Below the pieces are notes generated by a model. It searched no databases and had not been told where the DNA came from. It saw only the letters and a list, made by a program, of their open reading frames with translations. Of a stretch of 64,000 nucleotides of DNA, positions 1 through 64,000 are shown piece after piece (the first letter of the stretch is position 1; each line of letters opens with the position of its first letter). The stretch lies in assembly GCF_015709225.1 (NCBI RefSeq), contig NZ_JADNRS010000029.1, forward strand, positions 62,001 through 126,000, written 5' to 3'. The position numbers and the translations under genes are program-made. This stretch comes from Acholeplasma laidlawii (GTDB lineage Bacteria; Bacillota_I; Bacilli_A; Acholeplasmatales; Acholeplasmataceae).

Positions 1-486
1 ACAAACAAAGCCTTGAGTTTTATCTTCCACTTTAAAGGATAATAAACCACCACCTAAATTATGAATTTGTGGGTGTGCTTTATAAGCAATATCTTTAAAT
101 GTTTCTTTATGACTATTTAAGTAATCAATAAGTGCTAATGGATCAGATACATTTTTAAATATAATTTGACCAATCATCACACGGTGTATTTCATCAATTT
201 TAAAACCACCATTACGATAAATTATTTTAGCAGCATGAGCAGCACCAGCAATGACTGAAGGCTCTTCGGTTGCCATCGGTATATGGTAGATTAAATCATC
301 AATTAAAAAGTCTGGAGCAACACCTAAACCCACTTCATAAGTCGTAATAAAGTTTTCAATTAAATGGTCAAAAACAACATCACTGGCTCTTTGATTTAGA
401 TTTGCATCAAATCTTTCAATGGATTCTAATGCTTCAATACGTTCTTCAATAGATTTTTTATAAAAGTTTTTTAGTAATTTATTCAT
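1..486 (-). CDS. mvaA: HMG-CoA reductase, N-terminal part (cut by window edge)
   Basis: The minus strand reads 162 codons from an ATG at 486 to the window edge without a stop. The product resembles class II (bacterial, degradative-type) hydroxymethylglutaryl-CoA reductase: an N-terminal stretch with FYKKSIEERIEAL, then ENFITTYEVGLGVAPDFLI and the active-site segment PMATEEPSVIAGAAHAAKI, which contains the conserved Glu of the family. The enzyme reduces HMG-CoA to mevalonate in the cytoplasm. A GAGGTG ribosome site lies just upstream of the start. The gene is divergent from HMG-CoA synthase, so the two consecutive enzymes of the mevalonate route share a 103-bp spacer. Roughly 60% of a usual 420-residue protein lies outside the window. 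The family call is secure; catalytic completeness cannot be judged. Confidence 0.93.
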   Translation of the reverse strand, partial: MNKLLKNFYKKSIEERIEALESIERFDANLNQRASDVVFDHLIENFITTYEVGLGVAPDFLIDDLIYHIPMATEEPSVIAGAAHAAKIIYRNGGFKIDEIHRVMIGQIIFKNVSDPLALIDYLNSHKETFKDIAYKAHPQIHNLGGGLLSFKVEDKTQGFVC

Positions 487-506
487 AATTCACCTCTAGT
501 CTATTT

Positions 507-552
507 ATTATATCACGCAAAATCCACAAAACCCTTCCTCTTGTGTTATAAT
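507..552. promoter_or_regulatory. Divergent extended -10 promoters for mvaA and mvaS
   Basis: On the minus strand a TATAAT (507-512) preceded by TGA faces mvaA. On the plus strand a TATAAT (547-552) preceded by TGT faces mvaS. Both are extended -10 elements (TGn-TATAAT) without a good -35. The mvaS ribosome site AGGAG lies at 579-583. Confidence 0.6.
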
Positions 553-589
553 TTCTTATACATGTTAAAAACATATTTAGGAGCAACGC

Positions 590-1732
590 ATGAAAATTGG
601 TATTCATAAAATGTCGTTTTATGTCCCAAAGTTTTACTTGGATATAAACACTCTAGCAAATGCTAGAGGTATTGACCCATTAAAATATACAAATGGCTTA
701 CTTACGCATAAAATGAGTGTAGCACCATTTAATCAAGACATCATCACACTCGCAGCAAATGCAACTTTAAACTATCTAACTAAAGAAGATATCAAAGCAA
801 TAGATTTAATACTTTTTACAACAGAAAGTGGTATAGATTATTCTAAATCAGCAGCAACCCATCTCATAAGCATTTTAGGCTTAAGAAATGATGTGAGAGC
901 ACTTGAGATGAAACAGGCTTGTTACGCGACAACTGCTGCCCTTTATTTTGCTAAAGGACATATTTTACAACATCCTGAATCTAAAGTATTAGTGATAGCT
1001 TCAGATATTGCAAAATATGGATTAAATAGTTCTGGTGAACCAACTCAAGGCGCTGGTGCAGTATCTATGATCGTGGCTAAAGACCCTAACATTATGGAGC
1101 TAGAAGATCAATACGGTATTCATTCTGAGGATATCTATGATTTTTGGAGACCAGATGGGTTTGATTATGCCCAAGTGGATGGTAAGTTTTCAAATGAAAT
1201 GTATAAAAAGTTCTTCTTAAAAACCTTTGAGAACTATAAGATAAAAACAAAACATACACTCAATGATTTTGCTGCATTAACATTCCATATACCTTATCCA
1301 AAAATCGGATTAAGAAGTTTAGAGTTGGTTGCAGATAAAGCAAACAATCCAAACCTATTTGAAAACTTCTATACAAGTATTACATACAACAAAAACATTG
1401 GTAACATCTATACTGGTTCTCTATTCTTATCTATCATTGCTTTACTTGAACAAGGTAACTTAAAAGATGGTGAGCGTATTGGGATGTTTGGATATGGTTC
1501 AGGTGCTGTTGCAGAGTTTTTTACTGCAAAACTTATTAAAGGTTATAAAGCACACCTAAACAAAGAACTTCATGAGAAACAACTTTCAAATCGAAAAGAA
1601 TTAGATATGGAACAATACGCTAAATATTTAACTCAAAAAGTTTCAAATGACACTGTGTTAGAAGATGATCTTGATGTCAAAGTTCAATTAAAATCTATAA
1701 TCGATTATAAGAGAAATTATCAAACCAACTAA
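590..1732 (+). CDS. mvaS: Hydroxymethylglutaryl-CoA synthase
   Basis: Condenses acetyl-CoA with acetoacetyl-CoA to HMG-CoA, the entry step of the mevalonate route to isoprenoids. The 380-residue length fits bacterial HMG-CoA synthases. The thiolase-fold catalytic residues are visible: Glu79 in the ES pair after LILFTT, the nucleophile Cys111 in KQACYATTAAL, and the later FHIPYPKIGLR segment carrying the catalytic His. The SGEPTQGAGAVSMIV strand is also typical. AGGAG sits 6 bases before the ATG. It is monocistronic: a strong hairpin terminator follows, and its partner mvaA is divergent. No anomaly seen. Confidence 0.95.
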   Translation: MKIGIHKMSFYVPKFYLDINTLANARGIDPLKYTNGLLTHKMSVAPFNQDIITLAANATLNYLTKEDIKAIDLILFTTESGIDYSKSAATHLISILGLRNDVRALEMKQACYATTAALYFAKGHILQHPESKVLVIASDIAKYGLNSSGEPTQGAGAVSMIVAKDPNIMELEDQYGIHSEDIYDFWRPDGFDYAQVDGKFSNEMYKKFFLKTFENYKIKTKHTLNDFAALTFHIPYPKIGLRSLELVADKANNPNLFENFYTSITYNKNIGNIYTGSLFLSIIALLEQGNLKDGERIGMFGYGSGAVAEFFTAKLIKGYKAHLNKELHEKQLSNRKELDMEQYAKYLTQKVSNDTVLEDDLDVKVQLKSIIDYKRNYQTN

Positions 1733-1734
1733 TC

Positions 1735-1776
1735 AAAAAATACGCATATACTGGAGATGTATATGCGTATTATTAT
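1735..1776. terminator. Bidirectional terminator between mvaS and a small minus-strand ORF
   Basis: Perfect 11-bp stem, 1741-1751 paired with 1759-1769, around a 7-base loop. T-rich sequence (TTATTATTTAT) follows on the plus strand, and the six A residues at 1735-1740 give a T run on the minus strand. It can therefore end both mvaS and the minus-strand ORF at 1815-1880. Confidence 0.8.
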
Positions 1777-1814
1777 TTATATATTTAGGACATTAAATCA
1801 TGTTATATTAAAAA

Positions 1815-1880
1815 CTATTTTTTTACTGGTTTTTTAGGAGCAGGTGCTTGTTTAGCAGCTGGTTTTAGTGGAGCAGCCAT
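1815..1880 (-). CDS. 21-residue Lys/Ala/Pro-rich basic peptide, unknown function
   Basis: Short ORF reading minus from ATG at 1880 to TAG at 1815-1817. The product begins MAAPLKPAAKQA and ends PKKPVKK; it contains only A, K, P, L, Q and V besides Met, with seven Lys and no acidic residue. An AAGGGG ribosome site lies 7 bases before the ATG, and the terminator at 1735-1776 has a T run in this direction, so a translated mRNA is plausible. The composition resembles histone-H1-like or ribosomal-protein tails and suggests nucleic-acid or acidic-surface binding, but that is a guess. There is no homology evidence. It could be a chance ORF, though the ribosome site and terminator argue against that. 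Confidence 0.5.
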   Translation of the reverse strand: MAAPLKPAAKQAPAPKKPVKK

Positions 1881-2152
1881 GATTATTCCCCTTTCGTTGT
1901 TAATGATAAATAGCCGAATCTTTTAACTGATCTTTCCATCTCCACTTAGAAATTAAGTCAATCGATTATGTGTATTTAGAGTTAACCAAAATTACCACTT
2001 CATATATATAATACGCTTATAAAAATTAGATTACATGTAAAATAATCAAAGAAAATATGAATAACGATTCATGGTGATAAATGACTGATTTTAGATATGA
2101 AATTTACCTCTTTTTTGGATAAAATTCCTTAAATAAAATATCTTACAATGAT
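1881..2152. other. AT-rich intergenic stretch, no gene recognised
   Basis: About 270 bases between the small basic ORF and recG. No convincing ORF, RNA gene or long inverted repeat was found. A minus-strand TATTAT at 2008-2013 is a possible, unsupported -10 for the small ORF. Confidence 0.5.
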
Positions 2153-2173
2153 ATGAACTTAAACTATACATGT

Positions 2174-2179
2174 TATAAT
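2174..2179 (+). promoter_or_regulatory. Extended -10 of recG giving a probable leaderless mRNA
   Basis: TATAAT preceded by TGT lies only 6 bases before the ATG at 2186. Transcription normally begins about 7 bases after the -10, which puts the first base on or beside the A of the start codon. No ribosome site precedes this ATG. Confidence 0.55.
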
Positions 2180-2185
2180 TTAGTT

Positions 2186-4135
2186 ATGATTAGAGATCTT
2201 AGTTTAATCCCTGGTGTGGGACCTAAAAACTTAAAAATATTTAAGGGTCACAGTATTTCAAATACCTATGATCTTGTAACTAATTTACCTAAGAAATATG
2301 AAAACTTTTCTCTGGTAGATGTAGAAAATTTAAAGCACTTAGAAGAAGCTACCATCATCGGTATAATTAGTGCACCTTTTTATACTGTAAAAAAACGTGT
2401 TGTCTTAACAACGACAACACTACTTGTACAAGATAAAGTGGTTAAGTTACTTATCTTTGGTAGAGACTACATTTCAAAAGAGTTTAGTCTCAATGATAAG
2501 GTCATCGTAAAGGGTAAGTATAATATGTTTAAAAACGAGATCAATGTCACATATATCTCAAAAAAAATAGATACACCCAATATTCAACCTATATATCAAA
2601 TTGAACATATAAGTGACAGAACCATTCAAAAAATGATCGAATACGTATTTTCAAATAACTTGGTAGATGTTTTTGAAACACTACCAACTAAGTTTATTGA
2701 ACATGAAAAACTTATGCATAGAAAAACTGCAGTTTTAACGATGCATTTTCCTAAAAATGAAACAGACCTAGAGATTGCACAATATAGATTTAAAGTAGAA
2801 GAAGCTTTCTTTCATCTGATGAAATATCATTTAAGTATGCCACCTAAACTCAAAAGAACACCACTATCATATGATATCGGTTGGGTTAAGGAGCAAATTA
2901 GTTTATTACCCTATCAAATGACACTGGAACAACAAGAAGCCGTAAATGATTGTTTTAGAGATTTTAAAAGTGATTACTCGATGTACCGATTAATTCAAGG
3001 TGATGTTGGTACGGGTAAAACATTTGTCACATTTATCGCTGCACTGGGTGCAATATCTGCAGGATATCAAGTAGCCTTTTTAGCACCAACAGAAATTTTA
3101 GCAAGACAACATTTTGAAAACTTCAACAAACATTTTGGTCATATACCAAGTGCATTACTTACATCCTCGTTAAAGGATAAGAAAGAAACGATGAATCGTT
3201 TAAATTCAAATGACGTGAGTATCGTTTTTGGTACCCATATCCTAAGTTCAGAATCCGTTATCTTTGACAAACTTGGATTAGTTGTGATTGATGAACAACA
3301 TAAATTTGGTGTTGAAACGAGAGAAAACTTAATTAAAAAAACAGTTACAGGAGATACAATTTATCTTTCTGCAACACCGATTCCAAGAAGTTTATCACTG
3401 ACATATTTTGGTAGTTTAGAAGTATCTAATATTAAACAAAAGCCAGTAAATAAAACACCAATTGAATCTTACCTATTAGATGACAAAGATATCTCTAAAA
3501 TTATTGCAGCACTCAAGGTTGCAGGGCAAAACAATGAACAAAGTTTTATTGTAGTGCCTGCAATTTCAGAAGGGAATAAATCCCATTCCATACACAGTGT
3601 ATTTTCAATTTTAGAGCCTCACTTTAACCCGGATGACTTCTATGTCATTCATGGACAGTTAAAATATGAAGAAATTGAACTTATTATGGATAGATTTATG
3701 CAAAACCCTAAAGGTATATTGCTATCAACAACCATTATTGAAGTTGGTATCGATGTTAAAAATGCCAGTACAATCATCATTATGGGTGCAGATAACTTTG
3801 GGTTATCTCAACTACACCAATTAAGAGGACGTGTTGGTAGAGGTTCTATTCCGGGTAAATGCTATTTTGTAAGTTCGAAAAAAGATGTTGAAAGACTAAA
3901 CTTTTTACTAGAAACAACCGATGGATTCTTACTTAGTCAATATGACTTAAAACTTCGTGGACCCGGTGTTTTTTCATCGATTATTCAAAGTGGTTACACA
4001 AGGTTTGAATATCTAGATTTAAATACAGATTTAAAACTTTTACAAGGTATTGTAAAAGATGTAAAGTATTATGTAGAACACATTGAAAAATATCCGTATT
4101 TGAAAAAACGAATTTTCAAATCGAACGTGATATAA
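2186..4135 (+). CDS. recG: ATP-dependent DNA helicase RecG
   Basis: Branch-migration helicase that remodels stalled forks and Holliday junctions. After a short N-terminal wedge/OB region (about residues 60-150), motif I is GDVGTGKT, motif II is DEQH, motif III is SATPIPRSL, and motif VI is QLRGRVGRG near the C-terminus. I place the start at ATG 2186 (product begins MIRDLSLIPGVGPKNL, 649 aa). An upstream ATG at 2153 adds 11 residues but lies before the TATAAT at 2174-2179. The protein is slightly shorter than the usual 670-690 residues. plsX follows after 37 bases, as in the Bacillus recG/plsX neighbourhood. Confidence 0.94.
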   Translation: MIRDLSLIPGVGPKNLKIFKGHSISNTYDLVTNLPKKYENFSLVDVENLKHLEEATIIGIISAPFYTVKKRVVLTTTTLLVQDKVVKLLIFGRDYISKEFSLNDKVIVKGKYNMFKNEINVTYISKKIDTPNIQPIYQIEHISDRTIQKMIEYVFSNNLVDVFETLPTKFIEHEKLMHRKTAVLTMHFPKNETDLEIAQYRFKVEEAFFHLMKYHLSMPPKLKRTPLSYDIGWVKEQISLLPYQMTLEQQEAVNDCFRDFKSDYSMYRLIQGDVGTGKTFVTFIAALGAISAGYQVAFLAPTEILARQHFENFNKHFGHIPSALLTSSLKDKKETMNRLNSNDVSIVFGTHILSSESVIFDKLGLVVIDEQHKFGVETRENLIKKTVTGDTIYLSATPIPRSLSLTYFGSLEVSNIKQKPVNKTPIESYLLDDKDISKIIAALKVAGQNNEQSFIVVPAISEGNKSHSIHSVFSILEPHFNPDDFYVIHGQLKYEEIELIMDRFMQNPKGILLSTTIIEVGIDVKNASTIIIMGADNFGLSQLHQLRGRVGRGSIPGKCYFVSSKKDVERLNFLLETTDGFLLSQYDLKLRGPGVFSSIIQSGYTRFEYLDLNTDLKLLQGIVKDVKYYVEHIEKYPYLKKRIFKSNVI

Positions 4136-4172
4136 TCAATATAGTAATTCTTTAGAAGGGATGATTTAATTT

Positions 4173-5177
4173 ATGATAAAACTAGCAATTGATGGTATGG
4201 GTGGCGACAACGCACCTAAAGAAATAGTAGAGGGATCTATTTTAGCTTTAAAGCAATTTGACGACATTGAACTTACCATTTTTGGTGATCTTGACCAAAT
4301 GAAACCATATTTAATTGAACATCCAAGATTAAAGGTAGTTCATACACCTAAATATTTTGATATGGGTGTAAAAGATATTGGAAGACATACCTTAAGAGAT
4401 GATAAAGATACATCAATGTTAATGGCGATTAATCATGTAAAAGAAGGTTTAGCGGATGGTGTGGTATCCAGTGGTCCTACACAAGCGCTTATTTTCGCAT
4501 CGTTTTTTATGATTCGTCCAATGAAAGAAATGAAACGTGTAGCAATTGCACCGATGGTACCAACCGTGATTGGAAAACCTACAATCTTACTGGATGCAGG
4601 TGGAAATATTGATGCGAAAGCTGAACATCTTTTAGACTTTGCAATATTTTCAACAATTGCTTTAAAAGAAGTATATGGTGTTAAATCCCCTAAAGTTGGA
4701 TTGATTAATATTGGAACAGAACCTGGTAAAGGTAGAGATATTGATAAAGAAACTTATGAGTTATTAAGTAAGCATCCACTTATTGATTTTTATGGTAATT
4801 TAGAGCCTAAAGAAATCTTAACATCTGATGCACAGATCTTACTTTCTGACGGTTTTACTGCAAACATCGTTATGAAAACCATGGAAGGTACAGCAAGTGC
4901 CTTAGGTAAAATTCTAAAAAGAGAAATTAAAGCAAGCTTCTGGGGTAAACTCGCAGCAGTTTTATTCTTGAAAAAACCATTAAAGAGATTTAAACAATCG
5001 ATGTCTGCTGATGAAGTTGGTGGTGCATTAATTGCAGGACTTGATAAAGTTGTAGTTAAAGCACACGGTTCTAGCGAAGCTTACGCATTTATGAATGCGA
5101 TTAGACAAGCTAAAACAATGGTTTCACATGACGTGATTGGTAAAGTAAAAAGCGTATTGAGGGGTCAAGATGAATGA
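4173..5177 (+). CDS. plsX: Phosphate acyltransferase PlsX
   Basis: Converts acyl-ACP and phosphate to acyl-phosphate, the acyl donor for PlsY in phosphatidic acid synthesis; a peripheral membrane enzyme. The 334-residue product opens with the family signature IDGMGGDNAPKEIVEGS and carries the SGPTQAL, LDAGGNID and NIGTEPGKG segments. GAAGGG precedes the ATG. Its last 8 bases overlap rnc, so the two are probably translationally coupled. A TATAAT overlapping the recG stop (about 4131-4136) could give it a promoter of its own. acpP and fakA, which feed the same acyl-phosphate pool, are elsewhere in this window. Confidence 0.95.
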   Translation: MIKLAIDGMGGDNAPKEIVEGSILALKQFDDIELTIFGDLDQMKPYLIEHPRLKVVHTPKYFDMGVKDIGRHTLRDDKDTSMLMAINHVKEGLADGVVSSGPTQALIFASFFMIRPMKEMKRVAIAPMVPTVIGKPTILLDAGGNIDAKAEHLLDFAIFSTIALKEVYGVKSPKVGLINIGTEPGKGRDIDKETYELLSKHPLIDFYGNLEPKEILTSDAQILLSDGFTANIVMKTMEGTASALGKILKREIKASFWGKLAAVLFLKKPLKRFKQSMSADEVGGALIAGLDKVVVKAHGSSEAYAFMNAIRQAKTMVSHDVIGKVKSVLRGQDE

Positions 5178-5829
5178 TTTATTGAAACAACTTAATATTG
5201 AAACTAAACATATAGATTTATACCTTCAAGCATTAACGCATACATCTTATGCACATGAAAACCAAACAGAACATAATGAACGACTAGAGTTTTTAGGTGA
5301 TGCAGTGATTGAATTAATGATGAGTACATACCTATTTACTCATGATCAATCCAATCAAGGTGTTTTAACTAAAAGACGTGCTCAAGCAGTTCGTGAAGAG
5401 GCACTTGTTTTGTATGCAGAAAAAATGGATTTAGAATCCAAGATGCGTTTAGGTAATGGTGAACAAACAGCAAAACCAAGTATGATCGCAGATGCATTTG
5501 AAGCTTTTTTTGGTGCGTTATATATGGATCAAGGTTTTAATAAGACTTATGAAATATTTAACAAGGTAGTTATACCACACCTAAACTTAGTGGAGCATAT
5601 TAAAGACTATAAAACTCAACTTCAAGAATTTATTCAACTTGAAAGAAAGAGTTTGTCTTATAAAACAGTTAAAGTGGGTGGACCATCACATCGCCCAACA
5701 TTTAGGTCTGAAGTATTTTTAGAAAATAGTATTATGTTGGGAACAGGACAAGGTGGTTCAACTAAAGAGGCTGAACAAAATGCTGCAAAAGAAGCATTAA
5801 GTAAAGTAGTAAAGGAGCGTAGTTTATGA
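5170..5829 (+). CDS. rnc: Ribonuclease III
   Basis: Cleaves double-stranded RNA, notably rRNA precursors. The 219-residue protein has the catalytic signature NERLEFLGDAVIEL at about residues 37-50, the second acidic helix ADAFEAFFGALY near residue 110, and a C-terminal double-stranded RNA-binding domain ending KEAEQNAAKEAL. It overlaps plsX by 8 bases and the next gene by 4 (ATGA), so it sits within a tightly coupled operon. Its stop codon is TGA, evidence that UGA is not read as Trp here. Confidence 0.95.
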   Translation: MNDLLKQLNIETKHIDLYLQALTHTSYAHENQTEHNERLEFLGDAVIELMMSTYLFTHDQSNQGVLTKRRAQAVREEALVLYAEKMDLESKMRLGNGEQTAKPSMIADAFEAFFGALYMDQGFNKTYEIFNKVVIPHLNLVEHIKDYKTQLQEFIQLERKSLSYKTVKVGGPSHRPTFRSEVFLENSIMLGTGQGGSTKEAEQNAAKEALSKVVKERSL

Positions 5830-6437
5830 TTAGAAAATTATATGAAGAACATTTTTTAGAAATTGATGCACTATTAACTAAAGAATGTAAGCGACTTAAA
5901 TTAAGTCCTAATGAAGTGGTTGTCTTAAAAACATTATTTCAAAACTACAAAAAACGCACCTTTTCTATATTAAGTATTACAAGAAAAATTGAACTCTCAA
6001 GTAATGATGTTGGAAAGTGTGTAGATAAACTTATTAACAAAGGTTTTATATCTTTAGGATTAGAAACTAGAAATGATAAAGAAGTTGAAGTGTTTGACTT
6101 GTCCGGTACGTTTGATAAAATCACAGAACTTTATGAATCTGACATGGAAGCTATCAAACGTGAACGTTATGAAACACAAATTTCACATGCAATCGAACTT
6201 TTAGAAAAACACTTAGGTAAGGCATTATCTAGTTTAGAACTTGATATAGTACGCTCATGGTATGACGAATCTTTATATACGCATGATGCAATTATTTCTA
6301 AAATTGAAGAAATAGGACCATCTGGAAAGTTTTCACTTAAGTTTTTAGAAAGAACATTAAATAGAGAAAAATATATTGCAGAACCACTTGATGATGAAGC
6401 AGAACGTGCTATTGATGAAATATTTAAGGCTATCTAA
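5826..6437 (+). CDS. dnaD: DnaD-like replication initiation protein
   Basis: The first about 90 residues read as a winged helix (LSPNEVVVLKTLFQNY, then ELSSNDVGKCVDKLINKGFI). The second half matches the helical DnaD/DnaB-type domain: HLGKALSSLELDIVRSWYDE with a Y/W-rich helix, then FLERTLNRE. In Bacillus, DnaD joins PriA and DnaB in loading helicase at origins and restart sites. dnaD immediately followed by nth is a conserved Firmicute pairing, and the 4-base overlap with rnc and 1-base overlap with nth support operon membership. The C-terminal YxxxIxxxW motif is weak, so the call rests on fold pattern, length (203 aa) and context. Confidence 0.8.
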   Translation: MIRKLYEEHFLEIDALLTKECKRLKLSPNEVVVLKTLFQNYKKRTFSILSITRKIELSSNDVGKCVDKLINKGFISLGLETRNDKEVEVFDLSGTFDKITELYESDMEAIKRERYETQISHAIELLEKHLGKALSSLELDIVRSWYDESLYTHDAIISKIEEIGPSGKFSLKFLERTLNREKYIAEPLDDEAERAIDEIFKAI

Positions 6438-7081
6438 TGACTAAAAGTCAACGTATATTTTTCAGTCACTATTTAGAAGAACTTTTCCCAGATGCAAAAG
6501 CAGAATTAGATTTCACAAATAACTTTGAACTCATTGTTGCGGTTGTACTGTCTGCCCAAACAACAGACATCGCGGTCAACAAAGTCACAAAGGATTTATT
6601 TAAGAAATATCCGACTCCAAATGATCTGATGCATGCAGATGTTGAAGATGTTATGGAAACAATTAAAACAATCGGCTTATATAAAACAAAAGCAAGAAAC
6701 ATCATCGGTCTTGCTAAAAGATTAGTTGAAGATTATGGTGGACTTGTACCAAGTGAACGAAAAGATTTAGAATCATTACCAGGTGTTGGTAGAAAGACAG
6801 CTAATGTTGTATTATCTAACGCATTTGGTATACCAGCACTTGCAGTAGATACGCATATCTTAAGAATTTCTAAAAGGCTAGGGCTTGCAGACGAAACAGA
6901 CGATGCACTCGAAGTTGAAATGAAATTAAACAATCAATTTCCTAAAGAACTGTGGCATAAACTTCATCATCAACTTATCTTTTTCGGACGATATCATTGT
7001 ATTGCTAGAAAACCTAATTGTGATACGTGTAAGATGCAAGATATTTGTCCGTACTTTAAAAATGTAATTTCTAAACAATAA
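6437..7081 (+). CDS. nth: Endonuclease III (DNA glycosylase/AP lyase)
   Basis: Base-excision repair enzyme that removes oxidised pyrimidines and nicks the abasic site. The helix-hairpin-helix LPGVGRKTANVV contains the catalytic Lys120, and Asp138 lies in LAVDTHILR; both fall at the same numbers as in E. coli Nth. The C-terminus has the 4Fe-4S ligand pattern C-x6-C-x2-C-x5-C (CIARKPNCDTCKMQDICPYF). Length is 214 aa, normal. Its ATG overlaps the dnaD stop by one base. A terminator follows. Confidence 0.96.
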   Translation: MTKSQRIFFSHYLEELFPDAKAELDFTNNFELIVAVVLSAQTTDIAVNKVTKDLFKKYPTPNDLMHADVEDVMETIKTIGLYKTKARNIIGLAKRLVEDYGGLVPSERKDLESLPGVGRKTANVVLSNAFGIPALAVDTHILRISKRLGLADETDDALEVEMKLNNQFPKELWHKLHHQLIFFGRYHCIARKPNCDTCKMQDICPYFKNVISKQ

Positions 7082-7104
7082 AAAATCTCAAATAATAAAA
7101 AAAT

Positions 7105-7140
7105 AATCTACATTTTTCTTTTAAAAGATGTAGATTTTTA
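7105..7140 (+). terminator. Terminator of the recG/plsX-nth gene group
   Basis: AATCTACAT (7105-7113) pairs with ATGTAGATT (7128-7136); A/T pairs extend the stem inwards and TTTTA follows. Confidence 0.75.
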
Positions 7141-7159
7141 TTATAGTAAACACTATAAT
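7141..7159 (+). promoter_or_regulatory. Promoter with overlapping inverted repeat before the XRE regulator
   Basis: TATAAT at 7154-7159 is the likely -10. It is overlapped by a perfect inverted repeat, TTATAGT (7141-7147) and ACTATAA (7152-7158) with a 4-base spacer. The position over the -10 fits an autoregulatory operator. The 9-mer ACACTATAA at this -10 recurs at the next promoter (about 8431-8439). Confidence 0.5.
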
Positions 7160-7182
7160 CAAGCCAAAAAGGAAGGTTTACA

Positions 7183-8412
7183 ATGTATATAAATTTGGGA
7201 TACTTACGAGGGCAGATAAGACTACGAAACCCAGAGATAACAAACAATAATGACAACATAGGTTCTATGTTAAAACACCACCGGTTAAAACTTAATTTGA
7301 CGCTTGAAGATAGTTCCGATGGTATTTGTAGTGTGAGTTATTTATCTAAAATAGAAAACAGTCTAATTAGACCAAGTGAAAAATACATACTACAACTTGA
7401 AGAAAGATATAATACTAAATTCTTTAACGTAGGCAATCAACAAAATGAGTTACTACATCAACTCATAGAAAATATATTCCATAATCAAGAGGAAGTCATA
7501 GATGAAAGATTATTTACGGAAGATAACTATCAATCTAAATTAAACAAAACAGGTTATTTGATCAGTCAAAATAAATTTTTAGAAGCTAAAATAAACCACC
7601 AAGAACTTAATCCTTATATTAAAAATTTAAATGGTATTGAACTCAAATTTTATATATTTCTAACATCTAAACTACTTAGTTTTGAAGGTAGACTAAAGGA
7701 TGCTTTTTCTGTATTAAATATAGAAACAAATCATTATCAACTACTACACCTAGATATCTTAATAGCATGTGAAAGAATTTATCTTGCGACTAAAATGAAT
7801 CATCATCCATATATCGTGCTTACCTATGAATCATTAATTGATCAATGTATAGAAAATGAATTTTATCATAAAGTACATGACCTAAAATATTACTATCTAA
7901 CATACATGGTTCAATTCATTAATGAACAGATTCTTAATGAATTATTGGATAAATCCAAAAACCTTAAACCTTATCAAAAAGCGTTTGTAAAATCTAAATA
8001 TCACTTTATCAATATGGACTATGAACTAGCTATAGAAACACTTAATAGTGAACCTCTAATCAGCTTAGAGGCACATGAATTAAAACTTCTTATTCTAAAC
8101 AGAATAAACCAAACTAACGTGATGAAGGATTCACTCAATTCATTCCCTAAATTCGAGAATAAGCAACTTAAACTAATACATACATATTTAGTTCTTAAAT
8201 ATTCTAAAGCGCCTAATATTGAGTCATTAGTTCAATACATACTTACAGAGGTTTTAAAATCAAATGACTTACCAGATGACATCTTATATTTAAACTTTTG
8301 GTACGAAGAAGGGTTACAGTGTTTAAAGAAAGTAGGCTATTATAAAGACGCAACCAAGTTAGGTAGATTAATTTTTAGAAAAATTAAAGATTTAACGACT
8401 ATTTTTGATTAA
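7183..8412 (+). CDS. XRE-family regulator with long helical (TPR-like) C-terminus
   Basis: The 409-residue product has an XRE-type helix-turn-helix at about residues 28-80 (IGSMLKHHRLKLNLTLED, then VSYLSKIENSLIRPSEKYI) followed by some 320 residues rich in paired amphipathic helices and no recognisable enzyme motif. This resembles Rgg/PlcR/PrgX-type (RRNPP) regulators, in which TPR-like repeats bind short peptides. GGAAGG lies 6 bases before the ATG. The 27-residue extension before the helix-turn-helix is unusual for the class. It sits directly upstream of a leader ORF and an ABC exporter pair, so control of the exporter is plausible. The peptide-sensing reading is inference; a plain XRE repressor is possible. 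Confidence 0.7.
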   Translation: MYINLGYLRGQIRLRNPEITNNNDNIGSMLKHHRLKLNLTLEDSSDGICSVSYLSKIENSLIRPSEKYILQLEERYNTKFFNVGNQQNELLHQLIENIFHNQEEVIDERLFTEDNYQSKLNKTGYLISQNKFLEAKINHQELNPYIKNLNGIELKFYIFLTSKLLSFEGRLKDAFSVLNIETNHYQLLHLDILIACERIYLATKMNHHPYIVLTYESLIDQCIENEFYHKVHDLKYYYLTYMVQFINEQILNELLDKSKNLKPYQKAFVKSKYHFINMDYELAIETLNSEPLISLEAHELKLLILNRINQTNVMKDSLNSFPKFENKQLKLIHTYLVLKYSKAPNIESLVQYILTEVLKSNDLPDDILYLNFWYEEGLQCLKKVGYYKDATKLGRLIFRKIKDLTTIFD

Positions 8413-8434
8413 TTAATTAAATAATGTGATACAC

Positions 8435-8455
8435 TATAAATAGTTTAATAAACTA
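8435..8455 (+). promoter_or_regulatory. Promoter -10 and 7-1-7 inverted repeat before the exporter leader
   Basis: TATAAA (8435-8440) is a probable -10. It is followed at once by the perfect palindrome TAGTTTA-A-TAAACTA (8441-8455), which would cover the transcription start. That is a good place for a repressor, most simply the XRE protein encoded just upstream. No clear -35. Confidence 0.45.
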
Positions 8456-8478
8456 AAAAAGATGAGTGGGAGGTTTAC

Positions 8479-8526
8479 ATGGTTATAAAAAAATGTACAC
8501 TATTCATTATAGGTAACAATAAGTAA
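8479..8526 (+). CDS. 15-residue leader peptide of the ABC exporter attenuator
   Basis: ATG at 8479, TAA at 8524-8526, product MVIKKCTLFIIGNNK. The ribosome site GGGAGG is among the strongest in the window and lies 5 bases upstream. Codons 9 to 12 form one arm of the first leader hairpin (8503-8514), so ribosome position on this ORF should decide which downstream hairpins form. This is the role of the B. subtilis bmrB leader before the BmrCD exporter. The short hydrophobic peptide with a KK start could alternatively be a signalling peptide for the adjacent regulator, but its overlap with the pairing segments favours a leader role. Confidence 0.65.
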   Translation: MVIKKCTLFIIGNNK

Positions 8527-8637
8527 TTTATTTGTAGGACTTATAATGAAGGCTTATTTATTTATCAAATACCCTTCATTCAGATATAAAAGCTTTTTTT
8601 ATATGTATCTTTAAGAGGGGAAACCCTCTTTTTATTA
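8503..8637 (+). promoter_or_regulatory. Four-segment transcription attenuator of the ABC exporter operon
   Basis: Two exclusive sets of pairs are visible. ON set: A (8503-8514, inside the leader ORF) pairs with B (8539-8550) over 12 bp with one G-U, and C (CCCTTC, 8572-8577) pairs with the terminator left arm D (GAGGGG, 8615-8620) with one G-U. OFF set: B (AATGAAGG, 8545-8552) pairs with C (CCTTCATT, 8573-8580), leaving D free to form the terminator (8613-8619 with 8624-8630). A ribosome finishing the leader covers A and gives the OFF set; one stalled early gives the ON set. An extra hairpin (8582-8610) lies between C and D. A 22-codon ORF (8546-8614) with a weak ribosome site overlaps the region and may be incidental. 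Confidence 0.7.
8613..8637 (+). terminator. Intrinsic terminator of the attenuator
   Basis: AAGAGGG (8613-8619), GAAA tetraloop (8620-8623), CCCTCTT (8624-8630), then TTTATTA. It lies 32 bases before the first exporter gene. Confidence 0.85.
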
Positions 8638-8668
8638 TCTAAAAAACACGACGAACAAGGAGAACATC

Positions 8669-10498
8669 ATGAAATTTAAATCCCTTATGAAACTAGCCAA
8701 AGGACACTTGTGGGGCTATATTATCTTAATTATATTAACGATATTCCATCGCTTCTCATACTCCTATGTGCCTTTATTCACTCAATATATTATTCGTACT
8801 TTAACACTTCGTTTAAGTACTGACCCATTACCACCTGATTTACAAACGGTGAATTTACCATCATTTGTAGTAAACTTCTTTGAATCTGGTGAAACGATTT
8901 TAATGATCGTGTTTTATGTTGCGATTACACTAGTTTTCTATCAAGCATTTAGATACTTGATGATGTATTTTGAATTAAGTTTACGTGGTCGTATTCAAGA
9001 AAGTATTTCTAAAAAATTACGTAATAGATTATATGATCACATTCAAAACTTAAGTTATAAATATCACAATAATGCAGATAGTGGTGACTTAATACAAAGA
9101 GTTACATCAGACGTTGAAACTACAACAGGTTTTGTTGTATTACAGTTTATGCAACTCATTGGACTATTCGCATCACTATTTAGTGGTGTATTCCAAATGT
9201 ATCATATTAATACCACCATTATGTGGGTGTGTTTAGCAGTTATTCCTGTTTATGCCATCTCATCTATTTTCTACTTTACGAGAATTGAAAAAATATTTGA
9301 AAAAGTTGAACATGATGAATCAGAGATGATGACAGTCATTCAAGAAAACGTTAGTGCTTCTAAAGTTGTTAAAGCATTTGCTAATGAACCATTTGAATTA
9401 GAAAAAATGGAAAAGAAGAATAAGCAATACACCAACAGCAATATCCGTGCAAACAAAGTAGTAGCGATATATTGGGGAAGTATGGACTTTATCTCAATGG
9501 CACAATATGCACTTGTTACTGTATTAGCAATCCACTTTGTAAGAACTGGTGAAATGGATGGTGCAAGTTTTGCTGCATCATTAATGCTTATTGGCTTATT
9601 AGTATGGCCAATCCGTGGTCTGGGTCGATTAATTAATGAATTTACTAAAGCTTTTGTTGCAATTGGCCGTATCAATCATATATTTGAAGAAAAAACGGAA
9701 TATGAACAAGACGGTACTTTAGAACCAGAAATTAAAGGTCATATTATCTTTAATGATGTAAGTTTTAAATTTGAAGACGATACTAACTATCTATTAAAAA
9801 ATATTTCATTTGAAATTAAACCAGGTGAAACTGTTGCGATTATAGGAAAAACTGGTAGCGGTAAAACAACAGTAATTAACTTGTTAATGCGTATGTATGA
9901 ATATGAAGGGTCCATCACAATCGATGGTGTTGAGTTAAGAGATATTAAAAAACAACACATGAGAAAATCAATTGGTGCAGTGCTTCAAGATCCATTCCTC
10001 TATTCTAGAACGGTATATGAAAATATATCGATTACTAACAAAACAGCAAGTAAAGATAAAATTATTACAGCAGCACAAACAGCAGCACTTCAAAATGATA
10101 TTCACACCTTTAAAAACGGTTATGAAACGATGGTTGGAGAAAAAGGTACTACCCTATCTGGTGGACAAAAACAAAGAGTTGCGATTGCGCGTGTACTAGT
10201 AAGTGATAAACCAATCCTTATCTTTGATGACGCACTTTCTGCTGTAGATAACAAAACAGATATGATGATTCGTGGAGCTTTAAGTCAAAAAGAACATCAA
10301 TCAACAAATATCATTATTACACACCGTATCACTACAGCCAAAGAAGCGCATAAGATTATAGTCATTAATAATGGACAAATTGAAGACATCGGTACACATA
10401 AAGAACTCGCACATAAAGATGGTCTTTATAATAAACTATGGGGTATTCAAGGTAAACTTGAACAAGAATTCCTAGACTTAATTGAGGAGGGTGCTTAA
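8669..10498 (+). CDS. ABC exporter half-transporter with degenerate ATP site (BmrC/LmrC-like)
   Basis: The 609-residue protein has six membrane segments (about residues 15-330) fused to an ATPase domain. The domain has Walker A GKTGSGKTT near residue 393, signature LSGGQKQR, Walker B ILIFDDALSAVD and H-loop ITHR. The catalytic Glu after Walker B is replaced by Asp521, the change found in the non-hydrolysing site of heterodimeric exporters such as TM287/288, LmrCD and BmrCD. It probably pairs with the next protein to export drugs or lipophilic compounds. AAGGAG precedes the ATG. Expression should depend on the attenuator just upstream. The substrate cannot be read from sequence. Confidence 0.9.
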   Translation: MKFKSLMKLAKGHLWGYIILIILTIFHRFSYSYVPLFTQYIIRTLTLRLSTDPLPPDLQTVNLPSFVVNFFESGETILMIVFYVAITLVFYQAFRYLMMYFELSLRGRIQESISKKLRNRLYDHIQNLSYKYHNNADSGDLIQRVTSDVETTTGFVVLQFMQLIGLFASLFSGVFQMYHINTTIMWVCLAVIPVYAISSIFYFTRIEKIFEKVEHDESEMMTVIQENVSASKVVKAFANEPFELEKMEKKNKQYTNSNIRANKVVAIYWGSMDFISMAQYALVTVLAIHFVRTGEMDGASFAASLMLIGLLVWPIRGLGRLINEFTKAFVAIGRINHIFEEKTEYEQDGTLEPEIKGHIIFNDVSFKFEDDTNYLLKNISFEIKPGETVAIIGKTGSGKTTVINLLMRMYEYEGSITIDGVELRDIKKQHMRKSIGAVLQDPFLYSRTVYENISITNKTASKDKIITAAQTAALQNDIHTFKNGYETMVGEKGTTLSGGQKQRVAIARVLVSDKPILIFDDALSAVDNKTDMMIRGALSQKEHQSTNIIITHRITTAKEAHKIIVINNGQIEDIGTHKELAHKDGLYNKLWGIQGKLEQEFLDLIEEGA

Positions 10499-10499
10499 G

Positions 10500-12338
10500 A
10501 TGCAACATCAAGAACAAGAAAACGAAATTAAAAAAGTATCACTTCCAGTTTGGGGTAGATTATTCAAAATCATATTAAAAGATAAACGTAGTTTTATCAT
10601 CATGATTTCTATTGGTGTATTTGTTGCACTTTTAGATGCACTGACTGTAGTCATTCAACAATATGCACTAGATACATTTATTGAAAAAGGAGATTATACA
10701 TTCTTTACTGAGTATACAATTCTAAATATCATGGTTGCAATTGGATTTGGAATTGGGATTTGGGGCTTTATCTACCAAAGTGGAAAAATTGAGGCTAATG
10801 TCAATTACCTATTAAGAAAAGAAGCATTTAGAACACTTCAAAGATTACCATTTTCATACTATGATAAAACCCCACAAGGTTGGATCATGGCACGTATGAC
10901 AAGTGACTCGAAAAGGCTTGCTAATATCATTTCATGGGGTATAGTTGATGTCATTTGGTCACTACTACTCATGATATTTACGCTAACTATTCTTTATTTT
11001 TATTACTGGAGATTAGCAATTATTGTGACACTTGCAATACCAATGATGTTCTTGGTTACATTGCTTTTTAGAAAACGTGTATTAAAAAGACACCGTCAAG
11101 CAAGACACTATAACTCTGAGATTACTGCAAAGTATTCCGAAAGTTTTCATGGTGCAAAAACATCTAAATCACTTGTGATTGAAGATGAAAACCTAAACGA
11201 ATTTAAGCAGACGACGCATAAAATGTATAGGGCTAGTGTTAAGGCTCAAAGTTTATCAGCGATGTATTCTTCTGTATTATTGCTTGCTTGTTATATCTTT
11301 GTAGCGATTGTAATGTATACCGGTTCAAGCTTTACCATCGAAGGTGCAATCACCATCGGGGTAGTTTACTTATTCATTAGATCAACAGTGAGTTTCTTTG
11401 ATCCAATTATTAACTTATCTAACTTTATTTCCCAACTCCAACAAGCACAAGCCAGTGCAGAACGTATCTTAGAACTTATTATGACTGAATCTCAAATTAA
11501 AGACAGTGATGAAGTCGTATCTAAATACGGGGACTGGTTTAATAAGAAAAAAGAAAATTGGGAACCTCTAAATGGTCATATTGAATTTAAGAATGTTACA
11601 TTCTCATACAATGAAAATGAAATCATCTTAGACAACTTTAATATAAACATTAAAGCGGGTATGAGTGTTGCATTAGTTGGACATACTGGTAGTGGTAAGA
11701 CAACCATTGTAAACTTAATCTCAAGATTTTATGAACCAACTCAAGGTCAAATCTTATTAGATGGCGTAGACTATAAAGATAGAAGTATTTCATGGTTACA
11801 TGAAAAATTAGGTTATGTATTACAATCACCACATTTATTTTCAACAACTATCCTAGAAAATATCCGTTATGGTAGGTTAGATGCAACAGATGAAGAAGTC
11901 ATTGAAGCCTCTAAAGCAATCGGATTACATCCGTTTGTAGAAAAATTAGAAAATGGCTACCAAACACATGTAGGTGAAGGTGGTGGCTTGCTTTCTATGG
12001 GACAAAAACAACTTATCTCGTTTGCTAGAGCAATCCTTGCAGAACCAAGTATCTTAATTCTAGATGAAGCTACTTCATCGATTGATAGTGAAGCAGAATC
12101 ATTAATTCAAGATGCTACTAAGAAATTATTAAATGGGCGTACCAGTTTAATCGTTGCTCATAGATTATCAACGATTGTAGACTCCGATTTAATTGTCATG
12201 TTAGATCAAGGTAAGATTACCGAACAAGGTACTCACCATGAACTGTTATTAAAACAAGGTGCTTATTACGATCTTTATAGAAATCAATTCTTAGAAGAAA
12301 AATCAAAAGTTTATGAAGCTGAAATGAATAAACTATAA
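10500..12338 (+). CDS. ABC exporter half-transporter with consensus Walker B (BmrD/LmrD-like)
   Basis: Second half of the exporter: six membrane segments, then Walker A GHTGSGKTT, signature LSMGQ (residues 498-502, Met for the usual Gly), Walker B ILILDEATSSID with catalytic Glu523, and H-loop VAHR. The altered signature would face the Asp521 site of the partner, so both defects fall in the same composite ATP site and the other site is canonical. The ATG at 10500, one base after the partner stop and behind GAGGAGGG, is chosen over an in-frame TTG at 10482. Length 612 aa. The one-base gap implies coupled, equimolar synthesis. Confidence 0.9.
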   Translation: MQHQEQENEIKKVSLPVWGRLFKIILKDKRSFIIMISIGVFVALLDALTVVIQQYALDTFIEKGDYTFFTEYTILNIMVAIGFGIGIWGFIYQSGKIEANVNYLLRKEAFRTLQRLPFSYYDKTPQGWIMARMTSDSKRLANIISWGIVDVIWSLLLMIFTLTILYFYYWRLAIIVTLAIPMMFLVTLLFRKRVLKRHRQARHYNSEITAKYSESFHGAKTSKSLVIEDENLNEFKQTTHKMYRASVKAQSLSAMYSSVLLLACYIFVAIVMYTGSSFTIEGAITIGVVYLFIRSTVSFFDPIINLSNFISQLQQAQASAERILELIMTESQIKDSDEVVSKYGDWFNKKKENWEPLNGHIEFKNVTFSYNENEIILDNFNINIKAGMSVALVGHTGSGKTTIVNLISRFYEPTQGQILLDGVDYKDRSISWLHEKLGYVLQSPHLFSTTILENIRYGRLDATDEEVIEASKAIGLHPFVEKLENGYQTHVGEGGGLLSMGQKQLISFARAILAEPSILILDEATSSIDSEAESLIQDATKKLLNGRTSLIVAHRLSTIVDSDLIVMLDQGKITEQGTHHELLLKQGAYYDLYRNQFLEEKSKVYEAEMNKL

Positions 12339-12391
12339 AATAAAAGTTAAAAGACAGTATGTTTTCTACTATATAATAGGAGGTAAAAAAC

Positions 12392-14458
12392 ATGTTGTCT
12401 TTTTTTAATCTACTTATGAATATTGCTGTTCTTTGGACCAATGAAGTGATTGTTATACCAATTGGAGAATCACTTGATAAGTATAAGAGCTTTCCCGAGG
12501 CTACCTTATATATAAATGATGAAGTGGTAGAAGATAAATTAATGTTTTATGAATATGAAATCAACTATACAAGCTTTAATGTCATTAGAACACATGTAGT
12601 AGGTAGTTATACGGTTTGGTACCGAGCTCATTTTCCTACCTTAGGTTTTGAAAGCGAGGTAGCTGTTACATTTATTGTCAAAGATACTATTTTACCAACG
12701 ATAACGGGTCCGAAGGATTTTTATGTGGATGTAGGAACAAAATCAATAGATTATAAAACACTTATTAGCTATACAGATAACTATACTGTGGATAAGGATT
12801 TAATTTTAAATATCTATGCTGGTCAAGTGAACTTAAATCAATTAGGTAGTTATCAGGTGACATACAGTGTAAAGGATAAAGCATTTAATGAATCAATTTG
12901 GGTAACAACCATCCATGTAGTAGATAACGTAAAACCCGTTATCAAGCAAAAAGGAAGTATCACAATTTTAATCGGAGATGTCTTAAATTTAGATAAGTTT
13001 TTTACCTTTAGTGATAATTATGATACTGCACTTGAAGTAAGTTATGATGATAAATTCATTCATTATGAAAAGCCTGGAAGTTATCCTTTATCAGTTACAT
13101 TAAAAGATCAATCGGGTAATGAAGTCACTGTCAATGTTCAAGTTGAAGTGGTAGATACAACAAGTCCGGTTATCATTTTAAAAACGAACAATATAAAGGT
13201 GAATTACTTAACTGACCTCACTACAGATTACTTAAGATCCTTTATCATAGATGTTAAGGATAATGTGGATATTTTAAACATAGAAGATGTCTTAATAACA
13301 AGTTATATTGATACACATATACTTGGTAAATATGAAGTGATATATTCCATAAGAGATTCTAATAACTTAATAGGAAAAGCTAATCTCGTTGTTGAGGTCA
13401 TAGACGCTGAAGCACCTAAAGTAAGTATGAAAGAAGATATTTATGTTGATGTTCATAGTTTAGAGCCTTATATTTATGACTACTTAATCATTGAAGATAA
13501 CTACAACAAACTAGAAGATTTAACAATCACTAAAACAGGAAGTATTTCAATGTCAAAGGTGGGTGCTTACAGGGTCATTGTAAAAGTAGTTGATCAAGCA
13601 AAAAATGCGGCCGAGTATCCAGTAATTGTACACGTTATTGACCAACAACAACCTACTTTAAAAGTTCCTAGTGAAATTGTAATAACAAACTTTTTAAGAC
13701 CAAATTATATCGGTATGATAGAAGTAAAAGATAATTATGATAAGGATTTAGTAATTATCATCGAAGACGGTGATATTAATTATAATGAACTTGGTGAACA
13801 CCAAATCATAATACGTGCTATTGATAGTTCTTTAAACGAAACAAAAGAATACATACATATTAAAATCATTGATTTAAGCTATCCTGAAATCATTCTAAAA
13901 ACACATCAAGTATATCTTGCTTATGGTGTAGATAGTGTTGATTATCTATCCTATGTAGAAAGTGTGTTTGACAGTTATGACAAAGATTTATCTATCTTTG
14001 ATATAAGATATAAATCTACTTTGGATTTTAATAAAGTGGGCTTATATCAAGTAATCTATGAGTTATTAGATAAATCGAATAATATTGGTACACAACTACT
14101 TTATATCTATTTAACTGATTTTGAAAAACCAGTGATTGAAGCAACACATATCACCATCAAAAAAGGTGCATACTTTAACTATAAAGAATATGTAACTGCT
14201 TATGATAACTATGATGGTGATATTTCATATCTTGTTAAAATGAATCCCCAATTTGTACCCATCCAACAAGTTGGATATTATGAAATACTATTTTATGTAC
14301 ATGATTCATCTGGAAATTACTCAGAAATTAAAGTCTTACTCACAATTGAAGCGGCAAATGATGTAATGGATTACATATATTATATCGTTGGTGGTGTAAT
14401 TATTTTAGGCAGTATCATAATTTATTACATATACATCAAAAAACATGAAAAAATCTAG
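12392..14458 (+). CDS. Membrane-anchored surface protein of about seven Ig-like repeats
   Basis: The 688-residue product has a hydrophobic N-terminus acting as signal peptide (MLSFFNLLMNIAVLW), then tandem repeats of about 75-85 residues. Each starts with a D-x-x-x-P-x-I motif (DTILPTI, DNVKPVI, DTTSPVI, DAEAPKV, DQQQPTL, DLSYPEI, DFEKPVI) and ends with a G-x-Y-x-V strand, typical of bacterial DUF5011/Ig-like domains. A single transmembrane helix at about 660-683 is followed by a short basic tail. It is presumably exposed on the cell surface with an adhesive or stalk role; no catalytic motif was seen. AGGAGG precedes the ATG. It follows the exporter pair by 53 bases, and a TATAAT at 12372-12377 may be its own -10. 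Confidence 0.75.
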   Translation: MLSFFNLLMNIAVLWTNEVIVIPIGESLDKYKSFPEATLYINDEVVEDKLMFYEYEINYTSFNVIRTHVVGSYTVWYRAHFPTLGFESEVAVTFIVKDTILPTITGPKDFYVDVGTKSIDYKTLISYTDNYTVDKDLILNIYAGQVNLNQLGSYQVTYSVKDKAFNESIWVTTIHVVDNVKPVIKQKGSITILIGDVLNLDKFFTFSDNYDTALEVSYDDKFIHYEKPGSYPLSVTLKDQSGNEVTVNVQVEVVDTTSPVIILKTNNIKVNYLTDLTTDYLRSFIIDVKDNVDILNIEDVLITSYIDTHILGKYEVIYSIRDSNNLIGKANLVVEVIDAEAPKVSMKEDIYVDVHSLEPYIYDYLIIEDNYNKLEDLTITKTGSISMSKVGAYRVIVKVVDQAKNAAEYPVIVHVIDQQQPTLKVPSEIVITNFLRPNYIGMIEVKDNYDKDLVIIIEDGDINYNELGEHQIIIRAIDSSLNETKEYIHIKIIDLSYPEIILKTHQVYLAYGVDSVDYLSYVESVFDSYDKDLSIFDIRYKSTLDFNKVGLYQVIYELLDKSNNIGTQLLYIYLTDFEKPVIEATHITIKKGAYFNYKEYVTAYDNYDGDISYLVKMNPQFVPIQQVGYYEILFYVHDSSGNYSEIKVLLTIEAANDVMDYIYYIVGGVIILGSIIIYYIYIKKHEKI

Positions 14459-14513
14459 TATATTTAGTATAATATGAACTAGTATAATAATGAATGTAGA
14501 AAGTGTGTATGAT

Positions 14514-14939
14514 ATGGCAATTTTAGTTGTATACTGGACCGGAACAGGGAATACAGAAGTCATGGCTAAGAATATCTATGACGGTATTATCGCTGCAGGG
14601 GTTGAAGCAGATTTAAAACAAATTGATGATTGTTTAGCAGATGATATTTTAAATTACGAAAAAGTGGCAATTGGTTGTCCATCCATGGGTATTGAAGAGT
14701 TAGAACCAGAAGAATTCTTACCATGGTATGAAGAAGTAGAACCTATCTTAGGTGATATGCCACTACTCTTATTTGGTTCTTATGGTTGGGGTGAAGGTGA
14801 GTGGATGGATTACTGGGAAGACCGAGTTCATGATCTTGGCTTAAACCTTTTTGAAAAAGGTATAAAAATTGCATCCATGCCATCAAGAAAAGAATCAGAA
14901 GAGATTAAAGAGATTGCTAAAAGATTTGCTCTAAGCTAA
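14514..14939 (+). CDS. Flavodoxin
   Basis: Small FMN electron carrier of 141 residues. The phosphate-binding loop WTGTGNTEVMAKN follows the first strand MAILVVY, and the ring-binding segments GCPSMGIEELEP and FGSYGWGEGEWMDYW are both typical of short-chain flavodoxins. The start is placed at ATG 14514, because an upstream in-frame ATG at 14490 lies just 1 base after a TATAAT (14483-14488) and would precede the expected transcription start. No strong ribosome site precedes 14514. The electron partners are not in view; radical-SAM proteins elsewhere in the window are possible clients. A terminator follows immediately. Confidence 0.9.
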   Translation: MAILVVYWTGTGNTEVMAKNIYDGIIAAGVEADLKQIDDCLADDILNYEKVAIGCPSMGIEELEPEEFLPWYEEVEPILGDMPLLLFGSYGWGEGEWMDYWEDRVHDLGLNLFEKGIKIASMPSRKESEEIKEIAKRFALS

Positions 14940-14962
14940 AAGGATTTTAATCCTTTTTTGCT
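14938..14962 (+). terminator. Terminator after flavodoxin
   Basis: AAAAGGATT pairs with AATCCTTTTTT around a 2-base loop, with a T run continuing to 14959. It overlaps the flavodoxin stop. Confidence 0.75.
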
Positions 14963-14998
14963 TTTTTAGGTATAATAGTAATATGAGGTGTGACTAAT

Positions 14999-17938
14999 TT
15001 GATTGGATCGCTATATACGCAAAGTTCATATTCTATTTTAAAGTCTACGCTCCATTTGGAGACTATTTTTAAGCATGCAAAACATGAAAACCTAGACTTT
15101 GTAGCAATTACTGATGATAATAATTTACATGCTTTATATAAATCTTTAGTCTTAAGTAAGAAATATGAAATACCTTTAATTTTAGGATTTCAAAAAACAT
15201 TTAAAGTATTGGGCTATGATTTAGATTTACTCATCTATGCACATAATGATGAAGCATTAAAATCACTTATTGAATTAAACTCATTAACAGCTAGAACGCC
15301 GGATATACCTTTTGAATCCTGTGTTCATTTATTAAACAAATTGATCGTTGTTTTACCAAGTACTCAAAATTTTATCTACCAACATTATGAGATGAGTGAA
15401 CGTGTCTATGAAGTTGTTTTTTCATTAAATAAAACACTAAGAAACTTCTATTTGGGACTGGGTAATGCAACAGAGTTTGAAGTTGATAAGATTACACCTA
15501 TTTTTAAGAAAATCGCCTTAAAAGAAGATTTAATGTGTTTACCTACATATCAACAAAGTTATGAGGATGAAGAAAATAAAACTACATATGACATTGTAAA
15601 TACAATTAAAGATAGTCAGTTTAAATCATTAAATGTTTCAATGCACTTATTAAGTAAAAATGAATTAGTTAAACAATATGAACAAGAAAAGAATATATTT
15701 AAAAATGTAGACACTGTCTTTGGTAATGTAAGCTACACATATTTAGATAAGACCCAAAGCTTACCAGTTTTTCCAACAAAGGATAAAGTTGAAAGTCATA
15801 TTTATTTATATGCACTTGCACATAAAGGACTAGAAAAAAGGTTGGAAAATAGTGGTGTTAGAAAATCAACCGATTATATTCAAAGATTAAATGAAGAATT
15901 AGAAGTCATACACCAAATGGGTTATGATGATTACTTCTTAATCGTCTATGATTTTGTAAGATTTGCTAAAACAAACGATATTTTAGTTGGTCCTGGACGT
16001 GGTAGTGCGGCAGGTAGTTTGGTTGCATACTGTTTAGGTATTACAGAAGTAGATCCAATACAATATGATTTATTATTTGAGCGTTTCCTAAACATCGATA
16101 GAAAATCAATGCCAGATATCGATTTAGATTTTCCGGATGTTAAAAGAGATTTAGTGATTGACTATGTTAAAGAAAAATACGGAATAAACCATGTGGTTAC
16201 AATGACTACCTTTACAAATTTAACAACCAAGACATCGATGCGTGATATTGCTCGGCAAATGAATTTAAGTCAAGAACGTATTAATGCAATTATAGCAAGT
16301 CATACGAAAGGCATTTTAGATGAAAGTGATAGAGAAGCTCAAAAATTAGTTAAAGTAGCATCTACAATTGAAGGTATACCTCGTCAAACAGGAACGCATC
16401 CGGCAGGTATCATTTTATCTAAACAAGATTTAACTACTTTAGTACCATTAATGAACGGTCCTAAAGATATATATCAATCTCAATTAGAGGCAAGTGATCT
16501 AGAGTCACTTGGATTCTTAAAAATAGACTTTTTGGGATTGAAGAATCTAACTATGATTGAAGATATATTAAAACTAGAACAAAATAAACTAAAATTAATA
16601 GATATACCTTTAGATGATAAGAAAACATTTGAATTACTATCTAATGCGGATGTAGAAGGTGTCTTTCAACTAGAATCTCAAGGTATGAGAAATGTAATTA
16701 GAAAGTTAAGACCATCTCACTTTGAAGATATTGTTGCATTACTGGCATTATTTAGGCCAGGGCCGATGCAGTTTATAGATGATTATATTAAAAGGCGACA
16801 CGGTGCCCCATACGAGAAGTTAGATAGTGATATTGATGAAATATTAAAGCCTACATATGGTATTATCGTTTATCAAGAACAAATCATGAAAATCTTTCAA
16901 GTGTATGCTGGCTATAAACTAAGCGAAGCAGATATTATAAGACGTGCAATTTCTAAAAAGAATAGAGATATCATTGATAAAGAAAAAGCGCGTTTTATAG
17001 AGAAATCTGTCATGCTAAATCGTGATGCTAAGACGGCTGAAAGAATCTATAACCACATAGAAAAATTTGCTGATTACGGATTTAATAGAAGTCACAGTGT
17101 GGCATATGCATTTATCGCGTATTATATGGCATATTTAAAAACACACTATTATGCATCCTTTATTTCAGTTCTTATGAGTCAAAATACATCAAATACTGCC
17201 TACTTAAAAGAACTTGTACTTGATGCTCAAAATAAAGGTTTGGTTGTTTATCCACCAAACATTAATCTATCAAAACTAGACTTTATACCTTATAAATCTG
17301 GTATCCTAGCACCACTTACGATGATTAAAGGGATTGGTTTAACGATTGCTAAAAAAATAGTTGAACTTCAACCATTTGATTCGTATGATCACATTAAAGA
17401 AAAAGTGTATAAAGTATTAAATGAAAAAACCATTGAAATCTTAATTCATGCAAATGCCCTAGATGTTTTTGGACTTAACCATAAAGAACTATTAGATCAA
17501 AATAATTTAAGTCAAACAGGTTTTGAACAGTTTTTAGATGATTATAAGAAAAGTAAGTTAGAAGAACTGCCCTTTAATACACTAAAAGAAAAAGAGATTG
17601 AAGTCTTAGGATTTAATTTAAAATATTTAAAGGATGAAGTACTCATCCGTTTAAATGAAATACACAAATTAAAGCCATTATCATTAAAAGAACAGTCAAT
17701 TCGCACCATTGGTATGATAGAAAGTGTTAAAATAATAACAACCAAAAAAGGTGATGAAATGGCATTTGTTACCTTTAGTAATGGTATAAGTTTAGATTTA
17801 ACTGTATTTCCAAATCAATATAATTTATACAAAGAACTACTAAGTGATACCTATGTTTATATTGAAGCAACAAAAGATCAAAACCAAGCAGTAGAAAATA
17901 AATATATTATTAATAAAATAAAGAAAGTAAAGGTGTAG
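14999..17938 (+). CDS. dnaE: DNA polymerase III alpha subunit, DnaE type
   Basis: Replicative C-family polymerase. It has an N-terminal PHP domain (about residues 1-200, degenerate: NLHALYKSL and ILGFQ), then the palm with GPGRGSAAGSLVAYCLG and the catalytic PDIDLDFPD near residue 372, TGTHPAGI, FGFNRSHSVAYAFIAYYMAYLK and a C-terminal OB domain. I prefer TTG 14999 as the start: GAGGTG at 14985-14990 is 8 bases upstream of it, whereas a GTG at 14990 would overlap that ribosome site. TATAAT at 14971-14976 is the likely -10. At about 980 residues it is DnaE3-like in length. PolC is also in this window, matching the two-polymerase arrangement of Firmicutes. Confidence 0.94.
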   Translation: MIGSLYTQSSYSILKSTLHLETIFKHAKHENLDFVAITDDNNLHALYKSLVLSKKYEIPLILGFQKTFKVLGYDLDLLIYAHNDEALKSLIELNSLTARTPDIPFESCVHLLNKLIVVLPSTQNFIYQHYEMSERVYEVVFSLNKTLRNFYLGLGNATEFEVDKITPIFKKIALKEDLMCLPTYQQSYEDEENKTTYDIVNTIKDSQFKSLNVSMHLLSKNELVKQYEQEKNIFKNVDTVFGNVSYTYLDKTQSLPVFPTKDKVESHIYLYALAHKGLEKRLENSGVRKSTDYIQRLNEELEVIHQMGYDDYFLIVYDFVRFAKTNDILVGPGRGSAAGSLVAYCLGITEVDPIQYDLLFERFLNIDRKSMPDIDLDFPDVKRDLVIDYVKEKYGINHVVTMTTFTNLTTKTSMRDIARQMNLSQERINAIIASHTKGILDESDREAQKLVKVASTIEGIPRQTGTHPAGIILSKQDLTTLVPLMNGPKDIYQSQLEASDLESLGFLKIDFLGLKNLTMIEDILKLEQNKLKLIDIPLDDKKTFELLSNADVEGVFQLESQGMRNVIRKLRPSHFEDIVALLALFRPGPMQFIDDYIKRRHGAPYEKLDSDIDEILKPTYGIIVYQEQIMKIFQVYAGYKLSEADIIRRAISKKNRDIIDKEKARFIEKSVMLNRDAKTAERIYNHIEKFADYGFNRSHSVAYAFIAYYMAYLKTHYYASFISVLMSQNTSNTAYLKELVLDAQNKGLVVYPPNINLSKLDFIPYKSGILAPLTMIKGIGLTIAKKIVELQPFDSYDHIKEKVYKVLNEKTIEILIHANALDVFGLNHKELLDQNNLSQTGFEQFLDDYKKSKLEELPFNTLKEKEIEVLGFNLKYLKDEVLIRLNEIHKLKPLSLKEQSIRTIGMIESVKIITTKKGDEMAFVTFSNGISLDLTVFPNQYNLYKELLSDTYVYIEATKDQNQAVENKYIINKIKKVKV

Positions 17939-17941
17939 AAC

Positions 17942-19177
17942 ATGCCAAACAAAATATTATTAGAAAAATATGCAAGACTTGCAGTAGTTACAGGTGCAAA
18001 CGTACAACCTGGACAAGTAGTTGTCTTACGTACATCAACAGAAGCTGTTGAATTAACAAGAGAAGTAGCAAAACAAGCATACATTGCTGGTGCTAAAAAA
18101 GTCCATATCATTTGGGGTGATGAAATTGTTTCTAAACACTCATATGATTATGCAACAACAGAAAATTTAAAAGAAATGCCACAATGGTCTATTGATCAAT
18201 ACAAATATTATGTAGATCAAAATGCAGCATTTATTTCTATTGTTTCACCGATTCCTAATGCATTAGCTGGTGTTGATAGCAAGAAAATGCAAGAAGTTAT
18301 GATTGAATCTTCTAAAATGCTTAAGTTCTTCCGAGAACATACGATGGGTAATAAATCACAATGGACAATTGTTGCAGCATCCAACCCAAGTTGGGCTAAA
18401 AAATTATTCCCTAATTTACAAGTTGAAAATGGTATTGAAAAATTATGGGATGCAATCTTTAGTGCTTGTAGAGTGAGAATTGATAATGATCCAGTACAAG
18501 ATTGGGTTAAACATAACGAATACTTAAGAAGAAACAATAAAATATTAAATGATTCAAACTTTAAATCTCTACATTTTACAAACAGTTTAGGTACAGACCT
18601 TGTTGTTGAACTTATTGAAGATCATGTGTGGGCTGGTGGTAGTGAAAAAGCTGGTAACGGTGTAGTATTTAACCCAAATATCCCAACTGAAGAATCATTT
18701 ACAATGCCATACAAATTTGGTACTCAAGGTAAAGTAGTAGCAACTAAACCATTAAACAATTCAGGTGTAATTATTGAAGATTTCTGGTTAGAATTTAAAG
18801 ATGGTAAAGTCGTTGATTTTGATGCTCGTGTAGAAAAAGATGCACTAAAGAATATCTTAGACTTTGATGCAAACTCAAGATATATTGGTGAAATTGCTCT
18901 TATTTCACATAATTCACCAATCTCAAATATGGATATTTTATTCTTAAACACTTTATTTGATGAAAACGCAAGTTGCCATATGGCACTAGGTCGTGCATAT
19001 CCAATGAACATTAAAAATGGTAACCAAACATCAATTGAAGAACTAGAAAAGAAGGGTTACAATAACTCTATGACACATGTTGACTTCATGTTTGGTTCTA
19101 AAGACTTAAAAATTGTAGGTACAAAACAGGACGGCACTAAAGTTGTAGTCTTTGAAGATGGCAATTTTGTTATTTAA
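17942..19177 (+). CDS. M29-family metallo-aminopeptidase (PepS/AmpS type)
   Basis: Cytoplasmic peptidase that removes N-terminal residues from peptides. The 411-residue protein matches the M29 layout: an N-terminal AVVTGANVQPGQVVVLRTS domain, EEWH-like region GSEKAGNGVVFNPNIPTEESFT, and the C-terminal metal-ligand stretch MTHVDFMFGSKDL. Two further segments fit, HNSPISN and ASCHMALGRAYP. AAGGTG lies just before the ATG, only 3 bases after the dnaE stop, so the two genes probably share an mRNA. Family members need cobalt, zinc or manganese. Metal ligands were recognised by pattern only. Confidence 0.9.
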   Translation: MPNKILLEKYARLAVVTGANVQPGQVVVLRTSTEAVELTREVAKQAYIAGAKKVHIIWGDEIVSKHSYDYATTENLKEMPQWSIDQYKYYVDQNAAFISIVSPIPNALAGVDSKKMQEVMIESSKMLKFFREHTMGNKSQWTIVAASNPSWAKKLFPNLQVENGIEKLWDAIFSACRVRIDNDPVQDWVKHNEYLRRNNKILNDSNFKSLHFTNSLGTDLVVELIEDHVWAGGSEKAGNGVVFNPNIPTEESFTMPYKFGTQGKVVATKPLNNSGVIIEDFWLEFKDGKVVDFDARVEKDALKNILDFDANSRYIGEIALISHNSPISNMDILFLNTLFDENASCHMALGRAYPMNIKNGNQTSIEELEKKGYNNSMTHVDFMFGSKDLKIVGTKQDGTKVVVFEDGNFVI

Positions 19178-19207
19178 CACATAAAGCAAAGTCTTAAAGC
19201 ACATAGT

Positions 19208-19236
19208 TTGAATATATTTCGAATTCGTAATATCAT
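19208..19236 (+). promoter_or_regulatory. Promoter of the FMN reductase gene
   Basis: TTGAAT (19208-19213), 17-base spacer, TATCAT (19231-19236). Spacing is ideal and both boxes differ little from consensus. Confidence 0.6.
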
Positions 19237-19275
19237 AGATACATGAAAATAGATTATGAAGGAGATACAAAAATT

Positions 19276-19854
19276 ATGAGTTTGAAAATAGGTATTATTA
19301 TTGCTTCTGTTAGAGAAGGAAGAAACGGAAAAGTTGTCGCTGATTGGGTTTTAGAAAACGGACAAAAAAGAAATGACAAAGATGTTACGTATGAATTAGT
19401 AGATTTAAAATCATTTGATTTACCACTATTAGGTGCTACACCAACTGAAAGTCAAGGAATCGCTTTAAAGAACTGGAGCGAAACAATGGCATCATATGAC
19501 GGTTACATCTTAGTAACACCAGAATACAACCACGTTGTACCAGGTGCATTAGTGAATGCATTTAACTTCTTAAATGCTGAAGTTAACAACAAAGCATTAG
19601 CATTCGTAGGTTATGGTTTCTTAGGGGCTGCTCGTGGTATTGTAAGCTTTAGAGCACACTTAGCATACCAACAAGTTGCTATGACACAACAACAAATCAA
19701 CATTTCATTTGTATCAGACTTTAAAAATGCAATGACACCTGATCAAGAATTTGCACCAGGCTCATGGCATACTCCGGAACTAGAAGCGTTATTTACACAA
19801 TTACTAGGCTGGTCAAAAGCATTAAAAGCTTTACGCAACGGCGAAATTAAATAA
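19276..19854 (+). CDS. NAD(P)H-dependent FMN reductase
   Basis: Flavodoxin-fold oxidoreductase of 193 residues. The first strand and phosphate loop (IGIIIASVREGRNGKVVADW) and the PEYNHVVPGALVNAFNFL segment are hallmarks of the NADPH-dependent FMN reductase family (azoreductase/chromate-reductase relatives). ATG 19276 is preceded by GAAGGAGA; an upstream in-frame ATG at 19243 would add 11 unlikely residues. It has its own promoter and terminator, so it is monocistronic. The family is usually dimeric and reduces quinones, azo compounds or free FMN; the physiological substrate is unknown. Confidence 0.88.
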   Translation: MSLKIGIIIASVREGRNGKVVADWVLENGQKRNDKDVTYELVDLKSFDLPLLGATPTESQGIALKNWSETMASYDGYILVTPEYNHVVPGALVNAFNFLNAEVNNKALAFVGYGFLGAARGIVSFRAHLAYQQVAMTQQQINISFVSDFKNAMTPDQEFAPGSWHTPELEALFTQLLGWSKALKALRNGEIK

Positions 19855-19865
19855 TTTATATATTA

Positions 19866-19904
19866 AAAACGAATCCTAAAAATTTCAAGGATTCGTTTTT
19901 TTTA
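19866..19904. terminator. Terminator shared by convergent genes
   Basis: Perfect 12-bp stem AAAACGAATCCT (19866-19877) with AGGATTCGTTTT (19888-19899), T run on the plus strand. On the minus strand the A-rich left side gives some T residues, so it may also serve the convergent DUF1801 gene. Confidence 0.85.
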
Positions 19905-20243
19905 TAGATGAAGTGCAAGTTTAATTATTTTTTCTATAAGTATAAGATCGAGTGGTTTAGATAATGGAAACTGGATTGTGCCTTTAGATACTTTATAGGA
20001 TTGTAATTCCTCTTTAGAGCGTTTAATCACATCCGATATTGGTCCATAGATACCGACATGATTAGTAAATCCTCCAATATAGCAGGTATATCTATTTAGT
20101 TTATAAGCTAATAATCCGTAAGCTGAGTACTCTTGAATATTTGGATTTAAACTCAAAATAAGTGCACGCATTGTTTCGACATAGTCTAGAGATTTACCGC
20201 TAAGACTATTTAAATAACTTTCTACAGATTCAAAATTTGCCAC
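19902..20243 (-). CDS. DUF1801-family protein, function unknown
   Basis: A 113-residue soluble protein beginning MANFESVESYLNSLSGKSLDYVETMR and containing EYSAYGLLAYKLNR and YIGGFTNHVGIYGP. This matches the small DUF1801 (YdhG-like) alpha/beta family, for which no biochemical role is firmly known. I place the start at the GTG at 20243 because AGAGGTGG lies 5-6 bases upstream; the in-frame ATG at 20267 has no ribosome site and would include that sequence as coding. It converges on the FMN reductase gene. Confidence 0.7.
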   Translation of the reverse strand: MANFESVESYLNSLSGKSLDYVETMRALILSLNPNIQEYSAYGLLAYKLNRYTCYIGGFTNHVGIYGPISDVIKRSKEELQSYKVSKGTIQFPLSKPLDLILIEKIIKLALHL

Positions 20244-20294
20244 AAAAACCACCTCTTTTACTGACATATTACCATATTTTTTAAAAGTATATAA

Positions 20295-20321
20295 AAAAAC
20301 TCCTTTGGATTAAAAAGGAGT
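20295..20321 (-). terminator. Terminator of the lactonase gene
   Basis: AAACTCCTTT (20295-20304) pairs with AAAGGAGTTT (20312-20321). Read on the minus strand it is followed by a run of seven T. Confidence 0.8.
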
Positions 20322-20330
20322 TTATAGGTA

Positions 20331-21254
20331 TTATGTAGTAAATACAATACAACTTGGTTCTGGAATATTTATAGTTTTAAGAAATTTAAGTGCGCCTGTT
20401 TCTTGATTGCGTTCAAAGATAGCAACATTATTTGAATGCATATTACCTACCATTAAATGAGATTCATCTAATGAGATATTAAAATCTCTTGGATGTTTTC
20501 CGTTGGTATTATAAATACGTTTTTGACGTAATGAACCGTCTTCTAAAACTTCAAAGTGCGTGATAGCATCAAATCCTCTATTAGAAACATATAAGTGTTT
20601 ACCATTTTCTGTAATACGAATAGCAGCACCACTAATACCTTGGAAATTTTTATCTAAGGTTTTATATTTTTTAACAAAATCTAATTTCTCATTAAATGCA
20701 TAGATTTCACGAGAGTGTTCTGTTAAACAATAAACAAACCCTTTATCGGATACGACTAAGTGTCTTGGTCCTACACCTTTATGAAGCGTTAAATCTTTTT
20801 TAGGTACCAACTTTAGGTCACTACCAATTGTATAGGTAAAAATCGTATCTAAACCTAGATCACAAACAAATAATGTTTGGCTAGCACTGTCATAATAAGC
20901 TTGATGTGCATGAGAACCAGTTGGATAAATAATTGATTGGATCTTTTTGGTTAATGTACCATCAAATTTATAAGTAGAGATTTGGCCAGAATGATAGTTT
21001 GCTGTAAAGATCATTTCCAATGTAGGTTCATAAAACAAATGACAAGGACTACTATATTCAGTGTGATCTTCATATATTAGTGTATCGCCTTGATAAATCT
21101 CAATCCCACCATGTGCGATTGTAAATAAATAACCATCTTGAATTGTAAAATAGGTAGGGTTGAATAATTTTTGATGTAAAGAAACTTTGCCCTCATCGAC
21201 TAGATATATACCCTCTGAAGTGTTTCTTGTATAAGTTCCAACTAAAAATTTCAT
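20331..21254 (-). CDS. Lactonase-family seven-bladed beta-propeller protein
   Basis: The 307-residue product matches the lactonase/YbhE (PF10282) family: it opens MKFLVGTYTRNTSEGIYL and has the segments GSHAHQAYYD, VGPRHLVVSDKGFVYCLTE, HLYVSNRGFDAITHF and KHPRDFNISLDESHLMVGN, the conserved inner-groove residues of the propeller. E. coli YbhE is 6-phosphogluconolactonase; many family members are uncharacterised. No signal peptide, so cytoplasmic. ATG 21254 is preceded by GAGGATG; an upstream in-frame TTG at 21266 is unlikely. No pentose-phosphate oxidative gene is adjacent, so the exact lactone is open. Confidence 0.8.
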   Translation of the reverse strand: MKFLVGTYTRNTSEGIYLVDEGKVSLHQKLFNPTYFTIQDGYLFTIAHGGIEIYQGDTLIYEDHTEYSSPCHLFYEPTLEMIFTANYHSGQISTYKFDGTLTKKIQSIIYPTGSHAHQAYYDSASQTLFVCDLGLDTIFTYTIGSDLKLVPKKDLTLHKGVGPRHLVVSDKGFVYCLTEHSREIYAFNEKLDFVKKYKTLDKNFQGISGAAIRITENGKHLYVSNRGFDAITHFEVLEDGSLRQKRIYNTNGKHPRDFNISLDESHLMVGNMHSNNVAIFERNQETGALKFLKTINIPEPSCIVFTT

Positions 21255-21392
21255 AATCATCCTCAACTTTCAACAACTATTATATCACGTATTACATAGT
21301 GGATAAACACTAGAAATTCTTAATATTTTAATTAATACTTTGAAGTTAAAACTTTTTCGATATCAAAACACTAGACAATAGATATTTTGTGA

Positions 21393-21398
21393 TATAAT
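21393..21398 (+). promoter_or_regulatory. Extended -10 of acpP
   Basis: TATAAT preceded by TGA (TGn motif), 40 bases before the acpP ATG. AGGAGG ribosome site at about 21424-21429. No clear -35. Confidence 0.6.
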
Positions 21399-21437
21399 GA
21401 ACTGTACAAATTAGGAAAACTGTAGGAGGTTTTTAAT

Positions 21438-21668
21438 ATGGATATTTTTGATAAAGTCAAAGGACTTATCGTTGATGAACTTGCAGTAGATGCATCTTTA
21501 GTAAATCCTGATGCTAGATTAGTAGAAGATTTAGGCGCAGATTCAATCGATGCTGTAGAGTTAATCATGACTGTAGAAGACGCATTCTCAATTGAAATTT
21601 CAGACGAAGTTCTACAAAATATCAAAACTGTGAATGATTTGGTTTCATATATCAAAGACAATCAATAG
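21438..21668 (+). CDS. acpP: Acyl carrier protein
   Basis: Acidic 76-residue carrier of fatty acyl chains. Ser36 in DLGADSIDAVELIM is the phosphopantetheine site, at the same residue number as in E. coli ACP. The four-helix pattern, acidic helix II (EDAFSIEISDEVL) and length are all normal. AGGAGG precedes the ATG. It is monocistronic with its own promoter and terminator. It would feed PlsX, also encoded in this window. Confidence 0.95.
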   Translation: MDIFDKVKGLIVDELAVDASLVNPDARLVEDLGADSIDAVELIMTVEDAFSIEISDEVLQNIKTVNDLVSYIKDNQ

Positions 21669-21670
21669 TA

Positions 21671-21703
21671 AAAATCATCTCCTCTATAGAGGGGATTTTT
21701 TTT
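21671..21703 (+). terminator. Terminator after acpP
   Basis: CCTCTA with TAGAGG as core, extended by AAATC/GATTT with a small bulge, then eight T. Confidence 0.8.
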
Positions 21704-21706
21704 ACA

Positions 21707-21735
21707 TTGAAAAAAGACCTAGAATTGTATATAAT
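21707..21735 (+). promoter_or_regulatory. Promoter of leuS
   Basis: TTGAAA (21707-21712), 17-base spacer, TATAAT (21730-21735). The transcript would start near 21742, leaving no room for a T-box leader before leuS. Confidence 0.75.
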
Positions 21736-21760
21736 AGAGTGAATGAGTGAGGTTAAGAAT

Positions 21761-24172
21761 ATGCATAAATATGAACACAGAAAAATAGAAGAAAAATGGC
21801 AAAAACATTGGTTAGACAATAAGTTGTTTAAAACTAAAAACGATAGATTTCATGAGAAATACTATGTTTTAGATATGTTTCCATACCCTTCAGCCTCAGG
21901 ACTACATGTAGGGCACATCGAAGGATATACAGCAACAGATATCATGTCACGTTTTAAACGTATGCAAGGATATAATGTGTTACATCCAATGGGGTGGGAT
22001 GCATATGGGTTACCTTCTGAACAATATGCCCTTGCAACCGGAAAAGATCCGAAATCTTTCACATACCAAAATATTAGTAATTTCAAAAGACAAATTATTG
22101 AAATGGGTAAAGGTGTAGATTGGGATAAAGAACTAGCTACAACAGACCCTGAGTATTTTAAATGGACTCAGTGGATTTTTAAACGTCTTTATGAAAAGGG
22201 GTTAGCGGTCTTAAAAGATGTTGAAGTCAATTGGTGTGAAGGTTTAGGTACAGTACTTGCTAATGATGAAATAGAAATCATTAATGGACAAATGGTATCT
22301 GAACGCGGACACTATCCAGTTATTAAAAAGCCGATGCGCCAATGGGTATTAAGAATTACTGAATATGCAGATCGATTACTTGATGATCTTGCTTTAGTAG
22401 ATTGGCCTGAAAATTTAAAAGAAATGCAACGCAACTGGATTGGAAAATCTAGTGGCGCCGTAATTGAATTTCAAGTGGCATCGACAGATTACAAATTTGA
22501 AATATTTACGACAAGACCAGATACCATTTACGGTGTAACTTACTGTGTACTTTCACCAGAACATCCGCTTGTAGAAAAAATCGTGACTAAAGATGAAGAA
22601 AAAGATGTTTTAAAATACATTGAACAAACGAAAATGAAGTCTGATTTAGATCGTATTGCAGATAAAACTAAAACAGGTGTTTTTACTGGTGCATTTGCAA
22701 AACACCCTCTAACAAACCAATTGATTCCGATTTGGATTGGTGACTATGTACTACCTCAATATGGTATGGGTGCAGTTATGGCAGTTCCTGCACATGATGA
22801 CAGAGACTATGATTTTGCGATGCAATATGGTTTAAATATTATAGAAGTTATTAAGGGTGGTAGTGAAGGTGCGTATACTGGAGATGGTATTCATCATCAC
22901 TCCGGTATCATTGATGGATTGTATAATGATGAGGCTATTGAAAAAATAACTAAACATTTAGAAGATCGTAAAAAAGGGTATAAACACCATACTTATAAAT
23001 TAAGAGATTGGGTTTTTAGTCGTCAAAGATATTGGGGCGAACCATTCCCTGTAATTTATGATGAAGATGGACAAATTCATTTAGTACCAGATGACGAATT
23101 ACCACTGGAATTACCTTATCTTGAATTTATTAAACCAAGTGGAACTGGTGAATCACCACTGGCTAACGCACATGATTGGTTATATGTTGATATTAACGGT
23201 AAAAAAGGTAGACGTGATACAAACACTATGCCGCAACTTGCAGGCTCAAGTTGGTATTACATTGGTTATATTCTTAAATCTAATTTAGGTTATATTCCAT
23301 TAGATTCTAAAGAAGCTAAAGCAGTACTTGATCAGTTCTTACCAGTTGATCTTTATGTTGGTGGAACAGAACATGCAGTAGGTCACTTACTTTATGCAAG
23401 ATTCTGGCATAAATTCTTCTATGATCTAGGATTTGTAAGTTCCAAAGAACCGTTCATGAAACTTGTAAACCAAGGTATGATTTTAGGTGCTGACCACTCT
23501 AAGATGAGTAAATCAAAGGGAAATAGTGTCTCACCTGATGACTTTATTCAAAGTCATGGTGCAGATTCTTTAAGATTATTTGAGATGTTCATGGGGCCTT
23601 TAGAAGCTGAAAAACCATGGAGTAATGAGGGATTAGATGGTGCTAAGCGTTTCTTAGACCGTGTTTGGAGAATGTTTGATTTTGAAATTATACAACAACC
23701 AGTAGAGTCACTACAAACCGTTTATCACCAAACTGTAAAAAAAGTTACAGAAGATTATGAAAAGTTAGCATTTAATACGGCAATCTCTCAAATGATGATT
23801 TTTGTAAATGAAGTCTATAAGACCAAAGTGATTGGTGCTGCTCAAGCAAGAGGGTTCTTAAAATTATTAAATCCAATTGCACCTCACTTAACAGAAGAAA
23901 TTAACGAGACCGTGTTAAAACATCATGAAGATTTAGTTTATTCTGAATGGCCAACTTATGATGAATCATTCTTAATTGAAACAGAAGTTGAAGTAGCTAT
24001 CCAAGTAAATGGAAAACTACGTGGTAGACTTCAAGTGAAAAAAGATATGGTGGAAGAAGATCTTAAAAAACTAGCGCTTGAACACGAGAATGTCATCAAG
24101 CACGTTGAAGGATTAACAATTGTTAAAGTCATTGTTATACCAAATAAGATTGTAAATATCGTTGTAAGATAA
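21761..24172 (+). CDS. leuS: Leucyl-tRNA synthetase
   Basis: Class I synthetase that charges tRNA-Leu; a tRNA-Leu(GAG) gene lies in this window. HIGH motif within [14 protein letters not shown]1 editing domain with [12 protein letters not shown] and [15 protein letters not shown] motif [14 protein letters not shown], and a C-terminal anticodon-binding and LeuRS-specific region ending [15 protein letters not shown] choose ATG 21761 (803 aa), 8 bases after GTGAGG; the upstream ATG 21743 lies on the expected transcription start. The length and domain order are normal. Confidence 0.96.
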
Positions 24173-24182
24173 AAAACCAAGT

Positions 24183-24234
24183 GTGCTTCTATTTAAAATC
24201 ATATTAAGTGATATAAATAGAAGCACTTTTTATT
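24183..24234 (+). terminator. Terminator after leuS
   Basis: GTGCTTCTATTTA (24183-24195) pairs with TAAATAGAAGCAC (24214-24226) over 13 bp, then TTTTTATT. Confidence 0.88.
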
Positions 24235-24303
24235 ATATGAAATATAAAAAAATAAATGTTTATAAAGTATAATAGATTTAAAACGTAGAGTAAGGGGATT
24301 TGT

Positions 24304-24831
24304 ATGGCAAAATTTATCTTAATTAGACACGCAGAACCAAGATATGATGAAGTAGACGAAAGAGGCTACTTTGGTATGGGTCACGAACTAGGCAGGTTAA
24401 CTGAAAATGGTGAACAACAAGCCGAATTTAGAGGAAGTGATACCTCTTTATTAGGTGCAGATATCATTATTTCATCACCCTATACAAGAGCACTTCAAAC
24501 AGCAGCCACCATCTCAAGATTAACAAATATTAAGTTAAGGGTAGAAAATGATTTACATGAGTGGATGCCCGATATGACACATACTTATAAAATTGATGAT
24601 TTTAGAAAACTTTATCAAGAATACCGTGATTCAAAAGGTATTAGAAATGAATCTACAATATATAATTGGGAAACATATGAACACTTAAAGACTAGGTTAT
24701 TTAGTGTTTTAGATAAGTATAAACATTTAGATAAAGTCATAGTAGTATGTCATGGACTTATTATGTCAGCCGCAGGTGAATTTGAGCAATTATTTGATTT
24801 TGTAGAAAAATTAGAAATTGATTATAAATAA
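24304..24831 (+). CDS. Histidine-phosphatase-superfamily protein
   Basis: A 175-residue member of the phosphoglycerate mutase-like superfamily. The N-terminal catalytic motif is LIRHAEPRYDEVDERG (RHG-type with Ala for Gly), followed by LTENGEQQAEF, SSPYTRALQTAATI and the second His in VIVVCHGLIM. The product is probably a phosphatase on a small molecule or phosphoprotein, because it lacks the insertions of true mutases. AAGGGG precedes the ATG and a TATAAT lies at about 24268-24273. The LIRHAEPRYDEVDERGYFG beginning is like uncharacterised Firmicute proteins. Confidence 0.83.
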   Translation: MAKFILIRHAEPRYDEVDERGYFGMGHELGRLTENGEQQAEFRGSDTSLLGADIIISSPYTRALQTAATISRLTNIKLRVENDLHEWMPDMTHTYKIDDFRKLYQEYRDSKGIRNESTIYNWETYEHLKTRLFSVLDKYKHLDKVIVVCHGLIMSAAGEFEQLFDFVEKLEIDYK

Positions 24832-24844
24832 TAAAATTAAAAAC

Positions 24845-24872
24845 AGAGACGATTTATCGTCTCTATTATTTA
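24845..24872. terminator. Hairpin between convergent genes
   Basis: AGAGACGA (24845-24852) pairs with TCGTCTCT (24857-24864), followed by an ATTATTT tract on the plus strand. The T tract is weak, so efficiency is uncertain. Confidence 0.55.
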
Positions 24873-24884
24873 TAGTGTATGTAT

Positions 24885-25409
24885 TTAGTATGTATAAAAA
24901 TAAATTAAGGGTGCATCTTTTTTAGTGATATGAGGAAGTCTTATGACTTCATACTTAATATCTTGTTTATCTAAAAAAGATTGTAGCGCAACTTGTTCAA
25001 TAATGCCTTCAGTATGTCCTGGGTAAGCAACAATTAAGACAAATCCTTGATGCTTTTCATGTAAGGATTTTAAAGTGTTTACAGTAGATATGTGGTGCGT
25101 TGTAATACTTTTATCACCTTTAGGTAGGTAACCTAAATTAAAGATGACACCATCATAGTTTGAGATTAGTTTTGTTATATGCTCATGTGATGTATGGTGG
25201 AATGTGATATTGTCTAAATCTTTCGTGAGTTCTCTAGTATTATCTAGTGCCTCTTGTTGAATATCAAAGGCATGTACATGTTCTATTCTAGAAGCTAAAA
25301 ACAAAGTATCATGACCATTACCACAGGTAGCATCAACAATCGTCATATGTGGTTGAATATGTTTTAATAAGATATTGTGTGCAAGATCAATTACGTTTGC
25401 TTTCTTCAT
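24885..25409 (-). CDS. mnmM: tRNA wobble-uridine methyltransferase MnmM (YtqB family)
   Basis: A 174-residue class I SAM methyltransferase: motif I VDATCGNGHDTLFLA, the acidic end of strand 2 at AFDIQQEALDNTR, and NLGYLPKGDKSITT in place of the usual catalytic NPPY-like motif. This is the PF06962/YtqB pattern. YtqB (MnmM) makes the final methylation of mnm5(s2)U in some tRNAs of Gram-positive bacteria. Its start overlaps the YtqA gene by 23 bases, the same pairing as in Bacillus, which strongly supports the call. It is the downstream gene of a two-gene operon. Confidence 0.82.
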   Translation of the reverse strand: MKKANVIDLAHNILLKHIQPHMTIVDATCGNGHDTLFLASRIEHVHAFDIQQEALDNTRELTKDLDNITFHHTSHEHITKLISNYDGVIFNLGYLPKGDKSITTHHISTVNTLKSLHEKHQGFVLIVAYPGHTEGIIEQVALQSFLDKQDIKYEVIRLPHITKKDAPLIYFYTY

Positions 25410-26331
25410 AGTAAGCTCCTTGAAATAGCCCTAATTTTCTTAATCTCTTATCAATTTCATTAGCAACAACAAACTTCTTTTTTGTCCAAAGTGGAGCGAT
25501 TAACATTTCTTCTGGTGCATCACCAGTGACACGGTGAACAATGATATCTGGTCTTAACCAAAGAAGTTGGTCAGTTGTAATATCAACATACTCTTCAAGT
25601 GTTAATAATTCCCATGGATTTTGAAGGTAATCATAACCCATCTTTGTTTTTTCCATTAAGTGAAGCATATGGATTTTAATCCCTTGAATCGGTAGCGTGT
25701 TTAAGTGTTTAACTGTTTCTAACATCATATTTTTGTCTTCTGTTGGAAGACCATTAATGATATGTACAACCACTTCAATACCACGTTTATGTAACCTTAA
25801 AACCGCATCATCAAAGGTTTTTAGGTCGTGAGCACGATTGATTAAATCACTGGTGGACTGATGTATAGTTTGAAGCCCTAGTTCAACTTGAACAGGCATT
25901 CTAGTGTTTAGTTCCTCTAAGTAGTCTAAAACATCTTCAGGTAATGAATCAGGTCTAGTACCTAATGATATCATCACAATCTTAGGATCAAGTGTAATAG
26001 CTTCTTCATATATTTCTTTTAATCTAGGCAGTGGTGCATGGGTGTTAGTGTTTGCTTGAAAGTAAGCAATATATAAGCCGTCTTTCCATTTTTTATGCAT
26101 CTGTTGTTTGATGTTTTCAAATTGTACTTTTAAAGAATCTCTTTTATCTCCGGCAAAGTCACCTGATCCCATCCAAGAACAAAAGGTGCATCCGCCGGAT
26201 GCAACTGTTCCATCAATGTTTGGGCAAGTAAAGCCTGCGTTTAAAGCAACTTTAAACACTTTTTGATTATAAGTTTTTCTGTAATAATTATTTAATGTAT
26301 TGTAATGTTTTTCTTTTGTTAGTAAGTTCAT
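25387..26331 (-). CDS. mnmL: Radical-SAM protein MnmL (YtqA family)
   Basis: The 314-residue product has the iron-sulfur/SAM loop CPNIDGTVASGGCTFCSWMG with CxxC at its end, then a TIM-barrel with AYFQANTNTHAPLPRL, VELGLQTIH and VHIINGLPTED. This is the TIGR01212/YtqA family. In B. subtilis the YtqA protein (MnmL) acts with MnmM in an MnmC-independent route to mnm5s2U at tRNA wobble position 34. The reading order (this gene then mnmM) and 23-base overlap match that partnership. ATG 26331 follows a weak GGTGAAA ribosome site. Confidence 0.8.
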   Translation of the reverse strand: MNLLTKEKHYNTLNNYYRKTYNQKVFKVALNAGFTCPNIDGTVASGGCTFCSWMGSGDFAGDKRDSLKVQFENIKQQMHKKWKDGLYIAYFQANTNTHAPLPRLKEIYEEAITLDPKIVMISLGTRPDSLPEDVLDYLEELNTRMPVQVELGLQTIHQSTSDLINRAHDLKTFDDAVLRLHKRGIEVVVHIINGLPTEDKNMMLETVKHLNTLPIQGIKIHMLHLMEKTKMGYDYLQNPWELLTLEEYVDITTDQLLWLRPDIIVHRVTGDAPEEMLIAPLWTKKKFVVANEIDKRLRKLGLFQGAYYEESKRN

Positions 26332-26403
26332 AGTTTCACCAATATTAATTTTATCATAACTGTCCTATTATGTTATAATAATTTAAGAAGGAAGTATAAT
26401 AAT

Positions 26404-27171
26404 ATGTACCAAAGATTTAAAAGAGCTCTGTTAATACCAAGTGAATTATACATATACCTAAAAGACTCATGGCTAAATGTTTGGGTTTACTTTTTTTTAA
26501 TGCTCATGCTTACTGCACTACCTTTTATGATGATAACCTGGGCAAACACGGGATTTAGTGATCGTAATAAAATAGAAATTAAAGAGCAATTTGTTGAAAA
26601 TTTAAGTGGAACACACAAAATAGTAGCTGGTGAACTTATCGTTGAACAAGAATTTTTAAATAGTGATAAATACATTAATCTAGATATCTATACGATTGGT
26701 ATTGTAAATACACCAACAAGTCCAGAATACCAAGGTATTCGCATCATTTTAATTAAAGATGGAGTGAAGTTATATACGTTTGGTGTACTAGCTAAAACAT
26801 ATAGTTATGATGAGTTAGGTCTTAGTGATTTTGATTTCTCAGATTATTCTTTAACAAACATTGATAAATTCATCAGAGGTATAAATCGCATAGCCATAGA
26901 GTATAGTGCGCCAACAAAAGTGTTTAGTAGTTTTGTTACACTCTTGTCATCAGCTATAGAACTTATATTCTTTGTAATTATTTCGGCTACTTTTTCTAGA
27001 ACACTCATTCCATTTAAATTTAAATTTAAAATAGCTGTTTATGTGTTAACACCATATGTGGTGATGAGTTTGTTTGCATTATTTTTAGGTAGTGGATTAT
27101 TTATATTTTTAGGCATCATTTTAATGATGATTTATATGCGTATAGCTTTTTTAAAGCTTAAAATGATATAG
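26404..27171 (+). CDS. DUF1189-family membrane protein
   Basis: A 255-residue integral membrane protein with one N-terminal membrane helix (WVYFFLMLMLTALPFMMITW, about residues 28-47), an extracytoplasmic region of some 120 residues with strand-like sequence, and three C-terminal helices (about 175-250). The topology and the opening RFKRALLIPSELYIYLKDSW match DUF1189. No function is established. AAGGAAG precedes the ATG, and a TATAAT at about 26372 serves as -10. It ends 10 bases before polC, which has no other visible promoter, so polC expression probably depends on this transcript. Confidence 0.7.
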   Translation: MYQRFKRALLIPSELYIYLKDSWLNVWVYFFLMLMLTALPFMMITWANTGFSDRNKIEIKEQFVENLSGTHKIVAGELIVEQEFLNSDKYINLDIYTIGIVNTPTSPEYQGIRIILIKDGVKLYTFGVLAKTYSYDELGLSDFDFSDYSLTNIDKFIRGINRIAIEYSAPTKVFSSFVTLLSSAIELIFFVIISATFSRTLIPFKFKFKIAVYVLTPYVVMSLFALFLGSGLFIFLGIILMMIYMRIAFLKLKMI

Positions 27172-27181
27172 GAGTGAAATC

Positions 27182-30100
27182 ATGTCAACCAAGTTTGATC
27201 TATTCTTACAACAAGCCCAATTAAATACACACCCATTATCTACTGCATATTTAAATTCAGTAACTGTAAAGGTACGAGAAAAATCCTTAATATTTGATAT
27301 AACATTTGATGAATTGATGTTACCAAGTGAAATGAGTTTATTTACAAACCAACTACAAACATTATTTTTAAAAAAAGATGTAGTTTCACATGTAGACTAT
27401 CAGTTTACATTTAAACAAGCAGATTTATCAGCACACTATAAAACTTATTATGAAGCTTTAATCCACAAAGCTTCTGAAATTTTTCAACCAGTCCTTATCT
27501 TTAAAAATTACACAGTGGAATTTGAAAACAACGTCTATACAATTCTAATTGAAAAAGATAGTAGAGGGTTAAAAAAATATTTACCAGACTTAAAGAAATA
27601 CTTTAAAAAACATGGGTTAGATGTTGATTTTACACTTAAAGTCAATGAGGATTTAATCCCTGTTGCTGAACAAGTAAGACAAACCATTGAATCTCAAAAA
27701 GAGAGTATGGAGCGTTTAGTTAAAACATCTGATGCTGTTATTCTAGATAAAAAAACAACATTTAATAGAAAATCTAGTCCATCTGCTGTATCTATTAGTG
27801 AAATCCCTAAGAGTGCCTATGAACTTGATAAATACCAAAATGAAAAAGGCGATGTAAACTTTTTAATTGAAGGTGAAGTGTTTAAATCTGAGGTTAGAGA
27901 GCTTAAAAATACAAACCTTTTAACCATGTCTATTTTTGACAAGGATGATGCAATTACAGTTAAAAGATTTATAAGAGCACCTAAAGATGTTGCTTTAGCC
28001 AAAGAGGTTAAAGTCGGGGATATTATTCAAGTATCTGGCCGTGCAGAATATGACACTTTCCAAAAAGAAGTCACTATTATGGCAACAGCCTTTTATCAAA
28101 TAGAGCGTCCTAAAAAGTTTGAACGTATCGATAAAGCAAAAGAAAAGCGTGTTGAGTTTCACATCCATACCAAAGCATCACCTATGGATGCAGTCACCTC
28201 AATTACTGATTATGTGGAAACCCTAGAAAGTTGGGGACATAAAGCTTTTGCTATTACAGATAGAAATGGGTTATATGCCTACCCTGAACTACATAAAGCA
28301 ATTAAAGGTAAAAAGATAAAACCAATATTTGGAGTCCAACTAGACTATGTCGATGATGAAGCTTTTTGGGTTGCCAAAGACTATCATGAAGATATTCTAC
28401 TTAAAGAAGCAGTCTATACCGTTTTTGACATTGAAACTACAGGTTTTTCATTTACAAGAGATAAAATTATAGAAATTGCTGCATATAAAGTCAGAGGTGG
28501 ATTTATTGCAGAGCGTTTTGAAGTTTTAATTAACCCTGAAGAGCAGTTAAGTGAAACAACAAAACGTATTACAAATATTACAGATGAAATGGTTGAAAAT
28601 GAAAAAACCATTGAAGAAGTATTACCTACCTTCTTAGAGTTTATTAAGGGAACTGTTTTAGTTGCTCATAATGCATCTTTTGATATCGGATTTATTTATG
28701 AAAAATCTAGATTACTTGGCTTAGAGCATGAACCGTTTGCTGTCATTGACACTTTAAACATTGCAAGATACTTCTATAACAACACAAATAAAGAAAAGAA
28801 TCATGCAAGATTCTATGTGAATGATGCTGGAAATATTCCTGATCTAAAAAGATTTAATTTAAAAGCTTTAACGAAGTTCTTTAAAGTCAATCTAGAAGCA
28901 CATCACCGTGCTATCTATGATGCCTATGCAACTGCAGAAGTGTTTTTAAACATGTTACAAGATTTCTATAAAGAAGAAATTTATAGTTATTTTGAATTAC
29001 AAGCATCCCTTGATATGAATGAAGTATGGCGTCATCCAATTCCTAAATACGCTACAGTACTTGCTCAAACTCAAGAAGGCTACAAAAATCTCTTTAAATT
29101 GGTATCCGATGCCCTAACAACGCACTTTGACGGTGGACCAAGGTTATTAAAATCTGTCTTTCTAAAATATAGAGAAGGTTTATTAATTGGTAGTGGTACC
29201 GAGCGTAGTGAAGTGTTTGAAGCTGCACTTAATTTAAATGATGAACAATTAAAAGAAGCAATCTCATTTTATGACTATATTGAGGTACAACCATTAAATG
29301 CATACCTCCATCTAGAAAATGAAATTGGTGCACTTGGTAGAGAAGTGATTCAAGCAGCAATAAAAAAGATTATTACGTATGCAAAAGAGCAAAACAAAAT
29401 AGTAATAGCATCTTCTAATGCGCACTATTTAAATCCGGAAGATAAGAAATATAGAGAAATATATATTCAAACAAAATCTGTTGGTGGTGGTTTACACCCA
29501 CTTGCAAATTATGAAAAATCACCAGACCAACATCTATTAACAACCACTGAAATGTTGGAAGCATTCTCATTTTTAGATCAACAAACAGCTTATGAGATTG
29601 TAGTTACAAATACAAACAAGTTAAGTGATATGTTTGATAATGTACGAGCTTTTCCTAAAGAATTATACTCTATTAAAGATCACGCATTTAAAGATACATT
29701 AGGTATTCCATCGATTAAAGAACATGTTGAAGAGATGGTTATGAATGAAGCAAAAAGATTATATGGTGATCCAATACATCCATATGTGTTAGGTAGAGTT
29801 AAAAGAGAATTAACCAATATTATTGATAACCAATTCGCACCAATTTACTTTATTTCTCATTTATTAGTTAAAAAATCATTAGATGATGGCTACTTAGTAG
29901 GTTCTAGAGGATCTGTTGGATCTTCACTTGTAGCAACCTTAATGAATATTACAGAAGTAAACCCTTTAAGACCACACTATCGTTGTAAGAAGGGTGAATA
30001 TGCAGTATTTAAACTGACAGATGAAGAAATCTATGAACAAGGTGTTGATGCTAGAGATGAACCATTCATCGAAGTATTAAAACATGTTAAATCAGGTTAT

Positions 30101-31696
30101 GACCTACCAGATATGAATTGTCCTATTTGTGGGGAACCCATGCATAAAGATGGTCATGATATCCCGTTTGAAACCTTCTTAGGTTTTGATGGGGATAAAA
30201 TTCCTGATATTGACTTAAACTTTAGTGGAGATTACCAGTCTAAAGCACATGACTATGTTAGAGAACTATTAGGTGAAGAATATACCTTTAGAGCAGGAAC
30301 CATTCAAACGGTTGCTGAGCGTAACGCATTTGGTTATGTTAAAGGTTATTTAGAATACCTAGGTAAAGATGCAAGAAGTGCGTATATTGAGCGTCTAGCT
30401 AAAGGTATTGAAGGTGTGAAACGTTCGACGGGTCAGCACCCAGGTGGGATTGTTGTTGTACCAAAGGATAAATCCATTTATGATGTAACACCAATTCAAT
30501 ATCCAGCAGATGATGTCAATAGTGCATGGAAAACAACACATTTTGATTATCATGCCTTTGAAGATAACTTACTAAAACTAGATATTCTAGGTCACGATGA
30601 TCCAACCATGATTAAGTTTTTAATGGACTATGTTAAAGAGCATCCTGAGGATTTCCCTTTTGATAATGCACAAGACATTCCGCTAGATGATCCAAATGTC
30701 TACCGCTTATTCCAAAATACCTCTGTAATTGGATTAAAAGATAAAGATGATGTTTATGGTGACATTGCAAGTTATGCAATCCCGGAATTCGGTACACCGT
30801 TTACAAGACAGATGTTACAACAGACAAGACCTTCAACATTTGCAGGGTTGGTTAAAATATCTGGTCTATCGCACGGTACAGACGTTTGGTTAAAAAACTC
30901 TCAAGAACTTGTATTAGGTTCTACCCAATTTGGTAAAATTTCATTTGATGACATCATTGGTTGTCGTGATGATATTATGGTGGAGTTATCTAATCGTGGT
31001 ATGAAAGAGGCTAAAGCATTTGAAATTATGGAGTTTGTTAGAAAGGGTAGACCTTCATCAAACCCTAAAAAATGGGCTGAATATGAAAGTGAGATGAAAG
31101 CAAGTAAGATACCTGATTGGTATATATGGAGTGCATCTCAAATTAAGTATATGTTCCCTAAAGCGCATGCGACTGCATATGTTATTATGGCAATGCGTAT
31201 TGCATGGTTTAAGGTCTATAGTCCACTGTTATTCTATTCAAGTTTCTTTAGTAAACGCGCTGTACAATTTGAACATGATATTATGGTTGCAGGTACAAAT
31301 GCAATTAGAAATAGAATTAATACATTAAGAAATGATAATAATATAACTGCGAAAGACCAAGATGTTATTGTGACACTTCTAGTCGCACTTGAAATGACTA
31401 AACGTGGATTTAAATTTTTACCTGTCAATATTAAAAAATCACATGCTAAAGAGTTTGTGATGGAAAACAATGGATTACGTATGCCTTTTTCAAGTATTGA
31501 TGGCCTTGGATTACAAGCGGCAATCAATATTGTTGAAAATAGAGAAGAAAAACCTTATAATTCAAAAGAAGATGCAAGAGTACGTGGAAAATTAAACAAG
31601 ACAGTATTTGAAAGATTAGATTTAGCTGGCGCATTTGATGACTTAGCAGATGTAAGTAGTGAACTTGATCATGGGTTATTTGCTCATAAATACTAA
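27182..31696 (+). CDS. polC: DNA polymerase III PolC
   Basis: Gram-positive replicative polymerase of 1504 residues with built-in proofreading. Domains in order: N-terminal region (1-220), OB fold (about 225-310), PHP part starting FHIHTKASPMDAVT (about 325), an inserted 3'-5' exonuclease with FDIETTGF (about 416), VAHNASFDIGF and the HRAIYDAYAT motif, a zinc site including CPICGEPM (about 980), the palm with PDIDLNFSGDY (about 1007), TGQHPGGI and a fingers/C-terminal region. All key motifs are intact. AGGAG precedes the ATG. It is probably co-transcribed with the upstream DUF1189 gene. Confidence 0.97.
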   Translation: MSTKFDLFLQQAQLNTHPLSTAYLNSVTVKVREKSLIFDITFDELMLPSEMSLFTNQLQTLFLKKDVVSHVDYQFTFKQADLSAHYKTYYEALIHKASEIFQPVLIFKNYTVEFENNVYTILIEKDSRGLKKYLPDLKKYFKKHGLDVDFTLKVNEDLIPVAEQVRQTIESQKESMERLVKTSDAVILDKKTTFNRKSSPSAVSISEIPKSAYELDKYQNEKGDVNFLIEGEVFKSEVRELKNTNLLTMSIFDKDDAITVKRFIRAPKDVALAKEVKVGDIIQVSGRAEYDTFQKEVTIMATAFYQIERPKKFERIDKAKEKRVEFHIHTKASPMDAVTSITDYVETLESWGHKAFAITDRNGLYAYPELHKAIKGKKIKPIFGVQLDYVDDEAFWVAKDYHEDILLKEAVYTVFDIETTGFSFTRDKIIEIAAYKVRGGFIAERFEVLINPEEQLSETTKRITNITDEMVENEKTIEEVLPTFLEFIKGTVLVAHNASFDIGFIYEKSRLLGLEHEPFAVIDTLNIARYFYNNTNKEKNHARFYVNDAGNIPDLKRFNLKALTKFFKVNLEAHHRAIYDAYATAEVFLNMLQDFYKEEIYSYFELQASLDMNEVWRHPIPKYATVLAQTQEGYKNLFKLVSDALTTHFDGGPRLLKSVFLKYREGLLIGSGTERSEVFEAALNLNDEQLKEAISFYDYIEVQPLNAYLHLENEIGALGREVIQAAIKKIITYAKEQNKIVIASSNAHYLNPEDKKYREIYIQTKSVGGGLHPLANYEKSPDQHLLTTTEMLEAFSFLDQQTAYEIVVTNTNKLSDMFDNVRAFPKELYSIKDHAFKDTLGIPSIKEHVEEMVMNEAKRLYGDPIHPYVLGRVKRELTNIIDNQFAPIYFISHLLVKKSLDDGYLVGSRGSVGSSLVATLMNITEVNPLRPHYRCKKGEYAVFKLTDEEIYEQGVDARDEPFIEVLKHVKSGYDLPDMNCPICGEPMHKDGHDIPFETFLGFDGDKIPDIDLNFSGDYQSKAHDYVRELLGEEYTFRAGTIQTVAERNAFGYVKGYLEYLGKDARSAYIERLAKGIEGVKRSTGQHPGGIVVVPKDKSIYDVTPIQYPADDVNSAWKTTHFDYHAFEDNLLKLDILGHDDPTMIKFLMDYVKEHPEDFPFDNAQDIPLDDPNVYRLFQNTSVIGLKDKDDVYGDIASYAIPEFGTPFTRQMLQQTRPSTFAGLVKISGLSHGTDVWLKNSQELVLGSTQFGKISFDDIIGCRDDIMVELSNRGMKEAKAFEIMEFVRKGRPSSNPKKWAEYESEMKASKIPDWYIWSASQIKYMFPKAHATAYVIMAMRIAWFKVYSPLLFYSSFFSKRAVQFEHDIMVAGTNAIRNRINTLRNDNNITAKDQDVIVTLLVALEMTKRGFKFLPVNIKKSHAKEFVMENNGLRMPFSSIDGLGLQAAINIVENREEKPYNSKEDARVRGKLNKTVFERLDLAGAFDDLADVSSELDHGLFAHKY

Positions 31697-31789
31697 TTGT
31701 ATAAAATTACACATATTAAAGACTTATTTAATTAAAATGTTAAAATAAAGTTATAATAATCTTGAAAATGATGAAGAGGTGAAACGAAT

Positions 31790-32530
31790 ATGCGTAGTTC
31801 AAATCCAGTATTTACAAGCTTGGAAAAACAAGCATTTACAGATAACGTAGAAGTTGCAACTAAATCAGGTATTACATTAAAAACGATTACTCTTGTAGTC
31901 ATATCCTTAATCACAGGTTTTGCATCCATCTTCTTAGCACAAGTGATGCCTGAAGGTTTACTATTTGGTATTTTAATTGGTTCAGGAATCTTTGCATTCA
32001 TATCAGTATTACTTGCAATGTTTGTACCTAAACTTGCTGCATCTATGAGTATTTTATATGCAGTACTACAAGGTTTTACATACGGACTTTTAACTTGGGT
32101 ATTAGAAATGTACTTCCCAGGTGTTGCATCGATTGCACTCCTTGGCACAGCACTTGTATTTGGGGTGATGTTCACACTATATAATACAGGGTTATTAAGA
32201 GGGTCTAACCTTTTAAGATCAGTTGTATTTGGTGCATTATTAACTGTATTAGTTGGATCTTTAATCGTCGGTATTGTAGGTTTAGTGAATCCTGAATATA
32301 TTAATGGATTCTTCTCATACGAAGTTACAATAGCAATCAGTTTAATCTTAATCGTTATGGGTGCATTAATGTTAACTCTAGACTTTGATCGTGCTGAAAG
32401 TGTTGTAAGAATGGGACTTCCAAAACACTATGAATGGACCGTTGCTTTAGGTTTTATGGTAACATTAATATGGATATACTATAATATCCTAAGATTAGCA
32501 GTTACAGTTATGGGTAGAAATAATAATTAA
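31790..32530 (+). CDS. Bax inhibitor-1/YccA-like membrane protein
   Basis: The 246-residue protein has about seven hydrophobic helices after a polar N-terminus (MRSSNPVFTSLEKQAF), and ends with FDRAESVVRMGLPKHYEWTVALGFMVTLIWIYYNILRL, the conserved acidic C-terminal segment of the YccA/COG4760 branch of the Bax-inhibitor-1 superfamily. Relatives are pH-sensitive calcium leak channels or modulators of membrane proteases; which applies here is unknown. TATAAT at 31752-31757 and GAGGTG before the ATG support an independent gene. The pheS T-box follows. Confidence 0.83.
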   Translation: MRSSNPVFTSLEKQAFTDNVEVATKSGITLKTITLVVISLITGFASIFLAQVMPEGLLFGILIGSGIFAFISVLLAMFVPKLAASMSILYAVLQGFTYGLLTWVLEMYFPGVASIALLGTALVFGVMFTLYNTGLLRGSNLLRSVVFGALLTVLVGSLIVGIVGLVNPEYINGFFSYEVTIAISLILIVMGALMLTLDFDRAESVVRMGLPKHYEWTVALGFMVTLIWIYYNILRLAVTVMGRNNN

Positions 32531-32561
32531 AACGTTGATATAACAGTAGTAAAGTATATTT

Positions 32562-32765
32562 AATTCTTAACCAGCGATAAAGTGGGATAGTGGAAGCCAC
32601 TTAAGAAATATATATTTGAATTCAGTTATGGAGTGAAGGGGTAAAATCCTTTCCGTAGATCTTACGTTACAAGAAATTAAGTGCCAAGATTTTTCTTGGA
32701 ACTAAGGTGGTACCGCGATTGATCGTCCTTAGCGTATATTTATACGTCTAAGGACTTTTATTTTA
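32562..32765 (+). promoter_or_regulatory. T-box riboswitch (tRNA-Phe specific) controlling pheST
   Basis: The T-box core AAGGTGGTACCGCG lies at 32704-32717. CTAAGG (32702-32707) can pair with CCTTAG (32727-32732) as antiterminator, or that right arm joins the terminator GTCCTTAG (32725-32732) with CTAAGGAC (32748-32755) followed by TTTTATTTT. A TTC (Phe) triplet in TTGAATTCAG at about 32617-32626 is the probable specifier, matching the downstream pheS and pheT. Uncharged tRNA-Phe should therefore increase expression. Stem I boundaries are approximate. Confidence 0.9.
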
Positions 32766-32790
32766 AATATGATAAGGAGAAATATGGAAA

Positions 32791-33804
32791 ATGAAGGAAA
32801 AAATAGATTCGATTGTTACATCATTAAATGATAAAATCCATCCGGATTTAACATTAAATGATTTAGAAGCATTAAGAGTTGAGTATCTAGGGAAAAACGG
32901 TATTTTAACATCTCAGATGTCTTTAATAAGAACATTACCAAATGAAGAAAAACCAAAGTTTGGTCAATGGATCAATGATGCAAAGCTTTCGATTGAACAT
33001 GTAATTACAGAACAAAAAAATATATTACTTACAAAAGCAATGAATGAACAACTAAAAAAAGAAACACTTGATGTTACAATGCCAGGGTTAAACTTTAAAA
33101 AAGGTAGTTTACATCCATTAACCTTAGTAACTCAGGATTTAGAAGATTACTTTATTGGTTTAGGCTATAAGGTGGCTGAAGGTCCAGAACTAGAGTTAGA
33201 TAAATATAACTTTGAAATGATGAATCTAGCAAGTGATCACCCTGCTAGAGAAATGCATGATTCTTTTTATGTGACTCAAAATACATTATTAAGAACACAC
33301 ACATCACCAATCCAAGCACGTTATATGGAAAAATCAAAGGGTCAGCCGATTGCGATTATTGCACCAGGTAAAACCTATAGAAGAGATCCAGATGATCGTA
33401 CACACTCACACCAATTTATGCAATGTGAAGGTTTAGTAATCGATAAGAATGTTACATTTGCACACCTTAAAGAAACACTACTAGGTATGGCACGTCATAT
33501 CTTTGGTGAAGAAAGAACGATTCGTTTAAGACCATCATATTTTCCGTTTACTGAACCATCTGTAGAAGTCGATGTATCCTATGTGGATAGTGATGGTAAA
33601 ACAGAATGGATTGAAGTGTTAGGTGCTGGTATGGTACACCCGAATGTGTTAACTATGGGTGGATATGATCCTAAAGTATACCGTGGGTTTGCTTTTGGGA
33701 TTGGACTTGAACGTATTGCCATCTTAAAATATAAGATTGATGATATCCGTCAATTCTATACGAATGACTTACGCTTCTTAAATCAATTTAAAGGAGTCTT
33801 ATAA
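32791..33804 (+). CDS. pheS: Phenylalanyl-tRNA synthetase alpha subunit
   Basis: Catalytic subunit of the alpha2-beta2 class II synthetase. The N-terminal coiled coil (residues 1-90) binds tRNA. Motif 2 region is [18 protein letters not shown], and motif 3 is [13 protein letters not shown]. The 337-residue length is normal. AAGGAG lies upstream; an out-of-frame ATG at 32784 gives only a 15-codon ORF. It is under T-box control and overlaps the pheT ATG by one base, so the two subunits are coupled. Confidence 0.96.
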
Positions 33805-36158
33805 TGTTTATTTTAGATAATATATTAAAACAATTTATTGAAGTACCGAATGATTTATATGAAAAGACAAATCAACAAATCATCGAAGTCGATGATTATT
33901 TAGCATTAAACTCATCTACTAAACTTGTAGTAGGTTATGTTGAAACATGTGTTAAACACCCAAATGCCGATACTTTAAGCAAAACTACAGTTAATATTGG
34001 TAGTAAAGTTTTAGACATCGTTTGTGGGGCACCAAACGTGCGCAGCGGGCAATATGTTATTGTTGCTCAAGTAGGATCTGTACTACCTGGTAATTTTGAA
34101 ATTAAAGCTGCAGTGGTTCGTGGTGAAACATCAAATGGTATGATTTGTTCATTAAAAGAACTAGGATTTGATGAAAAACATGTACCTGCTCAGTATAAAG
34201 ATGGCATTTATAATTTTAGCCATAAAGTAACACCTGGTGAGGATGCACTTAAAGCACTTGGTTTAGATGGTATGAAACTACTTTTAGGGTTAACACCAAA
34301 TCGAGGGGATTTACTATCTCACCTAGGGTTTGCTTATGATTTAGCGTCAATGACTAATAAAAAGGTCCATATTCCAAAACCAACATTTAAAGAAGTAGCA
34401 CATAAAAATGATGTCCAAGTAGTACTAGATACTAATAACTGTTTAACGTATGATTTAAGAGTTATGGATGTTGTGGTTAAAGAAAGTCCATGGTGGTTAA
34501 AAAACGCTCTAATTCAAAGCGATATTCGTCCGATTAATAACGTAGTAGATATTACTAACTATATCTTAATTACTTATGGTACACCACTACATGCATTTGA
34601 TGCAAACAAAGTAAATTCAAATACAGTTTTAGTACGTCAAGCACATGAAGGTGAAGAAGTTGTTACACTAGATGAAGTTACACGTGTATTAGAACCGTCA
34701 GACATCGTAATTACAGATGGTAATAATGCAATCGCACTTGGTGGTGTGATGGGTTTATTAGAATCTGGTATTGATGAAAGTACAACTAAAATTATGCTTG
34801 AAGCAGCTCAATTTAGTCCAAGTGTGATTGCTAAAACATCTAAACGCTTAGATTTAAGAAGTGATTCATCACTACGTTTTGAGCGTGGAATTGACCAGAA
34901 AAGAGTACGTATTGGTTTAGAAGCAGCTACTCAACTCCTTGTTGAGTTAGCAGATGCTAAAGTTTATCAAGGTATTTCATCAAAAACAAATGTAATAGAA
35001 GAAAACCCATGGATTGAATTATCACTAGAACATGTAAATGGTTTATTAGGAACAACACTAAATGACACTGAATTACATAAGATACTTGCACAGTTAAACT
35101 ATCAAACAAAATTAGACAACAACACATTACTTATTCAAGCACCAGGGTATAGAAAAGATATCTTAATTGAAGCAGATGTTATCGAAGAAGTCTTACGTGT
35201 TTATGGTTATCACCATATTGAAGGTAAAAAACTTCAACCAAATTTATTAGGTGAACTATCCTACAGTCAAAAAATGAATAGAGCACTTAAACATACATTA
35301 GTAGGTTTAGGCTTAAATGAAGTGATTAACTACAGTTTAGTATCAGAATCAGATATTGAGTCATTCCCCAAAGTCGGTGAATCAGTAAGTATTTTAATGC
35401 CGTTAAGTGATGATCGTAAGATTTTACGTCAATCATTAATACCAGGTTTATTAAAAAACTTAAACTATCATCTATCAAGACAAATGTCACATATTACGCT
35501 ATTTGAAATGGGTCACGTCTTTGCAAAAGATGTTGAAAAAAATCACTTAGCAGTGTTAATCAATGGTAATTTACTAGATTCTAACTACTTAAAACGTGAT
35601 ATTAAATCAGATTTCTATACATTAAAAGGTATCTTAGAACAAATCGGTGTGACATTAAATGTCTCATTTGATGTTAAACAATCCTCCCGTGTAACTGCCC
35701 TACACCCTGGTATCCAAGGCGATATTTATGTAGGAGATTTATTTGTTGGGGTCATTGGTAAAACACATCCATTAACTGATGAAGCTTATGATATTAAAGA
35801 TACTTATGTATTAGAATTAGATTTATCTAAACTCATTACAACAAAATCACCAATGATTTTTGAAAGTATTTCTAAATACCCATCGATTCAAAGAGACATC
35901 TCGTTTGTCGTATCTAAAGACTATCCAATTAGCGATATTTTAGGTATTATTAAACAAACAGCTAGAAAACTATTAACCAATATTGAAGTGTTTGATGTCT
36001 ATAGTGGATCAAATATTGAAGAAGGATTCCACTCACTAGCAATTTCAATGACATTCAATAACAAAGAAAAAACACTAGAAAAATTAGATGTTGAAAAAGC
36101 ACTCAAATCCATTCAAAACAGATTAGAATTCAATTTTAAAGCAGTATTTAGAGCATAA
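33804..36158 (+). CDS. pheT: Phenylalanyl-tRNA synthetase beta subunit
   Basis: The 784-residue subunit carries an N-terminal tRNA-binding OB domain (VGYVETCVKHPNADTLSKTTVNIG), B3/B4 editing domain, B5 domain, a catalytic-like core and a C-terminal anticodon-binding ferredoxin fold (YPSIQRDISFVVS to the end). Domain order and length are standard. It starts on the last base of the pheS stop codon. No terminator was recognised after it; rlmN has its own TATAAT at about 36199. Confidence 0.95.
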   Translation: MFILDNILKQFIEVPNDLYEKTNQQIIEVDDYLALNSSTKLVVGYVETCVKHPNADTLSKTTVNIGSKVLDIVCGAPNVRSGQYVIVAQVGSVLPGNFEIKAAVVRGETSNGMICSLKELGFDEKHVPAQYKDGIYNFSHKVTPGEDALKALGLDGMKLLLGLTPNRGDLLSHLGFAYDLASMTNKKVHIPKPTFKEVAHKNDVQVVLDTNNCLTYDLRVMDVVVKESPWWLKNALIQSDIRPINNVVDITNYILITYGTPLHAFDANKVNSNTVLVRQAHEGEEVVTLDEVTRVLEPSDIVITDGNNAIALGGVMGLLESGIDESTTKIMLEAAQFSPSVIAKTSKRLDLRSDSSLRFERGIDQKRVRIGLEAATQLLVELADAKVYQGISSKTNVIEENPWIELSLEHVNGLLGTTLNDTELHKILAQLNYQTKLDNNTLLIQAPGYRKDILIEADVIEEVLRVYGYHHIEGKKLQPNLLGELSYSQKMNRALKHTLVGLGLNEVINYSLVSESDIESFPKVGESVSILMPLSDDRKILRQSLIPGLLKNLNYHLSRQMSHITLFEMGHVFAKDVEKNHLAVLINGNLLDSNYLKRDIKSDFYTLKGILEQIGVTLNVSFDVKQSSRVTALHPGIQGDIYVGDLFVGVIGKTHPLTDEAYDIKDTYVLELDLSKLITTKSPMIFESISKYPSIQRDISFVVSKDYPISDILGIIKQTARKLLTNIEVFDVYSGSNIEEGFHSLAISMTFNNKEKTLEKLDVEKALKSIQNRLEFNFKAVFRA

Positions 36159-36226
36159 CTTGATTTCTATTTCACCATATGAAAATTTATCAAAATCTTG
36201 TATAATAACAAGTGAGGAATAATATT

Positions 36227-37243
36227 ATGCTAATTTATGATTTAACATACGAAGAATTAGAAGAATTCATCGTAGAAAACGGCTATAAGAAATTTAGAGC
36301 CGATCAAATTTGGAACTGGCTCTATAAACAAAAAATAGAGGCGTTTAGTGAAATGAATAACATCCCAGAGGACATCATTAAATTATTGAATGATAATTTT
36401 ACCTTTGCAGGACTTGAGACGGTCATTAAAAATACAAGTGCAGATGGTACAATTAAGTTTTTATTTGACTTAAAAGATGCGAATCTAATTGAAACGGTAT
36501 TAATGAATCACAACTATGGCATGAGTGCCTGTGTGACCACTCAAGTAGGATGTAACATTGGATGTAGTTTTTGTGCATCTGGTGTATTAAAGAAGAAAAG
36601 AGACTTAACAGCAGGAGAAATTGTTGCACAAATTATTCGTGCAGAAAAAGAATCAGGTGTGAGAGTGTCTAGTATTGTTATTATGGGTATTGGTGAACCA
36701 TTTGATAACTATAAGAACTTTGTTAAATTTATTAGCATTGTAAATCATCCTAAAGGACTAGCCATTGGTGCAAGACATATTACAGTGTCTACATCAGGTT
36801 TAGTACCTAAGATTAAAGAATTTGCTCATTTAGGTATTCAAGTAAACTTAGCAGTGTCGCTACATGCACCGAATAATGAGATTAGATCTAAATTAATGAA
36901 AATTAATGATAGATTCAAAGTAGAAGAAGTCGTAGATGCAATCAAATACTACATTCATGTAACAAATAGAAGAGTTACCATTGAATATATTATGATTCAA
37001 GATTTAAATGATAGTGTAGAAACTGCAGTAGAATTAGCTAAACTCTTAAAGGGTATGAATGTCTATGTGAACTTAATTCCATATAACACCGTTAAAGAAG
37101 CTGATTATCAACGATCAAGTCTTGAAAATCGTTTAGCATTCCATAAGACATTAAAAGAACATAAAATCACAGCGATTTTAAGAAAAGAACAAGGTCATGA
37201 CATTAATGCTGCTTGTGGCCAATTAAGAAGTCAAAATCTATAA
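36227..37243 (+). CDS. rlmN: 23S rRNA/tRNA adenine-C2 methyltransferase RlmN
   Basis: Radical-SAM enzyme that methylates A2503 of 23S rRNA and A37 of some tRNAs. The cluster motif is [11 protein letters not shown], with GEPFDNY following, and the C-terminal acceptor Cys is in [17 protein letters not shown] precedes the cluster. I start at ATG 36227 (338 aa): the in-frame GTG at 36212 contains the GAGG that serves as ribosome site. It heads a run of same-strand genes (rlmN, rsgA, rpe, thiN) with short gaps. Confidence 0.94.
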
Positions 37244-37259
37244 GGAGATACTAATATTT

Positions 37260-38213
37260 TTGAGTAAAGCACGCGTAATTAAATTAATCGGAGGCTTATA
37301 TAGCTTTAAAGACCTAAAGACACAAGCAGTGTATGAAGGTTATGCAAAGGGTAAGTTTAGAAAGGTAAGAGTCGATAAAAACTCAAGCTTTAATAAAAAC
37401 ATCACGAAAAGCACTAAAAAAGATGTCAAAGACATCGTTTTAAGTCCTAAGGTTGGTGATATTATCTATTATAGTTTTGAATCTGATCAGTACATGATTA
37501 CTGAAGTGCTTGAAAGAAAAAATGAACTTATTAGACCGGATGTTGCAAATATTGATCAAGTATTATTGGTATTTTCAGCCATAAGACCTGATTTTAGTTT
37601 TAATTTACTAGATAAATTTTTAGTGATACTAAAACATCATGAATTAACACCGGTTATTGTTGTATCTAAAGTTGATTTAATGACGGATGAAAATTTAAAA
37701 TCTCTAAAAGAAGATTTAAAATTTTATGAACCATTTTATGATATTCATTATGTCAATAGTAAGGCACGTATTGGTGTAGATTCATTAGATGGTATATTCG
37801 AAGACAAAATCACAATTCTAGCAGGTCAAACAGGTGCAGGTAAGTCAACGCTTTTAAATGCATTAAGACCTGAACTAGAATTAAAAACTCAAGAAATATC
37901 GGATGCACTTGGTCGTGGTAAGCATACAACTAGACATTCTGAACTCTATGAGTTTGGTGGTGGTTATATTTGTGATACGCCAGGATTTAGTAAAGTAGAC
38001 TTTGAATTTCATGATTATACGACACTAAAAGACTACTTTGTAGACTTTTCTAAATATAGTGATCAGTGTAAGTTTGGTCATAGTTGTTTACATATTAACG
38101 AACCAAATTGCATGGTTAAAGAAAAGATTAAGTCTAAAGAAATACTGCAATCTAGGTATGATAGTTACTTGAATTTCGTAGAAATATTAAAAAATAGAAA
38201 AGAAAAGTATTAG
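37260..38213 (+). CDS. rsgA: Ribosome small-subunit GTPase RsgA
   Basis: Late 30S assembly GTPase with a circularly permuted G domain. G4 VVSKVDL comes first, then G1 GQTGAGKSTLLNAL, switch region RGKHTTRHSELYEF and G3 DTPGFSKVDF; an N-terminal OB fold and a C-terminal zinc motif (CKFGHSCLHINEPNC) flank it. The start is TTG at 37260, behind AAGGAGAT. Length 317 aa. In Bacillus the order rsgA (cpgA)-rpe-thiN-rpmB is conserved, and the same order is seen here. Confidence 0.95.
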   Translation: MSKARVIKLIGGLYSFKDLKTQAVYEGYAKGKFRKVRVDKNSSFNKNITKSTKKDVKDIVLSPKVGDIIYYSFESDQYMITEVLERKNELIRPDVANIDQVLLVFSAIRPDFSFNLLDKFLVILKHHELTPVIVVSKVDLMTDENLKSLKEDLKFYEPFYDIHYVNSKARIGVDSLDGIFEDKITILAGQTGAGKSTLLNALRPELELKTQEISDALGRGKHTTRHSELYEFGGGYICDTPGFSKVDFEFHDYTTLKDYFVDFSKYSDQCKFGHSCLHINEPNCMVKEKIKSKEILQSRYDSYLNFVEILKNRKEKY

Positions 38214-38224
38214 GAGGGGACAAA

Positions 38225-38857
38225 ATGAAAGTTGCACCGTCGATATTGACAGCAAATTTTATACGCTTGGAAGACGAACTTAAATCAATAGAGGAAGGCT
38301 CGGATTATATTCATGTGGACGTTATGGATGGCCACTTTGTACCAAACATTAGTTTTGGACCAGCGATAGTTTCACAAATTGGTGAACTCACTAAACTACC
38401 AATGGATATTCATCTTATGGTAGAACACCCATTAGATTGGATTGATAAAGTAATCTTTCCAACTACAGAATTTATTACAATCCATGCGGAATGTAATAGA
38501 TTTAAAGAAAGTATTCGTAGAATTCTTTATTTAGGTAAAAAAGCAGGTTTAGCTATTAAACCAAGCACAGACGTAGACTTTATCAAACCTTATTTAAGTC
38601 AACTAGACCTCGTATTAGTCATGGGTGTTGAGCCTGGATATGGTGGACAATTATTTATCCAAAATCAATTAAGAAAAATTGAAGAACTTGCACAACTTAA
38701 AGAAGAAAATGGATATCACTACGAAATTCAAGTAGATGGTGGTATTAACGTTTCTACAGCAAAGCAAGTCAAAGATGCAGGAGCAACCATTGTTGTTGCA
38801 GGTACATTCATCTTTAATTACGAAGATCGTAAGGAAAGAATTGAATCACTTAAATAG
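38225..38857 (+). CDS. rpe: Ribulose-phosphate 3-epimerase
   Basis: Interconverts ribulose-5-phosphate and xylulose-5-phosphate. The 210-residue TIM barrel contains APSILTANF, HVDVMDGHFVPNISFGP, DIHLMVEHP and VEPGYGGQLF, and QVDGGIN near the C-terminus, covering the metal and phosphate ligands. AGGAGGG precedes the ATG 11 bases after rsgA. Normal length. Confidence 0.95.
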   Translation: MKVAPSILTANFIRLEDELKSIEEGSDYIHVDVMDGHFVPNISFGPAIVSQIGELTKLPMDIHLMVEHPLDWIDKVIFPTTEFITIHAECNRFKESIRRILYLGKKAGLAIKPSTDVDFIKPYLSQLDLVLVMGVEPGYGGQLFIQNQLRKIEELAQLKEENGYHYEIQVDGGINVSTAKQVKDAGATIVVAGTFIFNYEDRKERIESLK

Positions 38858-38859
38858 TC

Positions 38860-39462
38860 ATGAACGTCTATTTGATTGTACACCCTGTACCAAATAACTT
38901 AAATCAAATCATTAAAAAGCCCGCTTATGTGATCGCAGTCGATCAAGGGCTTTTTGATGCTTATAAACAGGGTGTTTTTGTTGATTTAGCGATTGGAGAC
39001 TTTGATTCCTTAAGTGATATCAGCCTACTCGATAAAGTTCTTTATAAACGCTTAAATCCCGTTAAAGATATAACAGATACTGAAGCAGCGCTACAATATG
39101 CATTAAGTTTAAATCCGGCGCATACCTATATATTAGGTGGTATTGGTGGATCTAGACTAGAACATAGTTATGCAAATCTTTTATTGTTATTTGATTATGA
39201 TAATGTAAGTATTATGACAAGTGAATCCGTCGTTGTTAAATTTAATGTAGGCATGCATAAAACTAAATTTAACGGTTATATTAATATCTTCAGTCAAAAT
39301 CAGGCAGTCATCTCATTAACGGGTTTTAAATATGAATTAGATACTTATAAGTTAAAGATGTTTGATAGATTAGGTATCTCTAATGAATTAAAAGATACTG
39401 AAGGCACTATCAAAGTGCACAGTGGATCTATTCTTGTAGTATATACGAAAAAAGAGCAATAA
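38860..39462 (+). CDS. thiN: Thiamine pyrophosphokinase
   Basis: Transfers pyrophosphate from ATP to thiamine, making the cofactor directly from salvaged thiamine. The catalytic-domain motifs are AVDQGLFDAYKQG, IGDFDSLSD, KDITDTEAALQYAL and LGGIGGSRLEHSYANLLLL, and a C-terminal thiamine-binding barrel ends at IKVHSGSILVVY. It starts 2 bases after the rpe stop. The 200-residue length is normal. Position between rpe and rpmB matches Bacillus. Confidence 0.92.
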   Translation: MNVYLIVHPVPNNLNQIIKKPAYVIAVDQGLFDAYKQGVFVDLAIGDFDSLSDISLLDKVLYKRLNPVKDITDTEAALQYALSLNPAHTYILGGIGGSRLEHSYANLLLLFDYDNVSIMTSESVVVKFNVGMHKTKFNGYINIFSQNQAVISLTGFKYELDTYKLKMFDRLGISNELKDTEGTIKVHSGSILVVYTKKEQ

Positions 39463-39485
39463 AAAAAGGCATCTAGATGCCTTAG
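39461..39485 (-). terminator. Terminator of rpmB
   Basis: The palindrome AAGGCATCTAGATGCCTT (39466-39483) is preceded on the plus strand by seven A, which become a T run on the minus strand. The plus side lacks a T run, so it mainly ends rpmB and only weakly thiN. Confidence 0.75.
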
Positions 39486-39509
39486 TTTATCTACAATATG
39501 TGGTTTGAA

Positions 39510-39698
39510 TTAAACGCGCTCTAACTCTAATTTCTTTAAAGCTTTCGCTGAAATTTTAACTCTTTTGACATTTCCATTTTCATCTTTGATACGGACAGTC
39601 TGTAAGTTAGCCTTCCATGTACGACGGCTTGCGTTTAACGCATGACTGCGTTTATTACCAAATGATGTAGTTTTACCAGTTACATAGCACTTTGCCAT
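39510..39698 (-). CDS. rpmB: Ribosomal protein L28
   Basis: A 62-residue basic protein of the large subunit: [22 protein letters not shown] at the N-terminus, [13 protein letters not shown], and the [14 protein letters not shown] tail. A single Cys is retained, so the zinc form is absent. AGGAGTG precedes the ATG. It is divergent from fakA, as rpmB is from yloU-yloV in Bacillus. Confidence 0.95.
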
Positions 39699-39740
39699 AG
39701 TATCACTCCTTTTATTGCCTTATTAAGTTTAACATATTAA

Positions 39741-39763
39741 ATTATAAAAAGCAATAAAAAACT
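39741..39763 (-). promoter_or_regulatory. Promoter of rpmB
   Basis: Read on the minus strand: a TTATCA-like -35, about 17-base spacer, then TATAAT (39741-39746). Confidence 0.5.
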
Positions 39764-39837
39764 TGATAAAATAAATAATGAAAATTTTAATACTATTTAC
39801 ACATTTAACGTAAAAATCTTAAACTTATAAATTATGA

Positions 39838-39902
39838 TATAATATATAGGTAAATCGTATGTATTAGATTATGATTGCTTTTTAAAAAAAGTATGATATA
39901 CT
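39838..39902 (+). promoter_or_regulatory. Two candidate promoters of fakA
   Basis: An extended -10 TGATATAAT ends at 39843. A second candidate has TTGCTT (39875-39880), 16-base spacer and TGA-TATACT (39897-39902). The leader would be about 90-150 bases. Confidence 0.5.
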
Positions 39903-39960
39903 AAGTAACGTTCAAGACTGGTTTCTTACCATCTAGAAGAAAATAAAAACTTAATTAATC

Positions 39961-39984
39961 ATTCATCGAAACATTTTGGTGAAT
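39961..39984 (+). promoter_or_regulatory. Hairpin directly before the fakA ribosome site
   Basis: ATTCATCGAA (39961-39970) pairs with TTTGGTGAAT (39975-39984) using two G-U pairs around ACAT. The CGGAGG ribosome site begins at 39985, so the helix abuts it and could modulate initiation. It has no T run and is not a terminator. Confidence 0.4.
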
Positions 39985-39996
39985 CGGAGGAAAATT

Positions 39997-41679
39997 ATGT
40001 CTAATAAAAAAATTAGCGGTGACCTGTTTAAAAAAATGGTTACTAATGGTGCAATCCACTTAAAAAATAATCACAAAGAAGTAGACCACCTTAATGTGTT
40101 TCCGGTACCAGATGGTGACACGGGAACAAATATGCAAATGACTATGATGGCGGGTGTTAAAGAAGTCTCCCAAGATCAGTCAAATTCTATCGTTGATGTA
40201 TCAAAAATATTATCTAGAGGATTATTAATGGGAGCTAGAGGTAACTCTGGTGTTATCCTGTCACAATTCTTTAGAGGACTCTATTCTGAAATCTCTAAAA
40301 TCAATAATGGCTCACTAACAATTAAAGAATTTATTCAAGCACTTGTTGGTGGCTACCAAATGGCATATCGTGCTGTTATGGATCCTGTTGAAGGAACCAT
40401 TTTAACTGTGGTTAGAGAATCAGCTGAAAGAGTTTTAAAAGATCAAAAGAAATATACATCAATCGAAGACGTTTTAAAGGCTTACTTAATGCAAGCTAAA
40501 GAAACACTTATTAAAACACCTGAATTACTTCCTGTATTAAAAGAAGCTGGTGTAGTTGATAGCGGTGGTGCTGGCTTTATTAAGATTATTGAAGGTATGT
40601 TAATGGCGCTTGAAGGAGAAGTTCTAAGTGAGTTAGATGCTATTCAAGGTATGCCTCAAGCAAACCTTGATTATGTGGGTGCACATAACCTAGGTGAAGT
40701 GGATATCAAGTTTGGCTATTGTACAGAGTTTATCGTTCAATTATTTGATTGGGAAAACTTTGATATTAACAGTGTTAGAAATCCATTAGAACAAATGGGT
40801 GATTCATTAGTTGTAGTTACTGATGAAGATTTACTAAAAGTTCACGTTCATACAAACCAACCAGGTGTTGCATTAACACTTGCTCAAAAATTTGGTGAAC
40901 TAAAAACAATTAAAGTAGATAACATGCGTACACAACATGGTAACATTACAGGTCAAGACCACTCAGATCATGATCATGCACAAGCCGTACCTGAACTAGC
41001 ACCGGTGAAAAAACCAAGATCTAAATATGGTTTAATTGCTGTTGGTCAAGGTGAAGGTGTAAAAGCTGCATTTAAAGAATTGGGTGTTGATTTTATTATT
41101 GATGGTGGTCAAACAATGAACCCACCTACAGAAGATTTCATCAAAGCAATCGAAGCAGTTAATGCTGATAATGTCATTATTCTACCTAATAACTCAAATA
41201 TTATATTAACAGCTGAACAAGCTGCAAGTTTAACTGAAAACCAAAATGTATCTGTATTAAAAACTAAAACTGTTGCTCAAGGTTACTCAGCAATGATCTC
41301 ATTTGACCCAACTGCAACCATCGAAGAAAACACTGATGTGATGATGGATGTTGTGAATGAAATGAAATCAGGTGAAGTGACTTATGCAGTTAGAGACACT
41401 GAAATGCATGGTGTTCAAGTTAAAAATGGAGATTACATCGGTATTTCTAAATCTAAAATCATCGTATCTTGTAAAGATAGATATGAAGCAGTAACAAGTT
41501 TATTAGAATCAATGATCACTGAAGATTCAGAAATAGCAACACTGTTCATCGGTAACGGCGTTAGCGAAGATGAAGTTGAAAAGGTAGTTAAGTTTGTTGC
41601 ATCCATTAATGATGACTGTGAAGTTGAAACTATTAATGGTAAACAAGATGTATACTCATACATCATTGCAGTAGAATAA
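39997..41679 (+). CDS. fakA: Fatty acid kinase catalytic subunit FakA (DAK2/YloV family)
   Basis: Phosphorylates exogenous fatty acids bound by a FakB partner, giving acyl-phosphate that PlsX/PlsY can use. The 560-residue protein has an N-terminal DhaL/DAK2 domain with the Mg-ATP loop FPVPDGDTGTNMQMTM, RGARGNSGVI-like LMGARGNSGVILSQFFRG and DSGGAGF, then a middle linker (His/Asp-rich near residue 320, DHSDHDHA) and a C-terminal FakA domain. ATG 39997 lies 6 bases after GGAGG; an in-frame TTG at 39976 would include that ribosome site. No FakB was seen in the window. A terminator follows. Confidence 0.9.
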   Translation: MSNKKISGDLFKKMVTNGAIHLKNNHKEVDHLNVFPVPDGDTGTNMQMTMMAGVKEVSQDQSNSIVDVSKILSRGLLMGARGNSGVILSQFFRGLYSEISKINNGSLTIKEFIQALVGGYQMAYRAVMDPVEGTILTVVRESAERVLKDQKKYTSIEDVLKAYLMQAKETLIKTPELLPVLKEAGVVDSGGAGFIKIIEGMLMALEGEVLSELDAIQGMPQANLDYVGAHNLGEVDIKFGYCTEFIVQLFDWENFDINSVRNPLEQMGDSLVVVTDEDLLKVHVHTNQPGVALTLAQKFGELKTIKVDNMRTQHGNITGQDHSDHDHAQAVPELAPVKKPRSKYGLIAVGQGEGVKAAFKELGVDFIIDGGQTMNPPTEDFIKAIEAVNADNVIILPNNSNIILTAEQAASLTENQNVSVLKTKTVAQGYSAMISFDPTATIEENTDVMMDVVNEMKSGEVTYAVRDTEMHGVQVKNGDYIGISKSKIIVSCKDRYEAVTSLLESMITEDSEIATLFIGNGVSEDEVEKVVKFVASINDDCEVETINGKQDVYSYIIAVE

Positions 41680-41700
41680 TTATTAATCTATTAATTAAAT

Positions 41701-41758
41701 ATAATGGAAGCAATTTAAACCAAAGTGAAAACTTTAAAGTTGCTTCCATTATTTTTAT
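41701..41758 (+). terminator. Terminator after fakA
   Basis: ATAATGGAAGCAA (41701-41713) pairs with TTGCTTCCATTAT (41740-41752); AAA/TTT pairs extend it inwards with a bulge, and TTTT follows. Confidence 0.85.
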
Positions 41759-41805
41759 CATGATATTGATTTTCTTATCTTAAAATGATAATATTTATAG
41801 GGTAT

Positions 41806-41891
41806 GCTCGGGTGGTGAAACGGTATACACGCTACCTTGAGGTGGTAGTGGGAGAAATCCTGTGAGGGTTCAAATCCCTTCCCGAGCACCA
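41806..41891 (+). tRNA. tRNA-Leu (anticodon GAG)
   Basis: Acceptor stem GCTCGGG (41806-41812) pairs with CCCGAGC (41881-41887), then discriminator A and encoded CCA (41889-41891). The anticodon stem CTACC/GGTAG encloses loop TTGAGGT, anticodon GAG. The long variable arm (TGGGAGAAATCCTGTG region) marks a class II tRNA, and GGTTCAAATCC forms the T arm. It reads CUU/CUC codons. Confidence 0.95.
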
Positions 41892-41995
41892 TAAGATTAT
41901 AGATGGGTCTAATACATTTATTGTATTGACCTTTTTTATTAGGTTTTGGGTAAAAATAATGTAATGTTGATATAATGATACATAGGAGTGAACGA

Positions 41996-42520
41996 ATGAG
42001 ACAAATTTAATATAGTGACTTAAGGGACTATGATGATTTAGATAATAAGTATCTCAGGGTTGCTTGCAGGGCTATCATTATTAAAGATAATAAACTTGCT
42101 ATGATAAAAGGTAAAAAATTTAATGAACTTAAATTCCCTGGTGGTGGGTTAGAACAAGATGAAACACATTTGGAGTGTCTCATGCGTGAAGTAGTTGAAG
42201 AAACTGGTTTAATCATAGATGTTCTTACACAAAACCCCTTTGGACTAGTTACTGAAATTAGAAAATCCACAATTGAAGTGGACACTATTTTTCAAATGAA
42301 TTCTTATTACTACACAGTAAGTCTGGATGATACGAAGTTAGGCAAGACGAATTTAGATCCATATGAAATAGAACATGGCTATGAACTTATCTGGGTTGAC
42401 ATTCATGATGCAATTACTACAAATAAGTTAGCACTTAGCCAAAGTATTGTGGATGCTACATGGATAAAAAGAGAACTCAAAGTTATGGAACTACTAAAGG
42501 TGGAAGCTTTACTTTACTAA
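41996..42520 (+). pseudogene. Nudix hydrolase gene interrupted by TAA at codon 5
   Basis: An ATG at 41996 sits behind AGGAGTG and an extended -10 (TGA-TATAAT, 41971-41976). It reads M-R-Q-I then TAA (42008-42010), and the same frame continues without a break as YSDLRDYDDLDNKYLRVACRAIIIKD into a complete Nudix domain. The Nudix box is intact: G-x5-E-x7-REVVEETGL within GGGLEQDETHLECLMREVVEETG. The first in-frame start after the stop is ATG 42101, which would remove the first core strand. Either the gene is recently inactivated, or translation restarts, or there is a base error. Family: MutT-like, substrate unknown. Confidence 0.75.
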
Positions 42521-42543
42521 AAATTATATAAAAGGAATTTAAA

Positions 42544-43071
42544 ATGAGTTTAAAACTTATCAAACTAGATGAAACATACAAAAAGGAATTAGGTCAAATG
42601 ATTGATGAATGGACATATGATCAAAAAGTGAATAAAACCAATCATTCACCTTGGTCCATTTTTAAAAATGATTATAAAGATTTTAATCATTATTTAAACA
42701 ACTTGGAAGTATTGAATCCGGAAAACGAACGCGTCCCAGATTCTGTATTTTTTTTACTAGATACAAAAAGGTCTAGATTACTAGGTGGAGTCAATATTAG
42801 ACATTACCTAAATGATAGTTTAACAAAAGTTGGTGGTCATATAGGCTTAGGTATCAGACCAAGTGAAAGAAATAAAGGATTTGCTACTCAACTGATTGCA
42901 CTATCACTCATTGAATGTAAAAAGCTTGGAATTAAGCATGTTTTAATTACTTGCGATAAAGAAAATATAGGTTCTGCAAAAGCAATCATCTCAAATGGTG
43001 GCGTACTGGAAAACGAAGTAATGGATGAAAAGGGTAAAATGATTCAAAGATATTGGATTAAAATTACTTAA
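42544..43071 (+). CDS. GNAT-family N-acetyltransferase
   Basis: A 175-residue acetyltransferase. Motif A, the acetyl-CoA pyrophosphate loop, is GIRPSERNKGFATQLIALSL, followed by HVLITCDKENIGSAKAI, and GGVLENE. The layout (DEWTYDQ, then SVFFLLDTKRSRLLGGVNIRH) fits YkkB/ribosomal-alanine-type GNAT proteins that modify small molecules. AAGGA precedes the ATG, 23 bases after the broken Nudix gene. Acceptor unknown. Confidence 0.85.
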   Translation: MSLKLIKLDETYKKELGQMIDEWTYDQKVNKTNHSPWSIFKNDYKDFNHYLNNLEVLNPENERVPDSVFFLLDTKRSRLLGGVNIRHYLNDSLTKVGGHIGLGIRPSERNKGFATQLIALSLIECKKLGIKHVLITCDKENIGSAKAIISNGGVLENEVMDEKGKMIQRYWIKIT

Positions 43072-43184
43072 ATATTATCAGGATTAAAAATTATAAGTAT
43101 GACTACTTATATTTAAGGATTTTTCCTAAATATATTAGTATGGTAAAATGGTTTAATAAGTTATGTATTTTAAAGGGGGTTCAC

Positions 43185-44525
43185 ATGTCAAAGTTAAAGG
43201 TTAAAATCATAGATTCGCACACACTTATGCTTGAAGAAAACGGTCAAGCTGGAGACACGATAGACTTAAAATCACTTCATTCTGTAGATGAATCTTTCAT
43301 CATGGAACGTATTAAATCTCAACAAGATGAAACTTATAATCGCTTACTACAGGGTGTTATAAAAGAAAACCAGTCACAAATTCAATTAAAACTAAACGAA
43401 CAGTTAAGAAACTTTGAATTAGAAAAAAACAAACTCATACAGGACAAACTTAACCTAGAAGGTAGATTGTCTTCACAAGTTGAGTTAAGCAAAAAGAACG
43501 AACAAATTCTTACAAATACTTTAAAATCAGAATTTGAATTAGAACGTCAAAGACTAAATAATGAAATTCAAACAATTGAACTTAAAATTAAACAAAATTT
43601 AGAAAACACTTACAAAGAACAGATAAATCAAAAAGCTTCTTTAATACAGTCTCTACAAGCTGAAAAAGAAAAAATGATTATTGAACATCAGTTGCAACTG
43701 AACCAAAAACTTGCAAAATTAAATGATGATATTTCAATAAAAGAAAAAGAAATTGAAGCATTAAAGAGAGAAAGAAGTTCAAGGAATATTAAAACCATCG
43801 GTGAGAATTTAGAAATTTGGTGTGATGAGCAGTTCAAAAATGTTTCACTTTATGGATTTAAAACCTCTACATTTACTAAAGATAATTTAGTCATCAAAAC
43901 GGAAGGTGACTCTAAAGGTACAAAAGGTGACTACATCTTTAAGGTATTTAATAATGAATCCCACGACATCCTTTTAACTAGTGCTATGATAGAAATGAAG
44001 AGTGAAGCATTAGAATCTGAAAATAAAAAGAAAAACTCTGATCATTATAAGAAATTAGATGATGATAGAAATAAGAAAAATCTAGAGTATGCAATATTAG
44101 TGAGTGAACTAGAATATAATTATGAATCGGACGCTCCTATATTTTCAGTACCAGGTTATGAAAAAATGTATGTTGTTAGACCTCATTTTTTCATCACGTT
44201 GTTAGGTATTTTAGAATCTATTGGTATGAAATATGCCGATATTATAACAAATAAAGAAATCCAAAAAATAGAGTTCCAAGAATCTGAGAAAATTCTTCAG
44301 GATTTTGAAAAGTTCAAAGAAGATATTATTGGTAACTCCATTAGACATATAACAACACAACTAGAGAACATAAAGACTAAAACAAACACGATTATTTCTA
44401 GTGTAGAAGCTATACAGGAAAGTGTTCGTATTATTTTAGATTCCCACTTAAATGCAGTTAGAAATAAAATAGAGGGTTACTCTATTAGACGTGTTGTCAA
44501 ACATATCGAAAAAATTCAAGATTAA
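43185..44525 (+). CDS. Coiled-coil protein with C-terminal DUF2130 domain, nuclease-like residues
   Basis: The start is ATG 43185, behind AAAGGGGG (446 aa); an upstream in-frame ATG at 43140 lacks a ribosome site. Residues about 40-210 are a long charged coiled coil (QIQLKLNEQLRNFELEKNK and similar heptads). The C-terminal half matches DUF2130 (COG4487): KTIGENLEIWCDEQF, TKGDYIFKV, AMIEMKSE, NLEYAILVSELEY. Asp249, Glu270 and Lys272 form a D...ExK set, the layout of PD-(D/E)XK nucleases; that activity is my inference. A helical tail follows (about 390-446). It has its own terminator and no obvious partner. Confidence 0.8.
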   Translation: MSKLKVKIIDSHTLMLEENGQAGDTIDLKSLHSVDESFIMERIKSQQDETYNRLLQGVIKENQSQIQLKLNEQLRNFELEKNKLIQDKLNLEGRLSSQVELSKKNEQILTNTLKSEFELERQRLNNEIQTIELKIKQNLENTYKEQINQKASLIQSLQAEKEKMIIEHQLQLNQKLAKLNDDISIKEKEIEALKRERSSRNIKTIGENLEIWCDEQFKNVSLYGFKTSTFTKDNLVIKTEGDSKGTKGDYIFKVFNNESHDILLTSAMIEMKSEALESENKKKNSDHYKKLDDDRNKKNLEYAILVSELEYNYESDAPIFSVPGYEKMYVVRPHFFITLLGILESIGMKYADIITNKEIQKIEFQESEKILQDFEKFKEDIIGNSIRHITTQLENIKTKTNTIISSVEAIQESVRIILDSHLNAVRNKIEGYSIRRVVKHIEKIQD

Positions 44526-44531
44526 TCATTT

Positions 44532-44572
44532 AAAACAGCCTAGTTTATTTAAATTGGGCTGTTTTCTTTATA
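44532..44572 (+). terminator. Terminator after the DUF2130 gene
   Basis: AAAACAGCC (44532-44540) pairs with GGCTGTTTT (44557-44565), followed by CTTTAT. Confidence 0.75.
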
Positions 44573-44610
44573 TATTCACCTATTCAAATTTTTTTTCATA
44601 CTAAATTAAG

Positions 44611-44635
44611 TAAAATAAAATTGAAAGCGTTTTAA
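44611..44635 (+). promoter_or_regulatory. Candidate promoter and CRE-like operator before the lipoprotein gene
   Basis: TAAAAT (44611-44616) is a plausible -10. TGAAAGCGTTTTAA (44622-44635) matches the CcpA/LacI-type CRE consensus TGWAARCGYTWNCW at 13 of 14 positions and would cover the transcription start, a repressing position. Confidence 0.5.
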
Positions 44636-44659
44636 TTACACAAAAAGAGAGGGATTTAG

Positions 44660-45262
44660 ATGAAGAAAATGTTATTAATGATATTACTTTCATTTACATT
44701 GGTACTTGTAGCATGTACTGGTAATGACGAAGATGATAAGGAAGATGAGCCAACAGTTCAAGAAATTTTTGAACATAAATTTGAGTTTTTAGAAGCGAAT
44801 AACTATGATCTAGAAATTAAAATTAGAGATCATCAAACACTATTGGATACAGTTGTTCAAATGTCTTTTGATGGCACTAAAATCAGATATGTAGATGCAG
44901 ATTACATTGCATATTACGATAACTCTGGTGCTAAGTCAAAGATGTATGTGAAACAAGGTGATGAATATGTTGTAAGTGAATCAAATTTCAAATCTTCAAG
45001 TTTATTATTTTACGGTTTTGAATTTGACCAGTTTGATGCCAACGGGGATACAATGTATATTTTGAAGTCTGATCAATATAATACATTAGATACATTTATT
45101 GGATTAAATGACGAAGTGACAAGTATTTCAAGTCTTCAATTTAGAGTGGATGAAAATCATTTAACACAAGTAATATTTGATATCACAGTGGGTGATACTA
45201 TTTATTTAGTGACATTGACTGTCTCAAATATTGGACAAGTTTCACTTGTCTTACCGGCATAA
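44660..45262 (+). CDS. Small surface lipoprotein, unknown function
   Basis: The 200-residue product has a lipoprotein signal ending LVLVAC, so Cys19 would be lipidated and the protein anchored outside. After a very acidic stretch (NDEDDKEDE) comes a beta-rich domain without a recognised family; it resembles small LolA/LppX-like or DUF-type lipoproteins only in general pattern. AGAGGG precedes the ATG. The next gene begins 17 bases on and encodes a secreted glycosidase-like protein, so the two may work together at the surface. Confidence 0.7.
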   Translation: MKKMLLMILLSFTLVLVACTGNDEDDKEDEPTVQEIFEHKFEFLEANNYDLEIKIRDHQTLLDTVVQMSFDGTKIRYVDADYIAYYDNSGAKSKMYVKQGDEYVVSESNFKSSSLLFYGFEFDQFDANGDTMYILKSDQYNTLDTFIGLNDEVTSISSLQFRVDENHLTQVIFDITVGDTIYLVTLTVSNIGQVSLVLPA

Positions 45263-45278
45263 GTAGGGGGCTAACTAT

Positions 45279-46841
45279 ATGAAAAAATTATTAATCACAA
45301 TATTTGTATCTATCATGCTTATTTTATCTTTTACACCCAATACTCAAGCTCAAGAACTTTTCAGATTTGAGCATGAACTTAGTGAAAGAAGATATGTAGA
45401 TGGTATTGAACATATTAAACGTGTAGGAACAATGATTTATGGTGAAGAGATTACATCTCAACATTACAACTATTTAGGTGTTAACGTTAAAACAACTGAC
45501 TATAATATCATAGCAAGTGATAACTACAGACCTTATGAATGGGGTATGTCTAATTTAGCTGGACATATTGAAATTGCTAAAGCAAGATTTCCTCATCTAG
45601 ACTTTGTTGGTGGTGTCAATGGTGACTTTTATGATATCGAGAATACAGGCCGTGCATCGAATACCCATATTGTAAATTTTGAAGTTATACACCGTGGACC
45701 AACTGGTGGACGTAGTGCAGTAGGTTTTACAGATGAAGGTGATATGGTCTATGGTACACCATCATTTTTAGGACAACACTTAAATATATTAAATGAATAT
45801 AAAGAACTTAAAATGAGATTAAAGATTGATCGAATCAATCAATTACCTCAAAATGATTTAGAAATTGCTATTTTCCACCAAAACTACGCATCTGAAATTC
45901 CTGCAGATTATCATAAAGTAATTGTTAAAGCTAGTGATTTAAAATCAGATGCAAGTGGTAACATTAACTACTCTAAGGGCGTATTAGATTCAAAAACAAC
46001 AGATGCTCACACAATGGAAGAAAAGACTTTTGTTTTAGTGGGTAAAGCATTTCAAGATGATAACTTAATTACGAGTTCAGATACTGTTTTAGTTCAAGAA
46101 CTATTAGGTAACGGCTTTGAAAATGTTAGAAACGCTATCGGAACAGGTCAATTACTTGTCAAAGATGGTGCTGTACAACATGCAGCATTTAAGAGTTTAC
46201 CAAGTAATAATATGGCACACTTTAGACACCCTAGAACAGCAATCGGCCAAAAAGCAGATGGTACAGTATTCTTTATCGTAGTTGATGGACGTGATGCTTT
46301 ATCAGGTAAATATGGTGTTAAGTATAGTGAATTAGGTGAACTTATGAAAATGCATGGTGCAGTTACTGCCTTCAACTTAGATGGTGGTGGTTCATCAACT
46401 ATGTTACTAAGAAATAGTGAAACAGGTGAGTACGAGGGATTAAATACGTACTCTGATGGTCATATGCGTTCAATTTCTAATGGATTACTATTTGCAAGAG
46501 GAGACCTTGAACCTGTGTTTGTAGATATACCTTACCCAGATACAAGAACTCCATTTGAAGCACCAACTGGTTTATTTGTTGATTCTGAAGGTGTATTCCA
46601 CTTTACTGGTAACAGTGAACATATGGAATATGTACTAAAAATTAATGGCAGAGAACAATATTTAACAAAAGAAACTATTTCTTTACTACTGGCACCTGGA
46701 CAACATGAAATTCAAGTTCGTGTTAAAGGTAATGCTGAATATTCAACTTCTCCATTTAGTGAATCTTACACATACAACGTACATAAAAATGATGTAAAAA
46801 TCATCCTTGATCTCATTAGAAACATCGCTCAAGGTAATTAA
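45279..46841 (+). CDS. Secreted NAGPA-domain phosphodiester glycosidase
   Basis: A 520-residue exported protein: signal peptide about residues 1-24 (ending NTQAQ), then a NAGPA (PF09992) fold with VNGDFYDIENTG, RHPRTAIGQKADGTVFFIVVDGR, ELGELMKMHGAVTAFNLDGGGSSTM and MRSISNGLLFARG. The family is named after the human enzyme that removes GlcNAc from GlcNAc-1-phosphodiesters; bacterial members act on exopolysaccharide or sugar phosphodiesters. The C-terminal 90 residues look like a beta-sandwich (HIEVRVKGNAEYSTSPFS-like). No membrane anchor is visible. AGGGGG precedes the ATG, and a 17-base gap links it to the lipoprotein. Confidence 0.82.
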   Translation: MKKLLITIFVSIMLILSFTPNTQAQELFRFEHELSERRYVDGIEHIKRVGTMIYGEEITSQHYNYLGVNVKTTDYNIIASDNYRPYEWGMSNLAGHIEIAKARFPHLDFVGGVNGDFYDIENTGRASNTHIVNFEVIHRGPTGGRSAVGFTDEGDMVYGTPSFLGQHLNILNEYKELKMRLKIDRINQLPQNDLEIAIFHQNYASEIPADYHKVIVKASDLKSDASGNINYSKGVLDSKTTDAHTMEEKTFVLVGKAFQDDNLITSSDTVLVQELLGNGFENVRNAIGTGQLLVKDGAVQHAAFKSLPSNNMAHFRHPRTAIGQKADGTVFFIVVDGRDALSGKYGVKYSELGELMKMHGAVTAFNLDGGGSSTMLLRNSETGEYEGLNTYSDGHMRSISNGLLFARGDLEPVFVDIPYPDTRTPFEAPTGLFVDSEGVFHFTGNSEHMEYVLKINGREQYLTKETISLLLAPGQHEIQVRVKGNAEYSTSPFSESYTYNVHKNDVKIILDLIRNIAQGN

Positions 46842-46937
46842 TAATAGTCGTTAAAAACATATGGATATTTAAATTGATGTATGTTACACTTATGAAATAA
46901 ACTATACAAAAATGTATCTTTAAACATATATGATGAA

Positions 46938-47032
46938 TGAAACCGTTAAACCTCACATAACCACATTTTAAATGTCATTTACAAGAAAAAGTCAATGTGT
47001 AATTAATAAAACGGTTTCACTCATGTTATAAT
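46938..47032 (+). promoter_or_regulatory. Promoter of the RpiR-type regulator with two inverted operator copies
   Basis: TGAAACCGTT occurs at 46938-46947 and, inverted, at 47010-47019 (AACGGTTTCA). The second copy sits just before the extended -10 (TGT-TATAAT, 47027-47032), so a bound protein would block polymerase; the first is about 70 bases upstream, allowing a loop. The rest of this 225-base gap is AT-rich without ORFs. Confidence 0.5.
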
Positions 47033-47066
47033 ATATAAGAGGAAGATAAATGAGGTGTAGTGATAA

Positions 47067-47912
47067 ATGAGTGTAATGTTAAACATGCTGAAAAATAAAG
47101 AAGCACTAAGTATGGCGGAACGCATTGTTCTTGACTATTTAATTGAGAATAAGACGTCACTTAAAGATTTTAGCGTGGAAAAAATTGCAGAGGCTGCTTA
47201 CACATCTCCAGCATCCGTTGTAAGAATGTGCAAAAAGTTAGGCTATAATGGTTTTAAAGATTTTAAAATCGATTTTATTCTTGCAAACTCTAAAGTAGAG
47301 ATTCCTGAGACAAGTGAATACACGGATGTTATTTTAATAAAAGATCAAAATAATGGAAAAAAAGCGATTGAGAATAATATTCGAGCACTTGAAGAAACTA
47401 TTAATCTATATGATGAAAAAACCTATACTAAAGCGGCATCCTTAATCATGAATGCTAGAAAGATATTAATCTTTGGTAAAGGATCAAGTTTCTTAGTATG
47501 TAAAGACTTAGAAATGAAATTAAGACGTATTAATAAATTTTGTGTGGCACAAGGCGAATCACATGACCAATTAGTGGATGCATCCTTTATTAATAATAAA
47601 GACGTTGTAATTTTCATATCAAACTCTGGTAAAACTAAAGAAATTATTTCCTCAGCATTACTAGCTAAAGAAAATAAAACACCAATTATTAGTATTACAA
47701 GAATTGGTTCAAGCATCCTTGCAGATATATCAGATATAGTGTTATATACTTCAGCACTAGAATCAGAATTTAGAAGTGCTGCGATGACTTCGCGTATATC
47801 TCAAATGTCCGTGGTTGATGCACTTTATGCAAAATGTGCATACACAGATATTGATCGTTCGATTCAAGCACTTGAGACAACTTATAGAACGATTAAAAAA
47901 TTTAAAAGATAA
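47067..47912 (+). CDS. RpiR/MurR-family transcriptional regulator
   Basis: A 281-residue sugar-phosphate regulator. N-terminal helix-turn-helix of HTH_6 type (residues about 1-75; KIAEAAYTSPASVVRMCKKLGYNGFKDFK), then a SIS sugar-isomerase fold (about 120-260) with ILIFGKGSSFLVCKDLEMKL and VIFISNSGKTKEIISSA. MurR (YbbH) of this family responds to MurNAc-6-phosphate, and here the next gene makes MurNAc-6-phosphate, which supports a MurR-like role. GAGGTG precedes the ATG. It has its own terminator and an operator pair at its promoter. Confidence 0.85.
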   Translation: MSVMLNMLKNKEALSMAERIVLDYLIENKTSLKDFSVEKIAEAAYTSPASVVRMCKKLGYNGFKDFKIDFILANSKVEIPETSEYTDVILIKDQNNGKKAIENNIRALEETINLYDEKTYTKAASLIMNARKILIFGKGSSFLVCKDLEMKLRRINKFCVAQGESHDQLVDASFINNKDVVIFISNSGKTKEIISSALLAKENKTPIISITRIGSSILADISDIVLYTSALESEFRSAAMTSRISQMSVVDALYAKCAYTDIDRSIQALETTYRTIKKFKR

Positions 47913-47920
47913 TTCAAATG

Positions 47921-47952
47921 AGAGCACCTATAAAATAGGTGCTCTTTTTTTG
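47921..47952 (+). terminator. Terminator after the RpiR-type gene
   Basis: AGAGCACCTAT (47921-47931), AAA, ATAGGTGCTCT (47935-47945), then a T run. Confidence 0.9.
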
Positions 47953-47987
47953 AAAACATTTTTCTAAGTGTGAAAGAATTAGACGAA

Positions 47988-48042
47988 ATTAAGCGCTTAC
48001 AAAAATATGGTAAGACTTTACTATATAATGAAAGCGTAACCA
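47988..48042 (+). promoter_or_regulatory. anmK promoter with two CRE-like sites
   Basis: TATAAT (48024-48029) is the -10. TGAAAGCGTAACCA (48029-48042) matches the CRE consensus at 13 of 14 positions and covers the start region. Upstream, ATTAAGCGCTTACA (47988-48001) holds the perfect palindrome TAAGCGCTTA. Both are in positions suited to repression. Confidence 0.6.
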
Positions 48043-48058
48043 AAATACGAGGTGGCAT

Positions 48059-49207
48059 ATGAACCAATCGAAACTTGCTTGCGGTATTATGAGTGGTACA
48101 TCATTAGATGGTATAGATGTTGCAATAGCAACAATTTCAGGTACTGGTCTTAATACAAAAATTGAACTCATCGTAGCAGAAACCTTTCCATATCCCAAAG
48201 ATATATTAGAAAGAGTTAAACTTGCTATTGATAATGAACTAAGGGTAAGAGACGTATCGAGTCTCAATTTTGAACTTGGTAGACTTTATGCAGATTGCGT
48301 CATTAAGTTATGTAAAGATAATAAGCTAAATCCTTCAAGTTTGAGTTTTATTGCATCGCATGGACAAACTGTGTACCACCAAGGTGCTACACAAGATGGA
48401 AGTAATCCAAACACACTTCAACTAGGTAGTGGATCTGTGATTGCAGGGTTAACCCAGACGACAGTCGTTTCAGATTTTAGGGTAGCAGATATGATTGCAG
48501 GTGGACAAGGGGCACCCCTTGTACCTTTTGTAGACTATATATTACTATCAAATAAAGATAAAACACGTATCATCCAAAACATTGGGGGAATATCTAATAT
48601 TACGGTATTACCTAAGACTCAATATGAAAAAGATGTCTATGCCTTTGATACAGGTCCGGGTAATATGATGATAAATTATGCAATGGAGTATTTCTTTAAT
48701 AAGCCATATGATGCATCAGGTGAAACTGCTAATAAAGGTCACCTTATCAAAGCACTATATGATGAAATACTTCAACACCCATTCTTAAAGCTACAACCAC
48801 CTAAATCATGTGGTAGAGAAGAATTTGGTGTTGGTTTTACAAAAGAGTTAATTAAAAAATATCATAACCATACACCGGAAGATATTATACATACACTCAC
48901 GATAGCAACCGCAGACACAATGGTGGATGCTATAGAAAAAATCGTTTTAAATAAACATGAAGTAGATGAACTTATCATCTCTGGTGGTGGCGTTCATAAT
49001 ACATTTTTGATGCAACATTTAAAGAAAAAACTACACCCAATAAACGTCTTATCCACAGATGATATTGGATTATCAAGTGATTTTAAAGAGGCTCTAGCAT
49101 TTATTGTTTTAGCCAATCAAACAATGTATCAAGAACCATCCAATCTACCTACAGCAACTGGTGCAAAAAAAGCTGTCGTACTTGGAAATGTTTCTTACTA
49201 CAGATAA
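48059..49207 (+). CDS. anmK: Anhydro-N-acetylmuramic acid kinase
   Basis: Opens 1,6-anhydro-MurNAc with ATP to give MurNAc-6-phosphate, the salvage step for fragments made by lytic transglycosylases. The 382-residue product has GIMSGTSLDGIDVAIA, FIASHGQTVYHQG, VVSDFRVADMIAGGQGAPLVPFVD, NIGGISNITVLP, DTGPGNMMINYA and ISGGGVHN, all family signatures. GAGGTG precedes the ATG. It follows an RpiR/MurR-type regulator and leads a group of sugar genes with gaps under 20 bases. No murQ etherase was seen. If the host has no wall, the substrate must come from other bacteria. Confidence 0.94.
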   Translation: MNQSKLACGIMSGTSLDGIDVAIATISGTGLNTKIELIVAETFPYPKDILERVKLAIDNELRVRDVSSLNFELGRLYADCVIKLCKDNKLNPSSLSFIASHGQTVYHQGATQDGSNPNTLQLGSGSVIAGLTQTTVVSDFRVADMIAGGQGAPLVPFVDYILLSNKDKTRIIQNIGGISNITVLPKTQYEKDVYAFDTGPGNMMINYAMEYFFNKPYDASGETANKGHLIKALYDEILQHPFLKLQPPKSCGREEFGVGFTKELIKKYHNHTPEDIIHTLTIATADTMVDAIEKIVLNKHEVDELIISGGGVHNTFLMQHLKKKLHPINVLSTDDIGLSSDFKEALAFIVLANQTMYQEPSNLPTATGAKKAVVLGNVSYYR

Positions 49208-49222
49208 AAAAAGGGGCTAATC

Positions 49223-50521
49223 ATGAATAAAAAATTAAAATTAGTAATTATTGGTGCAGGATCAAGTTACACACCAGAATTATTTAAACACATCATATTA
49301 AATTATCAAGATTTAAAAGTAACAGAGCTTGCACTAGTTGATTTAGAAGATAATCAAACGAGATTAAATATTATGACTGAATTTGCATACAGAATGTTTA
49401 AAAAGCATAACATTTCAATAGATATTTCTCAAACAATAAATAGAAGAGAAGCACTGGTTGATGCAGACTTTATACTTATTCAAATTAGAGTGGGTCGCAT
49501 GGAAGCAAGATATTTCGACGAAACTATTCCTGCACAATTTGAAATGTTAGGACATGAATCGATTGGTATTGGTGGCATGTTTAACGCGTTAAGAACTATT
49601 CCAGTGATTTATAAAATCATTGAAGATGTTAAAGAGCTGGCACCGAAGGCGTGGGTTATTAATATTAGTAATCCTACAGGAATCATTAGTGAAGCTGTAT
49701 TTAGATTTGCTGAATTTGATCGCTATATGGGTTTATCAAGTAGCCCAAATCAAGCAACCAAAAGTATCATTGAAAGATTAGGTGCAAAACCTTCTGAAGT
49801 AGTGCCTTATTTTGCAGGTTTAAGTGAATTATCATTTATCTCTAAAATATATCATAAGAGTAAGGACAAACTACCTAAACTTTTAGAAGAAGACTTTTGT
49901 CCGTCTAAAAGATTTATGGCACAAGAAAATATAAAACAACTTAAATTATATCCCCATCCAAATTTAAGAGTGTTTTATCAATATGATATAGCAGTACCTG
50001 AGTTTTTAGAACAAATTAGAAATAACAACATTCGTACGAATGAAGTCATTCAAATAGATGAAGTATTATTTAAACAATACAGTGACCCCTCAGTAGATGA
50101 AGTACCTAAAGATATTGAAAAAAGACTTGGTCATGATTATGCACAAACAGCGATTCAAATCATTGATTCTATGGTGAATAATAAAAAGAACTATCATGTG
50201 ATTAATACAGTAAATCGTGGTCATATCCAAGGACTACCTAATGAAACATCTATAGAAATCACTTCACGTATTACAAATAAAGGACCAATTCCTGTCCATA
50301 TTGGTGAACTGCCACTTCAAATACGTGGTATCGTTCAACATTTAAAAGCTTATGAAGAATTACTATGTGATGCGATTTATGAAAAGAACTTAGATAAAGC
50401 ACTACTTGCATATCAAGTGCATCCTTTATCTAAATCATTTATTACTACCAAACATGCATTTGATGCATTATATGAAAAACATAAAAATTTACTAACATAC
50501 TATGGAGCGTACAACATATGA
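49223..50521 (+). CDS. GH4-family NAD-dependent glycosidase homologue lacking the metal ligands
   Basis: The 432-residue protein matches family GH4 (6-phospho-beta-glucosidase/LicH type): Rossmann loop VIIGAGSSYTPEL, VDLEDNQTRL, GIGGMFNALRTIPVI, and INISNPTGIISEAVFR. GH4 enzymes use NAD and bind Mn2+ through Cys in GLCN-x-P and His in GLNHL. Here these read GLSSSP (Ser172) and GLSEL (Glu202), so both ligands are replaced. It may be metal-free, use other ligands, or have a new reaction. AAGGGG precedes the ATG, 16 bases after anmK, and its end overlaps the next ATG by 4 bases. Cytoplasmic. Confidence 0.82.
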   Translation: MNKKLKLVIIGAGSSYTPELFKHIILNYQDLKVTELALVDLEDNQTRLNIMTEFAYRMFKKHNISIDISQTINRREALVDADFILIQIRVGRMEARYFDETIPAQFEMLGHESIGIGGMFNALRTIPVIYKIIEDVKELAPKAWVINISNPTGIISEAVFRFAEFDRYMGLSSSPNQATKSIIERLGAKPSEVVPYFAGLSELSFISKIYHKSKDKLPKLLEEDFCPSKRFMAQENIKQLKLYPHPNLRVFYQYDIAVPEFLEQIRNNNIRTNEVIQIDEVLFKQYSDPSVDEVPKDIEKRLGHDYAQTAIQIIDSMVNNKKNYHVINTVNRGHIQGLPNETSIEITSRITNKGPIPVHIGELPLQIRGIVQHLKAYEELLCDAIYEKNLDKALLAYQVHPLSKSFITTKHAFDALYEKHKNLLTYYGAYNI

Positions 50522-51732
50522 AACTAAACTATTTTGGAACTGATAAATCACTTAATTACTTTAATACAGATAAACAAGTAGTTATACCTGAAAAATTTAA
50601 CTTAAAACCATTTAGAGCATTTTGGATTTCTAATGTGTTAAACATTGATTTACCCAATATGAAAGATCCATCTTATAAAGATAAAGTCATAGAAATGCTA
50701 GACACAGCTAAAGCATATAACATGACAGCAATCTTTTTTCAGGTACGTACAACAAATGATGCTTTCTATAAATCTAAGTTAAATCCATATTCTAGATTCT
50801 TAACTGGAAAAGAAGGAGAAGTTCCTTCATTTGATGTACTAGAGTTTGTTATTAAGGAAGCTAAAAAAAGAAATTTAGAAGTCCATGCTTGGTGTAATCC
50901 ATACCGCGTCAGTATGAAAACTGAAATGACTAAAGCTGAATATTTAAATACGTTAGATGATTTAAATTTTGCTAAAAAACATCCAGAGTTTGTTGTAACT
51001 GACAAAAATGGTCAACTGATCTTAAACCCAGCAAAAGAAGAGGTGAAAACATTTATTATTGATTCTATGCTAGAAATTGCAGATAACTATGATGTACATG
51101 GAATTCACTTTGATGATTACTTCTATCCATATGCAGGTTTAAGCGATAGTGATAATGATACCTATGATTTTGAACAAAGAATAGATAAATCATTAACACT
51201 AGGCGATTTTAGAAGAAATCAAATTACAGATGTTGTAAGAAACTTAAATAAAACATTAAAAGAAAAACACCCTAACTTAAGATTTGGTGTATCGCCATTT
51301 GGTATATGGAAAACTAAAAAAAATGATGCATTAGGTTCGAATGTAGATCCACAATGTAGTCAATCTTATGATAATCAATATGCAGATAGTTACTTATGGA
51401 TTAAAGAAGGAATAATCGACTACATCGTACCACAACTTTACTGGGATTTTGAGCACAAATTAGCACCATTTGCGGATTTAGCTTTATGGTGGGCTGATGT
51501 ATGTAAGGGTTCGAATGTAGATTTATATATAGGACATGGTCCATACCGCTATGGTGAAAAGGGTGGCTATGAAAATCCTTATGAAGTCGTGAATCAACTT
51601 AAATTTACAAATCAATTTGAAAATGTAGTTGGTAATGTATTCTTTACATATAAGACATTTATCGATGAAACAAAACAACAACAAGGTATGCATCTTGTTA
51701 AAAAATTACTGAATGGAAGTGAGGATGTTTAA
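50518..51732 (+). CDS. Cytoplasmic GHL10-family glycoside-hydrolase-like protein
   Basis: The 404-residue product is a single GHL10 (PF02638) TIM barrel: FRAFWISNV, FFQVRTTNDAFY, VHAWCNPYR, GIHFDDYFYPY, FGVSPFGIW and PQLYWDF are all present. It has no signal peptide and no membrane segment. E. coli DigH, a GHL10 protein, acts on denuded peptidoglycan glycans, and DigH-like proteins are usually exported, so a cytoplasmic copy suggests work on imported oligosaccharides. Its ATG lies within the previous stop (4-base overlap) and its own TAA overlaps the next ATG by 1 base. Confidence 0.85.
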   Translation: MKLNYFGTDKSLNYFNTDKQVVIPEKFNLKPFRAFWISNVLNIDLPNMKDPSYKDKVIEMLDTAKAYNMTAIFFQVRTTNDAFYKSKLNPYSRFLTGKEGEVPSFDVLEFVIKEAKKRNLEVHAWCNPYRVSMKTEMTKAEYLNTLDDLNFAKKHPEFVVTDKNGQLILNPAKEEVKTFIIDSMLEIADNYDVHGIHFDDYFYPYAGLSDSDNDTYDFEQRIDKSLTLGDFRRNQITDVVRNLNKTLKEKHPNLRFGVSPFGIWKTKKNDALGSNVDPQCSQSYDNQYADSYLWIKEGIIDYIVPQLYWDFEHKLAPFADLALWWADVCKGSNVDLYIGHGPYRYGEKGGYENPYEVVNQLKFTNQFENVVGNVFFTYKTFIDETKQQQGMHLVKKLLNGSEDV

Positions 51733-54700
51733 TGAAGAAAGTAATTTTACTATTATTAACGCTCGTATTAACGTTAACTTTAATACCAACAAATGAAACA
51801 CATGCTTATCCAGAACCTGAGGTTTTAACTTCACCCGGTGAATTTAGAGCAACTTGGATATCTCATTTAATTGGAAGCATGTCAGATTATACATCAGAAC
51901 AAAACTTTAAAAATGAAGTTAATTCAATTTTAAATAATATGGAAGCAAACAATTTAAATGTTGCTATCGTACATTTTATAACACATAATAATGCACTTTA
52001 TAAATCTGAAATCAACCCAGTTGCAAGTTGGTTTGCAAATGTTAACTTTGATGTATTTGATCCGATGGCATATTTCATCGAAGAAGCACACAAAAGAGGG
52101 ATTGAATTTCATGCTTGGGTGAACCCATATCGCGTGACTGCAAAATCATCAGATTTAATGCAGAATAAATCTGGTAGTATACCCGCTCAAAATCCACAAA
52201 CTAATCCAGCGAATCTCTTATCAAATAACACAGGTGATGGCAATATTTTAAACCCTGCATTACCAGTAGTACGTGAACATGTTGTAAATACGATATTAGA
52301 AATCATTGAAAACTATAATGTGGATGCCATCCACTTTGATGATTACTTCTATATGGAAATGAATAATGGTAGTATCTTAAATGACCCGGACCAAGCATTA
52401 TTTTTATCTGATCCGCTAGGTCAACCAAATACAGCTGTTGGTAAAGCAAATTGGCGCCGTGCGCAAATTAATACATTCATTGAACAGGCATCTAACGCGA
52501 TTAAAACTTTTAACCAAGCAAACGATCGTTATGTTCAATTTGGTATTTCTCCAACCGGTATTTATAGAAATGGTGATGGTGTTGTTACCTATGATCAAGA
52601 CGGAAAACCTATTACAAATGGTTCAAACACACAAGGTCAAGAACACTATGCATCATATCTATTTGCAGATACCCTTCACTGGATAAGTGAAGGATGGTTA
52701 GATTATATTCTTCCTCAAAGTTATTGGTCAATAGATCATGATTTAGGTGGTTTTAATAATGTAATGAGTTGGTGGAACAAGGTGGTTAGGTTTTTACCTG
52801 TTAATTTATACTCTGGAATAGGTGTTTACATGCAAACAAATGGTTGGTTAAGTAATGTAAATGAGTTTTCTGATCAATTAGACATATTAATAAATTTAGA
52901 AAATGTGAATGGCTTTAGTGTTTACTCTTATAATTATTTAAAAGATGCATTTAATGGTTCAACAAATATGACTTCTCAACAAATCAATAAGGCTTATCAA
53001 AATCACTTGACTAATTTTGCTGTCTTACCAGAAATTAAAAGTATGTACCCTGTAAGATTACCTCAGGTTTCAAATGTTGTACATAATCCTACAAATGGGT
53101 TATTAACATTTGATGCACAAACTGATGCAAAATTCTACTATATCTATAAATCAAGTAATCCATTAAACTATGTGGATGCTGAGATTATCGATATCATCCC
53201 AAATGATGGTAATACTACAATCACTTGGGATTCTAATGATACAACCACTTCAAATAACTATGGTGTACGTTCCATTTCTTATACCAATCACTTAAGTCCT
53301 ACATTTGAAAGTAGTATTGAAGCACCAACACATACCTTTACAGGTACATTTGATGGTGTTAGATTTACATCACAAGTAGAACTAGAATTTAGTAGTGAAC
53401 ATGATATTTACTATAGTTTAGATGGTAACACTTGGGAAAGTTATACAACACCGATTCATATTATTACAAACGGTCTAAATACAATCTACTATAAAGCAGT
53501 TGATAGTTTAGGCAATGAATCCAACGTAAAACTGCTTAATTTCTATACAGAAATTAAAAATGAAGTGCTACCAACAATTACAATTAATGGTACAGCATCT
53601 GGAACAAGTTATCTAGTAGGTACAAAAATTGAAATAGATTCACCAAATCATGATATTTGGGTCAAAATAAACCACGGTAGTCCGGGTACCTGGGTACCTT
53701 ATGAAGGACCTATCACATTAACATCAACAGGTAACTATGCAGTGTTAGCTAAGACTATTGATAAAGGTGGCATTGAATCTGCTGAAGTTCAACAAAACCT
53801 ACGTATTGTCTCAAGTTACACTACACCAACACTCGAAATTGCAGGTGATGGAGTTGATTCAAATTATGACTGGTTAGAAATTACTATTAACTTCGATCAA
53901 AATGCACCTGAACCAAGATATCGAATGAATGGAGGAGCTTGGATACAATATGTAGAGCCTATCTTATTTGAACAAGTTGGTCACTATACAATAGAATATC
54001 GTAATGGACCATTAGAGCCTATTTATAGTAAAACATTTAATATTGTAGAAGGTCCAGGAGAAGTTACTGTAGACATTCAAGGTAACTTAGTGGAAGGTAC
54101 ATATATTGGACCTGTCACAGTTACTTTAACGCCTAATCAATCAACAGATAAAATTGAATATCGACTTTATAATGGACAAAATTGGACTACATGGTCTAAT
54201 TACACATCACCAATTACAATTTCAACAACAGCAAATCATAGAGTAGCTTATAGAGTAACATCTTTAGCAGGTATTGTATCTGATGATGTAGAAATAAGAA
54301 TACCAGTATCCATTCCAATTACAGAAGACAATCCATTCGTCATTAGAAATGGACAAAATGTCTATTACTATCAAACAAATACACCAGTAGCACTACCAAC
54401 AACATATACAGAAAAAGATAAAGAAATCCGTGCTGTTTGGGTTGCTACTGTAGCTAATATCGATATAACACAGTATGATAATGAAGAAAACTATAAGAAC
54501 CAAATTATAAGTATACTAGAACGTATGAAAGAACTTAAGTTTAATACAATGTTCTTCCAAACAAGACCGATGAATGATTCATTTTATCCATCTGAATATG
54601 CACCAATGTCAAGATTCTTATCTGGCACAGAAGGTGTAGGTGTGGGTTGGGACGTCTTAGAATTCTTAATTGAGGAAGCACATGCACGTGGTATTGAAGT

Positions 54701-55706
54701 ACATGCATGGATGAATCCTTACCGCGTAGCAAGTGGTTCTACAGCATCTATTGAAGATCAATTAGCACTACTACATGATTCAAACTTTGCTAAACAAAAT
54801 CCAACTTATGTCGTACAAGATCAAGGTGGTGCACTTATTTTAAACCCAGGGATACCTGAGGTTAGACAGTATTTATACAATATCGTTGATGAATTAATGG
54901 AAAATTATGCAATAGATGGTGTTCACTTTGATGATTACTTCTATAGTTATAGTGGAACAGAAGACGGTCAAGATGCGGATGCATTCTTAAACTACAATCC
55001 AAACAATTTATCACGTGATGACTGGCGACGTGAAAATGTTAACATGTTTGTGAAAAATATCTTTGAACGTGTTGAGGCACATAATGAAGATAATGATATG
55101 CATGTGAAGTTTGGTATTTCTCCATTTGGAATTTGGAGAAATAAAACACAAGATCCACTAGGATCAAATTCACAAGGTTTATCTAGCTATTCAGCTCAAT
55201 ATGCAGACTCCAGAAAATGGGTTAAAGAAGGCTGGTTACATTATATTATTCCTCAATTATACTGGCAATTTGATCACTCAACAGCACGTTTTGCTGACTT
55301 AGTGGACTGGTGGGTTGATACAGTAAAAGATACAGGGGTCGACTTAATTATTGGACAAGGTTTCTATAGATATGCAGAAAGTTCAAATAATTGGACAAAT
55401 GAATCTGAGTTCTTAGAACAATTAAGATATATGTCACAATATGATGAGATTATTGGAAGTTCTATATTCTCTTATAAAACATTAAACTCTAACCATGCGC
55501 TTGTTCAGGCTGCACTTACTAGATTAGAAGACCATTATTGGACTAAAAATGTAGAACATACATGGGAAACACATATGAATGATGAAGACCCAGCTCCAGA
55601 ACCTACACCAGCAAACTTTGATATAGCTATATTTATATCAGCGGTTTCAACTTTTGTAGTACTGTTAGGTGTTGTAATATTCATTGTTGTAAAGAAGAAA
55701 AGATAA
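51732..55706 (+). CDS. Surface protein with two GHL10 domains, Ig/FN3-like middle and C-terminal anchor
   Basis: A 1324-residue secreted protein. Signal peptide about 1-26 (ending ETHAY); GHL10 domain 1 about 35-440 (HAWVNPYR, HFDDYFYMEM near 200, FGISPTGIY); a middle of beta-sandwich repeats (440-880), several with DIYYSLDGNTWESY-like chitobiase/FN3 pattern; GHL10 domain 2 about 890-1280 (FFQTRPMNDSFY, HAWMNPYR, HFDDYFYSYSG near 1064, FGISPFGIW, PQLYWQF); a transmembrane helix about 1300-1319 and basic tail. Domain 1 has lost the Q-x-R motif (VHFITHNNALY). It probably depolymerises an external glycan. Overlaps its neighbours by 1 base at each end. Confidence 0.85.
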   Translation: MKKVILLLLTLVLTLTLIPTNETHAYPEPEVLTSPGEFRATWISHLIGSMSDYTSEQNFKNEVNSILNNMEANNLNVAIVHFITHNNALYKSEINPVASWFANVNFDVFDPMAYFIEEAHKRGIEFHAWVNPYRVTAKSSDLMQNKSGSIPAQNPQTNPANLLSNNTGDGNILNPALPVVREHVVNTILEIIENYNVDAIHFDDYFYMEMNNGSILNDPDQALFLSDPLGQPNTAVGKANWRRAQINTFIEQASNAIKTFNQANDRYVQFGISPTGIYRNGDGVVTYDQDGKPITNGSNTQGQEHYASYLFADTLHWISEGWLDYILPQSYWSIDHDLGGFNNVMSWWNKVVRFLPVNLYSGIGVYMQTNGWLSNVNEFSDQLDILINLENVNGFSVYSYNYLKDAFNGSTNMTSQQINKAYQNHLTNFAVLPEIKSMYPVRLPQVSNVVHNPTNGLLTFDAQTDAKFYYIYKSSNPLNYVDAEIIDIIPNDGNTTITWDSNDTTTSNNYGVRSISYTNHLSPTFESSIEAPTHTFTGTFDGVRFTSQVELEFSSEHDIYYSLDGNTWESYTTPIHIITNGLNTIYYKAVDSLGNESNVKLLNFYTEIKNEVLPTITINGTASGTSYLVGTKIEIDSPNHDIWVKINHGSPGTWVPYEGPITLTSTGNYAVLAKTIDKGGIESAEVQQNLRIVSSYTTPTLEIAGDGVDSNYDWLEITINFDQNAPEPRYRMNGGAWIQYVEPILFEQVGHYTIEYRNGPLEPIYSKTFNIVEGPGEVTVDIQGNLVEGTYIGPVTVTLTPNQSTDKIEYRLYNGQNWTTWSNYTSPITISTTANHRVAYRVTSLAGIVSDDVEIRIPVSIPITEDNPFVIRNGQNVYYYQTNTPVALPTTYTEKDKEIRAVWVATVANIDITQYDNEENYKNQIISILERMKELKFNTMFFQTRPMNDSFYPSEYAPMSRFLSGTEGVGVGWDVLEFLIEEAHARGIEVHAWMNPYRVASGSTASIEDQLALLHDSNFAKQNPTYVVQDQGGALILNPGIPEVRQYLYNIVDELMENYAIDGVHFDDYFYSYSGTEDGQDADAFLNYNPNNLSRDDWRRENVNMFVKNIFERVEAHNEDNDMHVKFGISPFGIWRNKTQDPLGSNSQGLSSYSAQYADSRKWVKEGWLHYIIPQLYWQFDHSTARFADLVDWWVDTVKDTGVDLIIGQGFYRYAESSNNWTNESEFLEQLRYMSQYDEIIGSSIFSYKTLNSNHALVQAALTRLEDHYWTKNVEHTWETHMNDEDPAPEPTPANFDIAIFISAVSTFVVLLGVVIFIVVKKKR

Positions 55707-56761
55707 TGGAAAGAATTAAATCATTTTTACAAAAAGGTGTGGATGAATCACGTTTTCCGGGCGCGCATTACGCACTTATTACGAAGGATAATTTAATCAC
55801 TGATTTTGTTGGGTATAAACAAATATACCCAACAAAAGAGGTTTTAAGTGGGGATGAAATATATGATGTTGCATCCCTTACTAAAGTTATTTCAACCACA
55901 ACACTTATCTTAAAGTTAGTAGATGATAAATTACTATCTTTAGATACAAAATTACATACAATCTTGGATAGATATAAACATCCACATACAACCATTAAAG
56001 AATTACTTATCCATGCTTCAGGATTACCTGCTGATGTATCTAAAATTAGAACAGTAAAAACTAAAGAAGCAGTGATGGATATTATTTTTAGTATGGATTT
56101 AATTTATGAACCAAATACTAAAGTTGTATACTCTGATGTTGGTTTTATCTTGCTTGGTAAAGTGATAGAAAAAATGTATGAAATGCCAATTAATGAAGCC
56201 GCACAAAAATATATCTTCAATCCATTAGGTATGCTAGATTCAGGGTATAGACCAGAGGCTTCACGAGTAGCACCAACAGAAAATCATGACGATGATTTTT
56301 CAAAAGGACTACTTAAAGGTAAAGTGCATGATGAAAAATCCTATTTATTAGAAGGACTAGCTGGTCATGCGGGATTATTTTCTACAGTGTATGATATCGG
56401 TTTATTTATTCAAAGTATCATAAATAATAGATTTGTACTAAGTAAAGAAATGACAGATAAAATATTCTTACCACAGATTACCGATGACTCTTTAGGTTAT
56501 AAAGTAACTAGAACACTAGGTTACTTAAAACCCTATGAAGATAGTTTTGCAGGATCAAAACACAATTTTGAACATACCATAGGGCACACCGGTTTTACTG
56601 GGTGTCATATGTTTATTGATAAGCAAAATGAAATAGGATTTGTATTATTATCCAATGCTGTTCATCCAAAGCGTAGTTTAAATAGAATTATAGGTTTACG
56701 CAATGATTTAGGAAATATAATTTATGAAACGAAAGTAATTAGAAAAACGATTAAAAGGTGA
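55706..56761 (+). CDS. Beta-lactamase-fold serine hydrolase (AmiE/YbbE-like)
   Basis: A 351-residue class C beta-lactamase/penicillin-binding-protein fold. Nucleophile motif SLTK in VASLTKVIST, second motif YSDVG in VVYSDVGFILLGKVIEKM, and HTGFTG as the third (KTG-like) motif. The segment MLDSGYRPEA and the overall pattern resemble YbbE/AmiE, the MurNAc-peptide amidase-like protein of the Bacillus MurNAc operon. No signal peptide is visible, so it should be cytoplasmic, unlike AmiE. It starts on the last base of the previous stop and ends in TGA. It could equally be an esterase. Confidence 0.82.
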   Translation: MERIKSFLQKGVDESRFPGAHYALITKDNLITDFVGYKQIYPTKEVLSGDEIYDVASLTKVISTTTLILKLVDDKLLSLDTKLHTILDRYKHPHTTIKELLIHASGLPADVSKIRTVKTKEAVMDIIFSMDLIYEPNTKVVYSDVGFILLGKVIEKMYEMPINEAAQKYIFNPLGMLDSGYRPEASRVAPTENHDDDFSKGLLKGKVHDEKSYLLEGLAGHAGLFSTVYDIGLFIQSIINNRFVLSKEMTDKIFLPQITDDSLGYKVTRTLGYLKPYEDSFAGSKHNFEHTIGHTGFTGCHMFIDKQNEIGFVLLSNAVHPKRSLNRIIGLRNDLGNIIYETKVIRKTIKR

Positions 56762-56786
56762 AAATAATATTCAAAAAGTAAAAATA

Positions 56787-56848
56787 TGGAAGCGTTGTCT
56801 TTACAAATACACGTATTAGTTGACAGCGCTTTCATAATGTAATAAAAT
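56787..56848 (+). promoter_or_regulatory. Strong promoter with two CRE-like sites
   Basis: TTGACA (56820-56825), 17-base spacer, TAAAAT (56843-56848): close to consensus. TGACAGCGCTTTCA (56821-56834) overlaps the -35 and reads in reverse as TGAAAGCGCTGTCA, 13 of 14 CRE positions. TGGAAGCGTTGTCT (56787-56800) lies about 20 bases upstream. Placement fits repression. Confidence 0.7.
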
Positions 56849-56897
56849 TGAGTTGTATATTAAATATAAAAAAAAAGAAAAAGGGAGTAAAAAAAAG

Positions 56898-59306
56898 ATG
56901 AAAAAAATTACAACATTATTATTGTTGTTGATTGCTGCACTAGTTGTCGTAATGCCAACATTTGCAGATGAGGATCCTGTATTAACTGATTTGTATCCTT
57001 ATAAAGATCCAAATAGTATGACGGATAATCAACCGATGTTACCTGGCTCAATTAGAGTTGGTACTTCAAATTGGACTATGGAATTTCTTGGACATAGATA
57101 TCATTTTGTGCGTAGTGCAGTACGATACGCACATATGTGGACTGATGCTAATGCTGATGGTAAATTTGCACCAACAGAATTTCCAACACTAAGTTGGAAT
57201 GCATTTGCAGCTATGAATATTAATGATGGAACAGAATCAGTAGAAATCACAACTACTAATGATAGAACTGATACAACTTCAGTCGTTCATCGTCTATATT
57301 CCTATTTTAATGAAGATAATGAATTAGTAATGTTTGAAGACCATATCTTCCAATATTATATTCATAATGAGGGAACAGATTTTACTGATAATGCTGATTG
57401 GAGACTAGCTACTGTAGCTGAAACTGATGCATTTAAAGCTGCTGCAGATCCGTTAGTGGATACGCCAAATACAAGATATGCACATGTTAGAATCTTAAGA
57501 GATTCTGATGATGCAGATGGATATGTATTGGAACCTCTAACTTATCTTAAGTGGGTTAATCCAGATTTATCCGCAAAGCCAGTTGAACAACAATCATTAT
57601 TACTTGATTACAATCCAATTAATGTAGTTATTCCTGCAGGTTGGAAGGTAGTATCTTTTGGTACGAATGATCGTGGAACGATTAATGCAGATACTACTGC
57701 TTGGATACAAACATTTGTAAGTACATTCGAATTAGAAGAAGTTCCAGTAATGAAAGCTGTTTACAATAATCCAGGGATTTCATTTAATAATTTAGCAGCT
57801 CATGATGATGACCTTACATCTGAAGGAATTCAAATAATTGTTGATCATCAATCTACAGGCTTTAACTTACCAAGTAACGTTAATGTTACAAGAGTGAAGA
57901 TGTTTGATGAAACAGGTGAAATAATTAATTCAACCGAAAAACTATCTTATAAAGTTCATGTATATGATGCTGTTGATTATAATTCAGCTGAAGAAGAACA
58001 CGTTCCAACAATTTTAGAGACTATTTCATTTGATTATGATGCTGAAGAAGATAAGTATACTCAAGACAAGGCATTGTCTGCTGTTGATTCTTCTGTTTTC
58101 GGAGCTGGATATATTGCGGTTTATACTGTAGATCATCCTGAAGACGGACTAACAGAAGTTGAAGTTGAGATTGCTGTTGGTGTGTTACCTCCTAAATTTG
58201 AAAATGTTAAGACTCGTTACGTTGACGAAAACGTCTTTGTAGATTTATTAGGTGAAGTTACAGCAAACGATGGTTATGGAAATGATAAGACAGATGATAT
58301 TAAAATTGCTGCTCCAACTGGATTTAATATTTATAATCCAAAAGCTGGAGAATATACAATTAACTTAGAATTCACTCACACTGTTGAAGTTGCAGGAGAT
58401 ATAATTCCTGACACTGTTACACTTGCTGACGAAACTGTCATTACTGGTACTAGAAAAAATGTTAATTATCCTTCATACGGTCTAGAAACCACGATTTATA
58501 CAGAACCATTCCTTTATACAAACACCGCATTCCAAGGTTGGATTGTAGTTGAATTTGATAAAGATGGTAAGATGATACAATCTGTTGCAAGAAATACATG
58601 GGAAGCATGGGGTGAATCCGGATCAATCTCTGGTATGTCTGATGCTGGTATTAAAGCTTGGTTAGAAGGTATTGACTTCTCAGAAGGCGGATTTGTTGTA
58701 TTCTTCGGACAAACTGCAGATAGACCTAAAGCTCAATTATTAAGATTTGGAGATCAAGTAACATTTGTAGAAGGTTATCAAGAACCATCAACTTATGTTG
58801 ATATTATTACTAAAACATCATACAAATTAGTTGTTGATGATAAAACAGCTCCTGAAGCAATCGTCGTTAATAATAACTTAACTATCGAAGCTGATGCATT
58901 CGCATCTGCTGAAGCAGCTATCTTATCAAACATCGTTGGTGTTGATAACTTCGATACAAGAACACAATTAAGTCTATTCGTATTAAATAACGGTGGTTTA
59001 TCATTAACAAGTGGTAAATTATCAGTTGGTACTTATACAGTAACTGTTGGCGTTGAAGACCGCGCTGGTAACGCAAGCGAAGTTTCATACACATTAACTG
59101 TAAAAGCAGCTAAACCAACTCAAGAAGATGTAGAAGCACAAATTCCTCAAGACACTATCACACCTGATCAAGTAGAAGAAGCTATTCAAGATGCTTTAGA
59201 TTCTTATGACGGGGTAAGCGTATTAACTGCAGTTCTTATGTCATTAGGTGCAGCATTAGTATCATTTGGTGGTGCAGCATTACTATTCTTCTTAAAGAAA
59301 AAATAA
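56898..59306 (+). CDS. Membrane-anchored surface protein with Ig-like C-terminal domain
   Basis: The start is ATG 56898, behind AAGGGAG (802 aa); an upstream ATG at 56853 would give a Lys-rich stretch before the signal peptide. Signal peptide about 1-24 (LLLLIAALVVVMPTFA), a large beta-rich middle with no family I recognise (contains WRLATVAETDAF and YVLEPLTYLKW), an Ig-like domain near 660-735 (DKTAPEAIVVNNNLTIEADAF to VEDRAGNASEVSYTLTV), and a transmembrane helix at the end with KKK tail. Own strong promoter and terminator. It may be an adhesin or a glycan-binding surface scaffold for the neighbouring sugar system. Confidence 0.72.
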   Translation: MKKITTLLLLLIAALVVVMPTFADEDPVLTDLYPYKDPNSMTDNQPMLPGSIRVGTSNWTMEFLGHRYHFVRSAVRYAHMWTDANADGKFAPTEFPTLSWNAFAAMNINDGTESVEITTTNDRTDTTSVVHRLYSYFNEDNELVMFEDHIFQYYIHNEGTDFTDNADWRLATVAETDAFKAAADPLVDTPNTRYAHVRILRDSDDADGYVLEPLTYLKWVNPDLSAKPVEQQSLLLDYNPINVVIPAGWKVVSFGTNDRGTINADTTAWIQTFVSTFELEEVPVMKAVYNNPGISFNNLAAHDDDLTSEGIQIIVDHQSTGFNLPSNVNVTRVKMFDETGEIINSTEKLSYKVHVYDAVDYNSAEEEHVPTILETISFDYDAEEDKYTQDKALSAVDSSVFGAGYIAVYTVDHPEDGLTEVEVEIAVGVLPPKFENVKTRYVDENVFVDLLGEVTANDGYGNDKTDDIKIAAPTGFNIYNPKAGEYTINLEFTHTVEVAGDIIPDTVTLADETVITGTRKNVNYPSYGLETTIYTEPFLYTNTAFQGWIVVEFDKDGKMIQSVARNTWEAWGESGSISGMSDAGIKAWLEGIDFSEGGFVVFFGQTADRPKAQLLRFGDQVTFVEGYQEPSTYVDIITKTSYKLVVDDKTAPEAIVVNNNLTIEADAFASAEAAILSNIVGVDNFDTRTQLSLFVLNNGGLSLTSGKLSVGTYTVTVGVEDRAGNASEVSYTLTVKAAKPTQEDVEAQIPQDTITPDQVEEAIQDALDSYDGVSVLTAVLMSLGAALVSFGGAALLFFLKKK

Positions 59307-59323
59307 GACTTTAGTTTAATTCG

Positions 59324-59356
59324 AAAAGCCCAATAATAAATTGGGCTTTTTGTTTC
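59324..59356 (+). terminator. Terminator after the surface protein gene
   Basis: AAAAGCCCAA (59324-59333) pairs with TTGGGCTTTT (59341-59350), then TGTTTC. Confidence 0.85.
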
Positions 59357-59370
59357 ATTGTGTGACAATA

Positions 59371-59460
59371 TGTAAGCGTTTGAAAAAGTTTTTAATAATA
59401 TGAAAATAAGTAGAAAAAATAGATAAAAAAAATCAAATCATACTATTTACATAGTATAAT
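59371..59460 (+). promoter_or_regulatory. Promoter region of the solute-binding protein gene with distal CRE-like site
   Basis: TGTAAGCGTTTGAA (59371-59384) matches the CRE consensus at 13 of 14 positions. The best -10 is TATAAT at 59455-59460, about 70 bases downstream, with no good -35. A site this far upstream fits activation or an unrecognised second start. Confidence 0.5.
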
Positions 59461-59502
59461 TTAAGTGAAGTTTAATTACAAAAAATACAAAGGAGCTTAA
59501 AT

Positions 59503-61074
59503 ATGAAAAAAATATTTAGCGTATTATTACTGTTAGTCGCAATGTTTGCTTTAGTAGCGTGTGACAATACAGAAGGTAATGGTAACGATAAAAATTCAGC
59601 TACAATAACAGGTGCAGCGGATGTTACAATCAACGTAGGTGATGAGTTTGATCCGATGAGCAATGTTAAAGCTGAAGATACAGTAGATGGAAACATTACT
59701 ACACGTATCGAAGTAAGTGGTACAGTACTTACAAACACAGCAGGAACTTATACTTTAACTTATACAGTAGAAGGTTCTGATGGTAAAGTAACCACAGTAA
59801 AAAGAGTTGTAACTGTAGTACAAAATCATACTACACCTCCAACAGAAATCGTAATTATGCATGGTGCACCTTATGAGGTTGACCCATTCGATGCGGCTTT
59901 CTCTGGTAGAGAACAACAAGCAAGACAAACTAAACAAAGAGAAGTTGAATCAAGACTAAATGTTAAAGTAGTATACAAGGCATACCCTGCGGCAGCTGCT
60001 TGGGGACCAGACCGCATTACTGCAATTATTCAAGCATCAGTAGCGGGAGCTCCATTAGCAGATATCTTATGGACAACTTCTGACTGGACTGCTCAATTAG
60101 CTAACGCAAATGCAATTGTTCCTGTTGACAAATATTTAGCATCAACTGGTACAAACATTACAACAGAGGCGAAACAACTAGGAACATTCAAGAGTCAGTT
60201 CTATGCATTCTCAGCAAATAAACCTACTGTGGATGTTGGTCTATACTTCAATATTGAATTAGTTGATGACCTAGGTATTGAAAACCCAGCTGAGTTATAT
60301 AATAACGGTGAATGGACTTGGTCTAAATTTGAACAATGGGCAGATGCTGCTAAAGCTGCGCTTCCAAGTTTAGGCGATGACTATAAAGTTCTAGGTGGTG
60401 TACGTGCTGTATATGCTGAAAATATGATTCCATTAAATGGTGGTTCATTAATTAACGCATTATCTGGTCGTGTTGCATTCCATCAAACACCAGCATTAGA
60501 AACATATAGTTTCTTACATGGTTTATATAATAAAGGACTATTTGAAGGTACAGGTACTTATGATGTTGGATCTCCATTATGGCAAGCAGGTAAAGTTGTT
60601 ATTCATCCAGGTAGTTTCTGGTTCTTAAATGCAGAAAACAGATGGAAGAACTTATCATTTGACTTAGGATTTGTTCCTTATCCATCAAGTGATACATACA
60701 CTGGTGATTATGTTTCTCCAATCGGTGGTGTTGCAGTATACACATTATCAAGTGGATTAACTCCTGCTAAGGAAGCATTAGCATTCCAAGTATGGAACGA
60801 GATTCAAATGTGGAAGACAGACACTGAACTATCAGATGAATTCTACGCAACATTAGTACAAAGATTCAATGATGAAAATTCAATTGATGCTTACCTAAGC
60901 ATTTATGACAAAGTAACATTAGACTTAACTGGTGCACTAGGCATCGGAAAATTCGCGGCAAATGGTTGGTATGGTGCAGCAAACCTTGCAACCTCTAATG
61001 GCGACGCTAGAGGTGAAATGGACAAAATCAGACCTGCTTACGAAGACGCACTTGCATCATATTTAGGACAATAA
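59503..61074 (+). CDS. Sugar ABC transporter solute-binding lipoprotein
   Basis: A 523-residue binding protein. Lipobox ALVAC (Cys20) anchors it outside. Residues about 32-108 form an Ig-like DUF5011 domain (VTINVGDEFDPMSN to VTTVKRVVTVV), then a family 1 solute-binding fold: ADILWTTSDWTAQLANANAIVPVD, VGLYFNIELVDDLGIENP, NNGEWTWSKFEQWADAAK and GFVPYPSSDTYTGDYVSPIGGVAVY. The W/Y-rich sequence fits oligosaccharide capture. AGGAGC precedes the ATG. A hairpin follows that may stabilise this segment of the transcript. No permease genes lie within the window. Confidence 0.85.
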   Translation: MKKIFSVLLLLVAMFALVACDNTEGNGNDKNSATITGAADVTINVGDEFDPMSNVKAEDTVDGNITTRIEVSGTVLTNTAGTYTLTYTVEGSDGKVTTVKRVVTVVQNHTTPPTEIVIMHGAPYEVDPFDAAFSGREQQARQTKQREVESRLNVKVVYKAYPAAAAWGPDRITAIIQASVAGAPLADILWTTSDWTAQLANANAIVPVDKYLASTGTNITTEAKQLGTFKSQFYAFSANKPTVDVGLYFNIELVDDLGIENPAELYNNGEWTWSKFEQWADAAKAALPSLGDDYKVLGGVRAVYAENMIPLNGGSLINALSGRVAFHQTPALETYSFLHGLYNKGLFEGTGTYDVGSPLWQAGKVVIHPGSFWFLNAENRWKNLSFDLGFVPYPSSDTYTGDYVSPIGGVAVYTLSSGLTPAKEALAFQVWNEIQMWKTDTELSDEFYATLVQRFNDENSIDAYLSIYDKVTLDLTGALGIGKFAANGWYGAANLATSNGDARGEMDKIRPAYEDALASYLGQ

Positions 61075-61089
61075 CAAAAGAAACGATCT

Positions 61090-61143
61090 TGGTATAACCT
61101 TCCTTATGTTTTAAAACTGCATAAGGAAGGTGGTACCATTTTC
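61090..61143 (+). promoter_or_regulatory. Intercistronic hairpin between two binding-protein genes
   Basis: ACCTTCCTTATG (61097-61108) pairs perfectly with CATAAGGAAGGT (61120-61131). TGGTA (61090-61094) and TACCA (61134-61138) extend it below a 2x2 internal loop. The tail TTTTC is short, so partial termination or mRNA protection is more likely than a full stop. Confidence 0.6.
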
Positions 61144-61158
61144 ATTGAGGTGAGGCAT

Positions 61159-64000
61159 TTGAAAAAAATACATATTATATTGTTAGTGTTATTAATTGCG
61201 TTTATAACGTTCTTAGTTACGGATACACTAAAGATAGCTTTTGACACGGATCATTTAAAATATAACGTCAGCTTAGATGTTGAATCTACTAGAGATTCAG
61301 ATAATGATTCATATGTTAAAAACTACAAAAATTACATTGCATCAAATCCAGCAACTTATCCAAAAGATAAAACTATCCTTGTTTCAGCAAAGGATTTTAC
61401 GCATATTGAAGGTAATTATGAAATCATCAATAACTTTAATGGTGTTGCGGAATCAGTATTAACTGATGAGGTTGGATCTATTAGTTTACCTGTAGAGATT
61501 GAAGAAGCAGGGTTTTATACTATTAGAGTTAATTACTACGCATATGAAGGGAAAAGTTCAGCGATTGAAAGACGCGTTTTTATTAATGGAATAGTTCCAT
61601 TTGATGCTGCAGATAACGTATTATTCCAACGTTACTATGGCAATGCTGATGTTGTTTATCAAGATTACGCGGGTAATGATATTAGACCAAGTCAAGTTGA
61701 AAAACCAATTTGGACATCAAAATTAATTGGTGACCCACTTGGTTATATAACAGAACCATTTAATTTTTATTTAAATTCTGGTACAAATGTTATTAAGTTT
61801 GAAAGTTTAAGAGAACCACTTTTAATTGAATCTATTGTAATAGAATCAGTAAAATCTTTACCAACTTACGAAGAAGTTAAAGCTCATTATGAAGCTAATA
61901 ACTATGAAGTTGCTAAAGAAGAACTTCAATTTGTTCAAGCAGAAGATGCTGTTCGTACGACATCCCCAACACTATATCCTTTAAATGATCGTACATCATC
62001 AAGAACAATGCCATCCGATCCTACTTTAATCAAATTAAACACCATTGGTGGTACAAACTGGGATAAAGCAGGAGATCAAATCACATGGAAATTTGAAGTA
62101 CCTAAGACAGGTCTTTACGAAATTTCTATGCGTTTAAAACAAAGACTAGCTAATGGTATGGTTGTCTTTAGAGATATTTATATTGATGGTGAAATTCCGT
62201 TCGCTGAAATGGAAGGTTTTGCATTCAAATTCTCTAATGACTGGAGAATCCAAACATTAGGAACAGATGAAGAATCATTCTTATTTTATTTAGAAGAAGG
62301 AACTCATGAGTTGACAATGGAAGTTTCATTAGGTATTTATGGTCAACTAATTTCAGACTTACAAGACGTTATTGATAATTTAAATAAAATCTATCGTGAA
62401 ATATTAATTTACACAGGACCAAGTCCTGACCCATTTAGAGATTATGAATTAGCAAACCGTATACCTAATTTAGTTTCTAGATTTACAAGTGAATTAGAAC
62501 ACGCCAAATATATTAGAGAAACATTAATCAATGTATCCGGTAATCGTAGTGAAAAAACAGGTATCTTAGATACTGTTATTCTTCAATTACAAGATTTTAT
62601 TAAACGCCCTCGTGGTATTCAAAATAGTTTATCAACTTACGTTTCAAACATTTCTTCATTAGGTACATTGGTTATTTTATTATCCAGTCAACCGCTAGAA
62701 ATTGATTACTTTACACTACATGAACCAGGTGCTAAAATGCCACAATCTACACCAAGTTTCTTTGAAAATACTTGGTTTGGATTTAGATCATTCTTAGCTA
62801 CATTTACAACAGACTTTGCGGCTGTAGGTCGTAGAGATACTGGTGAAGTAAACGAAACTATTGAAGTTTGGTTATCAATTGGTCAAGACCAAGCAAACAT
62901 TTTAAGAAAATTAATAGATGAAACTTTTGCACCACAAAATCAAATTCAGGTGGATTTAAAATTAGTTTCAGGTGCATCATTATTACCTGCTACATTATCC
63001 GGTAGAGGGCCTGATGTGGCTATTGGTCAAGCAGACTCAACACCTGTTAACTACGCTATGCGTAATGCAGTTTATGATTTAACTCAATTTGAAGATTTCG
63101 ATGAAATCGCTCAAAGATTTATGCCAAGTGCATTAGTTCCATATGAATTTGATGGTAGCTATTATGCATTACCAGAACAACAAATATTCTTAATGATGTT
63201 CTATAGAACAGATATTTTTGAAGAACTAGGTTTAACACCTCCAAATACTTGGAGAGAAGTTGTAGAGATGATTCCTTCTTTACAAAAACATAACCTCGAA
63301 TTCTATTTACCAGTTCCATTAACTCAAGGTGCTGCAATCATCTTGCCACCAAACCCGATTTTCTCAACTATGTTCTACCAAAATGATGGTGAGTTCTACA
63401 TTGATGGTGATAGACAAGCGGGCTTTAATGAAGGAAATGGACCTAAGGTTTTTGAACAATGGTCATCATTCTATACAAACTATTCATTCCCTGTAGAGGC
63501 GAACTTCAATAACCGTTTTAGAAGTGGTCAAATGCCAATCGGTATTTCTTACTACAATACATATAACGTATTAAGTGTTTTTGCGCCTGAGATCCGTGGT
63601 AAATGGAACTTTGTTGCTGTACCTGGTACAGAGTATCTTGATGAACTTGGTCAAACTCAAATTAGACGTGAAACTGTAGCAACAGGTACGGGTGGTATCA
63701 TCTTAAATCAATCCAATAAAAAAGAAGAGTCATGGGAATTCCTAAAATGGTGGACATCTACTGAAACTCAAATGCGTTTTGGTCGTGAACTAGAAGGTAT
63801 TTTAGGGGCAGCAGCTAGATATCCAACTGCAAACGTTGAAGCTATGGAACAATTACCATGGACAATCGATGAATTAGCAAAACTAAAAGAACAATGGGCA
63901 TGGGTACGTGGTATTCCTGAGGTTCCAGGTGGATATATGACTGGTCGTCATTTAGACAATGCATTTAGACTTGTATTAAATGAAGCAGCGAACCCACGTG
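61159..64000 (+). CDS. Large solute-binding protein with N-terminal sandwich modules (cut by window edge)
   Basis: Open to the window edge: 947 codons without a stop. Start TTG 61159, 6 bases after GAGGTG. Residues 4-22 are a hydrophobic anchor or signal without a lipobox Cys. Two beta-sandwich, carbohydrate-binding-like regions follow (about 70-230, with VRVNYYAYEGKSSAIERRVFINGIVPF; and about 270-400, with GLYEISMRLKQRL and VVFRDIYIDGEIPF), then a helical spacer (about 400-520) and, from about 560, a solute-binding fold (TIEVWLSIGQDQANILRKLI, LSGRGPDVAIGQAD, LPEQQIFLMMFYRTDIFEELGL, WEFLKWW). The fusion is unusually long for a binding protein. Confidence 0.82.
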   Translation, partial: MKKIHIILLVLLIAFITFLVTDTLKIAFDTDHLKYNVSLDVESTRDSDNDSYVKNYKNYIASNPATYPKDKTILVSAKDFTHIEGNYEIINNFNGVAESVLTDEVGSISLPVEIEEAGFYTIRVNYYAYEGKSSAIERRVFINGIVPFDAADNVLFQRYYGNADVVYQDYAGNDIRPSQVEKPIWTSKLIGDPLGYITEPFNFYLNSGTNVIKFESLREPLLIESIVIESVKSLPTYEEVKAHYEANNYEVAKEELQFVQAEDAVRTTSPTLYPLNDRTSSRTMPSDPTLIKLNTIGGTNWDKAGDQITWKFEVPKTGLYEISMRLKQRLANGMVVFRDIYIDGEIPFAEMEGFAFKFSNDWRIQTLGTDEESFLFYLEEGTHELTMEVSLGIYGQLISDLQDVIDNLNKIYREILIYTGPSPDPFRDYELANRIPNLVSRFTSELEHAKYIRETLINVSGNRSEKTGILDTVILQLQDFIKRPRGIQNSLSTYVSNISSLGTLVILLSSQPLEIDYFTLHEPGAKMPQSTPSFFENTWFGFRSFLATFTTDFAAVGRRDTGEVNETIEVWLSIGQDQANILRKLIDETFAPQNQIQVDLKLVSGASLLPATLSGRGPDVAIGQADSTPVNYAMRNAVYDLTQFEDFDEIAQRFMPSALVPYEFDGSYYALPEQQIFLMMFYRTDIFEELGLTPPNTWREVVEMIPSLQKHNLEFYLPVPLTQGAAIILPPNPIFSTMFYQNDGEFYIDGDRQAGFNEGNGPKVFEQWSSFYTNYSFPVEANFNNRFRSGQMPIGISYYNTYNVLSVFAPEIRGKWNFVAVPGTEYLDELGQTQIRRETVATGTGGIILNQSNKKEESWEFLKWWTSTETQMRFGRELEGILGAAARYPTANVEAMEQLPWTIDELAKLKEQWAWVRGIPEVPGGYMTGRHLDNAFRLVLNEAANPR

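Follow-up and report, generated by a model that had tools for sequence, protein, structure and literature searches.

A putative ribosome-controlled transcription attenuator precedes a heterodimeric ABC exporter operon in Acholeplasma

The leader of an ABC exporter operon in the genus Acholeplasma probably acts as a ribosome-controlled transcription attenuator. Its five segments can form four overlapping helices, and the predicted outcome is that the exporter is off if the leader is translated and on if it is not. An attenuator of this kind, conserved and genus-specific, is well supported by comparison of sequences. A sequence-only reading of the same DNA had proposed it ahead of a heterodimeric exporter, and the conserved helices, which co-vary by a swap test and by compensatory changes, uphold that proposal. 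The DNA belongs to an Acholeplasma genome of 1.33 Mb (G000), and the window is the whole stretch of 64,000 nt that was analysed. Translation table 11 fits the window genes; an alternative genetic code was considered and rejected. The closest genome to the window, G002, encodes an exporter subunit that is 98% identical.

The exporter is encoded by two overlapping genes on the forward strand. Subunit A (8669-10498) has ABC_membrane and ABC_tran domains, the signature LSGGQ, and ILIFDD at Walker B in place of the catalytic glutamate, which makes this motif degenerate. Subunit B (10482-12338) has the Walker B motif ILILDE and a degenerate signature, LLSMGQ. Judged by these motifs, the Walker B of subunit A and the LLSMGQ mark of subunit B, the exporter is heterodimeric with one degenerate site. 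By sequence and PDB matches the pair falls into the class of Sav1866, TM287-288, TmrAB and BmrCD, within which BmrCD is not its nearest relative. Directly 3' of the exporter genes, at 12392-14458, lies the gene for a protein of 688 aa in which Ig-like surface domains are repeated and a hydrophobic stretch is found close to the C-terminus. Farther along the window, a T-box leader (RF00230, 109 bits) occupies 32526-32733. On the 5' side, also on the forward strand, the exporter adjoins a regulator gene (7183-8412) whose product combines a helix-turn-helix domain (Pfam HTH_3) with TPR-like helices. The AlphaFold model of the regulator (pLDDT 86.9) has NprR as its best PDB match (E 1.7e-4, TMq 0.60); PlcR, Rgg, PrgX and ComR were matched too, more weakly and in part. 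According to this model, the regulator has the RRNPP pheromone-receptor fold of the NprR/PlcR/Rgg type. Its synteny with the exporter extends to several genera of the family, and the literature searched yielded nothing that pairs RRNPP with Mollicutes.

The leader occupies the forward strand between these genes. A promoter region (8413-8457) starts right behind the regulator gene and carries a putative extended -10 element, TGTG-A-TACACT, assigned from the sequences of the genus loci; in A. granularum, A. oculi and UBA4853 it reads TGTGATACAAT. The ribosome binding site GGGAGG (8469-8474) follows, and its GGAGGT is invariant in 7/7 aligned leaders. The leader open reading frame (ORF; 8479-8526) has 15 codons (ATG GTT ATA AAA AAA TGT ACA CTA TTC ATT ATA GGT AAC AAT AAG, then the stop TAA at 8524-8526) and encodes MVIKKCTLFIIGNNK; a similar ORF occurs in six distinct species. 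Segment A (8503-8514, UUCAUUAUAGGU) lies within the ORF at codons 9-12 and pairs over 12 bp, one of them G-U, with positions 8539-8550 (ACUUAUAAUGAA) of segment B (8539-8552). An overlapping part of B (8545-8552, AAUGAAGG) forms 8 bp with positions 8573-8580 (CCUUCAUU) of segment C (8572-8580). C in turn can form 6 bp, including one G-U, between 8572-8577 (CCCUUC) and segment D (8615-8620, GAGGGG), which is situated inside the 5' arm and loop of an intrinsic terminator. This terminator, AAGAGGGGAAACCCUCUU with its U tract (8613-8637; hairpin 8613-8630), begins 86 nt past the end of the leader stop codon and thus lies outside the ORF. Two terminator-like sites were found against 0.4 expected, both being overlapping versions of this hairpin. 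Another hairpin with a U-rich loop (8582-8610) is predicted between C and D in the antiterminated fold, where C:D encloses it, and it recurs at this position in all six species; it may be a pause site or may merely compact the C:D loop. The ribosome site of the exporter, AAGGAG near 8658, lies past the terminator and takes part in none of the leader helices, which places the control at transcription. The region 8410-8670 has no Rfam match at either gathering or permissive thresholds.

The sequence-only reading had described the 15-codon ORF with its strong ribosome site, the pairings A:B, B:C and C:D, and the terminator; each is present where it had been placed. It had also spoken of two exclusive folds. 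The pairings do compete, but their exclusivity is incomplete, since the unconstrained minimum-energy fold of 8447-8668 combines a 7-bp A:B and a shortened B:C with the terminator. The switch must therefore depend on the order of folding and on the ribosome.

The leader architecture is present in 7/8 genomes of the genus, representing six distinct species (the window species, A. granularum, A. oculi, UBA4853, G007 and G001), as the G002 copy is near-identical to that of the window. Co-evolution of the helix arms was assessed by a swap test, in which segments of one species are paired with the partner segments of another over the 720 permutations of the six species. The species are related and the permutation counts serve as guides, not as true probabilities: native A:B reached -14.2 kcal/mol versus -10.4 when swapped (3/720 permutations as good), B:C -9.6 versus -7.2 (24/720), C:D -11.5 versus -10.3 (39/720), and the terminator -13.4 versus -10.5 (2/720). 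Compensatory double changes occur at four positions of A:B among the six species, and position 9 appears as A-U, G-C, G-U and U-A. One such position was found in B:C, where G-C is replaced by A-U in two species, and one in the terminator. C:D reaches through the terminator loop to 8 bp in A. granularum (AUGCCCUU/GAGGGCAU) and to 9 bp in A. oculi (GUUACCCUU/GAGGGUAAC). Because the MAFFT alignment misaligned the 3' half of the leader, misplacing C and D, and because a count of A:B pairs alone in this automatic alignment was not significant (79/500), the arms were placed by hand and then swap-tested. The stronger co-variation results thus refer to hand-placed arms and to only six distinct sequences. 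Chance is a poor source of such a chain. When the leader was randomised with its dinucleotides preserved and the terminator kept, 0/3000 shuffles held A:B, B:C and C:D at equal stability, and the count was again 0/3000 with the limits relaxed by 2-3 kcal/mol. The ORF, the four helices and their co-evolution, the reading frame and the geometry are established by comparison of the genus sequences. Among relatives that keep the exporter, the conservation and co-variation of A to D on which the earlier proposal hinged are found within the genus, by swap test and by compensatory changes alike, which indicates that competing pairings overlapping the ORF have been kept by selection.

The position of the ORF is conserved to a greater extent than its product. 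In all six species it spans 14-18 codons behind the same Shine-Dalgarno sequence, and the UUCAUU of segment A stands 24 nt past the AUG in five species and 27 nt in one, always in frame. The stop codon precedes the C-pairing part of B by 10-21 nt, so a terminating ribosome would cover A and leave that part of B largely free. Outside segment A the peptide sequence is variable, and the C-terminal tail differs between species in length and sequence. Only FI is shared, and it is the A:B pairing that fixes it. The leader peptides MVIKKCTLFIIGNNK, MKSTKNHHFIIDRGIIIT, MLKNTLILFIIGGLN, MLTIKRKLFIMGEDY, MQLIKGRKLFIMSVEEL and MLIIRVKPFIGGNY are free of RLR-type arrest motifs, and at any given early codon the species have no amino acid in common. 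This pattern of a kept frame and position around a variable peptide is what a ribosome sensor that depends on position, not on sequence, would leave.

Folding was computed with a stalled ribosome masked at each codon, counting 15 nt from the P-site codon's first base to the leading edge. In five of the six species (window, A. granularum, UBA4853, G007 and G001), B:C, evaluated immediately before D is made, is less probable when the ribosome stalls at codons 1-4 and becomes highly probable once the stall reaches codons 5-7. This agrees with the earlier suggestion that stalling early in the leader is the ON signal. In the window, stalls at codons 10-15 bring B:C back down to 0.3-0.5. A. oculi has a high B:C for every stall, and B:C is favoured there even with A free. 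For the full-length RNA, the terminator prevails in the equilibrium ensemble of every species, whether or not a ribosome is present, and A:B combined with the terminator exceeds the antiterminated state in stability by about 0-3 kcal/mol. The shift of B:C with stall position favours the attenuator, and the win of the terminator at equilibrium tells against it. Read-through must therefore come from kinetic trapping, that is, from the order of folding. Path estimates put the barrier from A:B + C:D to A:B + terminator at 10.6-16.4 kcal/mol, and, for a ribosome standing at the stop codon, the barrier to conversion of B:C into C:D at 10.5-14.3 kcal/mol; barriers of this size, as path estimates, allow kinetic trapping of both states. 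If A is free, the barrier separating A:B from B:C is only 2.5-9.2 kcal/mol, and the two are near energy balance except in A. oculi. On these computed energies, the free RNA is a partial switch that would be tipped by the ribosome.

What we infer is that the leader is translated and that transcription terminates or reads through in the cell, together with the identity of the inducers and of the exporter substrate. If the leader is translated normally, ribosomes would cover A, B:C would form, and C would be unable to hold D. With D free of C, the terminator would halt transcription before the exporter, giving the OFF state. If ribosomes are held at the first four or so codons, or fail to initiate, A would be exposed and A:B would form; C could then take D as D emerges. 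The C:D antiterminator would have to persist until the polymerase clears the U tract, upon which the exporter operon would be transcribed, giving the ON state.

Several known leaders resemble this arrangement. In trp-type attenuators, coupled translation selects among overlapping hairpins built from four segments, and the leader contains codons for the sensed amino acid. The choice among hairpins by translation is common to both, whereas the Acholeplasma leader has five segments and no codon signature. The bmrB-bmrCD system of Bacillus subtilis shares a leader ORF with alternative RNA folds that govern transcription into a heterodimeric ABC exporter (PMC4191407). It also has a second, protein-based control at the promoter, exerted by AbrB, while here a gene for a regulator of the RRNPP fold is adjacent. 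The differences are considerable: bmrB has 53 codons and contains the terminator within its ORF (PMC4191407), as opposed to 15 codons and an external terminator here, and the Acholeplasma exporter is of the same class as BmrCD, with other members nearer to it. Blocking bmrB translation lowered bmrCD expression and abolished induction (PMC4191407), so that lost leader translation means OFF there, while the fold logic predicts ON here. The rli80-hflXr leader of Listeria monocytogenes is similar in having a 14-codon ORF, an anti-antiterminator, an antiterminator and an intrinsic terminator (PMC6310831). Its ORF overlaps the anti-antiterminator, stalling frees the antiterminator, and mutation of the start codon keeps the gene off (PMC6310831). 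In Acholeplasma the predicted parity is inverted because the segment that the ORF overlaps is the next one upstream, and the RLR arrest motif of rli80 has no counterpart in the leader. Macrolide leaders of the mef(E)L and erm(K) type likewise couple a short leader peptide to transcription attenuation of a resistance operon, but through MTxSMRLR-like arrest peptides (PMC4335068); no common arrest motif exists here. The likeness to bmrB and ermK drawn by the sequence-only reading thus extends to the kind of mechanism, and not to an RLR motif, the place of the terminator or the predicted parity. The attenuator acts, by prediction, like bmrB or the RLR macrolide leaders, yet it is no relative of them.

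Most likely the natural signal is that translation, chiefly in its first steps, is inhibited by a substrate of the exporter. Lincosamides and pleuromutilins may be good candidate inducers. Erythromycin would be a poor one, because the A. laidlawii type strain PG8 is very highly resistant to it, with a reported MIC of 2048 mg/L (PMC8615230). In a resistant swine isolate, reserpine reduced the MIC of lincomycin alone (PMC8615230), a result that would fit export of lincomycin by some ABC exporter and singles out no particular one. The same anatomy could instead report translational status, such as the supply of charged tRNA or the rate of initiation, with the exporter handling a cellular product. 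A leader without a drug-arrest motif such as RLR would suit such a signal. However, the variety of amino acids at the early codons argues against sensing of any single one, and similar leaders before an ABC exporter and a resistance gene answer ribosome-targeting drugs (PMC4191407, PMC6310831). We consider a non-drug signal unlikely.

The leader is found at a single place in each genome that has it, always 5' of the orthologous exporter. When 88 genomes of the family were searched with a covariance model built on A:B, exactly the seven genus loci came up at E <1e-13, and these account for all hits at E <0.01. No further copies appeared in the 88 genomes, as the other hits have E >0.01 and are at chance level. 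Orthologues of the exporter are present across most of the family. Outside the genus, most of those examined have a promoter directly 5' of the start codon or a close upstream gene; the leader is absent from the orthologues examined in other genera, where the regulator is often kept. Within the genus, A. equifetale keeps regulator and exporter with an unrelated terminator, and neither this leader nor such an ORF is found in the upstream region. The exporter tree does not tell a loss from an original absence here. Four further exporter operons examined in the genome of the window have no such leader, and the hairpins near them are far upstream or part of the preceding gene. As far as these sequences go, the leader occurs in one genus only and is not shared by mollicutes at large. 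The sequence-only reading had placed an attenuator in a mollicute; this stands for Acholeplasma, but not as a general mollicute trait, given its absence from A. equifetale and other genera. In the literature searched, no attenuator of such a kind was found in a mollicute, and the main text of a promoter map and regulon study of A. laidlawii makes no mention of attenuation (PMC5138195).

Two other exporter leaders of the family have features of their own. In G020 (L017), a 28-codon ORF, MNKLYTMSASMMQVDLTTFIHNITVSSL, lies about 205 bases before the orthologous exporter start and has a strong terminator, AAAGCCUGUG...CACAGGCUUUUUU, behind it. It has no sequence likeness to the genus leader and is possibly an independent attenuator. 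In A. equifetale (L014 and L041), the terminator 5' of the exporter is AACAUGCAAGGAAGUCAUUCUUUGCAUGUU; its loop contains GGAAGUCAU, a possible pairing partner of the 5' element AUGACUCC.

The neighbouring regulator invites another reading of the short ORF, as the pheromone gene of an adjacent RRNPP-type receptor. The peptide would be exported, perhaps by the exporter itself, and then sensed, leaving the hairpins a secondary or dual role. RRNPP receptor genes often adjoin a very short peptide gene, the modelled regulator has the NprR/PlcR/Rgg/ComR fold, and both the size of the ORF and its hydrophobic core (e.g. LFIIG) fall within the range of known pheromone precursors. Yet residues outside A are not conserved, the peptide ends vary freely, and pairing with B accounts for the shared FI core. 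Nor does a conserved mature peptide accompany the receptor wherever it occurs, as in A. equifetale and other genera the regulator is retained and the stretch from it to the exporter has no such ORF. A pheromone gene is therefore quite improbable. A leader with both purposes, serving as ribosome sensor of an inverted-parity attenuator (untranslated meaning ON) and as precursor of a peptide sensed by the RRNPP-fold regulator, seems more improbable still; if it were true, translation stress and cell-cell signalling would converge on one exporter. That the hairpin is the ordinary terminator of the regulator amid chance inverted repeats, with the exporter promoter behind it, can hardly be credited: the weak promoter-like match at 8611-8638 is missing from the relatives' sequences, the conserved extended -10 precedes the leader and does not follow the terminator, the four helices co-vary, and shuffling never yields the chain.

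If the attenuator works as proposed, a wall-less bacterium with few regulators would sense a block of translation by RNA and respond by turning on an exporter. The exporter would be marked as one that probably serves to remove translation inhibitors. The five-segment parity, in which an untranslated leader means ON, would depart cleanly and testably from bmrB and hflXr. A leader limited to a single genus, set beside a neighbouring regulator that is more widely kept, also offers a case for studying how an attenuator originates.
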